A DNA stretch of 64,000 nt from Guyanagaster necrorhizus (lineage: Eukaryota > Basidiomycota > Agaricomycetes > Agaricales > Physalacriaceae). Positions 1 to 64,000 of the stretch are shown in pieces. How positions within the stretch are numbered: the first letter of the stretch is position 1; each line of letters starts with the position of its first letter. Below the pieces are notes generated by a model. It worked only from the letters and a program-made list of their open reading frames with translations, was not told the origin of the DNA and did not search any database. Position numbers and translations under genes: made by a program. Where the stretch lies: NCBI RefSeq assembly GCF_019112545.1, contig NW_025064902.1, positions 24,399 to 88,398 on the forward strand, written 5' to 3'.

Positions 1-414
1 ACCAAGAAGTCGTTTCTCGAAGAAGAGCTATCCAAGTACTCCAAGGGTCGTGGTCTGCGCAAGAGGGGGAAACGGCGAGATGAAGGAGGCATCCTTGCCG
101 CCTTGGATTCATTCCGTGGCAAGCTGCAGGGTACGATGCTAGAAGAGGAACCGGAACCTCTGGATGAAGCTGTGGAGCCGAATGTGGAGAGCGTGCCGGG
201 GCCAGACGACCCTGGCATGGAGGTCGATGATGATCGTGGATTTTTGGGACATGCACTGCGTTTCCCGAAAGACGATGGTGAGGAGAGTCGGAAGGCAGAG
301 CGGGATTACGAGGTCATTGACCCACGCCAACGGAATGCTCGGGCTAAAGAAGAGGAACGGGAGAGGAGGAGGGCTATGAAGGCAAAAGGAGGGCGCGGAG
401 GAAGAAGACGATAA
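1..414 (+). CDS. CWC27: Peptidyl-prolyl isomerase CWC27, C-terminal end (5' partial)
   Basis: The frame is open from base 1 to the TAA at 412-414, giving the last 137 residues; the N-terminal cyclophilin domain lies outside the window. The tail is charged, with RGLRKRGKRR, a leucine/phenylalanine stretch (LAALDSFRGKL), FLGHALRFPKDD, then YEVIDPRQRNARAKEEERERRR. The order 'short helix, (W/F)xxHxLxF, YxxxDPR, RxREE basic end' is how CWC27/SDCCAG10 cyclophilins end. CWC27 is known as a nuclear, spliceosome-associated cyclophilin of the activated complex, often without isomerase activity; that is family knowledge. No intron is needed in this part. The call rests on the C-terminal motif alone, so a related coiled-coil splicing factor is the main alternative. 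Confidence 0.7.
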   Translation, partial: TKKSFLEEELSKYSKGRGLRKRGKRRDEGGILAALDSFRGKLQGTMLEEEPEPLDEAVEPNVESVPGPDDPGMEVDDDRGFLGHALRFPKDDGEESRKAERDYEVIDPRQRNARAKEEERERRRAMKAKGGRGGRRR

Positions 415-2094
415 GGTAAGTGCTTTTACATTTTTTGTCTCCACTTACTCATGTGTTAAGTAGGTTGCTCCCCTTTGTTTCAGAACATACAATGTTATCA
501 TTTGCTGTGATTGTCCAAGAGTCCCATTTTAGCCACGATTCCTGAAAAATGTCGAAGAATATTTTTTATAATTCTGACCCCAGCCTCTAACTTTTGACCC
601 ACGCTGCTTTTGTAAAACGGTCACATATCTCTGGCGCTACAACAGCAGACTCTCGGATCATCGGTGAGCACAACGTTTCGCACACTACGGCTGAATCTGC
701 CAGTTCTTTCATCTTTACGATCAGTGCAGCCATTTTCCTCTCAAACTGTTCTCAAATTCTAACCCAAGGTACGGCCAGTAGAAGTTGGACCGATCCGGCT
801 AGGAAACTGTCGCAAGCGAGATCAAGCCGACAATATTCTCGATGGGTGGGTGGATTGGTTCAGGCTTGTATCAAGGCAGGTGGAGTCTCAAATTCTGTCG
901 ATAGGAACTAGTACGGTACGCGCCGGGCTCAGAAGTCATTAGTATGCTCATTACATACTTCCCACCAGTAGGGCAGCAATGAACCGCACTCCACTGGGTT
1001 GTCTCCAACGTTTTCCCCCCACTCTCCTGTTGTTATCGCCACTAGCTGTGAAGGCTAGACGCGATGCCTTTCCGGACGGAGAAATTCTCCCGCTGCCAGT
1101 CGCTTCGGCAGCGAAGTCTGGGGAAGTTTTGGCAGGACCCCCCCCCCCCCCCAGTGGGTCCATGATGTGATTGGACCTCATCAGGGATATATCCGCTATA
1201 ACTCCTCCCCCCCCTTGTCGTGCAATTGAGCTCTGACAAAGGTCGCAGATTGGGGAATTTTCTTGGTCAGAGTGCGTAGTCTCGTTTCAAGCACTCGCCT
1301 TGCTGAATGTTAGTGTAGGCCTCTTGTCGTGAGTGTGAGCGTCGTTGGCCCGTCCATGGAAATGTCTAAAAAGGTTTTACATGCTGCTTTATGGATCATT
1401 TGGTTTTGAGTATGTCATTGAGATTTTTTCTCCCCAGGGGTAACGAACACATCAACTAATCAAGCTCAAAGGCCAAGTGCAGATGCACTACTATCGGCAT
1501 GTCATTATTTTCCATTGATCGTATAACCACTCTTTTTCACCGTTCATTTCTTCGGCTGCAGATTTCCACTATCCCGCCGGGTAGCCAATGTCCGCTGTAA
1601 CACAGTTCCACGAAATGAGACATGTCTTCCCCGGTTCCATTGAATCGACGTCCTCTGCCTCTTCTCAGGGCCGAAAGTTATGTGATGGGTTCGCCACCTT
1701 GTTTTATATGGCTAGATGAGTGACTCGTCGATTCGATTACAGCAGAGAGGGGGGGGGGGGCAAGAGTCATTGAGGAATCCAGACGTTGATGGGCCGCATG
1801 GCAACGGCGCCACAATGCAATGATGTTTGTCCGAAAAGGGGCTTTGAAGATCACTCCAGTGAGCAGTGTTAGAAAAAACAAAAGAGAGACAGAGAGAAAT
1901 GACGGGCCTCTTTGCGGTCTTGGATGCTGTGTTCGCGCGAGGATCCGGTATCGGGGCCGAAATGGGACGGCCGTGACCTGGTCCTGGTGATCAACGGAAC
2001 GCGAGAACGGGCTTTATTTTCTCACGGTGCTGATTACAAATAGCCACGACCTGACCAGAACACCCCTCCCCCTTTCCTTCTAATCCTCAACTCA
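415..2094. other. Intergenic, no supported gene
   Basis: Between the CWC27 stop and the UBC6 start I find no ORF with splice structure or family resemblance. Homopolymer runs are present (C-run near 1140-1153, G-run near 1748-1757). The last ~100 bases are C/T-rich, as expected of a fungal promoter and 5' UTR for UBC6. Confidence 0.5.
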
Positions 2095-3452
2095 ATGGCC
2101 ACCAAAGCCGCCAGCAAACGCGTATGTCGTTCTGTTTTCTCCCCCAAGGCCATCGCTTACCCGCGCCCGCAGCTATCCAAGGAATGTGTAACCATGCAAA
2201 GGGAACCACCACCATTCGTTTGGGCTGTACCCGATGAAAAGAACATCTTGACCTGTGAGCGCTTCGTCTTCTTACCACTCAGCTTCCCCCTTAGCCGACT
2301 AATGTTTCTCGATAGGGAACTACATTATCGTTGGTGGGACTGCTGTACTGTCTGTTCCACTTCTCACGGGAATTGGTTTAGCGTGGCCCACCTGATTCAC
2401 CCTTCGCCGGCGGAGAGTACCATGGTCTCTTGCTTTTTCCTTCAGAGTATCCATTTAAGCCTCCAGGTATCAAAGTGCGTCTATCATTCTTATCGGTCCA
2501 TATCTCGAGTCCTGACGTGCTGGCGTAGATGCTTACACCATCTGGACGATTTCACCCCGACAAGAAGATATGCTTCTCCATGTCGGATTTTCATCCCGGA
2601 TCTGTACGTCTCATCGCTTTCCTTTTTTTTTTTTTTTGTATCTCCGCATCGCTCATATCGCAAGTAGTGGAATCCCGCGTGGAGCGTAGCGACAATGTGC
2701 GTTTTTCGCCTTTTCTTCGGCCATCATTTATATTGGGTTCCGTAATCAATCTTTCCTTTCCTTTTCATTTTCCCGAGCCGGGTGACAACACCTCCTTTTT
2801 CCTGACTGTTGCTATGTTTGTTTGTACCCTACCTTCTCGCTTACGCTTTTCCCGTTAGCTTAACCGGCCTACTATCGTTCATGCTATCGGATGAGATGAC
2901 AACCGGTTCGGTGACGTCTTCGGATACTCACAAGCGTAGCTATGCGCTGCGAAGTCATGGTTGGAACCTCGCACAGGCGCGGTTCAAGGAGGCTTTCCCC
3001 GAAGTGAGTAATTAAATTCAGTGACCGGGGGGGGGAGGATTTTCACGCCTTGCCATCATGATTACGCTTAACTGATCGTGCTTTCGCCATCACAGTATTG
3101 TACCCCGCAGCCCAGGGACTTGCCAAATATGGGTGAGCGGGAACGAGGGATCGTCAAGCCACCACCACCACCACCTGTGGCTCTCTTTCCTTTGGCGCCT
3201 CAGCCCACTGCACCAGCGGCCCAGCCTGTTGTAGCCAAGCCTGCTCCCCTGCCCACTCTGGCGGTTACACCAACAGTGCCGACGGTATCGCCTACTAGCG
3301 CGCCTCGCGGGTCAATAGGTAAAACTGACGAGACTGCTAATGTTGCTGTGGGGTGGGCTAGTGGATGGGGCCAGTTGTTCTGGCAGAAATGGCGATGGGG
3401 TATTCTTATTGCCCTCGCCGTGATTGTTTCCAAGATATCCTCCAAAGATTGA
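2095..3452 (+). CDS. UBC6: Ubiquitin-conjugating enzyme E2 UBC6 (ER tail-anchored)
   Basis: Eight exons: 2095-2121, 2173-2254, 2316-2329, 2382-2474, 2529-2603, 2668-2696, 2859-3003, 3096-3452 (822 nt, 273 aa). The E2 fold is clear: MATKAASKR start, [23 protein letters not shown], then [20 protein letters not shown] with the catalytic Cys at residue 87, HPG, and [19 protein letters not shown] proline-rich linker follows, and the protein ends in a hydrophobic tail anchor ([11 protein letters not shown]) with a short lysine-containing luminal end. UBC6 (human UBE2J) charges substrates for ER-associated degradation with Doa10/Hrd1-type ligases. Exon 3 is only 14 nt and needs a weak GTTGGT donor; the frame supports it. 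The gene is convergent with thymidylate kinase, 133 bp apart. Confidence 0.93.
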
Positions 3453-3585
3453 TATATAGGCCATACACACACACACTCATTCTTCTTGTTTTCACTGTAT
3501 TTTGCTGTCATTATTTCCCCCCACCTAAGATTTCTCTAAACTCCTGGATACTTTGTATAATGGGTATTAATATATTTACGCTTTC

Positions 3586-4378
3586 TCAAACCCAGAGTTT
3601 CGCGATGGGATGATCGTCGATACTGTGCACGAGTGGCTGGACGTGCGTCCAGATATCAGCAGCGACCTGCTCTCTTTCCCTTCCTGCGTCGATGGTTGCC
3701 CACCGAACGACATGTTCCGATTCGATCCTCGTGTACTGCTCTCGCACCCTCTGCTGCATTTCCTGCTGTTCATACCGCTCCTCACCGTACCCCCCTCGCT
3801 CCCCCGCCTTCTCGGGGGTGATATCAAGAAACACGACGAGATCCGGTGCGGGCAACCCGACGTCCGGGGCTCTGCACCACTCGTACGGCAGGCCTTTGGA
3901 CGCGCTGAACGCGATGCCGGAGAACGCGTATCGATCGCATAGGACGGTCGTCCCGGACTCGAGAAAACCTTCGATAGCGGACCTAGGTGTCAATCATTCA
4001 TTCGCATGCCCCCCACCCCAACCCCCCCCAGCCGTCGGGAAAAAAAAAAGAGATCCTCACGCAAGTTCCCATCTGTTAGCGGAGAATAGGAGGTGAATCG
4101 CATGGTCGTCGAGCTCCGACTTGGACTGGAGGTACGAGTCTATCATCTTGCCGATTGAGGTGGTCCTGTCTTTGGGGGGGGGGGGAAAGAGAAACCAGCC
4201 ATCACATCACGACGAGAGAAAAAAAAAACAAAAACGCGTGAATGCGAAGCTTACCAGGAAACTTGTGTAGTTTTACTGCGTGCCCGGAGGCCTCCAATCT
4301 TGCTCTGAGACCCGCTGTCTGGGTGGATTTCCCGGATCTGTCGAGGCCCTCGATCACGATGAACGCTCCGCGGGCCAT
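3586..4378 (-). CDS. CDC8: Thymidylate kinase (dTMP kinase)
   Basis: Three exons on the minus strand: 4378-4255, 4169-4061, 3982-3586 (630 nt, 209 aa, the usual length). The start is the ATG at 4378, directly before [18 protein letters not shown]. The P-loop is at residues 11-19 (GLDRSGKST). The join FPD-RTTSIG gives the conserved dTMP-contacting segment, then [10 protein letters not shown], the [12 protein letters not shown] motif, [11 protein letters not shown] and the lid arginines near [10 protein letters not shown]. The enzyme phosphorylates dTMP to dTDP with ATP, feeding dTTP synthesis. In-frame sequence upstream of 4378 exists but lacks any family signal, so the longer start was rejected. 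Introns are 85 and 78 nt with good GTAAGC and GTGAGG donors. Confidence 0.93.
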
Positions 4379-4681
4379 TGGTGGTGGATGGTGTACGGGA
4401 GCAAGAAGCGGATCGGAGGGAGACCTTCCTTTTTTTGGCGTGTGAGGGTGTGAGTTTTCGATTTTCTGTCCATATTTGGAAATCTGCTCCAGGACATCGT
4501 AGGGGGGGTCGGTCGACTGCGATACGGGCAATGTGATGTGCAATTTCTGCCCATGGTTAAGCTTGCTCCAAACTTGTCGTTTATATCCAAGTTTTGATAA
4601 CGATAATTTTTCGATGGAGAGACACTTCAAGGCTTGAAGTGAACGTGCACCCCTCTGATGGCTTACATAACCCTGCACCGT

Positions 4682-4810
4682 TGTAAACTATTATCTTTAT
4701 CTTTATCCTAGCAGGTGATGCTCTCCCCGACCAGTCATGGTTAGGGACTCTGCCCCGCTTCGAGGCGCTTTCCTCAGGGGCTGCCCCATACGGACACCGC
4801 GGCGAGCCTC
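4682..4810 (-). repeat. Possible non-LTR retroelement 3' end with GATAAA tail
   Basis: Read on the minus strand, a GC-rich stretch (GGGGCAGAGTCCCTAACC, TGGTCGGGGAGAGCATCACC) runs into TAGGATAAAGATAAAGATAA at 4687-4712. Short hexamer-like A-rich tails of this kind are usual for fungal LINE or SINE 3' ends. No reverse transcriptase is present, so this is at most a dead 5'-truncated copy. Confidence 0.3.
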
Positions 4811-4899
4811 ACTCTAGATAAACGACTTAAAAGCCCGAAGAAGATAAATAGATGATGGTCCTTGTGAAATCCTACACTTCCCATCGCCTGGAATTTTTT

Positions 4900-5062
4900 A
4901 TTATTAACCAGCTGGAACGCCGGTGTTGGGGGGAAATTCCATTCATCCTCTACTAATCGCCCTTGGTGTAGTGTATTCTAGGCCCAGGACAGCTACCAGT
5001 GGCACGAAGAATGATGCCCTGGTTCCTTGGACCCGGTAACAACTTAATAATAATAATAATAA
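4900..5062 (+). repeat. Possible non-LTR retroelement 3' end with (TAA)n tail
   Basis: A non-coding stretch ends in TTGGACCCGGTAACAACT followed by about six TAA units (5044-5062). A 3'-terminal trinucleotide tail after GGTAACAA is typical of fungal non-LTR elements; the body is too short to classify. A plain microsatellite is the alternative. Confidence 0.3.
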
Positions 5063-6421
5063 TATTGTCGGTCGGTCACTCCCACGCTTTGCGTCAGCGC
5101 TGACGGGTGAACGCGAAGCTCCTCCAACGCGCCACCTTCTCTTCTTCTTCCAAGGCCTTCTGCCAGGTAGGTGCCTTCTTTCTATCCCGTCAGCCAGTCT
5201 CTCCGTGCCCGCTAAATGAGGCGATCACCCCAAACGCCTCAGTGACGTGTAAACGAAGGGGGGGATCCTGGATGACCTATTAACTTGCAGGCTGAGAAGC
5301 ATTCGTATTCGTGCCCAGTCGACATTTGCGATTTACGAGCCTATTTGAAGTAACCCCGGACATGATTCACCGCCGCAATTCTATTTCGGTAAATTATCCT
5401 GCCCGTCCCCGGAGTGGGTTTTCACCGTTCTATCCAACAAGCTAGCTCAGTTGGTCTGAGAGGGAATTGGGAATCGGTCAGCTGACACGCTGTCAGTAGA
5501 AATAAAGGTGGCGAGTTTAGTCGTATTCCGAGGGTTTACGTTACGCATCTTTTCTCCTGGATGAATTCGAATTCGAATTAGAGTCGAGTCGAATCAGCAC
5601 GTTCAAGAAAATAAAATACCCGATGGCCTCAAAAAGAAAAAGTTACCCATTCTTCTCCTGCCCTGAATTTTCTGCAGTGGGCCGTGGGCATCGGGAATTT
5701 TCAGCATGGTGTGCCAATTAATGTATAAATAAATGTTCCATCCCATCCATTCATCAGCAAACAAGCTTATTGATTGCCTCCCAGCCAGGTCAGGCGCCTG
5801 GAAACCCCCCATCCGACTCCGTCCTCTTCGTGAGACGGTATAAGCAGGGTGAACCCGTCGAGTCGAAGCGCAGCGCAGCGTAGGCAGCCTTCCCTTCCCT
5901 TCCCTTCCCACCGCATGCAATGCATCAATATCAATGACGGTGCATATGACGACGAATATGAATGGGTCTTCCGTATGAACGTTACTTAACACACCGCCCC
6001 TATCGGTTTTCTCAACCCCCAAAGTGGCGCCCAAAAGTCAAGCCACGATCGTGTTCAAAAGTCAGTCAGGTTCAGATTCAGGTCCCGAAAAGATCGCTAA
6101 GCTACAAAAGGATTAGTTAGTATGGTGTTGTCAATCAACCATGGAAAATCAAAATTATCATCATCACTGACGAGGTATACGACGGTTTTGGCAATGACCG
6201 CCCACTCCACTCCGTGTCAGTGTCAAGTGTCCACCGCTGCAACTGGTAGCGGCGAACCCGCAACACCCAACGGTAAAAAGATACAAAAAAAAACGTATAT
6301 GCATAGTCTATGAGACGTACAGGACCGTGAAAAGCACTGCGACATGACAATAATTAATTTAGTAAAGTAAAAAGAGTCACGTTTCTAACAACAGTGTCTT
6401 TTCGCAAACTCACGCAACCAC
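5063..6421. other. Intergenic, no supported gene
   Basis: No coding signal. Contains a TTCCC minisatellite (about 5888-5909) and a GAATTC/AGTCG short-repeat patch near 5564-5595. Confidence 0.45.
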
Positions 6422-7778
6422 CTAAGCAAGAGGAACCGGCACTGGGCTCGTCCGCGGACTTGGAGACCTGCGCCACGACGAAGACAGCGATACGAGATTA
6501 CTTGGATTCCTATTATCCCTCGTCGCCCGAACGACCTTGATAGGTGCGAACGAGTTCGTCGTCGCAGGTGGAGAGCGAACAGATGAACGTGACTGTACAG
6601 GGGAGGAAGAACGAATCTTGACAGGCGATAACGTCGATATGGGTGCGCTCGAGGAGGGCGACGACGCAACTTTGTGCGGTGTGGGTATCGGGGCAGCAAT
6701 GGGTATAGGCGGTGAAGGCGGAAGCTTCTCCTGTTTCAATGAACCCGCGGATATCGATCGCGAGCGGCGCGATCGAAAAGAACATGAGACTAATTCCGGA
6801 CGGATAGTCTCTTCAACCGTACTCTTCTGAGCCTCTTCCTCTTCGTCCAAATCGATTTCCTGCCCATTGATGTACATGACATTCCGCCGCCGAATAGGCG
6901 TGGCGGAGCCAAGTAGATTGTTATTCGCCGCGGCACTTTTCGAGCTTGAAGCCTGAGGAGGAGGATCTAGGAATAGTGGAGACGGTGGAAGGAGGCCAGG
7001 TGAAGCTACGGCTTGGAGCGTGCCAGCTTTCCGGCCGGCACATTTCGATGGTGGGACATGGAAAAATGGTGCATGGCCGCTGTTGATCGTAGATGGTGGA
7101 GGTGGAGGAGGAGGAGGACATGAACATGGTGATGCAGGCGGAGTTTCTAGAAGAGGCAGGAAAGCAAATTTCTTCACTTTGGGGGGAGGACTCGATGGGG
7201 GAAAATACGAGGTCCGTTCCTCGGATGGTTGCCGCGGAGGTGAAGGGTCAGTTGTTGTTGGTGGTGGTGGTGGTGGTGAGCTCGTCGGAAGTAAAGGCAA
7301 TAGGCCTATTGGAACCTTTGAAAGGAATTGCGACGCGGGTTTGCCAGTGTACATATCAGGCAACTGATTTGCTCTTGGCAGTGTCCGCTGAATCGCCTTG
7401 AGCTCAAGTATGTCCCTTGGTAGAGTGTCAGTACAGGGCGCCGGGAACGGGTGGCATGGCGGTGAACGGTAATTGCTGGCTGTCCACGACATGTCGTACG
7501 ACCACTCACTGGTATGACAAACTGCGTGCAGGCTCCGAAGGCGTCCTATCCCATTCATCAGCTACATGCACCTCTTCACTCCCAGCATCGCAAAAGGCAA
7601 CACATTTCCGTGACTGACCCGCATCCAGGCTCGGGCTCGCGATGGGCGATTTGAGACATCCTCGTCTGCGGCGACTCGACATTGTAGTACTGATGGTGGG
7701 TGGTGGTGGTGAAAAAAACAACGGCAGCGACGGCGATTCTTCAGGCGTTGCTGAGAACGAGACAGCGGGTCTGGACAC
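6422..7778 (-). CDS. Proline/serine-rich hypothetical protein
   Basis: Two exons, 7778-7510 and 7415-6422 (1263 nt, 420 aa), joined by a 94-nt intron (GTGAGT..AAG). The splice joins CVAFCDAGSEEVHVADEWDR and SEPARSLSYQ to DILELKAIQRTLPRA. That pair of blocks (C-V-x-F-C, then ADEWDR, then LELKxxQxxLPRA) recurs in Agaricomycete proteins of unknown function and supports the splice. The N-terminus contains SSRRRRGCLKSP. The remainder is low complexity: polyproline runs, an acidic patch after MYINGQEIDLDEEEE, and SR/SP repeats to the end, so most of it is probably disordered. No catalytic motif, signal peptide or membrane segment is visible. I do not assign a function; a cytoskeletal or signalling scaffold would be a guess. 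Confidence 0.75.
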
Positions 7779-10700
7779 GACCGTGGAGGCTCAGGAGCAA
7801 AATAGAGTGAACTGGGAATTCTGCTATCCTATTGGGCCTCATCCCGATCTCGCCCGTCTCTACCCGTTTTAGGAGCTCCGGCGTCACTCCTGTTCCTCGT
7901 GCTAATTCTGGCGGTCCGGTGGTGGTGGTGGTCCTATTCTTCGTTGCGGTTATTCACCGCACAAGTACCTATTCCTGAGCCTACTGTTCCGGATATCTAC
8001 GATATATTCATACTGGCTAAAATGCCTCGTTGAGATCCGAAATTACTGACCACTCTAGCACCCAGAACTTGCAGCGAAATAAGCGCAGAGTCTTCGTTTT
8101 TTTTTGACTCATTCCTGAATAATATCTGTACTTTTGACCTTGATTTACTTCAGTCTCGCCAAAATAGCAACTTTGGGTCACATTAGCCCGCTAGACTTCA
8201 GCCCGGTACCAGTGCGTTTGGACCATGCGGCTTCTCAGGTACCGTTACTTACCTGAGTACGACACTTACTGGTAAAAGTTCGAATTAGATGCCTAGATTC
8301 GACTTGGGGCACACCCTGTGATTCACCCATGCAGCAAACCTGTTCTTCGTCCCAATTCAAATTGGAGAGATAAGATACCCCCCCCCCGACCCGCCCTTTT
8401 CCCAAAACGGGCATATCCGCGCCGTGAGACTGAACTGAAGTCGCGACCCCAAGTCCAAGAGAAAGCCAAGGAACAATGGGAGCAATTTAGAAATATAAAT
8501 CGCCCGGTGACTCGGCGAAGAGTGATTGGTAAGTAGCCGGCGCCATGGAGCTTGAAACATTTCAAGGCAAGTTTGTGCCACAGAAATAGCCCATCTTGAA
8601 ACGTCGAAGCACTTGATGTATGGTATGGTAACCCACAACTTCGCGTGCGGCCATCCGTTGAGTATCCACAAACAGAGAGAAACGCCAGTGTAGTGTACCA
8701 TCAGGACCCGCCGACAGCAGCTGGTTGAATGAACAATCTCTCATTAAGGCAGAACTGGATAGTAACCAACGACGAAGAAGGGGGGGAGGCGTCGAGGATT
8801 TGGAAGATAAAAATATATTTGGCGTGATGTTTGCATCTGATCGTAATCAAGGCGAAGAGTGACGCAGAGCCTGCAGTGCAGATGACTTGCGCTGAGGCTT
8901 CATGAGAAGAATCGCAGGTCACTCCCCGTCCCCCGTGGGGCTTGAGCTTAACCTACAAGAGCCTAGGCGTCTAGACCTCAGCTGGATCTCCAACGCTCAA
9001 ATAGACTGCTAATGACCCGAGTTGGATAGACCAAGCTAAAGCTGAAACTTGGCTAGACTACGGGCCTATTGCTTGCGTAGTAGAATGGGGTGCTCGAATT
9101 CAATTGCCTAGCTCCTCGCATTGTACTGTGCATGTAGAAAGTATTCAGTCAAGTTGAGGAAGGCCAATTTTGCTTTTGTGTGATCATTTCTTTTTTCTCG
9201 TGTGTGTCCGCGTTAAGCAGCTGACTCTACTAACCCATCTTGGCTCAGGCCCGTGGGGATGAATAGACTCAGTCTGGACCCTGACTAGTTCTGTTTCCGT
9301 AGGCTTTCCGAATTCGAATCTATGATCAGCTTTATCCGTTGATGCAAGCAAGTCTTCAGTCGGCAATCATCGGATCGCAAGCTCGATGTCATGATGACGC
9401 CGCGCTAGCCAGATAGCATCCATTCATTTCGCAGGAAATTAAAAATAATAACGAGCTAAAGGCCTGCTATGAAAGGGATCGAGGCCTGAGTTTCCCTCGT
9501 TATCACTGCTCTTGACTCTATAAAAGGGCATCTAGACCTCAAATTCAAGTTATCGCTCACATCTGCAGGACATTCACCATTCCCATGTAGCACCACATCA
9601 CTTGGAGGATAGTCACCTGGACCATGGGACGCAGTCTATAGGACAGATTTATCCTATCGTCACATCTCTGTGTCCATCGCCTTACCGGATCCAACAAAAA
9701 AAAAAAAAAAAACTCGGAATTTAGAATTCCAATCTGCGTGCTTCTAGCGGAGGCACCGGCCCAGACTTGCGTGGGAGGCTTCGTCATAACTTAACTTATG
9801 TCCTTTGGAAAAGATTTTCCTCCGGCTTTTCATGGACGTTCCGACATCACGTTCTGTGTTAGATAACCGGCGCATTGCTGTATCCCTGACATCGCAGTCA
9901 ACCCAGTTCCGTATGAAATACATGTGTTTGTACCTCATGCTGGTTTTATGCGTGTCGAACGGCCATTGGTCATCGTCTTTGCGGGATGGATGGGAGGTGA
10001 TAGTCTCAGGTGCGTGCGTGCGTGCTCTATCAATTTCCAGCTCAGCTTCATCGATAGAACTCCCTCCCTTCATGATGTGTGGAGAGAGATATGACTCGCC
10101 ACCCTTCCTTCTTGCAAATGACTGACTTAGGGTCAGCTACTTCCGTGTTAGACCAGAAGAGTGGGCTTGGTTATCGCACGTCTCCCAGCGCAATTTTTTT
10201 GATATTCGTCGTAATTCCAACGTTCTGGTGCGGCTCCCGCGGTGGCTCGGACGTGGTGCCCGCGCTCGACTCGCTATGTATCCTAATACCTGGTCACTGG
10301 TTGTCAAGAGGCCGTCGTGAGAAAAAAACGTCAACTCAAAAACGTACCGCCGTACGTATGTCCTTATCCTTTAACCTGGTGTTCTATCATGTTGGTGATC
10401 AAAAGACAGGGACGCCAAGTCGAGGGATTCGATTGGGTTTCTAGGCATATTGTGGGACTTGCGGCGAGCCGCTGGGCTCAACGATGGGACTTGGGAGGGA
10501 GGGGGGTGGGTTTCCCTCTGTATCTCCTTTGGGGCGATGCTGATGCGGGCCATCGTGGTCGTGCGCACTGTAAATAGTAAAACGATGGTAAGCCTTCCCC
10601 CTTGAGACTTGTTGCCTGACCCCTGGCAATGAGCGCTCATTTGAGGCACGTCGTCAATAGCGATGGACACGAAACAACGAGTGTGCTGGGCCTCAACTGA

Positions 10701-12292
10701 CGCTCGAAAGGACGTTGTCCGTAAGCGAGCGATCACTTCTAGTGTATTTTCAGAACCACACGTCATTTCATCTCAGGACGACCTCCGAATGAGCATAATT
10801 TCCACAGTCCATCACATCAGGCCGCCGATGAATCACTGGGATACGCCTATTACCCATGCTAACAAGTTGAATCCATTAGGGGCCTAGGCGTGCCTTTACC
10901 CATAATCTGCTGCTGCGCAGAGAAACCAGGAGGTACAAGGTACTACAGACAGCGAGCCCGTTGTATTCCTCAAAATCTTCGATCTTCCCCCCCCTCCACC
11001 CCCTCGACAATCTCTAGTCCGTCTTCCCATCGGATCAATGATAACCGTTGGCCTTGCCTTTCAACCGCAGACACGTGACTTTGGAGCCGACCCGCCTAAA
11101 GGATACGGACCGCGCGAGAACCATGGAAGATCGATGTGGGACAGCGAGACACTTGCGGGGAAGGAACGTCAGCGTCGGGATCTGTGGACGAGGGATAGTC
11201 GGAGATTCCGGTCGGCAAGGAGTGGGTGGCCCATGGGTCGTCTTGGCGGGGGAGGTGGCTTGACAAGATCGAGCCGGATATACGCAAACGCCACATAGTT
11301 CACTATCACATAAGTATGGCAGCTGTGGGGCTTTCCACCTAATCTTCACTACGTGATATTGCGTCCGATCTTGCGAGCCAGCGAAGCAGATTGGCAGTGA
11401 TAAGTCCAGCATGGAAATAGACGTCCCAAGGTAATTGAAATGAGATCCGATGGAAGGGGAAGGGGAAGGGGAAGGGGAAAGGGCAACATCCGCGTATGGC
11501 TGGGAGTCTAGTCATGGGACTCACGGTTCGAGGGCGCAGCTGGTAAGTTATTGCTGCTGCCATCGAGAGTGAACAACGGTGGATCAGCACCATATCCAAC
11601 ACCGAGGACCCGCGAGCATCGCTTGAACGAGTTTTCATCCAAGGCTGCGTCATCGATGATCTCAAGTCATCGGCGGATACAAGGAACCCATGCTATGAAT
11701 ACGGGAAGAAGCACCACCTTGCATTGAGATCTTTCATCTGCTGAGAACATAGGAGACATTCAGTAGTCTGGCTTTCTCACATTATCGAGTTCATGAAAGA
11801 GTTCATCATAGGAGCATCTGCCAGTATTAGTACCTGTAGCCATGAGGTCGGGCGTCTGTGACGGCATGTAAAAGATACTTGGAGAGGGGGATCAGACTGG
11901 CCAAAAACGTGAGAGTTCGGACCATAAGTCAATGCATATGGAGGCCGGTCTGTAGGCTGCCAATCTTTTGATGGAAGATATTCAACTGAGCAAGAGAGGC
12001 AAGCAATAATGATGGATTCCAAGAGCGGTATGACAGCGGGAAGACATTCAATAGATCCCCAGGAAACCTGTAAAAGTTGAACCGGCTGTTGCAACCAAAA
12101 AAATATTGTTGAAAATTACCACTGACGCTCGGGGCGTGGGTAAACGAGCGCGAACCCTAACCTCAGTTTGTGATCAGTCTTACCTAAGCAGTCTGGAAAG
12201 GTCTTGTCGAAATAAGTTTCCGTTGCTGTCTCCGTCGTTGTCGACGTTGCCAACGAGCATCACGTCTTTTCGAGTCGAGTGATTTGTCCCCA
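7779..12292. other. Long intergenic region, no supported gene
   Basis: 4.5 kb without a recognisable protein or RNA gene. ORFs up to 131 codons on either strand have no family motif and no convincing splice partners. A TATAAAAGGG box stands at about 9519-9528 but no substantial ORF follows it. Confidence 0.4.
11452..11483. repeat. (GGGGAA)n-type microsatellite
   Basis: Tandem GGAAGG/GGGGAA units, about five copies, in non-coding sequence. Confidence 0.8.
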
Positions 12293-15067
12293 ATGCCTAT
12301 CAAGCACTTTGACGGTGGGTCTTGTTGGGGAAATTGTGCGTCGTGTGAACTGATATTTTTTCTCCTGAAGCATACCTACCCGAGCGAAAACAATTGACAA
12401 CACTCCAGCTTTCAGCCCTTTCCGATTCGCGTCTAGGCATTGATGCGTCCTACTATCTTCAGCAGCTCACCGACAACCCACCGTCGAGGGAGCCTCTCCT
12501 CGCAGCGACGGGTGGCTTACCTTTAGCGCTCACGCAGCGCATCGAGTCGGACCTTCGTATCCTCGAAAAATGGCATATCAAGCCCGTTTTCGTGTTTCCA
12601 GGACTTGTTCCCAACAGAAAATGGAAGCCTCAGCAACTTCTAGAGAACACTGAAGCCTGCAAGGACCGACGCGATGCATGGGAAAAATACGAGGCAGGTC
12701 TTGAAGACCAGGCGACCAAGTTGTTCGCTGGGCGGAGTAGTTTTCAACAGTGGGATCTGTGGAGAATGGTGCTGAGAATTTTCAGACATCGGAACGTCGA
12801 GTTCATCATTGCACCGTATCTAGCATGGCCGCAGGTATGAGTTTATCTATAGCTTCTGTGTTATGGTCCAGCCAATTACTAACCGCGTCAACAATTTCCT
12901 CTAGTTAATTTATCTCCAGCGCCATCCAAAATCCTACATTCACGCGATATATGGTCCCACCGACACGCTTCTGTATCCAGGGGTGGACAAGGTTATCACA
13001 TCCTTGGACTTGCTCTCGCCCACGCCCACGTTCATGTATGTTTCTAAACGTGCAATCATGGTCGATCTCGGTGTAACCGAAGAACAATTTCTCGATATCG
13101 GCATTCTCGTTGGTTTTGATCATTCCGCTCCGTTCCCACCTACCATTCACGAGCAGGGACTGAAAGCTACCGTCGACATGATCAAGTATTACAAGACCGG
13201 ACATGCTGCCGTACTTGCCTTCGTGGAGCATCCTGTTGTCAAACCTATCCAATATCCCGAACATTATGCCCGCACACGCTCCATGATCAAATTTTCCTTG
13301 ATCCTGTCTTCTGAAGGAACTGTCCAACCGCTTCCCCTCGCTATCACCACCCCTCCCAACCACGGTCATCCCAATCAACCTCACCACCCCACGGCTGCGG
13401 ATATCCCACAGGATCTTCATGAAATATTCACAAATCGGCTCCCAGACGAAATCTATTTTTACCTCTCCCGTGGACTTCTTGGGCCCCAGGCGCTTGTCTG
13501 GCTTACAAGCGGACAAATCATTGAAAGCCCGCCCCTAGATAACGGCGAAACGACGGAATACAAACGATTTGTCAAGGAGGTTATCACCGACGGACAGACC
13601 GGTCCCCGTGCTACTGCCTTGGCACTGATCAGCAGTGTAGCCCATTCCTTCTGGTCCAACCGAAAAGTACACGGTTACTTCTGGTTCGAACAGCCTGGAC
13701 CAAACCACACCCAAAAGCCCGTGTTGCACAATTCTCAACAGACGGCCCAGCTGGCGGACCGCGTCTCCGGTTGGAACGTCCCGTATGCCATCGTGGAAGA
13801 AGAGCTGAGACGACAGAATGTAAGGTTTTTCATTTTTTTGGTTCTAGGGAAAGTGCGACCATTCTTGGCTAAAGCGCGTTGTTTCTGTTTTTCTCCCTTC
13901 GTGTTCTTTAGTCCTCCACGATTGATTTCGCGTTATGTCTGGGTGCAACGGCTATGGAACGCTTCGCCCTGCGTACCAAGGCCAAGACGAATCCTTCCAG
14001 CGGTCCCCTTGAGAAAAAAGATGAAGTTGTCGCCAACGTAATCTGGCGATTCCTGGAGTTGCGAGGGTAAGAATAGTTTTGTTTTTTTATCTGATGTCTT
14101 CATTTCTCACTGATTGTCCAAAACATAATGCAGGTTCTTAATGAATTCTCACACACATTCCCCATTGGCTCGTGCCATGTACACCGCCATCAAACAAGCC
14201 AAACTGAATGACAAATTTCAGGACCCGCTGTACTTGTTTTTGGAGTTAGTACGGGCGGGTGTAATGCACGGTCATTTATGGTCCAACCGAGCATTCAGCG
14301 GCGGACCAAGTTTCGGCACGGGTTCGTTTATTCTTATCAAGGCTATGTGGTTACTTTCCTGACCCGTGTGCGTGCGCCACCAGATGACGAGAAAACGTGT
14401 ATGTTGCTGGTGATGCGGGTCCTGAGCATTGTTCCCTTGAACTTTAAGGTGAGGCGTCAACGTGACTTATCCGCCGTCGGTTTGATACATGTTTTAACGC
14501 GATGGTTTCGTCTAGCCCCAGCCCTGGTCTGCCCCTCTATCACGAGAGCTGCTTGTATTCAATTCGTTTGTGCGGTCTCTCACGCGAGCCCTACGGACCC
14601 TCCTTGAGGTGGCATCGCTGAATATGCTTCTCCGTGCGGATGCTCGACGCGCCCGGGACGACCTGTTGGACATAACACTATCTCTGCCGTTCCAGACGGA
14701 GGTGAATACCGGATTTGGAGTACTTGCCAAGGTATACCTGGATGCATTGACACATATCAACAATGGCACCAGAGTTCGTGATCCACAAGCTGAGGGCGTC
14801 AAAGAGGCAAAGATGTTGGCACTTGAAATCTGCGAGGAAACGTTCCCGGGCGTCAAATGTCCCAAGCTGGAAGTTGAGCGCGGGTTCCGGTTCTGGGATG
14901 TGGTGGGTCATTTCTGGACCATGATTAGAGTTGCGATCGCTGATGAATCTATGGGGGGACAGGCGCTGACAGCGATGCGGCAATTGCATTCGGAAGGCGC
15001 AGTACTAAGGGAGCTGATTGACCAATTTGAAGCAGCCGAGGCATGGCTGGCGCCGATGCGACCATGA
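12293..15067 (+). CDS. MKT1: MKT1-like post-transcriptional regulator (XPG-like fold)
   Basis: Seven exons: 12293-12314, 12371-12834, 12905-13819, 13912-14066, 14134-14321, 14384-14448, 14516-15067 (2361 nt, 786 aa). The first 22-nt exon supplies MPIKHFD, joined to AYLPERKQLTTLQLSALSDS and then LGIDASYYLQQL. The N-terminal half has the XPG/FEN-like arrangement: GIDASYYL, IKPVFVFPGL, and the APYLAWPQ..AIYGPTDTLLYPG segment. It lacks the full acidic cluster of active nucleases, as in Mkt1. The C-terminal half is the helical Mkt1 domain, ending in VERGFRFWDVVGHFW and AAEAWLAPMRP. In yeast Mkt1 acts with Pbp1 on translation of specific mRNAs in the cytoplasm. The exon 5 donor (GTTCGT) is the least certain junction; all phases close. 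Confidence 0.88.
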
Positions 15068-15592
15068 ACAATTTCTCACGGAGGGGCTGAGATAGCCATG
15101 GAGACCATCGCGAGGTGAAATGGATCCGGGTTCGTCGATGTTATATGATGAGTTACTAACTACATCGCTTTCGAAACATTGTTTTCCTTTTCTCCTGCTA
15201 ATTTGCAACGATGCAATGGTCAGTGAGCGTGGTGCATCCGGCGTATGAGAAGAAGCCGCGCAACGATAAATGCAGCGAGTCTAATTTGGGATGAGAAAAT
15301 CGATGCGGAGCCATTTTGATGCTGGGAAAAGGCTAGGAGTCTGGTCGAAAAGGAATCCGAATCATCTGATAAGAGGAGTTTTAAAATCACGTGTATTCCA
15401 AATGCGGAACGGTACCATCGGGACATTAGATCTTCTTTTGATCCAGCAAGGAATTGTATGCGTGATCGAATCCGCAAATCTGTTTCTGCCCAAATCTGTC
15501 GAGTACAAAATGGCCCATCCGCCAAGTCGCGTGGCGCACGCTGTACCCCCTTCCCCCACTTCAATTTAAACCACGCTCATATCCTTAACGCC
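15068..15592. other. Intergenic between MKT1-like and zinc-finger-like genes
   Basis: 3' flank of the MKT1-like gene and 5' flank of the next gene. No independent gene seen. Confidence 0.4.
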
Positions 15593-16393
15593 ATGTTCGA
15601 TTTTGCCCGCACTATGCTTGCCTCCTCCAACAACGAGCTCGCTGTCCTTGACGATGTCAACAGCAAGGCGCGCCTATATTGCCGCCAACAGTACAGTGTC
15701 CAGATCATACAGCTCGTCGAGGGTCCTCCACCGCCTCGGCAGGCCGTCAACGACGAAATCTATGCTTCGTCATCCTCATCTTATGCATCTACCTCCCAGT
15801 CAGAGGGCTCCTCTCTCTGTGAAGACGGCGACGAAGAGTCAATAGGATCATCCTACTGTTCATCCGATGACTATCAGGAGCAGGGCGCATCCAGTCGCGA
15901 ATGGAGCGAGCCCGGACATGAGCGGAGCGGCGGCCCAAATTCTCTCCGGATGAAGCGAATCCTCGCCTGGAGGGCGAACTTTTCGACTCATTATCGCACG
16001 ATGATGGCCGGTATGCTTTCGATATCTTTATGGCCCACAGGCTTCATATTGAGGGGGGGGAACTTCTTTGCAGATTCAGCTCTTTCTGCACCGCTCAAGC
16101 GGAAATCCGACTCTGCCCTGTATACCAATGAGCATACAGTAAGCATTTGCGTAATTCCTTTGATCTCTTACATCAACGCTCATTATTTCCTTTCTTTTTT
16201 TTTTTTTTTTAATTAGTTGCCGCATACTTCTAAGCGGTCTCGCTCCTCATCTCGCAGCGAGATGAGTACTAGCGCCATCTCCTGCGCCGCATGCGATTCT
16301 TTTTTCGATACTCAGCAGAGTCTCCGGCGGCACGGACAGGCCAAGGGAGCCAGCGAGGCATGCTCGGTCGCCGTCCAATACGCATTTGAATAA
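15593..16393 (+). CDS. Small zinc-finger-like hypothetical protein
   Basis: Three exons: 15593-16010, 16074-16138, 16217-16393 (660 nt, 219 aa). The start ATG gives MFDFARTML. Residues ~50-110 are serine- and acid-rich and likely disordered. After KRKSDSAL and a basic SKRSRSSSRS patch, exon 3 encodes a single finger: Cys184-x2-Cys187, FF, then L-R-R-His200, with Cys210 nine residues further, ending in SVAVQYAFE. The spacing C-x2-C-x12-H is C2H2-like, but the fourth ligand is not in the canonical place. Proteins ending in a lone finger followed by 'EAC.VAV.YA(F/L)E' are common in Agaricomycetes. Nucleic-acid binding is plausible but unproven. The second intron ends in a long T-run (16195-16210). 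Confidence 0.75.
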
Positions 16394-19310
16394 TTTTCAC
16401 CATCGCATCCACCTACACAACCTTGCATCATTTTACCAACCTGCAACCTGTACAACCATCCCAATCTTGTGGTTTTTTTCTTCTTGAATTCAGCCTCCGA
16501 CGGCTGCCGTTCCCGATACTTCGCATATTTTTCGACGCCCGCACCCGCAATTTACCATCTACCCATTTTCCCCGACGTTTTTGTCTCACACCCACCTACC
16601 CACCCTTGCCTCGCCGCATCATGCACCCACGATCGTAAATATCCTTATCTTCGATGACCCGTCGCCGCCCATCACACTAATGATTCTCCTTGTATTATAA
16701 TCGAACCAACCATCACATGTGTATTCTCACCATCAATCGCGCTCCTACTACTTATACCTACTGCTCTTGCTTATAGTAATTTCTAACGGCTGCTGTTTAT
16801 AATTCTCATATACAAATTACGAGCTTCCCCCGATTAACTTGTCCATGGTATGGTTCTTTTGACGGCGGACGTCCGCCACGTTCAAGGGCATCTTCCTTCC
16901 TGCCAGCATAATTGGTGTCATCTGAACGGACGAAGCGCGGGACTACCGGTTCTGGATCCGTCAAAGAAGAGCGGTAGGGGCGCTGACACGAAACAACTGG
17001 CACGCGGCGCAAAGAGTACCTTTCAAGTTCCGTTGACAACTCAATTTCATGACATGCAACTGAACCCAAGTAAGGATCCGATGGGAAAATACGATAGACG
17101 AGGTAAAAAATGTCGTGAGAATCAAAGGTATGGGAATTTTCTTCCATTTGACGCCACGCTTTTGGCGGAACGGTTTGTTCCTTGGCGTGGGGGGGGGTTT
17201 CCTGTTCATTTCCGTGATGAACGACACCCCATCGCTGATTCCATAGATACGCAACCGACCGAGCCCGCCTGGACCTGGTACGGCGGTATCTGTGGGATAT
17301 GTTATGTTACAGGCATTGATTTTCTGATATTGGTTGTGGAAGACTCCCACAGCGATTACTGTGGGTGAAACCTCCGTATGATATGGGGGGGGGAAATGAA
17401 ATGTTGATCAGCGCTCATAGCATATATAGTATCGCAACTGAGTACGGGGGCAACACGTCACCAACATTGTAGCTTATGTGCTCCAGAGGATCCAATTATA
17501 ATTGAAGCAAGGAGTTTGAAGGGCCAACGTAACGCGTGTATGGGAACAACACATTGACAAAAACAGGTTTGTAAAGAAAAGACGTTAGGGCCCTCTTTCA
17601 TGAGACATGTCATCATGATGTATAGGGTTTTATGAAAGTCCTGTGGGACAACGGTCACTAAAAACAAACCGAAAGGNNNNNNNNNNGTCCTTACGGTCCG
17701 AGTCGATCATGATCACAAAAATAGAGTCCTCGAGAGTACGGGTATCGGAGGTTTGACATGATGAGAGCGTGAAATCCTTGGACAAACTGCGGTATAATAG
17801 GTTACAGCAACGTCCCGGTCTTGAGAGGCAAGTGCACACTACCGTCGATATCAACTCTCGGAGGAGGAGACCCTGATTCTCCGGCCGTGGGGAGTCGTAC
17901 CCACGACTATCAAGGAGGCGGTGAATGGAGGGATGGCTGTTGCGAAGGGCCTGATGGGCATGGGACCAATCCATTCGTCCGAACGAGCAAACCCCACCAT
18001 ATTGAAGTGGTCAAGGGCTTGGGTGCGCGGGAGAAGCAAGCCCTTGCATGAGTTGGGTGGGTTCATTCGGGCGGTAGACCGAACACGCCCCCCTCGCTCA
18101 CCCACGACTGTACGCGTTGACGATCACAAAGTGAAATAACAAATTCGTCTCTTATTCCCAAACGTTGAGTAACCACTTTGTAGCTGGGAAAAGGAGAGGG
18201 CATTCTCACCGCAGACTTCGAATCAGTTCTCCATTTATCGTTGCTGTGATTATTCACCTTGTTCGTATCCATCGGTCCGTCATCATATGGGGTAAGCCGC
18301 GTGGGCACGAGAAAAGAGAGCTATCTCACGAATGCCCCAGAGCCCTTGGAGATCGCAGCACACATGCACTACTGTAATGGGTCTAGCGCAGGGTAAGGGT
18401 AAGGGGGAGGGGGGGGGAGGCGAGTCACAGCGTGGCTTCCCCGGTAGACGCGTGGGAAGGAATAGTCAGAAATACCAGTATCGATTATCCATCATAGCGG
18501 GGAAAGTCAAATCTTGAGTATCCCCGTTACCGAAGTTTCCAGTCGTAGAAGACTCCAAAGCATTTTTTGAAGCACAAGAGAAAGAGGGTGTGTGTAGATT
18601 GCCGGGAGGGGTATCTCGGGATATATTCGGTGATACCACTAACCGTGGCTTCTAGCACCGGAAGCAATCAACTAACCTTTAATTTTATCTATTACGGCTG
18701 AGTCTAAAATCTACTATGTTATGTTTCCTGAACGCTGCAAAGTCGAAGGGGGGAACCCCGTGTCTCCCGTCGCTCGCCGCAACAATTCTCGGCCGCTGTT
18801 TCTCTTCGGAGTGCAACGCCCGAAAAAGTTCAAACCCGATTCCTCGTATCGCTGGTGGATCACACACAGATGATCGAACCCCCAGTGTCTTGACCCTATC
18901 CCGCGCTTTGATCCTTTATTTGCCAACTGATTTTCCCTTGGTACTTTCATCCCAGCTTTTTTCGCCCTGCAGGGATGTCCGCTCGGTTCGAATACAGACG
19001 ATAAGTCTTTTGCAATTATACCAAGTATATAGGCCCCCCCGTGCTCCTTCCGTGAGAAGAGAGGACGTTTGCGCAGTCCCTTTTCATGTTTCATCTCCGT
19101 TACTAGTACATATTGCGTGACGTCAAGGCATCACCAGAGATCCGTTACTGATGCGTGATCTTAGACCAGAACTCTGTGCATGTATTACAAGCTATATGTA
19201 CTGTTCGATGCTCGTTTACAATACTTATGGGGTATCTTTATCGTTAAAAAAAAAACAAATACACAGAAGCCGCACGGGAAACGAGAAGAAATCTATCCAA
19301 CCATGCCAAA
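16394..19310. other. Gene-poor region with assembly gap
   Basis: Contains ten Ns at 17677-17686. ORFs of 129-172 codons at 16850-17368 (+) and 16961-17350 (-) overlap in antiphase, and neither shows a known motif or intron pattern. No gene is supported. Confidence 0.4.
17677..17686. other. Assembly gap (10 N)
   Basis: Run of ten N; true gap size unknown. Confidence 0.99.
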
Positions 19311-21316
19311 TCACCAGAAGCGTGTATTTTGAGGATCTACGTTGTTTGCCATACGAAGTGTCACCACGTTGGATGTTAGACTCGAGAACTGATGGGCCAA
19401 GTCAGCGCCACACGCACGTACAAGTCAAGAAGAAAATTTCGAAACGTACCCCATTACCAACAAAGACTTCTGCCCGCTGTCCAATATACATGTCAAGCGA
19501 CTGAGCGACGTACTTTTGCTCCCGGGTGTACGTCAGATCCCTGCTCGTCGCGATGCCCTCCCACTCGCCTATCTGTCCTAATGCCGTCTTCAACGCCCTC
19601 AGCCAGCCGCGCTCCCCATTCGACATGATGTATACTCGATTGAGAGGTTTCCCTCGTCGCTCCTGCCTCACTTTCTCGACGATCTGTTCAATGTTGGGAT
19701 AGCAGTGGTCTAGGTACCTGGATATCTTCTCCTCTTCCGGAGCATCGTATGGGGGCACAAACTTGTCCGGAAGCTCGGGGAATGAGTTGAGGCCATTGTA
19801 GTGTGTATTCCAGCCAGCCAGGTTCGTACAGTGTTCCCTGAAGTCGCCGCGGCGGATGTGGAGAGCGATGAGACCCGGTAAAGGTGGGTAAGGCGGGGTC
19901 TGTTCGATGGCAGGCGGTGTTGGAGACAAGAAGGATGGAATGTTGAAACCGAGCAGGGATGTTGAAGTCTTGTCCTCGAAGAGCTCGCGATTGGCATCGT
20001 ATGCGGACAAGATGAGTGGAGACCACCCAAAGTCTGTAATAATCGGGGTGTCCTTTATGTGTGGAAATATAGAGAGCAAAAGGGTGTCTGAGAACAGCCT
20101 GTGTAAAGGAAGTCAGAACCGAAAGAAACATTAAAGAGAAATCATCGCTCCTAGCAGACGACTAACTCGCACCGGTAAAAATGCAAGGGAAACAATCAGA
20201 ATGCAAATGATACCTTGACCCAGGCTTTTGACCACAGCAAGTTGTGTCGGCTTTTATCATTAAGGGAAACCCGGTTCAATTTACTGTGGTCGGAAGCCTC
20301 GATCTTCCCAGGCTTTTTATCCGACCCGAAACAGTCGCCTACTAGAAGGCATGGTACATACCAGACATCGAAAACATGGGGCGTGTCTTTCTCAAACTCG
20401 ACGCATCGGTCCGGTATAGCGTCAATCTCCTTTATCCATGTCTGCAGGATCTCTGAGGCCTCTACGTTCCCCAGCCTGTCCTTGACTGCGTTTGTCGTTA
20501 GAACGAGAGGTTCGGGACACTGCTGTCGAAAGAATTCTAGTGATACCGCGCGCGGCACATCGCTGCGGGGGCCAAATGGAGCGCCTATTATGGGACCTTT
20601 GGGGGTGGGCCGGTGAGCGGGCGGGGTGTAAACTTTGAAAAGGGGCCATTACCTGATATTAAAGCAGACAGCGGTATTCGAGACGGAATGATATTTCCAT
20701 TAAAGTCTGAGTAGTCGGAAAGCTCTCTCGACCAGGTGTAATTGTCGAACACAAAGCTGTATAATCTTTGAGAAGTCGGTAGAAGTTTGATTACACTGTC
20801 ACGCACGCTCTTTTCGTCGAGTATGCGAGAAGCGCGTTCATTAGCAGCTCCTGCATTATATTTCCCCATCCCGACGCTGTTTGGAGTGAGGAACGACACC
20901 AGAAAAAAAAAAGAATTCAAACACGCACCATACGCGTGGTTTCCAAAGAACAGATATTTGGCATGCTTCCCCTCTGGCGCCGGCAATGATGCATCATGCT
21001 GCGGTAACCGTCTTTCGTATTCGTGATATTGTTCGTATAGAGGGGGTAGATCCGACTCGAATGGGAGTGGTAAGGGGAAATAAGAGTTAGGAGGCTCTGG
21101 TCCCTCCCCTCGGAAGAGAAAGAGAAGTACTGAAACCGAAACGATGCCTGCTATGAGCACACGAACATATCGTTTCGTTAGAAGATTGTGAGAGCGATTT
21201 CGCCAGGAATCCGTTGCTGAGGGTGTTTTTGTTGGTAAAAGGGAAGAATCAGAGGTCCACATAAGCTGTTGGTGGTGGTGGAGGACGGAGAGCAAGTATG
21301 ATTTTGTCTGGTTCAT
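19311..21316 (-). CDS. O-fucosyltransferase-like type II membrane protein
   Basis: Six exons on the minus strand: 21316-20929, 20876-20807, 20765-20653, 20596-20362, 20098-19450, 19388-19311 (1533 nt, 510 aa). Residues ~49-68 (YVRVLIAGIVSVSVLLFLF) form one N-terminal membrane anchor, as in Golgi glycosyltransferases. Conserved blocks of the Agaricomycete family follow: KYLFFGNHAY, SGWGNIMQELLMNALLAY, SFVFDNYTW, IPSRIPLSALISG. HIRRGDF at ~349-355 is the nucleotide-sugar motif of GT65/GT68-type O-fucosyltransferases. Later come NSFPELPDKF, YIMSNGERGW, SRDLTYTREQKYVAQSLDM and the final exon FSSLTSNVVTLRMANNVD. Substrate and donor are inferred from the fold only. The last exon restores a conserved end after a GTACGT donor. 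Introns are 42-263 nt. Confidence 0.82.
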
Positions 21317-22970
21317 AGGACCTTTCGGCAGTTCCCAGGCTCAGATTCTTCTGCCAAAACTTCCTTTTTTGGATCTGAATCGTCATGAATTTCATCATGA
21401 TGGAACTGTTTCTCCACGATCTTATGACGGGAAAAATGAGTCAATGGATGGCCAAGCATTGGAAAAAAACACCCCCCCCCCATCTGATTCCTACATATTC
21501 AATGAGCTTGTTATTTATTTCTTGTTTATTTATTTTGAGACCATGTATAATGGTAATGGGTCTCTTAAATATTAATTGATTGACAATTTCTCTCTCAAAA
21601 AACAGATAGTTTTTATCTCGCTCTCAGAGTCTTGGACTTTCTCACTGGAAGACGGAGCCTGTGGGATCATTTAACTTATACAAGTAGATCTGCAGCTAAA
21701 GGTTACGACTCGTCTGCATGTAATGCTTTTATGAAATTTTCAGTGGCTTGAACACTGATGGGATCGAAGTCAAGGGGGCTGTATTCCTTTTTGTTTGCAC
21801 TCTGTATTAAGAAATTGGACTATGCAAGCACCAAGACGCTTATCTCTATATGAATGCTTTGCCTCTGGGGCCTGGGCTCATAAGGGAGAAGCATAGTCAA
21901 TATCCCCGTCCGTCTGCGATGTACACCGGAGCGAAGGTAGCAATGTCGGCATATAATGCAGCTTACATGCAACAAGTGCCTGCTGGCATAGTAGCCAGAT
22001 TCGTTGCTTGAACGATATTTTTCATCTCCTGTTCAACTCCTCAAGAGACTCGTTGACATTACGGCTCTTTTCACAGAGCTTTATAGAGTCATGTTTTTCA
22101 TGTGAGTGAAGAGAGCAACTTAGTATAAATATTTATTGTCGGTGACCAGACGTATTATGACGTGTTACGATCAACATGCGCAGATCCCCCGCCCTCCTCC
22201 CGACAGGTATAAAAGGACAAACCCCATCGCTCCTTTCCTTCCTGCTCCCACCATCTCTGTCATAAAAATGTGCCCATTGCGCGCAGGAACACAGGAACAC
22301 ACCAACTTCTGCTATAGAGCCAATGCAACTTCTCTTTCCACGTAAACCATGACGTCGCAAAGTCAAAAACTTCAATTGTCTATTTTCAACTTTCAGAGTC
22401 GTTCAGTTGAAACAAAAATTAGATCGAAGGAGTGTAGTATTGTAATGATTCGAGCTTGGGTTGAGCATCCATACAAGTTATGATGATGCCCTCCTCATCA
22501 CGATAATGCAGGTACGTTCCACTACCGAGACTAATTAGATTTGCATCCGAAACAGACACAGGAACCTGGACGGCAGTGAATGTTTCCCGAGATTGACAGA
22601 ACGTGTCAACTCCCGGATCGGCATAGTAATAAAAATCGGCTCGACCGGCATCCCCCAGCGGTATCCCGGCTATTTACATCCATCTTAAGAGTCCAGCCAC
22701 GCTGAAGTTGCGAGTCCAATATCGCCTAGATTTTGTCGTTTTTTGCTTTGCGCAAAAAGTACGGAGTCGACGACGGTAATCAAGCACTTCGGCGCAGAAT
22801 TCCAAATCGGGAGGCAAAGAATTTGACTGGAGCTCTCGATCAGGTTGTTGGACGGGGAATGTTTTCAGGGGCGAGCAACTGACGTCGACGACGGAGTACA
22901 TAACAAAGCTTCGCCGGTACCACCACTTTCCTTTCCTTTCCCGCTCTAATCAAGACATTTCTACTCTTCA
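21317..22970. other. Intergenic with a strong TATA box, no supported gene
   Basis: TATAAAAGG at 22208-22216 is followed 54 nt later by a C/T-rich leader and an ATG (22268) opening a 25-codon ORF that ends at 22345. The short peptide has no signal peptide or CaaX end. The two flanking genes diverge from this region, so both promoters should lie within it. Confidence 0.4.
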
Positions 22971-25886
22971 ATGCATTCCGGTAAGTCACGCTGTCTGGCA
23001 AGACATTGGCGATCCTCTAACCCGTTCCGTGTAAGCAGACCAGCCGTCGAGTGTGGCCTTTCCCTTGTCTGAGTCGCCAGTCAAGGCCCAGCCGCAGCCA
23101 CGCCCTACACATCTACCCTTTCGCCGGATATCGCTACCAACTGCACCAACGTTAGGCTATAGGGAATCCGTAGTCAGTGTAGCGTCGTTCGACTCGCTAC
23201 CAGAAGACGGGTCATTACCGATACCTGCTATGATGCGCAACGTCAATTCTGGAAAGAGGCCCAATGGCCGGCCAACATCTACTGACGGACTGAGGAAGAG
23301 AAACAGGAGGAGCCTTCGACCTGTCCATGACGTATTGGAGCCGAAAAGGCGGAAGGTCATCCAGGAGTTTTACGAGACAGAACGCGCCTACGTTGATGGT
23401 CTCGAGCTGATTTATTCCGTGCGTGCCAAAATGTTTCTCGTTATTACCTTTCCTGACAGATCTTTAGCATTTCCTCACTCCCATCATTGCATCTCTCGAG
23501 ACTTCTCAGCCACTGCTCGACCGGTCCGGACTGACTTCTGTGTTCTCAAATTTCATTGACATTTGGAATTTTCATCGGTCTTTCTTCTCTGCGCTAACGT
23601 CCCATATTTTCCCGAGCTCGGGTTCCGCTTCCACCTCTTCTCTCCCCCTCTCCACTAACCAGCCACTTTCCCCAATCCTACTCTCTCACTTTCCATACCT
23701 GTCCCTATATACACCATTCGTTACCGCCTTTCCGACCACCATCTCTTCTATCACCAATCTCATCACCCCGCCTTCTGCAAACAGCTCTAATCCTCAGTAT
23801 AGTGCTTCTTTTGCAATCTTTCTGGCTACCCAAGAGTCAGATCCTCGTTGTGGTAGGCTAAAGCTAAGAGATTGGCTCTTGACCATAGTCCAACGTTGCC
23901 CGCGATATCTTCTCCTTTTAAAGGACTTGATTGAACGCACAACACCAGATGATCCAGAGCACGCGCAATTAATGGCGGTTCATACCCTTGTTTCAAAAAG
24001 TATGTCATTTCGCACTGTTTTTAACGTCCTTTGCTTATGTCCGACTGTCCTAGTTACCCAGTCCCTAAACTCCTCTCTCCACACCCATGCGCAAACCCTT
24101 TCCCTTCTTGCTTTACAAAAAACCACACCAAATCTTCCATTTCAGCTCATAAGTCCCGGCCGCACACTCCTGAAACGCGGAAGTCTCCTCCAGATCGAAC
24201 GGAGCGAGCACCCACGTGAACGTGAATTCCTCTTGTTTTCTGATTGTCTCATATGGCTCGCAAGTGAAGACTCGGAACGTGGATGGATGAAGACTGACTG
24301 GTCCATTCCCGGATGGGCGCCACAGGAGCCCATGGCTCCGTCAAGGCCGCTTATGAAACGGACAAGGAGCAAGAGTGAGGCGGAGCTGCCTGGTCTGCTT
24401 CGTTCCCGTATAAGCGGGTTCCCGATGAAGAGCCGTAGCATGATTCCGCCACCGACGAGAAAGTCACAGCTGTCTGGAGGCGGCGTCCGGCGGCAAGCGA
24501 GTGGCGGTGATGAGCGGTGGGTGTACAAGGCTCGGGCGGGGTTGGTAGACCTCGAAGTGGTGGTTACGTCGCCTCGGGAGGCTGGGGAGGAGAGGAGGTT
24601 TGAGGTTCTGAGCCCCGAGGGAAGTTTCGTGCTGTATGCGGACACGGAGGATGAGCGAAATGAGTGGTGTTCAACGATAAGACAGGCCAAGGCGCAACTT
24701 TTAATGTCATTGAATATCACGAATCCGAATTCGACGCTTACGGCTTCGTCATCAACGAACCACATACGGCTGTCGCTGCAGGCACTACCGTTTGCGCCTT
24801 CGGATCATTCTTCAAAGTCTCCAGGTAAAGGGAAGAAGAAGAATGTAAAGGAACGAAGGGGATGGGTGGAGCATTGGGTTCCGGCTATTTGGATACCAGA
24901 CGAGAAAGCAGAGGGATGTATGAGATGTGGCAGGTCCTTTGGATGGAGGCGACGAAGACACCATTGCAGAATATGCGGGCGATGCGTTTGTGCTACGTGT
25001 TCAGATAGAGTAAGTGTTTATCCGAGCCCACTTTCCATTTGTTCACATTTTCATACCTTAACAGACATTCTTCATAACGGATCCTAATTCCAAAGAAGAC
25101 ACAAGCAAGCCTGCTCGAGCCTGCAACGCATGTTATGAAACCGTGTTCCCGCTTCTCGATCGGCCTGACGAAGAGGAAAACAGCCACGTACCGTCAGAAA
25201 GTAGTAACAACACGATAACCTCCTTAACCAACTTCCCGTCTTGGCTCTCAATGCCATCGCTTCCTTTAAGCTCGACACCCGACGCGCTGATGGCCATCTA
25301 CAGGGACACGCCCAAACAGGACTACACGACCACCATCGTCGACGATGACGAGCTCTCTTGCGACTGCCTCCGCGTCAAGTCCTCCCCTTCGCGGCCGCGG
25401 AGCTACCACCAAATCCTAGAGGATCTCCAGGGCCACGATCATTCACGGTTCGATTTGACATCTCCCGTAGAGGAGGAAGGTACTATAGAGGAGGATTCCC
25501 TCGACACGGCATCTTTTACGTCGAGCAAGAGGCATACGGTGAATTTGACGGAGGAGCCTGTGCTGAGAAGGGAGGATACGGCAAGGAGGAATAAAAGGTT
25601 TTCATTACCTGCTGTGGCGTTGCAGACGACGAGTGTCACTACAAGGACAATGATTGGAGGCGGGGGCGGGGCGGTCGAGGGGAGTAAGTTGACGCATGTG
25701 CAGACGTCAACGAAGACACAAAGGTTCTCGTTGGTGCTTGGTGGGAAAGGGAGTCGGCTTTCGAACGGACAACGTAGTGAGTTTGTGGGCAAGTCGAGAG
25801 TGCAGGTGCAGGGTGATGAGAGGCTGGCAAAGGGTGTAGCTGCTGGGAAGTTGAGCGAACTCTTGGGGAAGAACATCTATGCGTAG
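22971..25886 (+). CDS. RhoGEF with DH, PH and FYVE domains
   Basis: Five exons: 22971-22980, 23039-23418, 23468-23999, 24054-25009, 25065-25886 (2700 nt, 899 aa). The first exon is 10 nt (MHS plus one base); without it no ATG is available before the conserved body. The DH (Dbl) domain begins near residue 105 with KVIQEFYETERAYVDGLELI and includes LRDWLLTIVQRCPRYLLLLKDLI, the typical nucleotide-exchange helix. A PH domain (~345-535: LLKRGSLLQIER, REFLLFSDCLIWL, DERNEWCSTIRQAK) follows. The FYVE finger (~590-655) has CMRC, the basic RRRRHHCRICG patch and a last pair CNAC. The set predicts activation of a Rho/Cdc42-type GTPase at PI3P-bearing endosomal membrane, as in FGD-type GEFs. The C-terminal ~250 residues are low complexity. 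Confidence 0.9.
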
Positions 25887-26278
25887 ATCGCGGAGGTGAT
25901 GCCAGTAATGGACTTCGTCGGGACTAGGAACGGTTTTTTTTGATACCTTTCACTGCCTATTCATGACTTATTGATTTTTACGACATAGATTTGACAATGA
26001 AAGTATCAGTTGTTATACACCAGTAACAATCTTATTGTTTTGACGTTTTAGGGTCATCTGGACGCACTTGTTACCAACAACAATTAAAATGATGCTATAG
26101 AAGCAAAAAGACATATGGACATATATGTAAAAAGAATGAGGGCAACCCATTAAGAAGGAGAATCAAGGGTGGGTTGAATGGGAGGATCATACAATATGCT
26201 AAACTAACCATGAATCACAGTACAATACGAAGGAAACCAAAGGAGTGTATAAAAAATTGATGCGGTAAGTAAACAGAA
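25887..26278. other. Convergent 3' flanks, no gene
   Basis: AT-rich 3' sequence shared by the RhoGEF (+) and the DUF6593-like gene (-). No other feature seen. Confidence 0.5.
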
Positions 26279-27213
26279 TCAAGACAGCTTATCCCATCCT
26301 TCGAGGATGGCCGTGGTGGCGACGATCCATGATTCCATCCATAAGCCTCGTTCAGCGATGTAGATAGGGTATGTCTCGTCCTGAAAATGGAACATCAGAG
26401 CGACAACCAGCCATTTCCATTTGCGCCACTTACGTTGTATTCACCGTCCCTTTGGACGAAACGCGCTGTTGTAGCAATGGGATGCTTGGAGTCCTTGCAG
26501 TACAGCACACGGAAAGACGAGTCTGGGAAGACGGGATTTGAGCCTTCCAAGATCACTTTCCATTTATACTCCAAGCCGTCCGGTCCTATGAAGATACGGC
26601 TCGGTGTTCTAGAGGAAGGTTCAGATGGATGATCCGAAATATGAGCGCCGGTGGAGACCTACGCCGATGCACTGGGGCCTGGAAGTCAGCATTCCATGAC
26701 ACGAGGTGGAACAATAAGAGATAACGTACAAGGACCCGCCCTTTTTGAGCATCTCCTTGAACATGCCAGACTTGGTGCCGATGGACATTCTGGTGTGTGG
26801 GTATCAGTCGAGTGTTAGTAGCGTAAAGGTATGAAGCTTACCTGCTCTTATCCACGTTCCGACCGGATTCCCAGAGGACGCGTGCGACTTCCTCAGCGCC
26901 TTTGGTGACAGATCCGTTCCTGACGAGCAGTGCGCTCCCACGTTCTGTGACCGTATAGAGGATAGCACGGTCTACTGAGTCCTTGTTGATGAATTGGACC
27001 TATACAGTGTTGTACCTTAGCGACGAAGGGAAGAAAAATGTCAAGGCTAGGACTCACTGTTCGACCTTCGGGACCAGGAAGAGCGCGCGTCCTCCATAGA
27101 CGCTTCACATAGTGATCTGGCATGATATTTGAGTCGGATTCCTGGTCGTATTCTGAGCCGTTGCCAAATTCTCTAGAGCGGATAACGAAGCTGCCGGGAG
27201 GAGTGAAAACCAT
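26279..27213 (-). CDS. DUF6593-like hypothetical protein
   Basis: Five exons on the minus strand: 27213-27058, 26999-26842, 26789-26730, 26608-26434, 26380-26279 (651 nt, 216 aa). The start is MVFTPPGSFVIRSREFGNG. Exon 2 carries FINKDSVDRAILYTVTERG, then GSALLVRNGSVTKGAEEVA. Exon 4 begins after a pyrimidine-rich acceptor and gives TPSRIFIGPDGLEYKWKV, followed by VLYCKDSKHPIATTARF and VQRDGEY. The last exon ends in ATTAILEGWDKLS. The beta-rich layout with a central 'Y-x-W' strand and a closing 'xxxA.F' strand resembles Agaricomycete DUF6593 proteins, whose role is unknown. Two earlier candidate acceptors in intron 3 (26689-26641 area) run into stops in frame, so the TCTAG acceptor at 26610-26609 was chosen. 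Membership of DUF6593 is an inference; the gene model is firmer. Confidence 0.72.
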
Positions 27214-27867
27214 GGTGGGAGGGTATTGATGTTGGTGGAAGGTAGTGGTGGGCGGTGAAATGGAGAAGAAGAATATTATGCACCAGGGTCAGCCGCCATC
27301 ACGTAACATTGCAAATTGCGAGTAGACAGGAGGCAGGAGGCGGATGATGGCCGGAAGCGGTACAGGAGGCGGCGGACATTTGCCCTGTGCGGCCTGATGG
27401 CTCACGTTACATCGTTAACGTTGTATTAGACTACCGATGACGGATTCCCAGTACTTGAACTCCCTGGTGGTTTTTATAATGGGTCCGTTATCTTCCCAGC
27501 GAAAATCAGGTATCTCACGCACCTCCAGACAATTGGAAGTCTTGAGCGCAAGTTGGGTAGGTAAAATGAAGACTTGCTCGACAGAAATAGTACTGAACAT
27601 TGTCTTAATGAAGACCATATGCAGCAAAGTAATGTGACTCATGAATACCGTCGCAAATTGAAAAGTGTGGAGTCTTCCTGTACTTTGAGCCTTCGAGGTC
27701 CTTGTTGCCGACCCGAGGACAATCCGAGAACGCGGCGAAGTTTACCGTTTTACATTTGCTTTGACACATGTAGGCGGCCTAGGACACGCAAGTCAACCAA
27801 TAGACAGTAACTGCCAGCTGCGGCAGCTCACCGCGTCAAATTACGGTCCGAAGAACACAGTCTCTGC
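27214..27867. other. Intergenic, no supported gene
   Basis: Upstream flank of the DUF6593-like gene. No coding signal recognised. Confidence 0.4.
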
Positions 27868-28340
27868 CTACACACGTGCAGGTACTAGGGAGTATCCCGC
27901 CCTTTTGGTTCGCGAGAAGGGCACGAACTCCACATAGAAACCGATGTCGGTCAAGGAATACTGATCACCCTGGAGAGACAACAGGGCCGTTTTAGACACG
28001 CGTTTGGCGCAGTTTGATAGAAGCACGGAGATTTTGACGGCATGTCAGGTCTGAGGCCTCGGTGACAAGGCGCGTGGCCCGCTTCCGTGCTGGCATAGCG
28101 ATTTTGTAGAGTAACTCAAGAGGAATGGAAACGAAAAAAAAATCTTTTCTTCAGGGTGTGCGACTGTCGGGCGTCGCCTGCGTCAGATATTCTGGATTGG
28201 GGTGACCGTTGATGACAGTACACAGACATTTTCTTTCAAGTTGAATGTCGGCAGAAGAGGGCTTCTTCCACGCGATTTTTTGGATTTTTCCATTGTCAAT
28301 GGACAAGTGATGCACATGAACACCGTTAGGCAAATCTATA
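27868..28340 (-). pseudogene. Unrecognised coding-like remnant
   Basis: Minus-strand frames here read like exons. One is LPNGVHVHHLSIDNGKIQKI (28333 downwards). A second, after a CTCTCCAG acceptor at about 27972, reads GDQYSLTDIGFYVEFVPFSR and ends at the TAG at 27868-27870. The short block DIGFYVE has a look-alike (DIGFLVE) on the minus strand near 42930-42970. No start, no complete splice chain and no known domain could be established, so it may be a decayed gene. No function is proposed. Confidence 0.25.
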
Positions 28341-28544
28341 ACGGTGTGCGCTGAGGACTGCTCACATAAAGATAATCAAAAACAAGCTTGTAAGTTGAAT
28401 TCTAAGTCAATTCGGATTATGCCGAAACTCCGGTTCAATTGAGCAACCAAGGTTCTTTTCTTCCTCGCTATGACTCCCTTGGTTAAAAACGAAGTCTTGA
28501 AGGAAAACATGCCTCAGCCAAGCCAGCATCTACTGATTGTCGGA

Positions 28545-28866
28545 CATATATTAATCAGTACTCTTAAATATCCATAAGTCCCTAATTTTAATATGGTTGC
28601 AGCCAATATAATCGAACCTGCTAAAGGTGAGTCTGCATGAGCTTTTGGCAACCATATTATAAAAGGATACAAAGGAGTCTTCACAGCTAATGCAATGAAA
28701 AATCCCACTCATAAAAGGATTTGAAAGTCTAAAGAAATTTCATATAAAGATAATACTTGGAAGTCCATATAACTATTTATAAGAAGTATACTCAATAACA
28801 TTGGTAAACTACCTGCTAGAGTATATAGGAAAAATAAACTAGCTGATCTGAATCTATCCCTACCAA
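28545..28866 (-). pseudogene. nad4: NUMT: fragment of mitochondrial nad4
   Basis: About 107 codons on the minus strand encode the core of NADH dehydrogenase subunit 4: RDRFRSASLFFLYTLAGSLP, then membrane helices, [40 protein letters not shown] and [16 protein letters not shown] with the preceding WLPKA is diagnostic of ND4. One in-frame TGA (28709-28711) falls where Trp is expected, so the sequence reads through only with the mitochondrial code. Base composition is about 35% GC, far below the flanks. Both ends stop abruptly in non-mitochondrial sequence. It therefore is a nuclear copy of mitochondrial DNA, not expressed as ND4. No frameshift is seen, suggesting a recent transfer. Confidence 0.88.
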
Positions 28867-30323
28867 AGCAATGATTTCATGACTTTCTGCAATTAGTTTG
28901 TAAAATCTCACCTCTGGCTGTTTCATTATTATTCAAGTTCTTGTTGATGGTTGCAGCTTGATGCTAACTTATAAGCTGTACTGTGGATGGTGATTGCTGA
29001 GTTTGAACTCACAGTCATGATCGATCGGTGACCATAAGTCGGGCCTGTCGGGACTCGGGATTCGGCGCGCAGCTGACACGTGGTCTGAATGATTTTCACT
29101 GTTGACCGTACCAGCCAACACCAAGACCACAAACTATCAGTTCCATACTTCCTTAGGACGCGCTAATTTTTCCATGGGAAGAACTCCAAAGGGTTTTTAT
29201 GGACCGCTAAGCGTTGAAACAGGTACTGATAACCGAATCCCTCGACCTTACAAGTATCACAGGCAACGGGCCTCGACTGAACGCATTTCCGTTAACTTGG
29301 ACTCAGCACCATGTCATCTTTGTCATGGATCGCTGACTTTTCCTCTGGTTCGAAGGAGACAAGAGCCTTCCCATCGTTCTGATGCACAAATTTTTCTTTT
29401 TTTTAAGGGGGGGGGCGTGTTCTTATGGAATCTGTTGAAGGAATATCTCAGGCAAGAAGAACTCTCCTTCCGCCTGCTCCGATCTGCAGCCAGCGTTTCC
29501 TCCCTGCAGCACTGTCGATGGTTTTGCTTTTTAGAAAAGACGGACATGCTATCTTCAATGTTGCTCCCTGATCACCGAAAGGACTACTTGCTTCATCTTT
29601 ACAGTGGACGGCGCGTGGTATATTCAACTCTACCCCAGAATTAAGACGGCGATGCGTATCAGCAAGCACTGCCCAATGCTGCGGCTGCAGGGGACCCAAT
29701 ACTCGATTACAAAACGTACGCTGAGAGCTGTGATTGTACCCTCGTTAGATGAAACTAATTTAGCTACATGACCTTTCGTTTCACAACGTTGTCCAAAGCC
29801 TTTGGAGGCCGTCTCTACGTAACAATTATCGAATTATCGATATCGTTTCGGATGCATACGGTATGGGCATGTGAGCCATAATCACGTTCGCCTTCTAATT
29901 CTCACCTCTACTGAATGTCTAGAATCCGTCTGAACGTATGAAGGCTGGTGGATACGGCAATCACATGATAAGTAGTAAAGTGCTGTATTCCAGTGTTCTG
30001 ACACGAAAATCATTATGCCGTGCTTTTCAGTGACTACACGCTATGCAGCTTACGCCGCATAATCCAGACCTGTTCTACTTCCTGTGAGGACTCGCTTGTT
30101 GAAAGAGAGAGTACCTAACAACTTGAAGGTAAGCTGCCATCATGGCCACCATCAATCAAATACTTCTTTTCGGGAGCGCTAATCTCTGCCGTCAAATACT
30201 GGAGACGCGAAACGTCACTATCGTGGGTTTTCTGTTTCAGGTTTCAAGCTTCACTATAATTGTAACGTCTTTTCACACTACGACTCGGACAGCACCCCGT
30301 CTTTTCTTACTCCACGTATTTCG
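28867..30323. other. Intergenic between NUMT and GH76 remnant
   Basis: No supported gene. A 180-codon plus-strand ORF at 29102-29644 shows no motif and is crossed by a T/G homopolymer run near 29395-29415. Confidence 0.4.
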
Positions 30324-31043
30324 ATGTTTCAAACGATCATATATCTCAGTGCTGCACTGATCGTGGTTCAAGCCCAGGACTACGCTGTCGTGGAAGGTAC
30401 GCGCCGATTCGCCATAACATTACTGGCTAACTTGAACTGCTCACAGAACTTTAGCAACTCACGGCCGTATGACAAGCGCGTATCCATTGCGCAGATTGCC
30501 ATAGACACGATTCTACCTCAGCTGGACAATGCCACAGGGGAATTCAGCGGTAACGATGGTGTGCCAGGAATTGGGTATTGGCAATCCGGGAATGTCTTTT
30601 CCGTGATGGCCATTCAAGATTGGCTCGCAGATACGACGACGAACAAAGCTCTCGTTGAAGACAACTTGGAACTGGTTTGGGGTTTATGGAGGACTATGAT
30701 CAATACGGGTGAGTTCTGCGTCGAGATGTCTGTCGGTCCTGCTAATCGACTCTGACTTTGTGCACCTAGGGTGAGCATGGTATCATGGACAAAGATCATT
30801 CGACTGACTGTTTGACTGAAGTACAATGACGATGCAATGTAAGTCTTCGGGGGTTGGACATTGGTGGTATCAGCACCTAATAATTTTTGTTAGGTGGTGG
30901 GCGCAAGCGGCAATATATGCATACAGAGCCTATGGCGTATGCGATATTTCTATCTTCTCTAACAAATGCATTCTAAGGAGCAGAATTCAGAGTGCAACGC
31001 TGCTTCAACATGCAATCGACACTTGGACTCACGTCAGCCATTA
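30324..31043 (+). pseudogene. GH76-like glycosidase, 5' half only, truncated by retroelement
   Basis: ATG at 30324 gives a signal peptide (MFQTIIYLSAALIVVQA, cut before QDYAV). The body has SRPYDKRVSIAQIAIDTILP, GIGYWQSGNVFSVMAIQDW, TTTNKALVEDNLELVWGLW. After introns come 30822-30838 (YNDDAM), 30894-30936 (WWAQAAIYAYRAYG) and 30991-31043 (LLQHAIDTWTHVSH). The YNDDAMWW block with a GYWQSGN motif is typical of secreted Agaricomycete GH76 / six-hairpin alpha-1,6-mannanase-like enzymes. After the donor GTGAGT at 31044 the sequence is retroelement A and the 3' half is absent. The first intron (expected near 30397-30446) is 50 nt and would shift the frame if removed, though its bases are open in frame; a small deletion near the donor is possible. 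Non-functional as it stands. Confidence 0.62.
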
Positions 31044-31289
31044 GTGAGTGACTCCGATGTGCCGGGTTTTGGCAAGTTCTTTGGGGACAGCTCACCTTTG
31101 GGCATCTCTTGCCCAGTTCAGCCTGTCTTGTGGGCACTTGAGTTCTTTTTGGTTCAGTTCTTTTTGTCAGTCAGAGCATGGTTAAATATTGATGTATTTG
31201 TAGAGCTATCTACAGTTGTATAATTAGTCTGGTCAACAGATGAGTCCATCTCCGAGTTCAAAAGTCCTACTGAAGAAGTCAAACCAACT

Positions 31290-33337
31290 ACTTCTTTGGC
31301 TTCTCTTTTACCTGTTCTGCCAGTTTGGCTGACGTTTTCTCCACTTCTTCTACCTTTGCCATGGTTGACTCATCTTCTTCTACCACCTTGTCGAATTTGA
31401 TCAGTAGAGCTCAGATTCGCACCTGTAACCACTTTGGTTTGTTCTTCTTTGGGTAATCCTTCCTGAGATAGCCCTTCTCTCCACATCCGAAGCACTTTCT
31501 TTCATGCTTCATCCTATCAATGTCTATCAGCTGCCCTTGGCCACCAAAGGTAGTACCAGTGGTGGTCTTCTCATTGCTAGTGTTGTTGGTGGAGTTAGTG
31601 CTGGTGTTGGCATTGGAGGTGGCAGTCTTAGTGGTGGTTTGGTTTCTGTTGCATTGGTTCTTGGCAGCTGCATTGGCCTGTTTGAGGTGGAAGTTGTAGT
31701 CCATCCACAGGACCCACCATTTCCATTTAGCATAGGTGGTGGGAGCATCATTGTCACTCTTCATGATGGTGCTCTTCACCATGCTTCTGATTGCCTTTTT
31801 GACTTGGTTGAATATGATCTGTTCATTGTTGTATAATCCAGCCCTGTATGCCAGGTCTTCAAATTCTTGGAAGAACTCCAGAGCATTCTTATATGTGAAT
31901 TGCTGGAGTCCTTCCCATTTTGTCTCTAGCAGCCAGGCTTCAGCTACTTCTCAGAATTGTCCCCAGACTGTGTGTTTGAAGTCTGGGTATGATGGGTACC
32001 TCCAGTGTTTGCAGATCAGATCATAGAAGTGGGGTGTTGGAGGTTCCACCAGGTCTGGGCAGCTCCCCTGAATTGGGAGGGACAGAAAAAGATTTGGTGG
32101 AGGCTGAACCTCTGGGTGTTCATGGTGAAGTGCAATGAGAACACTTCAAAATACATCTCACAGTTGTTGAAGAACCAAGAGAGATCATTGCTGGCACCCT
32201 TAAAATACTTGGGTGTTTCAATGATCTGAGATTTCAAATTGTTTCAGGGGTCCATAGAGGTGGGTTGCCATCCAGGTGAGATGTCTGGAGGTGGCATTCT
32301 TATAGTTGGAGGGAGTGTCAGGGTTGTTGATTGAGGGAGAGATCAGAGGAGCCAGCTGTGATGTGGTTCAACTGATGGTGGTGCTGTTGGTACTATGAGT
32401 ACAGCTGGTAGTTCTGAGAGATCATTTTGGGTGGCATGTGGACTGAGACCTGTGGCCCAGGGATTTGGCATTGCAAGCTGAGGTGGTGGACTGACTGGCA
32501 AAGGTTGTTGCTCTCACATTGATTTGTAGGGGCTGGATTCAGGTTGGTGATAGTTGGGATAGGTTTTATTGAAAAGATAGATTACCTGTTGGTTAATTAA
32601 ATAATAGAATGTATGGTTTTGCTCCTCTTCAGGAGCAGCCTCATATAACTTTCCCATGTCTGTTGCTTTCCAGCTGGTCTCTCTCCTGAGAGTTGATCAG
32701 CTTTCCTGCCAAATTCTTTCATACTCCTCATTGAGTACTGCCTCTTTTTCAAAGGGGTTGAGCATAGACCCTATGTCTGTCAAGCACAAGCTCATAGCTT
32801 GTGAGCTTGGAGTCTAGGCTCTGGTCTGAGCCTGGGTTCTGAAAGTGATTCCAGAAGATCTTTCATGTTGCTGAGGTATGTGGTTTGCATCTCTTCAGCT
32901 GAGGTTCACTCTGGTTTAGGAATTGGTGTTGATGGTTGCAAGATATCTCTTGAGCATTCCAGAGGCATTCCTGTCATGATAAACAAGTTTGAAAAAGGGA
33001 GAGTCTCCTCTGTTTCTAATTCAAGCATGTTCATAGGGTTTATTAGGGGACATGGAAAAATATGAGAGGCTGATGCTTGTCAGACTTTATTGAGAGTCAG
33101 GTCAGGGGATAAGGATATATGGGAGGGTTGGGAGGATCTGACTCTGGATGTAACCTGATTCATTGAGCCAGCTGGAGTCATAGGAAGGGGTTCAGGAAAG
33201 GTGGATGAGGGAGGAGCTGCATAGGATGTAAACAGATTCTTGATCCAACTGAGAAACCTGGTTGATTTCTTCAATGTCCAGGATCTGGCTCTGGCTGATG
33301 CAGATGAAGGTGGAATTTGAATTTGTGATAACATCAT
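31290..33337 (-). pseudogene. Element A gag remnant
   Basis: Starts MMLSQIQIPPSSASARARSW. It contains a gag core (YFKGASNDLSWFFNNCEMYF at 32237-32016) and a nucleocapsid-like block RKCFGCGEKGYL in which the knuckle His and last Cys are replaced by Tyr. It ends near 31290. Frames change between blocks, so indels as well as nonsense are present. Confidence 0.55.
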
Positions 33338-33338
33338 A

Positions 33339-33563
33339 TTAGCTGAGGAGGAGGAAGATGGTGGGTCTGTGGGGGGTTTGGGGAATGCTTTGGTGATAGT
33401 GGATGTCTATCAAGTGTGTGATAAGAGGGAGAAGATATAAAAACAGGCTGACCAGAATGATTGTCTCAATCAGCAAGACAGTAATGATAATTGTGTATAG
33501 GAGTTCAGTTTGCATGGCTTGCTCAGCACCAATGATGGTTACTGAGAGAGAGTGGAGTGTCAA
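33339..33563 (-). CDS. Element A ORF1: small membrane protein upstream of gag
   Basis: 74 codons, MTLHSLSVTIIGAEQAMQTE then a long hydrophobic stretch (LLYTIIITVLLIETIILVSL) and LYLLPLITHLIDIHYHQSI. It begins just inside the PBS and stops 1 nt before the gag-like ATG at 33337. Sequence identity to ORF1 of elements B, C and D is not evident, but position and membrane character match. Function unknown. Confidence 0.45.
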   Translation of the reverse strand: MTLHSLSVTIIGAEQAMQTELLYTIIITVLLIETIILVSLFLYLLPLITHLIDIHYHQSIPQTPHRPTIFLLLS

Positions 33564-33575
33564 GCTTTAGACTAA
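33563..33575 (-). promoter_or_regulatory. Element A primer-binding site (self-priming type)
   Basis: TTAGTCTAAAGCT (minus) directly inside the 5' LTR. It pairs with the predicted RNA 5' end AGCTTTGGACTAA at 33750-33738 (12 Watson-Crick pairs plus one U-G). That start is 34 nt after the TATA-like TATTTAAG (33784-33777). Confidence 0.65.
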
Positions 33576-34336
33576 TTATCAGCAACTGACTTACAAACAA
33601 GATCAAATAACATCTAGCTGTCTTGTGTTTGGACAATCACCAATGAATGTGTAAGTCTTGGTTGCAGAGGATCAATGTATAGCTAAGCAACTAGTTTGGA
33701 GTGGAGAGTTCATGTGTAGATCAGAATAGATTAGACTTTAGTCCAAAGCTGAGGTTTTACTCTCTATCTGTCACTACTTAAATACTGTAGTTACTGTGTC
33801 TAATAATAGTTATATAGTTCATGTCTATCCTGTATCTATGCTGTAACCTGTAGGAGCCCTCACAATAGTCTTGCATCTTGTCAGTCAGTGTAGTGCCATG
33901 CTGGTGTGGTGTTGCTATGATGCATTAGTGGTATAGAAGTGATCCAGTGTGCTTGGCAATTGCTGGCATAGTTATGGGAAAGTGAAAAAGTTTTGAAATC
34001 TTAACAGCAGCACTTCACCACCTTTTGTCATGAATAATGTTTCTGTATCCAACTGCTTCAGAAACTATTCACAAGTTCTCATTTTTTCATGATGGAGGCT
34101 GTGACTGTCCTTGCTAAAAAACAAGGGCAATCATATCTTGGATCCCATTCTTGATGACTTTCCTGACTCTTCCACTCATATCTCTATTTCCACTGATCTG
34201 ACCTCAGCAGTCAATTTTGCATCACACAGTGTCTCTTATCTCATCTCTGTTGACACATAGATGCCCAAGAAACATCATATTTTCTCTATAGAACACTTTA
34301 AGTTGCTTATTAAGCAAGTAAAGTGGAGATATTAAC

Positions 34337-34868
34337 TGTTAAGCCCAAATTCCACATGACCAATAACACATGATAAATGACCACTACCTCACACTTTGGG
34401 TAAAATGATTAAGTCCACTGATGCATTGTTGGTGCTGTGTAGTCAAGACATTTGCAAGTTGCTTGAGATAAGATGGTGAAAAATAAACTTTAGCTTGAAG
34501 CTGGAGTTACTACAGTGAGAGCTACACTACTTATATACTAAATCATTATTGCTCTAAGAATATAACTGCCTAATTGTCCTTGCTGGTGCTGTATAGCATT
34601 TTGTCCAGCATTGCTAAGCTATCTACAAAAGAGTATTATCAGCTGTTGAGCTGTTACTGCTGTTACTGCTGTGCAATGATAAAAGAGATGCTTCTGTCAT
34701 TGTGCTGCTGTGAGACTCACAGCAGCATAGTAGAATCTGGGTGGTGCTGTTGACTAAACACTCTCATGGTTCTAAGTGCCCAGGTCTAGGCACTCTGACT
34801 AAGCAGAAATAGAGGTCAATCTCAAATAAATCAAGGAAAAAAAAAAGAAAATAGAAAAAATTGTAACA
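34337..34868 (-). repeat. Element B 3' LTR
   Basis: 532 bp, TGTTAAGC...TTGTAACA on the plus strand, pair of 42359-42890. Confidence 0.85.
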
Positions 34869-35093
34869 TTATCCCCTTCTTAAGATCATCATCCCAATAG
34901 CTAATTTAAAGATAAGTCTGCTGGTCTTGTTGCAGTATTCATAGTCTTTTCTGGTGTCTTGTGGATAATATATCCTCTGCTAGCACCAGCACAATATCTT
35001 GTTCCAGTCATGATATGTCATTAACATGCCTTTTGCAGGCATTGGCAGTAATCTTCCTCTGCCATCATCAATTCATTTGCCATTCATAGTTGT

Positions 35094-38000
35094 GGATGGC
35101 TTCTTTGGCATCCATATACTTTTTGTTGATCCATTGATTTGATTCTGGGCCATATTCTTTCTAGCTGACTAGATAGTCAATGGTTGTTTTCATGCCTCTA
35201 CCTTGTGCCTTTACTTTTTGTAATTTATAGTTGAGTATTTCATCGATTTTATAGTGTTTCTCATTGTTGATGAGTTCTGGTGGCAGTGTGAGTGGTTGTT
35301 CTTGATTTGAAAAGGCTGGTGCAATATATGGTGTTAACAATGCCTCATTGAAGACATCATGAACCTTCCAAGTTGCTGGTAGTCACAACTTGTATATGGA
35401 GTTGCTGATTTTGGCAAGAAAGTGAATAGTCCCATTTGTTTGTCTGTCAACTTCTGTTTCAGATAGAAAAGATAGAGATTCATTGTATCCAACCAGATCT
35501 TGTTATTGATTGAGTATTCATATGCCAGCCTTCAATGTTTGTTATACTATTTTTTCATGATGGAAGCAGTCTTTTTGAGAGCTGTCTTTATTTCATGATG
35601 GATCTTTGCCATTTCATTGGCAAAGTCTGTTGATGCTGGCATTGTTGTGTGTTTTTGCTTGCTTTGGACAACAAAAGGATGTTGTCTATAGTTTACAAAA
35701 AACAGTGTCTTGTCTGTTGCTGAGTGAATCCTATTATTATATTAGAATGTGGCTAATGCAAGCCATTCTGTCCAGTCATCTTGGTGATAATTGATGAAAA
35801 GTTGGAGATACTTTTTAACTTCTTGATTTACCTGCTCTGTTTAGCCATTTATCTGAGAGTGATATACTGTTGAGGAGTTGATACAGGTTGTCTAAGAACT
35901 TGGAGAAGAATTGTGGGCTCCTGTCCAAAATCACTACTTGAGGCATGCTATACTTTGCATAAACCTCATCTCACAGGATTTTTGTCTATCCTTCTGATGT
36001 TAACTCTGTCAAACAGGCAATCAGAATGATCACCTTTAAGAAGCAATTGACTATGATGATGATTGCATCATAGCCATCACTTTCAGGAAGTCTAGTTATC
36101 ATATCCACCAAGATGTGAGTCTATAGTGATAAAGAGATCTCATTTGGATGAAGTGAGACTGCTCATGATTGTGTTGAGGTTTGCTGCACTGGCAAACCTC
36201 ACAGGCCTTGACATATCAGGTGATATCATAGTCTATCTTGGGCCATCAATATTCCTGTAGTACTAGCTTCTTCATTTTGGTGATACTAGAATGACCAGCT
36301 GTTGTATGATCATGGCATGTGATGATGATATCACCATAAAGCCTCTGATCTCTGAGAATATAGATCCACCTATTATAGCAAATCAATCCCTCTTCTTTCT
36401 TCAGCTCTCACTCATGATTGAGAGATGAGGCTATTCATTAATTCTATTTGTAGAGATCTCAAGTAGTGCTCTTGATATGCTTATGCATTTCCTCTTCTGT
36501 GAGCATAATCATTGCCTGGAAATGTTCTAGTCATAGGAGAACAACTCCTTTATTGTCATCTCCTTTTTGATTGTGGTCAGCTCTCTGACTGAGGAAGTCA
36601 GCCTTTTTGTTTGCTGCACCAGCCTTATGATGTAGTGTATACTTGTATTCTGATAATTTCATGACCTATTAAGCCTGTCATTGATTAAGCTTTTGTGAAA
36701 GTCAGAAGTATTGGAGGTTCTGGTGATCTGTCCAGATCTTGAAAATCTGGACTGCTTTAATGAGATAATGCTGCCATTCAGCTAGGGCAAGCATTATAGT
36801 AAGGAGTTCCTTATCATAGATCTCATAGTTGTGCTCCATAACAGTGAGTGCCTTTGACAAAAATGTGACTGGTCACTATTTGCCATCTTGTTCTTGAGAG
36901 AGGACTGCCTCAATGGTGCCCTTGCTTAAGTCTGCCTCCACTTGGAATTTTCCATCCTGAGTTGATATTGCCAGCACAACATCCTCAGCCAATTGGCATT
37001 TAAGATCATCAAATGCTGATTGCTGTGATAGTCTCCAGGTCTATAGTGCATTTCTGGTTAATTGCATTATGGATCAGACTATCTTGCTATAGTCCTGAAT
37101 GAACTATCAGTAGAAGTTGATGAAGCCAAGAAAGGATTGTAGTTTTTTCTTCTTGGTCAGCTCCAGCTATTCAGTTACCTCTACCATCTTGACAGGGTCC
37201 ATTCTCATGCTTCCTTCACTGATGATGACTTTAAGGTATTTGGTTTCTAATACCTCGAATTCACATTTCTCAGCCTTGAGGAAAAGTTGATGTTTTCTCA
37301 TCAAGACTAGTACTTGTCATACTAGTCATTGGTGTTTCTCCTTGGTTTTAGACATGATTAGAATGTCATCCAAGTAAATCATAACCTTCCCTGTGGCAAT
37401 GAGATCTTTGAAGATATCATTCATCATCCACTGGAAGGTTGCAGGCGAGTTTGTAAGTCTACAGAACATGACTGTTGGTTTGAACAACCCTTGGTTAGTT
37501 CAAAAAGTGGCCTTTCATTCATCACCTTCTTTGATGTGGACATTATTATATCCCCATCAGACATCCAACTTGATGTAGTATTTGGTGCCATGGAGTTTGT
37601 CCATCAATTCTGAGATCAATAGAAGCAGATAATGATTTTTGATTGTTATCTCATTGAGCTTCTGATAATTCTGTACTGGTCAGAGTTTTCCATCCTTCTT
37701 CTTGATGAAGAAAAAGGGAGAGGCCATCAGAGACTTTGATGGCCAAATCCTTCCACTAAATAAGTTTTCATCAAGAAACTTGTCCAGCTCCTGTTGTTCA
37801 TTATTGCCAAGTGGATAAGTCTTGCAATCCAAATTAGCATTTGTATTGGAAATCAATTTGATAGCATGATCCCAAGGTTTGGGTCAGGTAATTTGTTGAA
37901 ACTCTTTTTCTCAAATAAGTCTCAAAAGTCCCATGCCCATTCAGATACCATCTCTTCGAATGTTTTTTCTTCTTTGTTGGCATTGGCTTTCACCACCAAA

Positions 38001-39058
38001 TCATTTGCATGATGTATTGCTTGAATGTGAATGGCCTTCTGCAGGTCAACAGTGAGAATTGTCTTGCTATCTTCTATTTCTTCATTCCACCAATCTTCAG
38101 AATCTTCATTGGATAGTTCAAATAGGATTTTCCAGCATCAATATCTGGTGAAGATGATGCCTCCAGTCTTCCAGTTGATTAATGGATTGTGTTGAACCAG
38201 CCAATCATGTTCAAGAAATATTTCCTTGGTCTCCAAATTGGTTATGGCCAAGTCAGTTCATTCTGAATGATTGCCAATAGTGAGTCTAAGCTTAATGTAC
38301 TCAGTGATTGAACTGGCTTGATTCTTTGTCTCATCTGCATTGTAGACTGGGATCAGAGCAGCCATGGCCTGGATGGGAAGATTGTGCCTGATGATGAAGG
38401 CATAGTTGATGGAACTCTCAGTACACCCACTGTTGATTAATGTAGTAACTATGTGAGTGCTTCTAGATGTGAGTGTCTCAATTCAGGCCTTGGCCAATAG
38501 GTCTTATCCCAAAGTCTTGGATCATCAGATGAACTTCTGTGGTTCATACAGTTTGTTGAGCCATTTCAGAGCTCGATATCATTCTGCTTTTTGCATTCCA
38601 GTGATCATATCATGGATCACTTCTTTGGCTCAGATTTTGTGTACCCAATTTTTGAGTACAGCCTTTGCTACTGTTTCATCCTTTGTATCCTTGATGGCCT
38701 GCCAAGTCTATTTGGTATCAAAGGGCTTTAGTCAACCAATAGGGCTCTCTGCTTCTATTTGGCCTGTAGACAATTGAGTTTGTTTCTTGGCTGATGCTCA
38801 TTTGATGGCATTGAGTCTAGTGTTAGCCTTTTTGATGTTTGATGAGAATACACCAATAGAACTCTCTGCTCCCATTCAGCTCATAGGCAATTAAGGTGAT
38901 TCCTTAGATGATTCTGTTGTCTAAGTGGTAATATCAGATATATTCAAATGCACACATAATTTAGCTATAGATAGTACTACAAAGATAAAGTCAGTCTGTT
39001 CAATGGCTGTTTGTGACAAACCACTCTTTGATAATTTGGCTGAGTCAGCAGAATCACT
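35094..39058 (-). pseudogene. Element B pol, broken
   Basis: Matches element C pol throughout: protease region ~38200-38450, RT ~37300-37900, RNase H ~36600-36980, integrase ~35500-36300, and the chromodomain end near 35100-35210. No ORF exceeds a few dozen codons on this strand. Confidence 0.6.
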
Positions 39059-42000
39059 CACTGCTCAGCCCCATCTTTTACCTCCTCAGCCTTGGTATCT
39101 GGTTCTAGGTCTTTGTCCTCCTTCATCAACTCAGCAATCTGCACCTGTATGTCTTCTCAGATGTGCTTGTTCTTCTTCTGGAGGCAGTCTTATGCCATGT
39201 GGCTCTTCTGGCCACAATTGAAACACTTCTTCTCCTTCTTGAGGTGATCCATGTCCATTGGCTTACCCATTCTAGTATATGTCATACTTATACTGGTTTT
39301 CTTCTTACCATATGAGAAAGTTAGAGTCGAGCCACCAGGCTTGACAGATATGGTTGCATTGGAGATAGAGAGCTTCATGCCCTGTTTCTGGTTCTTCTGT
39401 CCTCCTCATAATAGGGTAGATGATTCCACCTTCTGCTGCTGTCTTTTCCTGTACATGGCAATGATTCATGCCTTCCATTCATTGTATCCAACCAGAATAC
39501 CATGTCTGATATTGGAGATAATCTTAAGATAAGAGGGTGGAGCTCCCATCTTCATATATTTGACTATTCATCCAGTATCAGCAATATCATCTCAGACTTC
39601 AGCAAGTTTGCTGAGTCATTCCAACTTGTCAAAGTAGTTGGTGGCCAGTTTATCTCTCATCTTGAAGTTCTTCATCTTCTATTTGTGAACTTTTTGGATG
39701 GCAGGATTCATGAACTTGTTGATGATCATCTATTTGAAGACTGGCCATGAGGGGTACCAATGGTATTGTCACATGGTGGACCAGAACATAGGAGATTGAA
39801 GGATCCACTATGTTTTGGTCTTGTCTTCCATGTAGATAGAAGCAAATGTCACCTTGTATATGTCAAGAAGGAAGTATGAGGTAAATACTTGGAAATATCA
39901 GTTGCAATTGGTTAGAAAGCAATCAATATCATTAGATGCTCCTCTAAAGAAGCAGGGTTCATATACAAGATTTGGTTTTATATTGAGAATTTGAGCATCA
40001 GTAGTGAGAGTGGCCATAGAATTTGAGATTCTGCCAGCTGGCAGGACCATCCATGCTAGCAGAGGTCCTGGAAACAAATGGAGGGAGCTGTCATCAGCAA
40101 TGGGACTCTTCAGCAGTGGTACTTCTTTTCATGTGATCTGCCCATCCTTAATAGTCCAGCCTTGGGCAGTCATAATGGAATTGTCTTCTGTGGGAGCCAC
40201 TGGAGCTGCTGGGGCTGCTTCACTGCCTTTGGCTTGATCTTTTAGAGGTTGTCCAGCAAATAGTTGCTGAATTAGCAGCCTTCATGGGTTTGAGTAGTGG
40301 CTGCTTGGTTAGGGTCAGCTTCTGGAAAGCCAAGATGCTGTGCTACAGATGGTCAAGGTGGTGAATGAGTATCAGGAAGATGCTGTTTGAATCAAAGATG
40401 CCATGTTGGATGGCTTGCTTGGCACTATACTCAGCATCCATAGCCTTGGTGTTATGCTGTACTTAGACCAGTAAGACAGCAATATAGCCATCTGGTGTTT
40501 TAAATATCTTTTATTATAAATGAAAATGGCTTATTCAGTGGCTGCATATTGTAAAATTTCTGCATGCTTGACTCTATCAGTAGCAGTATATCTTTGTCCC
40601 ATGGGCAACACCAGCCAGGTGTCATCCATCCATAACATAGCTGTACCATTTTGGTACAGCTCCAAAAAGTCCTTCTGGCATATCTTCTGCATCAACCTCT
40701 TCAATTCTTCTTGCATATGGATGCTCTATGTACTTCTCCATTCAGTTAGAGGATCCTTGACTTTCTCATTGAGATTCTCTTTCCTCTCATTATCTGTGTC
40801 CTCATTGATGGTTTTGCTCACATCCTCCTCAAGGAGGGAACTGTCATGCAGGTTGTAAACCTTCAGGATAACTGTGCTGGAGCTGCATACTGAGTCTAGC
40901 ATTGTTGGGTCTGGGTTGAGAAGTAGGCTGCCACTTGAGCTGCCTCTGCTGCTCCTTGACTGCTTCTCACTCTGCTGCTGCTGCCATTGCTCTGTGATAC
41001 TAATGGAAGTTTCAATAGAACCTAAGTCAGAGGAAAAGAGTGGTGAAGTTTCTATCAAGAAACTGCCTGATGTCTCTAGTGGGATTGATGCCCTTGTCAT
41101 CCTCTCTGATGGTTCTCCAGTCCTCTGGTATACAATCTCCTCTGATGGGGATATCATCAGTCTCTGTGATAGTATTGGTCCTATAGGATAATGAGCAGTC
41201 ATTGTCACAGTTGAGTGATGCTTGTTGGTGGACATCATCTATATGAATGACTTTCTCAGCTGGTTCTGCCTAGGGATTGGGCTTGGTGGCAGAAGTGCTA
41301 GGTTCCTGGAATAGAGTGTTGGGTATGCTGTTGGTGGTGGTTCCAATAAGCATACTGGTTCTAAGGCTCCCAGAGCCTCTCCTCTAGTCTGCTGCTTCTC
41401 ATGTTCAGAGGCATCTCTCAAAGAGAGAGTTCTCCCTCATGATCTTATTGTTGATACATGTCTGCTCCTGGAGGTACTCAGCAACATTGTTGGCATGTCA
41501 AACTTGGTCCTCTCAGTAGAGGACCAGATTGATAGTGTCAGCCTGTTGTGCTATATATAATGGCATTTATATATGGCTTGTTCTGCTTGCAGCATGGCTA
41601 GTCATATATTGCTCTAATCTGTCTGCTTCTCAGGCAGCAGCATGCTACCAGTGGCACTCATCACTATCATCATCAAAATAGGGGTCACTGCTAACCTCTG
41701 TCTTATAGTCAGTGTTTCTACTTTGTACTGATGTGATGTGTTGAGACCTGAGGCCCCTGATACTTCTGACCCCTTGAGCCATCCATGTGGCATTAAGAAA
41801 GTCTCTAGCATGGTGTCTAATGCTGATGCTAGAGACAGGGGTTGTTATTCTTGTTGCAGATACTATGCTCAGAGGATGAGATAAGGGTGTTGGATCTGGG
41901 TTGTCAAAACTCTGTAGCTCAAGAGTTTCTAAGGTCTCAGATGACTATCATCAGAGGTTGCAAAGGGTACTGGTGCTGCTACTGCTGCTTCTCTTCTCTA

Positions 42001-42115
42001 GAACACCCTTCAGTCAAGCTTCCAGAGATAGTTTTGGGTATGAGCTCTTCATCAGGTCAGAAGGACTGTCAGGTAGAGGCAGGGATGTTGTGGAGAGAGA
42101 GGTCTGGTGTGACAT
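39058..42115 (-). pseudogene. Element B gag, broken
   Basis: Begins at the ATG matching MSRQTS of element C. Readable islands include ETSGSFLIETSPLFSSDLGS (41238-40726) and the nucleocapsid knuckle KKCFNCGQKSHMA near 39190. Numerous nonsense codons. Confidence 0.6.
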
Positions 42116-42302
42116 TGTGAAGAATAGTTCTGATACATTGGAATTCTTGATAGTGATGAATAGCTCAGATGGTTACTAATTGGCATCTATGACATAGCTG
42201 TATGATCATCAATAAGCCTATCAATGTTCCAATGATGGAAGCAAGGAGTTTGAAGAACTCATAGGTAAAGTTTGGGTCTGAAGGGTTAAGCACAGGGGGC
42301 AT
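42057..42302 (-). pseudogene. Element B ORF1 remnant (membrane protein)
   Basis: MPPVLNPSDPNFTYEFFELL then ASIIGTLIGLLMIIQLCHRC, closely matching ORF1 of elements C and D. An in-frame TGA replaces a Trp codon after the membrane segment, so the copy is broken there. Confidence 0.6.
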
Positions 42303-42344
42303 TCAGTTCCTCAGCACAATTGGGCTTGAGGAAGAGAAGCTAGA

Positions 42345-42357
42345 AGCTTCAAGCTAA
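42345..42357 (-). promoter_or_regulatory. Element B primer-binding site (self-priming type)
   Basis: TTAGCTTGAAGCT (minus), a perfect 13-nt complement of the predicted RNA start at 42524-42512, which lies 35 nt after the TATA box. Confidence 0.7.
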
Positions 42358-42358
42358 T

Positions 42359-42890
42359 TGTTAAGCCTAAATTTCATGTGACTAATAACACATGATAAAT
42401 AACCACTATTTCACACTTTAGGTAAAATGATCAAATCCACTGATGCATTGTTGGCACTGTGTAGTCAAGACATTTGCAAGTTGCTTGAGATAAGATGGTG
42501 AAAAATAAACTTTAGCTTGAAGCTGGAGTTACTACAGCAAGAGCTACACTACTTATATACTAAATCATTATTGCTCTAAGAATATAACTATCTAATTGTC
42601 CTTGCTGGTGCTGTATAGCATTTTGTCCAGCATTGCTAAGCTATCTACAAAAGAGTATTATCAGCTGTTGAGCTGTTACTGCTGTTACTGCTGTGCAATG
42701 ATAAAAGAGATGCTTCTGTCATTGTGCTGCTGTGAGACTCACAGCAGTGCAGTAGAACCTGGGCAGTGCTGCTGACTAAACACTCCTATGGTTCTAAGCA
42801 CCCAGGTCTAAGCACCCTGACTAAGCAGAAATAGAGATCAATTCTGAATAAATCAAGGAAAAAGAAAAGAAAATAGGAAAAATCATAACA
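42359..42890 (-). repeat. Element B 5' LTR
   Basis: 532 bp. Contains a TATATAAG box (42559-42552) and predicted RNA start AGCTTCAAGCTAA (42524-42512). Confidence 0.85.
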
Positions 42891-42896
42891 TTAACA

Positions 42897-43180
42897 GGCT
42901 GACCTCTCTTCTTTGCATGAGTTACCAATCTCTACCAAGAAGCCAATGTCATCCACCCCAATGAAAGAGTATATGACTGTACCTCCAGTTATCACTTACT
43001 GTCTGATCAACTCCATTGAGCTAACAGCTTTCCTGTCACTGTATATTGGTTTTGATCTCTGTCAGTTATTTTTCTCTCCATTGATGATCATCTACAGGAT
43101 GATCACTTTTATGTCTTGCATTGAGAGATGTACAAGTTGGTTCCACAAAACAGTGAGATGAGCTTCTCCAACCAATTTTT
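42897..43180 (-). pseudogene. Unassigned remnant between A/B and F
   Basis: Sequence just outside element A's LTR. The minus strand reads ...VDDIGFLVEIGNSC, resembling the remnant at 27868-28340. It may be the original target site. Too decayed to identify. Confidence 0.2.
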
Positions 43181-43269
43181 CTGATGTAAGTGCTAATGTC
43201 TCTCATCTTGCAGCCAACAGCCTATATGTCCACTATGTTGTTATTTGAGACCTCTGGTTTTCTGATATA

Positions 43270-43606
43270 TTACAGTGCTCAGACACTAGTTCTCTTGGAG
43301 TTGTTGATGAGACTGATATTTCTTGACAAGCAGAATACTGATCAACTCTGAGAGTATCATGCAGCAGTGGAGGAAGCAGACAGGAGGGGTGAGTTCAGTG
43401 AAGGACTCATCTCTGAACTTGCCTCTTCTGTTGGCTCTGGACCCAGTAATCAAGGACAGTTTGCCAGCAACAGTAAAACTCCAGGTGCCATCTATCTTAG
43501 ACCTGTCCAATGACTCTCTCATAGAAGACAGCAGAGACAGTGGGAATGATGACAACCTGACTAGGGTGCCTTTTGAGATGCCCAAAAGATATTACAAAGT
43601 GGAAGA
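43270..43606 (+). mobile_element. Remnant F, left part (gag fragment)
   Basis: Plus-strand gag-like reading (LLALDPVIKDSLPA, LSNDSLIEDSRDSGNDDN, EMPKRYYKVED) aligned with gag residues of elements C and D. It is interrupted after GAAGA by element C and continues at 52147. The left end is unclear and no 5' LTR is seen. Confidence 0.55.
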
Positions 43607-44132
43607 TGTTAAGCCCAAGTCTCATGTGACTATCAACACATGATAAACAGTTCGGTACCTCGCACTTTGGATATGTCTGACTGAGTTCACTGAGGTTAAT
43701 AGCAGAAGTGAATCAAGGCTCAAGTAGTAAGAGCTCAAGAGTAGTTTGGTGAAGATAAACTTTAGTTCGAGACTGGGGTGTTACATCGAGAACTAAACTA
43801 CTTAAATACTATTCTGTTATCGCATTATAAATAACTGTTCACAAAAGATATTGTCTGCTGTAGAGCTGTTTCCCCTACCATTGCCAGGCTCTCCACAAAA
43901 GCTGTTGTCTTGCTGCAGAGCTGTGGTCATGCACTGCAATTTGGGGACAAAAGGAGCATTGTCTCTCCCTTCACAGCACACAGCAGTGTAGTAGGAGAAT
44001 GACTGGTTGGGCTGCTGAGCTAAGCATTCCCACAGTCATAAACGCTGGCTAGGCACCCTAACTAAGCAAAGATAGGAGTCATTTCTGAGGGAAAAGAAAG
44101 AAAAATAGGAAGAAAATGGGAAAATCATAACA
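43607..44132 (-). repeat. Element C 3' LTR
   Basis: 526 bp. About 95% identical to the 5' LTR; the differences I compared are all transitions. Confidence 0.9.
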
Positions 44133-44388
44133 TTACCCCCTCCTTAAGACCATCGTCCTGATGGTTAAGTTAGGGGAGACCCCCTCCCTCTGCAGGAGGT
44201 GGCTGATCTGCTGGACCCATCTATCGGAGGTTCATAAAGACTTTGGCTGTGCCATCATCTGCTCCTTTCATTGTTATGTCATGACTTTCGATCTGTGGCA
44301 GGCTGCCTGTTGATCCATCGTGTATTTGAGACACATTGCTTCTCGTTGTATGTCCCATAGTAATTTTGTTGTTTCATAGTTTGTAATC

Positions 44389-47300
44389 CTAGATGGCATC
44401 CTCCACATTCATGTTTTTCTCATTGACCCATTGATTAGATTCTGGACCGTAACCCTTCCAGCTGACTAGATAGTCAATGGTTGTTTTCATGCCTCTGCCT
44501 TGTGCTTTGACCTTTCGGGTTTTATGGTTTAGAACTTCATTGATTTCGTAATATTCTTCATCATCGATGAGTTCTGCTGGAGGTGGAGGTGGTCGTTCTT
44601 GGTTTGGGAAGGCAGGAGCCATGTATGGCATCAACAATGTTTCATTAAAAACATCATGAACTTTCCAAGTCGTTGGGAGCTGCAGTTTGTATGCGGATTT
44701 GCCAATCTTCTTGATTATTTTGAAGGGGCCTGTCCATTTGTCAGCCAGTTTTTGTTTTGGTCTGGGCAAATAAAGGTTTGTTGTATCCAATCAGACTTTG
44801 TCATTGGTTGAATATTCATGGCTGGCCCATCGATGCTTGTCATACTGCTTCTTCATTGTTGAAGCAGCTTTCTCGAGGGCTCTTTTCGTTTCTTCATGGA
44901 TCTTTGCCATTGTCGTTGCAAAGTCTGTTGATGCTGGTGTTGTTGTGTGGGCCCACCCTGTTTCTGCAACTGGTGGGTTCCATCTATAATTCACGAAGAA
45001 CAGTGTTTTACCCATTGTGGAGTGAATTCGGTTGTTATGCTGGAATGCTGTGAGTGCAAGCCATTCTGTCCAGTCATCCTGTCAGTAGCTGATGAAAAGT
45101 CACAAGTACTTTTCAATTTCTTGGTTGGCCTGTTCTGTTTGGCCATCTGTTTGTGGGTGGTATGCTGTAGAAGCATTTCTCTTGATATTTAGGAGTCGGT
45201 ACAAATTGTCCAAGAATTTGGAGATGAATTGTGGTCCTCTGTCTGAAATTACTACTTGAGGCATGCCATATTTTGCATAAACCTCATCTCGTAGTATTTT
45301 TGCCCACCCTTCAGATGTCAACTCTGTTGAACAGGCAATCAGGATGATTGCCTTCGAGAAGCAATCAACTATGATGATGATTGCATCATAGCTGTCACTC
45401 TTGGAAAGTCCGGTTATCATATCCACTGATATGTGGGTCCATGGTGAAGAAGGGATCTCGTTCAGGTGGAGTGGCACTGCTCTGAGTTGTGTTGAAGTCT
45501 TACCTCGTTGGCAAACTTCGCATGCTTTGACATATCAGGTGATATCATAACCCATCTTGGGCCACCAATATTCCCTCAAGACCAGTTCCTTGGTCTTAGC
45601 AACCCCGGGATGTCCAGCGGTCGCATGATCATAACATGTGGCGATAATATCACCACATAGTTTTTGATCCCTGAGGATGTAGATCCGTCCATCATAATGG
45701 ATCAATCCCTCTTCTTTCTTCAGCCCTCGCTCGTGGTTGAGTGATGGCACAATTCTTTGATCCCACCTGTGAGGATCCCTTGTGGCGCTCTTGATGCGTT
45801 TGTGCATCTCTTCTTCCGTTGGCATTATCATTGCCCGGAAGTGTTCTGGTCATAATAGTATGACTTCTTTGTTGTCATCTTCCCCTTGGTTATGGTCAGC
45901 TCTATGGCTGAGGAAGTCAGCCTTTTTGTTTGCTACTCCGGCCTTGTGGTGTAGCGTGTACTCATACTCAGATAGTTCCATCACCCAATGGGCTTGTCTG
46001 CGGTTAAGCTTTTGAGGTTGTTGGAAGTATCAGAGGTTTTGGTGATCGGTCCAGATCTCGAAAGTCTGGATGGCTCCAATGAGATAATGCCGCCATTCAG
46101 CAAGAGCGAGCATTATTGCTAGGAGTTCTTTGTTGTAGATTTCATAGTTGTGCTCAGTTACTGTGAGCACCTTTGACATAAAGGTGACTGGTCACCATTT
46201 ATTATTCTGTTCCTGTGATAGCACGGCTCCAATTGCGCCTTCACTGGAGTCTGCTTCCACCTGAAACTTTCCATTCTGGCTTGGAATAGCCAGGATTACA
46301 TCTTCAGCTAGTTGGCGTTTGAGGTCATTAAACGCGTCCTGTTGGGAAATTCCCCAACTCCATGGGGAATTTCTGGTTAATTGTGTCATTGGCCGAACTA
46401 TTTTACTGTAGTCCTGAATGAACCGTCGGTAGAAGTTTGTAAACCCCAAGAAGGATTGTAGTTCCTTCTTTTTGATTGGTTCTGGCCACTCGGTTACTCC
46501 TGCTATTTTGATGGAATCCATCTGAATGCTTCCTTCGCTGATGATGACTCCGAGGTACTCTGTCTCTAGTACCTCGAACTCACACTTCTCAGCCTTGAGG
46601 AAAAGTCGGTGTTTCCTCATCAAGGATAGCACTTGTCATACTATCCTTCGGTGTTCTTTCTTGGTTTTAGTCATAATGAGGATGTCATCCAAATAGATGG
46701 TGACTTTTCCGGTGGCAATGAGATCCTTGAAGATGTCATTCATCATCCACTGGAATGTGGCTGGTGAATTGGTGAGTCCAAAGAACATAACTGTTGGCTC
46801 AAACAAACTGTGGTTAGTCCAAAAAGTGGCTTTCCACTCATCACCTTCTTTGATGCGTACATTATTGTATCCCCATCGAACATCCAATTTGGTGTAGTAT
46901 TTTGCACCTCGAAGTTTATCCATTAATTCTGCAATTAAGAGAAGTGGGTAACGATTCTTGATCGTCATTTCATTCAGCTTCCGATAATCTTGTACTGGTC
47001 GCAGTTTCTCATCCTTCTTTTTAACAAAAAAGAAGGGTGATGCCATTGGCAATTTTGATGGTCAGATCCTTCCAGTGGATAAGTTCTCCTCCAAGAACTT
47101 ATCTAGTTCCTCTTGTTCGCTATTGCTAAGTGGGTAACACTTGCAATCTAGGTTGGCATTAGCATTAGGAGTTAATTCGATTGCATGGTCCCAGGGTTTG
47201 GTGTTGGGTAGTTCATCAAAATTTTCCTTCTCAAATAAATCCCGGTAGTCATGTGCCCATGTCGGTACCATCTGTTCAAATGTTTTTTCCTCCTTTTCAG

Positions 47301-48390
47301 CATTAGCTTTTGCTGCTAGGTTATTAGCATAGTGCACTGCTCAAATGCTGATGGCCCTTTGTAAGTCGACAGCGAGTATTGTTTCACCATCTTCCATTTT
47401 CTCATCCCATCGATCCTCGGAATCTTTGTCCGGTAGTTCAAATGGAATCTTCCGGCAGTGACATCAGGCAAAGATGATTCGTCTGGTTTTCCAATTGATT
47501 AAAGGGTTGTGTCTGATTAGCCAATCATGTCCCAGAAATACCTCCCTGGTTCCTAGATCAGTTACTGCCAAGTCGATTCGTTCTGAGTGGTCACCGATAG
47601 TGAGCCTGAGCTCTACATACTCAGTGATCGATCCAGCTTGATTCTTGGTCCCATCCACATTATAGACAGGAATCGGCGCTGCTGTTGCCTGAGTAGACAG
47701 TCGATGCTTGGCGACAAAAGCTTGATTGATGAAACTTCCCATGCAGCCACTGTCAATCAGGGCAGTGACTGCATGGGTAGATCGAGACGTTAATGTCTCG
47801 ATCTGTGCCTTGGTTATCAGATCTTGTCCAGAGGACTTGGTTTGTCGAATGAACTTTCGTGGTCCATGTAATTCATCAAGCCATTCCAAGGCCTGGCACC
47901 TTTCTGCTTTTTGCATCCCTGTGATCATGTCATCGATCACCTCTTTGACTCGGGTTTTGTGTACCCAATTTTTGAGTATGGCTGCTGCTGCTGCTTCTGT
48001 TTTTGCATCTTTAATCACCCACCAAGTCCATTCAGTGTCAAATGGCTTGAGCCAGGCTGTGGGGCTCGCTGCCCCTGTTCAGCCCGAAGGCAATTGAGTC
48101 TGTTTCATATCTTTAGTTTGATGAACTTTTAATGATGATGTACCTTTATTAGGGCTCTCTGCCCTTCTTTGGCCCTTCATCAGCGCTTGAGTTCTAGAAG
48201 TCGATTCCTTAGGCGATTCTGGTTTCTGAGTAACAGGGTTGGGTATATTTGAATGCATGCATAATTTAGACATAGGTGATGATACTATGGAAGATAAAAT
48301 GTCAGTCTGTCCAGCAGATTGTGGCCCGTTACTCTTGTTTTTGGCTGAGGCAATTGAATCGCCTATTGCTCAGCCTTGCCTTTTACCTCC
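44389..48390 (-). pseudogene. pol: Element C pol, interrupted by stops
   Basis: A single frame, -1 relative to gag, ends at TAG 44391-44389. Protease: AVTALIDSGCMGSFIN (DSG active site). [33 protein letters not shown] and the YLDD box. RNase H: VEADSSEGAIGAVLSQEQ. Integrase: HHCC zinc part (HATAGHPGVAKTKEL...CEVCQRGK), core with SVDMITGL, SDRGPQF and GQTEQANQEIE for the DDE triad. C-terminus: a chromodomain, YLVSWKGYGPESNQWV. Stops are TGA in place of CGA or TGG (for example the one before YVKACEVCQ). Not translatable as it stands, but the catalytic residues are intact. Confidence 0.88.
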
Positions 48391-51377
48391 TCGGGTTTCC
48401 CTTTGTCTTCGAGGTTTTTGTCTTCCTTCATTAATTCTGCAATCTGCACCTGAATCTCCTCTCTGGTGCACTTGTTCTTCTTTTGAGGGCAGTTTCATGC
48501 CATGTGGCCCTTCTGGCCACAATTGAAACACTTCCTCCCTTTCTTGAGGCGATCCACATCCATCGGCTGACCCGTTCCGGTATATGTCATGCCTGTACCG
48601 GTTTGCTTCATTCCGTAAGAAGTTAGAGTCAAGCCACCGGGCTTGGCAGATGTGGTCATACTGGGATTAGGGGGCCTCGGACCCTGTCCCTGTCCCTGGC
48701 TTCGATGGCCATAGGCCAGAGTGGTTGCTTCTGCCTTCTGCCATTGTCGTTCCTTGTACATTGTGATAATTCGGCTCTTCCACTCGTCATAGCCAATGGG
48801 TATGTCCCGGCTGATGTCTGAGATGGTTATGAGGTAATGAGATGGCAAGCCCATTTTCATATATTCGACCATTCGTCCAGTGTCAGCAACATCTTCCTGG
48901 ACCCCTGCGAGAGTGCCGAGTTGTTCTAATTCATCGAAGTAATCTGTGGCTGGCTTTCCAGCCATCTTGAATTCCTTCATCTTCTGTTTGTGGACTTCCT
49001 GGACTGCGGGATCTGTAAACTTGTCTCTGATCATTTGTTTGAAGACCGGCCATGCAGGGTATCGATGATGGTCCCTGGTAGTAGACCAGAAAGTGGGGGC
49101 GATTAGAACCCACGACACTTTGGCCTTATCTGCCATATGAGTGATGGCAAACATCACTTTATACATGTCGGCAAGGAAGTACAGGGCGAATACTTGAAAG
49201 TACTGGTCGCAGTCGACCAGGAAACGATTTATGTTGTTGGATGCTCCTTGGAAGAGGTGGGGTTCTGTGCAAAGAATTGGTTTGACTTGGAGAATTTAGG
49301 CGGCAGCATCGAGAGCAGGCATTGGGTTCGGGAGTCCACCATGGGGCAGCTGTGCCCACCCCTTTGGAGGTCCTGGGAATGAATGAAGAGATCCATCGTT
49401 GGCGATGAGGCTTCCTGGCTTTGGGACTTCCTTTTGCATGATCCTCCCATTCCTAATAGTCCAACCTTGAGCGAGCACCTCAGGGTCGTCTTCAGTTGGG
49501 GGAGGTGGTTCTAGTACTGGGGCCTCACTGCCCTCAGCCTCATCTGGAGGTGGCTGCCCAGCGAAGGGTCGCGGAAAGGGTGGCAGTCTCTATGATTTGG
49601 GATGATGCCAGGCTGCCTGTGGTCAGCTCCTGGCAAGCCAAGATGCTGTGCTGCAGACAGCTGACATAGCGAATGAGTACTGAGAAGATGCCATTTGGAT
49701 TGAAGGTGCCGTGTCTGCCATTCTGTGTGGCATTACACTCAGTGTCCACATTCTTGATGCCATTCTTCCGCTGTACTTCGGCTTGTATGGCAGTAACGGC
49801 TCCATCTGATAATGTGAATATCTTTGATTAAAGTTAAAAATGGCCTGCTCAGTGGCTGCATACTGTAGAATCTCCTCTTTTTCAATAAAGTCTGCAAAAG
49901 TATACCTTTGTCCTAAGGACAATCTTAACCAAAGATCGTCCTTCCATAACTTGGCTACCTGCTCTTGGTACAGCCAAGTGAACTCCTCCTCTCTCGCCTT
50001 GCATGCTTCCCATCGTAATTCTTCGTCTGTCATAGGTTTGAACTTCTCTGTCCAGCTAGAGAGCAGATCCCTGCCCTTCTGATGGGGGTCCACCTCCTCA
50101 GCCTCGTCGTCTGCGTTGGTTCCCTCCTCATCCTCGGGGAGGGAACTGACGAGCGGGGCATAAACTTCTGGCTGGGTCAGACTGGGGCTGCATACTGGGT
50201 CCAGCATCACTGGGTCCAGGGCAAGGAGCAGGCTATCACTCAGACTGCTCTGGCAGCTCCTCGATGCTTGTTGTTGCTCCTGGCACCATTGCTCTGTGAT
50301 ACCGGTGGAAGTTTCTGTAAAACTTTAGGTTGAGGAAAAGGGCCACGAAGGCCCCATCGAGGAACCTCTTGAGGTCGCCGGTGGGGTCAATACCCTTGTC
50401 GTCCCCCCCGATGGTGCCTCTCTCAGCTGAAATTCCATCTCCCCAGACTGGGATGTCCTCTGTCTCTGCAATGGTATCGGTCCTGTAAGATAACGGGTGG
50501 TTGTCATCAAGGTGGGACTGAGTCTCTTCCTCATGGTAGTCAGCCCAGGGGTCGGACTCACCAGTGGGAGTGGCAGGTTCCCTGAAAGGCGAGTCGGGCA
50601 TAGTGGTTCCAACAATGGTTGTGGTCCTACTACCTCCCTTGCCTCTTCTATGCTCCTCTGCTGCTCGTGCCTGGAGGTACCTCCCAAAGAGGGCGTTCTC
50701 CCTCGTAATCTCGTCGTCAATACATGCCTGGTCCTGCCTGTACTCGGAAAGGTTTCAGGCACATTGTACCAGGTTCTCTCTCGAGGGGCCTGGGACGACA
50801 GGGCTGGCTGGTTGTGTTCTGCTTGGTACCGCTCATATGCTTTCTGTTCTGCTAGTATTACCACCAACTGGGCGGTGCTCCAACCTGTCAGCCTCGGCAG
50901 CAGCAGCTCACCACCAGTGGTGCTCATTGCTGTCGTCATGCCAATAGTCGTCATCTCTGCTGTTAATGCTGTTGTGTCATGTAGATGGGGTATGTCGGGA
51001 CCCATAGTCCCTGGAACCACTGCTTCCTCAAGCCATCTGTGGGGCATCCAGAGAGTCTCGAGCATGGCACCCAAGGCTGGTGCTAGAGGTAGGAGTTGTT
51101 GGCCTGGTTGCTGTGATACTGTGCTGGAGGGATGGGAGAGGGGTGTCGGGTCTGGGTCATCGAAACCCTGCAGCTCAAGGGTTGTCAGGGTTTCGGACGA
51201 CTGCTGTTGGGGGTTGCAGGGGGTATATGTGCTGCTGATACTGCTCCTCTTCTTCTTCCCTAGCACGCCCTTGAGCCGAGCTCCCAGGGACACTTTCTGG
51301 GTTGGTTCCTTTAGCAGGTCGGAAAGACTGTCAGGCAGAGGCAGGGATGTTGTGGAGAGAGAGGTCTGGCGTGACAT
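48363..51377 (-). pseudogene. gag: Element C gag, 1004 codons, interrupted by stops
   Basis: One register from ATG 51377 (MSRQTSLSTTSLPLPDSLSD) to TAG 48365-48363. The N-terminal ~600 residues are Ser/Pro/Thr-rich with no recognised domain. The region around DEELRWEACKAREEEFTWLY is highly charged. The capsid-like part contains MYKVMFAITHMADKAKVSWV and KEFKMAGKPATDYFDELEQL. One CCHC knuckle, CFNCGQKGHMA.NC, has a TGA replacing the Arg codon (CGA in element D). Nonsense codons also occur at 50327-50325, 49625-49623 and others. The length equals that of element D exactly. Gag would form the particle around the element RNA. Confidence 0.8.
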
Positions 51378-51564
51378 TGCGGAGGATGGTTCGAATGCAT
51401 TGGAATTCGTGATAGTGCCTGATTGTCCAAGCTATGATCGATTGGCATCCACAGCACAGCTGTATGATCACCAGAAGACCAATCAGGATTCCTATAATAG
51501 ATGCCAAGAGTTCAAAGAACTTGTGGGTAAAGTTTGGGTTGGAAGGATCAAGGGCAGGGGGCAT
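51331..51564 (-). CDS. Element C ORF1: small membrane protein
   Basis: 77 codons starting 56 nt inside the LTR: MPPALDPSNPNFTHK, hydrophobic segment FFELLASIIGILIGLLVIIQ, a Cys cluster (LCCGCQ), AWTIRHYHEFQ and LRNVTPDLSLHN. The last part overlaps the start of gag (ATG at 51377) in another frame. In element D the same ORF runs four codons longer; here CGA has become TGA. One predicted membrane helix (~residues 16-37). No similarity to known gypsy proteins that I recognise; function unknown. Confidence 0.6.
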   Translation of the reverse strand: MPPALDPSNPNFTHKFFELLASIIGILIGLLVIIQLCCGCQSIIAWTIRHYHEFQCIRTILRNVTPDLSLHNIPASA

Positions 51565-51606
51565 TCAGTTTCTCAGCACAATTGGGCTTGAGAAAGGGAA
51601 CGAGAA

Positions 51607-51619
51607 AGTCTCAAACTAA
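51607..51619 (-). promoter_or_regulatory. Element C primer-binding site (self-priming type)
   Basis: TTAGTTTGAGACT one base inside the 5' LTR. It pairs with the predicted RNA 5' end (51788-51776) over 13 nt with one U-G pair. There is no TGG start, so it does not look like a site for a tRNA 3' end. Confidence 0.7.
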
Positions 51620-51620
51620 T

Positions 51621-52146
51621 TGTTAAGCCCAAGTCTCACATGACTATCAACATGTGATAAACAGTTCGGTACCTCGCACTTTGGGTATGTCCGACTGAGT
51701 TCACTGAGGTTAATAATGGAAGTGAATCAAGGCTCAAGTAGTAAGAGCTTGAGAGTAGTTTGGTGAAGATAAACTTTAGTTCGAGACTGGGGTGTTACAT
51801 CGAGAACTAAACTACTTAAATACTATTCTATTATCGCATTATAAATAACTGTTCACAAAAGATATTGTCTGCTGTAGAGCTGTTTCCCCTACCGTTGCCA
51901 GGCTCTCCACAAAAGCTGTTGTCTTGCTGCGGAGCTGTGATTGTGCACTGCAATTTGGGGACAAAAGGAGCATTGTCTCTCTCTTCACAGCACACAGCAG
52001 TGTAGTAGGAGAATGACTGGTTGGGCTGCTGAGCTAAGCATTCCCATGGTCATAAGCACTGGCTAGGTGCCCTGACTAAGCAAAGATAGGGGTCATTTCT
52101 GAGGAAAAAGAAAGAAAAATAGGAAGAAAATGGGAAAATCATAACA
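51621..52146 (-). repeat. Element C 5' LTR with promoter
   Basis: 526 bp. TATTTAAG at 51822-51815 and predicted RNA start AGTCTCGAACTAA at 51788-51776. Confidence 0.9.
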
Positions 52147-53055
52147 GAAGATGAGAAATTGCTTGAAGAAGAAATACAATGCAAAAAGGAGCAGGAGTTC
52201 ATAAGATTGTATCAGGAAAGAGTCATAGAGCTCCCTCAGAGTGTAGGCTGAAGAATAATGCTGCTAGAAGAGGAATATTTAACAGCACACTGTGACTGAG
52301 TAGGCCATCTTTCTCTACAATAAAGCCTGCTCTAAAGACCCTCTGGCTAAACTTCTGGAATATCACTTTCAGTTCAATATCTGACCAATGCCAAACATGC
52401 CACCCATCTCTCTGAAGCAGGCCATGTACTCAACACTGACTATCTGAATGGCCACTACAATCTCTACACACTACTGGTGACCACAGACCCTGCATGCCAA
52501 GAACCTGACCTGATACCTCTGGAGGCCAAAAGAAAACTGACTAATAGGAGGACAGCCCTCTGCCAATGAAGCCAGAACCAGCAATCAGCCCAAGAGAGAT
52601 GACTCTGAGACCATTAAACAAGGGTTCACAATCATTAATAAGAAGATTGTCAGAAAACCAGAAAGAGAAATCCCTGGAAGTCCAGTCACTTATGATGATT
52701 CTCTTCACTCCTTTTCTATCTCATATCAAAAGGTACCCCCTTTCAATGATTATCCAAACCTAATAGAGACACTTGCTCCTGACTCAGTCCTCATACAATG
52801 CAAACTGGATCTTATACAAAAGCCTCAGTCCTTTAAAGAGCAATTTGATGATATTGATCACTTTCTGATTGATTGTGAACAGTATTTTGAAGTATACTCC
52901 ACCTATCTATCTGCTAACATTTATCAGATCATCTTCACTGCATCCAGTCAACCAAAGGACTTAATAGTGTGTCTAAGAATACTGCCAGTCAGACTTATGT
53001 TAGCTATATAGATACTCATATACATGTGCATTCAAATATACTTGACTCTGTTCTC
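52147..53055 (+). mobile_element. Remnant F, middle part (gag)
   Basis: Resumes after element C: EKLLEEEIQCKKEQEFIRLY, later SFKEQFDDIDHFLIDCEQYF, equivalent to the capsid region of element D. Between ~52985 and 53055 it jumps from mid-gag to the gag/pol linker (CIQIYLT, cf. CMHSNIPDPV), implying an internal deletion. Many stops. Confidence 0.6.
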
Positions 53056-53583
53056 TGTTACAATTTTTCTATTCTTTTCCTCCTTTTACTCCTACTTATA
53101 CTGAGTCAGAGTGCTTAGACCAGTGCTTAGAACTGTGGGACAGCCTTAGTCAGCATAATCGACTATCATCTCACAATATGAGGCATCATCAGGATGCTTA
53201 GACCAGTGCTTAAAACCATGAGACAGCCTTAGTCAGCACAATTGACTATTGTCTTATGACATGTAGTGATGCTTCAACAACAGGACAATACCTCTTTTGT
53301 AGATAGTAATGATGCTCTAGGACAATGAGCACTATAACCATGAAATGCACAATTAGTAACACTATATTTATCTGAGGCAAATGATATGTAAGTAGCATAG
53401 TCATCATCATATAACCCTAGCCTTGAGCTATCCTTTACTCTATCATCTTATCTTAAGTCAACTTGTATTGATCTTGAGATATAATATTGCTAAACACAGA
53501 AGTGGACTCAGATGTGATTGTACAAATACAATACAGTACTTGTTTACCACATAGTTGCAGTCACATGTCATTTGGGCTTAACA
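53056..53583 (+). repeat. Solo LTR inserted in remnant F
   Basis: 528 bp, TGTTACAATTTTTC...GGGCTTAACA, related to the LTRs of B, C and D. The flanks TTCTC and TTCCC could be a target duplication with one transition. F coding sequence continues on both sides, so it is a solo LTR left by LTR-LTR recombination. Confidence 0.75.
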
Positions 53584-54467
53584 TTCCCCCAAACACATCA
53601 AAGAAATTGCAAACATCTAAAACTCAACTGCCCATAGGCTGAACAGAGAGAGAGGCCCCTAATGGCTGGCTAAAGCCATTCAAGACTGAATGAACTTGGT
53701 GAGCCATTTGAAATGCCAAGGACAAGGCTGTGCTCAAAAACTGGGTATATAAGACTCAGGCCAAGAAAGTAATTGATAAAATAATTGAGGGAATAAGAAA
53801 GGCAGAAAGAAATCAGATCCTGGAATGGCTAGACAAACTAAGGGAGCCCAGAAAATATATTCACCAACAGAAGGCTGCAGGAAGAGATGTAACCATGGAG
53901 GTACAGATTGAAACTCTCACTAACCAGTCAGTGCATGTGGTCACTGCTCTGATCAACAGCAGCTGCACCAGAAGTTCCATCAATCATGCTTCTATCACCA
54001 AGCATGATCTACCAACCTGAGCCACTGCTGGTCTAATCTCAGTTTATAATGCTGATGAGACTAAAAACTAAGCCAGCTCAATCATAGAGTTTATTGAGCT
54101 CTGGTTAACAATCAGAGATCACTTGGAGCAGATCAACTTAGTTGTGACTGAGTTGGGATCCAAAGAGATCTTTCTTGGTCATAACTGGCTCACATGGCAT
54201 AACTCATTAATCAATTGGAAGATGGAGCAAATTGCCTTTGCATATTGCTGATGCTGAAAAATCCCCTTTGAGCTGCCAGACAAGAATCCTAAAGACCAAT
54301 GGAATGAAGAGATAGAAGATAGAGACACCATCCTCATGGTTAATCTGAACCAGGCAATTCATATTCAAGCAACACATCATGTCAACAACTTAGCCACTAA
54401 AGCAAACACTAGAAAGGAGACTAAAATGTTCAAAGAAATGGTATCAGAATAAGTATAGGACTTCTGA
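53584..54467 (+). mobile_element. Remnant F, right part (protease to pre-RT)
   Basis: LKNWVYKTQAKKVIDKIIEG, IETLTNQSVHVVTALINSSC (protease; the Asp of the DSG motif reads Asn), then IFLGHNWLTWHNSLINWK. It stops where element D begins, and the continuation should lie beyond the right edge of the window. Confidence 0.6.
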
Positions 54468-54991
54468 TGTTACAATTTTTCCTATTTTCTTTTTATTTCC
54501 TTTTCTTTTTTCCTCGGAAATGACCCCTATCTTGCTTAGTCAGGGTGCTTAGGCCAGCGCTTAGGACCATGGGAATGCTTAGCTCAGCAACCCAGTCAGT
54601 CCTTGTCATACCGTGCTGCTGTGTGCTGTGAAGGGAGAGACAATAACCTTTTTGTCCTCCAACTGTGGCGCAGCAGTAACAGCATACAGCAGGACAATAG
54701 CTTTTGTGGAGAGACTGGCAATGGCAGGGGAAACAGCACACAGCAGGACAACAGCTTTTGTGAATGTTTATTTATAGCATGACAGTATTTAAGTAGCTCA
54801 GTTCTCGCTGTAATACCCCAGTCTCGAACTAAAGTTTTACTTCACCATCTTATCTCGAGCTCCTGCTACTTGCAACGCCTTGACCTCACAATACTCTCAA
54901 CACATCAGTGAACTCAGTCAGACATACCCAAAGTGCGAGGTACTGAACTGTTTATCATGTGTTGATTGTCATATGGAATTTGGGCTTAACA
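54468..54991 (+). repeat. Element D 5' LTR with promoter
   Basis: 524 bp. TATTTAAG at 54786-54793 and predicted RNA start AGTCTCGAACTAA at 54820-54832, 34 nt apart. Confidence 0.85.
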
Positions 54992-54992
54992 A

Positions 54993-55005
54993 TTAGTTTG
55001 AGACT
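54993..55005 (+). promoter_or_regulatory. Element D primer-binding site (self-priming type)
   Basis: TTAGTTTGAGACT, complementary to 54820-54832 with one U-G pair. Confidence 0.7.
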
Positions 55006-55047
55006 TTCTCGTTCCCTTTCTCAAGCCCAATTGTGCTGAGAAACTGA

Positions 55048-55293
55048 ATGCCCCCTGCCCTTGATCCTTCCAACCCAAACTTTACCCACAAGTTCTTTGA
55101 ACTCTTGGCATCTATTATAGGAATCCTGATTGGTCTTCTGGTGATCATACAGCTGTGCTGTGGATGCCAATCGATCATAGCTTGGACAATCAGGCACTAT
55201 CACGAATTCCAATGCATTCGAACCATCCTCCGCAATGTCACGCCAGACCTCTCTCTCCACAACATCCCTGCCTCTGCCCGACAGTCTTTCTGA
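55048..55293 (+). CDS. Element D ORF1: small membrane protein
   Basis: 81 codons, identical to element C ORF1 through PASA and then RQSF before TGA. Hydrophobic segment at residues ~16-37, Cys cluster LCCGC after it, polar C-terminus. Overlaps the gag start (55235) by 59 nt in a different frame, so both proteins could come from one mRNA by leaky scanning or reinitiation. No similarity recognised. Confidence 0.65.
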   Translation: MPPALDPSNPNFTHKFFELLASIIGILIGLLVIIQLCCGCQSIIAWTIRHYHEFQCIRTILRNVTPDLSLHNIPASARQSF

Positions 55294-58249
55294 CCTGCTA
55301 AAGGAACCAACCCAGAAAGTGTCCCTGGGAGCTCGGCTCAAGGGTGTGCTAGGGAGGAAGAAGAGGAGCAGTATCAGCAGCACATATACCCCCTGCGACC
55401 CCCAACAGCAGTCGTCTGAAACCCTGACAACCCTTGAGCTGCAGGGTTTCGATGACCCAGATCTGACACCCTCCTCCCATCTCCCCAGCACAGTATCACA
55501 GCAACCAGGCCAACAACTCCCACCTCTAGCACCAGCCTTGGGTGCCATGCTTGAGACTCCCTGGATGCCTCACAGGTGGCTCGAGGAACCAGTGATTCCA
55601 GGGGCTGTGGATCCCGACATGCCCTATCTACATGACACAGCAGCACTAACAGCAGAAATGACAATTACTGGCATGATGACAGCAATAAGTGCCACTGGTG
55701 GTGGGCTGCTGCTGCCGAGGCTGACAGGCTGGAGCACTGCCCAGTTGGTGGTAATACTAGCAGAACAGAAAGTGTACGAGTGGTACCAAGCAGAATGCAA
55801 CCAGCCAGCCCTGTCGTCCTGGGCCCCTCGAGAGAGAACCCGGTACAATGTGCCTGAAACCTTCCTGAGTACAGGCAGGACCAGGCATGTATTGACGACG
55901 AGATTATGAGGGAGAACGCCCTCTTTGGGAGGTACCTCCGGGCACGAGCAGCAGAGGAGCATAGAAGAGGCAAGGGAGGTAGTAGGACCACAACCATTGT
56001 TGGAACCACTATGCCCGACTCGCCTTTCAGGGAACCTGCCACTCCCACTGGTGAGTCCGACCCCTGGGCTGACTACCATGAGGAAGAGACTCAGTCCCAC
56101 CTTGATGACAACCACCCGTTATCTTACAGGACCGATACCATTGCAGAGACAGAGGACATCCCAGTCCGGGGAAACGGAATTCCAGCTGAGAGAGGCACCA
56201 TCAGAGGAAACGACAAGAGCATCGACCCCACCAGCGACCTCAAGAGGTTCCTCGATAGGGCCTTCACAGCCCTTTTCCTCAACCCAAAGTTTTACAGAAA
56301 CTTCCACCGGTATCACAGAGCAATGGTGCCAGGAGCAACAACAAGCATCAAGGAGCCGCCAGAGCAGTCCAAGCAACAGCCTACTCCTTGCCCCAGACCC
56401 AATGACGCTGGACCCAGCACACAACCCCAGTCCGACCCAGCCAGAAGTTTATGCCCCGCTCGTCAGTTCCCTCTCCGAGGATGAGGAGGGAACCAACGCA
56501 GACGACGAGGCTGAGGAGGTGGACCCCCATCAGAAGGGCAGGGATCTGCTCTCTAGCTGGACAGAGAAGTTCAAACCTATGACAGACGAAGAATTACGAT
56601 GGGAAGCATGCAAGGCGAGAGAGGAGGAGTTCACTTGGCTGTACCAAGAGCAGGTAGCCAAGTTATGGAAGGACGATCTTTGGTTAAGATTGTCCTTAGG
56701 ACAAAGGTATACTTTTGCAGACTTTATTGAAAAAGAGGAGATTCTACAGTATGCAGCCACTGAGCAGACCATTTTTAATTTTAATCAAAGATATTCACAT
56801 TATCAGATGGGACCATTACTGCCATACAAGCTGAAGTACGGTGGAAGAATAGCACCAACAATATGGATGCCGAGTGTAATGCCATCCAGAATGGCAGACA
56901 TGGCACCTTCAATCCAAACAGCATCTTCTCGGTACTCGTTCGCTACATCGGCTGTCTGCAGCATGGCATCTCAGCTTGCCAGGAGCTGACCACAGGCAGT
57001 CTGGCATCATCCCAAATCATGGAGACTGCCACTCTTTCCATGACCCTTCGCCGGACAGCCACCTCCAGATGAGGCTGAGGGCAGTGAGGCTCCAGTACCT
57101 GGACCATCTCTTCCGACAGAAGATGATCTAGAGGCAATTGCCTAAGGATGGACCATTCAGGATGGGAGGATTGTTCGAAAAGAAGCCCCTAAGCCAGGAA
57201 GTCCTGTTGCCAATGATGGATCCCTTCATTCATTCCCAGGACCTCCAAAGGGATGGGCACAGCTGCCTCATGGCAGACTCCCGAACCTGATGCCCGCCCT
57301 TGATGCCGCCGCTCAAATCCTTCAAGTCAAGCCAATCCTTTGTGCAGAACCCCACTCCTTTCAGGGAGCATCTGACGATATCAATCATTTTCTGGTCGAC
57401 TGTGACCAATACTTTCAAGTATTCGCCCCATACTTCCTTGCCAACATGTACAAAGTAATGTTTGCTGTCACTCACATGACAGACAAGGCCAAAGTGTGGT
57501 GGGTTCTAATCGCCCCCACTTTCTGGTCTACTACCAGGGACCATCATCGATACCCTGCATGGCCGGTCTTCAAACAAATGATCAGGGACAAATTCATGGA
57601 TCCTGCAGTCCAGGAAGTCCACAAACAAAAGATGAAGGAATTCAAGATGGCCAGAAAGCTGGCCACAGACTACTTTGATGAATTAGAATGACTCGGCACA
57701 CTTGCTGGAGTTTGGGAAGACATCGCCGATACCGGACGAATGGTCGAATATATGAAAATGGGACTGCCATCCCATTACCTCATAACCATCTCTGACATCG
57801 GCAGGGACATTCCAGTCGGCTATGATGAATGGAAGAGCCAAATCATTACTATGTACAAGGAGCGGCAATGACAAAAGGCAGAAGCGAATACCCTGGCCTA
57901 TGGACATCGAAGCCAGGGATAGAGACAGGGCTTGAAGCCCTCCATCCCTGCTGTGACCACATCCACCAAGCCCAGGGGCTCGACCTCAACTTCTTATGGA
58001 ACGAAGCAAACCAGTATGGGCATGACATATACCGGAACGGGTCAGCTGATGGATGTGGATCGCCTCAAGAAGGGGGGGAAGTGTTTCAATTGTGGCCAGA
58101 AGGGCCACATGGCACGAAACTGTCCTCAGAAGAAGAACAAATGCACCAGAGAAGAAATTCGAGTGCAGATCGCTGAATTAATGAAGGAAGACGAAGACCT
58201 CAGGCACAATGAGAAACCTGAAGAGGTAAAAGATGGGGCCGAGCAGTAG
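55235..58249 (+). pseudogene. gag: Element D gag, 1004 codons with nonsense codons
   Basis: One register from MSRQTSLSTT to TAG 58247-58249. Stops include TGA 55907-55909 (CGA in element C), TGA 56987-56989 and TGA 57689-57691. The intact knuckle is CFNCGQKGHMARNC near 58083-58124. The protein is much longer than usual gypsy gags (typically 200-500 residues), because of a ~600-residue Ser/Pro/Thr-rich and acidic N-terminal part. Confidence 0.8.
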
Positions 58250-60088
58250 GCGATTCGACTGCCTTGGCCAAGGAAACAAGTAACGGGTCACAATCTGCTG
58301 GGCAGACTAACATTTTATCCTCTTTAGCATCACCACCTATGACTAAATTATGCATGCATTCGAATATACCAGACCCTGTTACTCAAAAACCAGAATTGCC
58401 TAAGGAACTGACTTCTACAACTCAAGCGCCGACAAAGGGCCAAAGAGGGGCAGAGAGCCCCAAAGATGTGTCTTTATCAAAGATTCATCAAGCTAAAAAA
58501 ATAAAACAGACTCAATTGCCTTCAGGCCGAATGGAGGCAGAGGGCCCTGTAACATGGCTCAAACCATTCGATACTGAATGGACTTGGCAGACCATCAAGG
58601 ATGCCAAGGATGAAGAAGCGGCAAAGGCCATACTAAAAAACTGGGTACATAAGATCCGAGCCGAGGAGGTGATTGACGAAATGATCACCGGGATGAAAGC
58701 TGTGGAGCAGTGTCAAGCCCTGGAATGGTTGGATGAATTATGTGGACCATGGAAATTCATCTGACAAGCTAAACTCTCAGGGCATGACTTATTAACCAAG
58801 GCCCAGATCGAGACATTAACATCCCGATCAACCCATGCAGTCACCGTCTTAATTGACAGTGGCTGCACAGGGAGTAGCATCAACCGAGCTTTTGTCAACA
58901 AGTACAAATTACCCACTAGGGCGACAGCAGCCCCCATCCCTGTTTATAATGCAGATGGAACCAAGAACCAGGCTGGGTCGATTACTGAATATGTTGAGCT
59001 CAGACTCACTATCGGTGATCATTCGGAATGAATTGACCTAGCAGTAACCGACCTAGGGACTAAAGAAATATTCCTTAGACATGATTGGCTGATTAGACAT
59101 AATCCGCTAATCAATTGGAAGACCGGACACATCATCTTCACTCGATGCCACTGCCGGAAAATCCCATTTGAACTACTAGATGAAGATCCTGAGGACTGAT
59201 GGGATGAGGAAATGGAGGATGGTGAAATGATACTCACCATCGATATACAACAGGCCATAAGCATTTGAGCAATGCACCATGCTAATGACCTAGCAGCAAA
59301 AGCCAACACTGGAAAGGAGGAAAAAACATTTGAACAGATAGTATCCATATGGGCCCACGATTTTTGGGATTTATTTGAAAAGGAAAGTTTCGATGAACTA
59401 CCCGCTGCAAAACCTTGGGACCATGCAATCGAGTTAACTCCTAATGCCAATGCCAACCTAGATTGCAAGTGTTACCCACTTAGCAATAACGAACAACAGA
59501 AACTGGACAAGTTTTTAGAAGAAAACTTATCCAGCGGGAGGATCCAGCCATCAAAGTCACCAATAGTGTCACCTTTCTTCTTCATCAAAAAGAAGGATGG
59601 GAAACTTCGACCAGTACAGGATTATCGGAAGCTAAACGAGATGATGATAAAGAACTGTTATCCACTTCCCTTAATCGTGGAGTTAATGGACAAACTCCGA
59701 GGTGCCAAATACTATACCAAGCTGGATGTCCAATGGGGATATAACAATATATGCATCAAAGAAGGTGATGAATGGAAGACCACCTTCCGGACCAATTGTG
59801 GTCTATTCGAACCAATGGTGATGTTCTTCGGACTCACCAATTCACCTGCCACTTTCCAATGGATGATGAATGACATCTTCAAAGATCTCATCGCCACTGG
59901 AAAAGTAACGATTTACTTGGACGACATCCTCATCATGACCAAAACCAAGGAAGAACACTGATCGATAGTATGGCAAGTACTATCGCAAATGAGGAAACAC
60001 CGACTTTTCCTCAAAAGTGCGAATTCGAGGTGTTAGAAACAGAATACCTCGGAGTCATTATCAGTGAAGGAAGCATTCGAATGGACCC
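58223..60088 (+). pseudogene. pol: Element D pol, protease and RT, truncated by E
   Basis: Frame -1 relative to gag. Protease [51 protein letters not shown] codons at 58762-58764 and 59959-59961, among others. Ends inside the segment after EYLGVIISEGS where the LTR of E begins. Confidence 0.82.
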
Positions 60089-60580
60089 TGTTAGGAATGT
60101 GCCAATCGAGTGGGCTTGAGTGCACGCGTGGAGTCCGGTGGAGTGCGTGGGCGTTGATGAAGCTATTGGCAACATCACCCTTGAGTCGGAGCCCAAGGAT
60201 CTGGATGGACAGAACGGAGTTCTGTCAGAGAAGTGAACAGGAGTATCCTTCGGAGCAGAATCCGACGGATGAGATAGGGAGGAGTGAGTATGAAGTGTAG
60301 ATGGCTTATTCAAGTTGATATTCGAACTGAGTAGTTACGGTGATATACATGGCTTTATATACTAATGGTAGCTAATTCTGAGTCAGGTTCCATTGGGTTC
60401 TGGTGTGAATATTCGCTACCGAGTTTGGGGTCTAGGTATTACAATGTGAAATACAGATGTGAAATGATAATGGTGAAATGAAATTAGTAGGTAATGGGAA
60501 GCGGCCGGAGTCCAGTGGATAGCATGATAGAATTCGTGGTTGGTTGAGGTGACATGGAGGCCGGCGGCATGCGCGTAACA
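60089..60580 (-). repeat. Element E 3' LTR
   Basis: 492 bp. TATATAAAG at 60361-60353 and a candidate RNA start AGTTCGAATATCAA at 60328-60315, 33 nt apart. The matching PBS would be beside the 5' LTR, outside the window. Confidence 0.8.
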
Positions 60581-60703
60581 GTATCCCCCCCTTAGCGTTC
60601 TTGCCCTCAAGAGCGCTGATCCCGATGGCCGGTGGGGCCACATGGAGGATTGTTGGTGGCCGTGGGAGTTTTGTATCTTGATCTGAAACCACTATCATCG
60701 CCT

Positions 60704-62054
60704 ATGTCGTCGCTCACCACATATCGTCGCTCACGCACTCCCGAGCCTCTGGTGAGGGGATCCACCCCCGATGGCCCTGAAGAGGCCAAGGAATTGTTTC
60801 GTCTAGAATGGGAGGCCGCGGAGGAAGAATACGCGGAGGCTGTAGAGAGTCATTTGGAATAGCAAAGGGAGCAAGAGCGGGAGGAAAGGGTCTGGGCAGA
60901 CCGTGTGGCCCAGGAGGCACGGAAAAAGGAGCAGAAGGAGGAATTGGAGAGGAAGAGGGAGGAGGTTCGGCAAGCCGCAGAGAGGCGGGCTAAGGAGGCA
61001 GAGGAGGCATTGAGAGAGGCAGCTCGGAGGGTGGCTGAGGAGAGGGAGGCCATGGAGAGGGAGGCCATGGAGGCGGCGGCAAGGGCTGAGGCTGAGGAGG
61101 TAGAGCCAGAGGGGATGGTTATGGAGGATGGGTTGCTGATGACCCCCGCGGAGGCCACTGATTTTCGGCTGTGTCAAGTTTTGGCGGAACGGTATGGTCC
61201 TGGCCCCGGTCTTCGCTTCAAGAAGGTGACTCGCCATATGCCTCCAGAGTCCGATGATGAGCAGGCGAAGGGGACTGAGGGGGACGATGAGTCCAAGGAA
61301 TCCGAGGGGACCCTGGAGAGGAGGAAGAGGGTGCGGGAGGGGAAGAGAAGGGCAGCGGTTCCGGCAGAGAAGGGACGTAAACACAAGTTCAGGTCGAGGG
61401 GCGTAGTGGATGACAGTGAGACAGAGGCGATCGTTAGCCCCAAAAAGCAGGTGAAGTTGGAAGTGGCGGGGCTGGCGGAGGGCGAAGAATTGTTGGATGG
61501 TGAAAGTAAGTGTCTTGGTTTTCTTCCATGGCTTAACTTAGCTTTTGTTTTCAGGGAGTTGTGTGCGTTGTCGTCAAGATGGCACACGGTGTTATGCACG
61601 ACTGGTAACTGAAGGCACCGGTCGAGGGCGGACTTGCTCTCGCTGCAAGGTCAAGAAAACCGCCTGTTCATTCAACAAGGGCATCACCGCGAGTGAGGTG
61701 ATCAGCAGTGTGGAGGTCTCCGCCGGTCTCCACCAACTTTCAAAATTGATACGCAAGTTGATGCATCGCATGGATGAGTTGGCGGATGAGGTGGCGGATG
61801 TTCATGGTACTGTGGCAGGTCTTCAAGATAACTATGGTTCCGACGATATGTCGTCTCCTTCAGAGCTGTTTTCGGAGTCCGAGGTGGAGGCCTGGAAGAA
61901 GGCCCGACTGATTTTCAAGGATGAGAGGGATCAGGAGGTGGAGGATCTTCGGGAGGCGATGTTGAAGGGGCTGGACGAGGATATAGAGGAGTTGAAGGAG
62001 CAGGGGGAGAGTTTGGGTTCCGGTGTAGGCCCGTCAGGTTCCGCTTCTTTGTAA
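60704..62054 (+). pseudogene. Antisense accessory gene of element E with Zn2Cys6-like motif
   Basis: Two exons, 60704-61505 and 61555-62054 (1302 nt, 433 codons), spliced by a 49-nt intron (GTAAGT..CAG). It lies opposite to pol, between the pol stop and the 3' LTR. Residues ~60-130 are a long charged helix (ERKREEVRQAAERRAKEAEE). The middle is acidic and basic with an SPKKQVKLEV patch. Straight across the splice comes C-x2-C-x6-C-x14-C-x2-C-x6-C (SCVRCRQDG...TCSRCKVKKTACSF), the spacing of fungal Zn2Cys6 clusters but located mid-protein. The C-terminus is helical and acidic. One in-frame TAG (60860-60862) replaces a probable CAG, so this copy is broken early, although an ORF restarts downstream. 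DNA-binding regulator is a reasonable inference only. Confidence 0.65.
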
Positions 62055-62198
62055 TATCTTTTGTATGAAATGTATATAGAAAGGGCATCGGATGTTGGTA
62101 GTGGAGAAAGAAATGTAAATACAAGATTTCGATTTTGAAAGTGTAAAAGTGATTGAAATGGTAAGGTGGGGGCTGGTGGTGTCCAGAGTAGCATTGTA

Positions 62199-64000
62199 TT
62201 AGGAATGGGATGTTTGAATGACTTTGGACAAGGGTCCTGGTTTGCCTGGGTATCGATGATGGAATTCTTCAATAAATTCATCGGCGGAGAACTCGGAGAC
62301 CGGTAACCAAGCAAATTCTTCGTTGGTACCTTCGTATCCTAGCCACTGGATTTTGTACAGCAGTGGGCAGCGGAACCGGCGGTCCAGTTTAGAGTCGAGG
62401 ATTTGGGCTATTTCGAAATGTTCTTCTCTGTCAACTTCGACTGGAGGCAGTGGTGGTTGGATTTGGTTGGGAATGGTGTTTTCTTCTATGGGTTCCAATT
62501 GTGACACATGGAAGACAGGGTGAATGGACCGGAGGTCTGGCGGAAGCCTCAGGGTAAAGGAGTGGGTACCAGGTTGGGCTATGATTTTGAAAGGACCAAG
62601 GTATTTCTCCGAGAATTTTCTGGTCGGGCGGGTGGTTTTGATATGTTTGGAGCTGAGGTAGACCTTGTCTTCCACTGTGAACGGAGGTGCCAGAATCCGG
62701 TGCTTGTCTGCTTGGGTCTTGTAGCGAGACTGGGCTTCAGAAATTTCATCCTTCAGTAATTGATGGAGTTTATCAAGGTTGACCGCGAAATCTTGGGCCT
62801 GAGCGGAGGCAATATCCCTTTCAGGGTGAACGGTGATGTTGGGGTGGTAACCCTTGTTAGTGAAGAATGGGGAAATTCCGGTGGACGCGTTAGGGGCATT
62901 ATTGTAGGCGAATTCAGCAATGGGTAAGAGGGTGTCCCAGTTGTCCTGCTGGTAGGAGCAGTAGATGCGGATGTATTGTTCCAGAGTTTGGTTTGCTTGT
63001 TCAGTTTGGCCGTCGGCCTCCAGATGATAACCAGAGGTAAGGTGGAGTTCCATGTCAAGGGCCATGGCTAAGGCACGAGTAAATTGGGAGATGAATTCGG
63101 AGCCGCAGTTGGATGTGATGTGACTGGGTACCCCATGTTTGGAGAATATGTGGAAAAGAAAAAGTTGGGCAAGCTCCATGGAGTTGATGGTGTCATGAGT
63201 GGGAATGAAGATGGCTTGCTTGCTAGCTCGGTCTATGACTACTAAGATGGCGGTGAATCCGTTGGAGTCTGGTAGTTGTTCAATAAAGTCCATGGAAATG
63301 GAATCCCATGGCCATTCGGGAACTGGCAGAGGTTTCAGTAACCCATAGGGGCGGTGTCTGGGTGCCTTGTTGCGCCCACAAACTGTGCAGGACTTAACAT
63401 AGTGTTGGACATATTCACACATCTTTGGCCAGGTGTAGTTCCGCCGGACTAGTTCTAATGTCCGGTTTTGACCAAAGTGACCTGCCAAGATGTGGTCATG
63501 ATTGTTCTGTAGTATACGGAGATGGAGATCGTCGGAGTCCGGGATGTGGATGCGGCCTTCGAAGTGAAGGATGTTGGATTCATCAATGGACCATTGAGAG
63601 GGAGAGGATTCGGAGGCGGCCTTGGCCTGGCGGAGGCCGTCGGAGGACATAGCATCAGAGGATTGTGCTTGTCTGATATCGGTGTGGAGTTTGTCGATAT
63701 CCATGATGGCACTAGCCTGTAGGGTGGGGCCTTCGAGATAGGTTGCTCAGAGTGACGCAGAGAGTTGTTCTTGAGTGAACACAGGTCAGAAATTGTGCAG
63801 GTTGATTTGGGCATATTGGCTATCCCCCTCTTTAGGGTAGACGTCCCATTGTCTAGTGAGTGCATCTGGTTTCCCACCAAGTTTTCCAGGGCGGAACTGG
63901 ATTACTAGGTTGAACTGGGATAGGTATTCGGACCAGCAGACCTGTCGGCGGGTTAGAATCTTAGTGGTGGCGAAGTATTCAAGGTTCTTGTGGTCTGTTA
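62199..64000 (-). pseudogene. pol: Element E pol: RNase H end, integrase, chromodomain
   Basis: The frame enters at the right edge with TDHKNLEYF (RNase H end), [15 protein letters not shown], then two TGA stops (63788-63786, 63749-63747) where Arg is expected. From 63704 it is open for 501 codons: HHCC zinc part, core starting SISMDFIEQL, GQTEQANQTLEQYIR, then YLGPFKIIAQPG and a chromodomain-like end (LLYKIQWLGYEG). The second catalytic Asp of the DDE triad is Asn (ITSNCGSEF instead of the usual S-D-R-G-S-E-F), with Arg to Cys beside it; both fit C to T / G to A change. Integrase should be dead. Confidence 0.85.

What the first reader, a model, noticed from the sequence alone, without database searches (positions are those of the whole stretch)
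51607..51788. Co-varying self-priming sites in four LTR elements
Just inside each 5' LTR there is no tRNA-like PBS; instead a 13-mer complements the predicted RNA 5' end. B: TTAGCTTGAAGCT with AGCTTCAAGCTAA (perfect). C and D: TTAGTTTGAGACT with AGTCTCGAACTAA. A: TTAGTCTAAAGCT with AGCTTTGGACTAA (each with one U-G). Both partners change together between elements. In every case the RNA start is 34-35 nt after a TATA-like box (C 51822, D 54786, B 42559, A 33784). Self-priming is established for Tf1 and proposed for the sushi group; here the covariation itself argues for it.
Basis: partly seen in the sequence, partly recalled or inferred. Interest (0 to 1): 0.8.

Follow-up and report, generated by a model that had tools for sequence, protein, structure and literature searches.

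The report
Self-priming retrotransposons in a mushroom genome
Many jumping genes in this honey-mushroom-like genome seem to start copying themselves with the first 13 letters of their own RNA instead of a borrowed transfer RNA, and the two matching stretches have changed together between families.

Summary
I tested it across the Armillaria-like host genome. In 83 elements both 13-mers were read from context, not from complementarity; 40 pair perfectly. At the four freely varying non-CpG positions 327 of 332 cells are Watson-Crick (permutation mean 207, maximum 242), and pairing stops sharply at both ends. RNAalifold, given no structure, draws 12 of the 13 pairs and two covarying hairpins between primer and PBS. 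None of 40 tRNAs examined (of 57 found) matches a PBS at its 3' end.

One correction: the two centre positions mostly derive from CpG facing CpG. Where both sides lost it, compensated and uncompensated copies are 10 to 11, so B's perfect centre and the single U-G pairs of A, C and D carry no weight. The covariation rests on positions 3, 4, 8 and 9.

Best reading: Tf1/sushi-type self-priming with a 13-nt primer, a known kind. The RNA start, RNase H cut and primer use are inferred, not shown.

The parts
51776..51788 (-). Element C: proposed self-primer, first 13 nt of the RNA (AGTCTCGAACTAA)
   Evidence: TATTTAAG 34 nt upstream
51607..51619 (-). Element C: PBS (TTAGTTTGAGACT), one base after the LTR end
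51815..51822 (-). Element C: TATA-like box TATTTAAG
   Evidence: same spacing in the other elements
51621..52146 (-). Element C: 5' LTR (TGTTATG...CTTAACA)
43607..44132 (-). Element C: 3' LTR; 27 substitutions to the 5' LTR, all transitions; GAAGA duplication at 43602-43606 and 52147-52151
51662..51697 (-). Element C: conserved leader hairpin (alignment columns 116-122 with 144-151)
   Evidence: position read off by eye, letters checked
51582..51589 (-). Element C: AAGCCCAA, 3' arm of a stem around the PBS; 5' arm TTGGGCTT at 51625-51632
   Evidence: 5 of 100 shuffles do as well; suggestive only
44392..49295 (-). Element C: zinc knuckle, protease, RT, RNase H, integrase, Tf2-1-like SH3 and chromodomain pieces, frame broken
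54820..54832 (+). Element D: proposed self-primer (AGTCTCGAACTAA)
54993..55005 (+). Element D: PBS (TTAGTTTGAGACT)
54468..54991 (+). Element D: 5' LTR, about 80% identical to those of C; no 3' LTR in the window
42512..42524 (-). Element B: proposed self-primer (AGCTTCAAGCTAA)
42345..42357 (-). Element B: PBS (TTAGCTTGAAGCT)
42359..42890 (-). Element B: 5' LTR; 3' LTR at 34337-34868; TTAAC duplication at 34332-34336 and 42891-42895
33738..33750 (-). Element A: proposed self-primer (AGCTTTGGACTAA)
33563..33575 (-). Element A: PBS (TTAGTCTAAAGCT); LTR end at 33577; no 3' LTR in the window

Best explanation
These are Ty3/gypsy-type chromodomain LTR retrotransposons whose RNA primes its own reverse transcription. 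The first 13 nt of the transcript fold back on the 13-nt PBS that lies one base after the 5' LTR, across a leader (about 150-165 nt in the main families) that holds covarying hairpins. By analogy with Tf1, the element's RNase H would cut after nt 13 and RT would extend the freed 3' end into the LTR end. Shown: anatomy, complementarity, its covariation outside CpG sites, its sharp edges, no tRNA 3'-end match in the tRNAs examined. Inferred: RNA start, cut and extension.
For: 40 of 83 context-read elements pair perfectly; 327 of 332 Watson-Crick cells at positions 3, 4, 8, 9 with no G-U. 57 doubly changed cells against 24.2 in shuffles; sliding the partner by 1-3 columns drops pairing from 94.2% to 15-51%. 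RNAalifold draws 12 of the 13 pairs from the alignment alone. R and PBS change 8/9, 11/10, 1/1 and 7/7 times on the tree at positions 3, 4, 8, 9, never in opposite ways in independent pairs. Pairing stops at once: 1 of 83 at -1, 5 of 83 at +14. R starts 33-35 nt after the TATA box in the pairs printed. 1,298 PBS-like LTR ends against 9 for the reversed pattern. Leader hairpins covary. Chromodomain and Tf2-1-like SH3 present.
Against: No RNA data. At CpG-derived centres compensation is 10 of 21, as chance gives. In 8 of 83 R position 13 is T with the PBS unchanged. In one search two of five measures do not favour pairing over shuffles (pairs with a change on both sides: 111 of 500 shuffles reach 6; further pair types: all 500 reach 11). 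With 1-4 supported independent pairs per position no sign test can reach 0.05, and 36 of 80 inner branches are weak. The stem around the PBS is absent in B and L079.
Confidence: 0.88

Rival explanations
1. The duplex is real RNA structure but serves packaging, dimerisation or translation control, and priming uses something else.
For: The covarying leader hairpins show that this RNA has structure beyond a primer duplex.
Against: One partner lies exactly at the PBS position one base after the LTR, the other at the predicted RNA 5' end, and the helix stops at both edges; no other primer was found among 40 of 57 tRNAs.
Confidence: 0.06
2. A tRNA, or an internal or half tRNA, primes at this PBS.
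For: Seven of 20 PBS types have an internal run of 11 nt (G-U allowed) to one tRNA (L117).
Against: No 3'-end match over 1 nt for 20 PBS types in 40 tRNAs; shuffled PBSs reach internal runs of 9-13 nt; no TGG at the PBS start. 17 of the 57 tRNA places were not examined.
Confidence: 0.02
3. The two 13-mers are an inverted repeat acting as DNA (protein binding, recombination or silencing), not as RNA.
For: The same sequence evidence fits a DNA palindrome in principle.
Against: The leader hairpins between the two 13-mers also covary with G-U pairs, and the positions are those of RNA start and PBS.
Confidence: 0.03
4. Apparent covariation is only descent plus CpG decay.
For: CpG decay imitates compensation at positions 6 and 7; 51 of 65 non-Watson-Crick cells lie there.
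Against: Positions 3, 4 and 9 change repeatedly and together on the tree. Within a primer family (defined by R letters only) the PBS is 99.2-99.8% identical outside CpG while its flanks diverge.
Confidence: 0.01

Closest known systems
Tf1 of Schizosaccharomyces pombe (Tf1/sushi group of Ty3/gypsy chromoviruses)
   Same: The transcript's first nucleotides are complementary to the PBS beside the 5' LTR; chromodomain integrase; structured leader (PMC7175516 and PMC10085805, passages read).
   Different: Tf1 pairs 11 nt and is cut between nt 11 and 12 (PMC7175516, passage); here the helix is 13 nt. Priming in Tf1 is experimental, here inferred.
Tj1, Tosmo1-3 and Tcry1 of other fission yeasts
   Same: Self-priming inferred from PBS complementarity to the RNA 5' end (PMC4600332 and PMC10085805, passages).
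   Different: Each argued from one or a few elements; here many variants of the pair in one genome. The full three-duplex leader is not established here.
Tcn1 of Cryptococcus neoformans and Tcn1-like elements
   Same: Basidiomycete element with proposed self-priming (PMC7175516, passage).
   Different: No sequence comparison was made here. For the spikemoss relative SM-Tcn1 no PBS was found (PMC2864245, passage).

Membership tests
Tf1/sushi self-priming chromoviruses | PBS complementary to the predicted RNA 5' end | tested here: met
   (sequence level)
Tf1/sushi self-priming chromoviruses | Chromodomain at the integrase C-terminus | tested here: met
   Element C: Chromo 30.8 bits against cut-off 25.1, SH3_Tf2-1 58.6 against 30
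Tf1/sushi self-priming chromoviruses | No tRNA-type PBS | tested here: met
   20 PBS types against 40 of 57 tRNAs
Tf1/sushi self-priming chromoviruses | Three-duplex ('pretzel') leader RNA | tested here: inconclusive
   A PBS-flanking stem in C, D, A, L059, L063, absent in B and L079 (11 of 22 representatives had enough sequence); different leader hairpins covary
Tf1/sushi self-priming chromoviruses | RNA starts at the primer and RNase H cuts at its 3' end | not testable with these tools
   no RNA or biochemical data
Tf1/sushi self-priming chromoviruses | Groups with Tf1/sushi in a pol tree | not tested
   no reference pol sequences were used
Ty3/gypsy LTR retrotransposon | Protease-RT-RNase H-integrase order, two LTRs, target duplication | tested here: met
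   Domain order in C; LTR pairs and 5-bp duplications in C and B. No 3' LTR found in the window for A or D

The most novel reading that the evidence does not exclude
In self-primed elements the PBS may be rewritten each cycle from the transcript's 5' end, because plus-strand synthesis would copy the attached 13-nt primer. Primer and PBS would then be one heritable 'primer allele' that changes in a single step, not by two compensating mutations, and that can appear on different LTR backgrounds. Consistent: no G-U in 332 cells at positions 3, 4, 8, 9, and different primer alleles on leaders about 90% alike, e.g. L156 and L166. Against the strict 13-nt form: on leaders 86-93% alike, the 10-nt flanks are also less alike when the primer differs (0.63 v 0.80, 0.77 v 0.93, 0.92 v 0.94, 0.61 v 0.79 for the four sides), as recombination or plain descent would give.
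Probability: 0.25. Interest if true: 0.6.

Novelty: new member of a known kind. Interest (0 to 1): 0.42.

Why it matters
In the passages read, self-priming outside Tf1 is argued from one or a few elements at a time. One genome with about 1,300 PBS-like LTR ends and at least seven non-CpG variants of the pair turns that argument into a statistical test of RNA pairing, predicts an RNA start and a 13-nt primer, and offers material for asking how primer and PBS stay matched. It also shows a trap: where CpG faces CpG in a helix, deamination of old copies imitates compensatory change.

Tried and rejected
A scan of viral contigs with element C's RT found no relative. Rfam gave nothing on window 51400-52200. 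B's perfect centre as covariation evidence was set aside, since compensated and uncompensated states are equal among CpG-derived centres; it is not disproved either, because both LTRs of B carry the CA state and its tree neighbour L049 has the same pair. A strict one-step 'PBS rewriting' was tested and not supported. Helices between the start of the leader and the LTR end, or between leader and post-PBS sequence, were mostly no better than shuffles in the representatives tried. The neighbouring element with an integrase at 62199-63704 showed no 13-bp self-primer among the top three helices of the stretch examined; its LTRs were not defined. Literature: a search for compensatory change found one paper, not on point, one for covariation found none, and one for strand-transfer terms listed 12 of 28, from which I opened nothing new. 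Lin & Levin 1997 (RNA) and Atwood-Moore 2006 are not held and were not read; a published covariation argument cannot be excluded.

Full report
SETTING. The window lies in a 53.3-Mb, 109-contig genome. A host gene in it (23540-25087, RhoGEF/FYVE) is 89% identical to an Armillaria gallica protein, 80% to one of A. mellea and 96% to an unnamed sequence, so the host is Armillaria or a near relative. The elements are Ty3/gypsy-type LTR retrotransposons. Element C carries, in order, zinc knuckle, protease, RT, RNase H, integrase zinc domain, integrase core, a Tf2-1-like SH3 domain and a chromodomain, with a broken frame.

OBSERVATION. Every 13-mer and TATA coordinate of the finding is right. C and B are complete insertions with 5-bp target duplications (GAAGA, TTAAC). 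A and D have no 3' LTR in the window. In all four, one base lies between LTR end (CTTAACA; CTGATA in A) and PBS.

SAMPLING BLIND TO COMPLEMENTARITY. Relatives were located by RT (150 scored of 2,026 candidates; 40 leader stretches fetched), by the gag fragment of A (14 stretches) and by an LTR end followed by TTAG-N7-CT (1,298 sites, 9 for the reversed control; 46 stretches fetched). R was read as the 13-mer starting AG 32-36 nt after a TATA-like box, the PBS as TTAG+9 after an LTR-end motif. Positions 1-2 and 10-13 are partly fixed by this rule and get no weight. Readable: 28 of 40 RT-located, 6 of 14 gag-located, 42 of 46 census, 4 of 4 window, 3 of 16 other loci, 83 in all. Of the 12 RT-located misses 10 contain withheld letters, one pairs perfectly but has a variant LTR end, and one has no PBS-like site. 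Five loci that repeat others were dropped before counting (one of them is still listed among the 16).

RESULT. 40 of 83 pair perfectly, 17 have one G-U, 26 have more defects. Positions 3, 4, 8 and 9 are Watson-Crick in 327 of 332 cells with no G-U; 2,000 permutations give mean 207, maximum 242. Position 3 shows CG and UA; position 4 UA, CG, GC and AU; position 8 AU and GC; position 9 GC and AU. The helix stops at once: 1 of 83 paired at -1, 5 of 83 at +14. On 33 distinct pairs 94.2% of cells pair against 86.0 (sd 0.8) in shuffles, with 57 doubly changed cells against 24.2, and sliding the partner by 1-3 columns gives 15-51%; two other measures do not exceed shuffles. RNAalifold draws 12 of the 13 pairs unprompted. 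Permutations ignore relatedness. On a tree of the leaders without the 13-mers, R and PBS change 8/9, 11/10, 1/1 and 7/7 times at positions 3, 4, 8 and 9, and independent pairs on supported branches (4, 4, 1, 4) never go opposite ways; at position 3 a mean of 0.6 of 4 pairs shows no PBS change. These are too few for a sign test to reach 0.05, and 36 of 80 inner branches are weak (the printout for the centre positions was cut).

THE CpG TRAP. In the commonest families the centre is CG on both sides, and CG faces CG. Deamination gives TG or CA on either side. Of 65 such copies 20 are CG/CG; of the 21 with one change on each side 10 are compensated and 11 not. The census part was chosen by PBS type, so these are not genome frequencies. 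Positions 6 and 7 hold 51 of the 65 non-Watson-Crick cells. The LTR pairs of C and B differ by transitions only (27 of 27 and 37 of 37 substitutions). So B's perfect centre and the single U-G of C and D cannot count as covariation. A's U-G is likewise a C-to-T state that its 88% relative L079 lacks, though L172 and L042 carry the same PBS with a matching R. B's state may still be inherited: both its LTRs carry it, and so does L049.

RESULTS AGAINST. In 8 of 83 R position 13 is T with the PBS unchanged, leaving 12 pairs at most. Two decayed copies (L177, L184) have a non-CpG mismatch at position 3. Eight of 14 gag-located stretches gave no readable pair; two of them (L083, L091) show a partial match elsewhere in the stretch.

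CONTROLS. Twenty PBS types against 40 of 57 tRNA matches: no 3'-end match beyond 1 nt; internal runs up to 11 nt, where shuffles reach 9-13. Within a primer family, defined by R letters alone, the PBS is 99.2-99.8% identical outside CpG, while the 10-nt flanks of the two 13-mers are 62-94% identical.

LEADER STRUCTURE. Two hairpins between primer and PBS covary: 89.0% of cells paired against 74.9 in shuffles, 77 doubly changed cells against 32.6, covariation score 0.464 against 0.242 shuffled and at most 0.187 slid. The structure comes from the same alignment, which favours it. An 8-bp stem flanks the PBS in C, D, L059 and L063 (TTGGGCTT/AAGCCCAA) and, in the same place with other letters, in A; it is missing in B and L079 (11 of 22 representatives had enough sequence). 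In C, D and A 5 to 8 of 100 shuffles do as well, so this part is only suggestive.

MECHANISM AND FILING. Tf1 pairs its first 11 nt with the PBS and is cut between nt 11 and 12 (PMC7175516, passage); self-priming is called a common feature of Tf1/sushi elements, and Tf1 needs a three-duplex leader (PMC10085805, passages). The elements here look as if they work like that, with 13 nt. Chromodomain and PBS features are met; clade position was not tested; RNA start and cleavage cannot be tested here. Self-priming was proposed before for a basidiomycete element, Tcn1 (PMC7175516, passage). Hence a new member of a known kind, with a large natural covariation set. The match might be kept up by copying the primer into the PBS, as tRNA-primed elements copy their tRNA (general knowledge, recalled); the strict 13-nt form of that idea was not supported.

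Noticed in passing
L059, L064, L067-L071, L073-L078, L098, L104, L106, L109: about 93 nt after the PBS start: In elements with PBS TTAGCTCGAAGCT a 12-mer downstream (such as CTTCGAGCTAAT) is complementary to the PBS plus the base before it, a possible competitor of the primer; not seen at 11 nt or more in A, B, C or D. It may be a coding coincidence.
   Followed up: no
L059, L064, L067, L070 and others: about 280-365 nt after the PBS start: A recurrent 11-12 nt inverted repeat GTCCTTCTTCC / GGARGAAGGAC in elements of the same primer family.
   Followed up: no
43607-44132 with 51621-52146; 34337-34868 with 42359-42890: Within each LTR pair all substitutions are transitions (27 of 27 in C, 37 of 37 in B), as cytosine deamination would give.
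   Followed up: partly
whole genome G000: The pattern TAACAATTAGN7CT occurs 1,298 times (9 for its reverse), a very large expansion of this type of element.
   Followed up: partly
62199-63704 and the adjoining L093: A second Ty3/gypsy element: integrase with Tf2-1-like SH3 but no Pfam chromodomain hit. No self-primer of this kind was among the top three helices of the stretch examined; its LTRs were not defined.
   Followed up: partly
59958-60581: Element D's pol pieces stop near 59958; 60076-60581 is a 95% repeat of a stretch to the right of the window (L093); no 3' LTR of D lies in the window.
   Followed up: no
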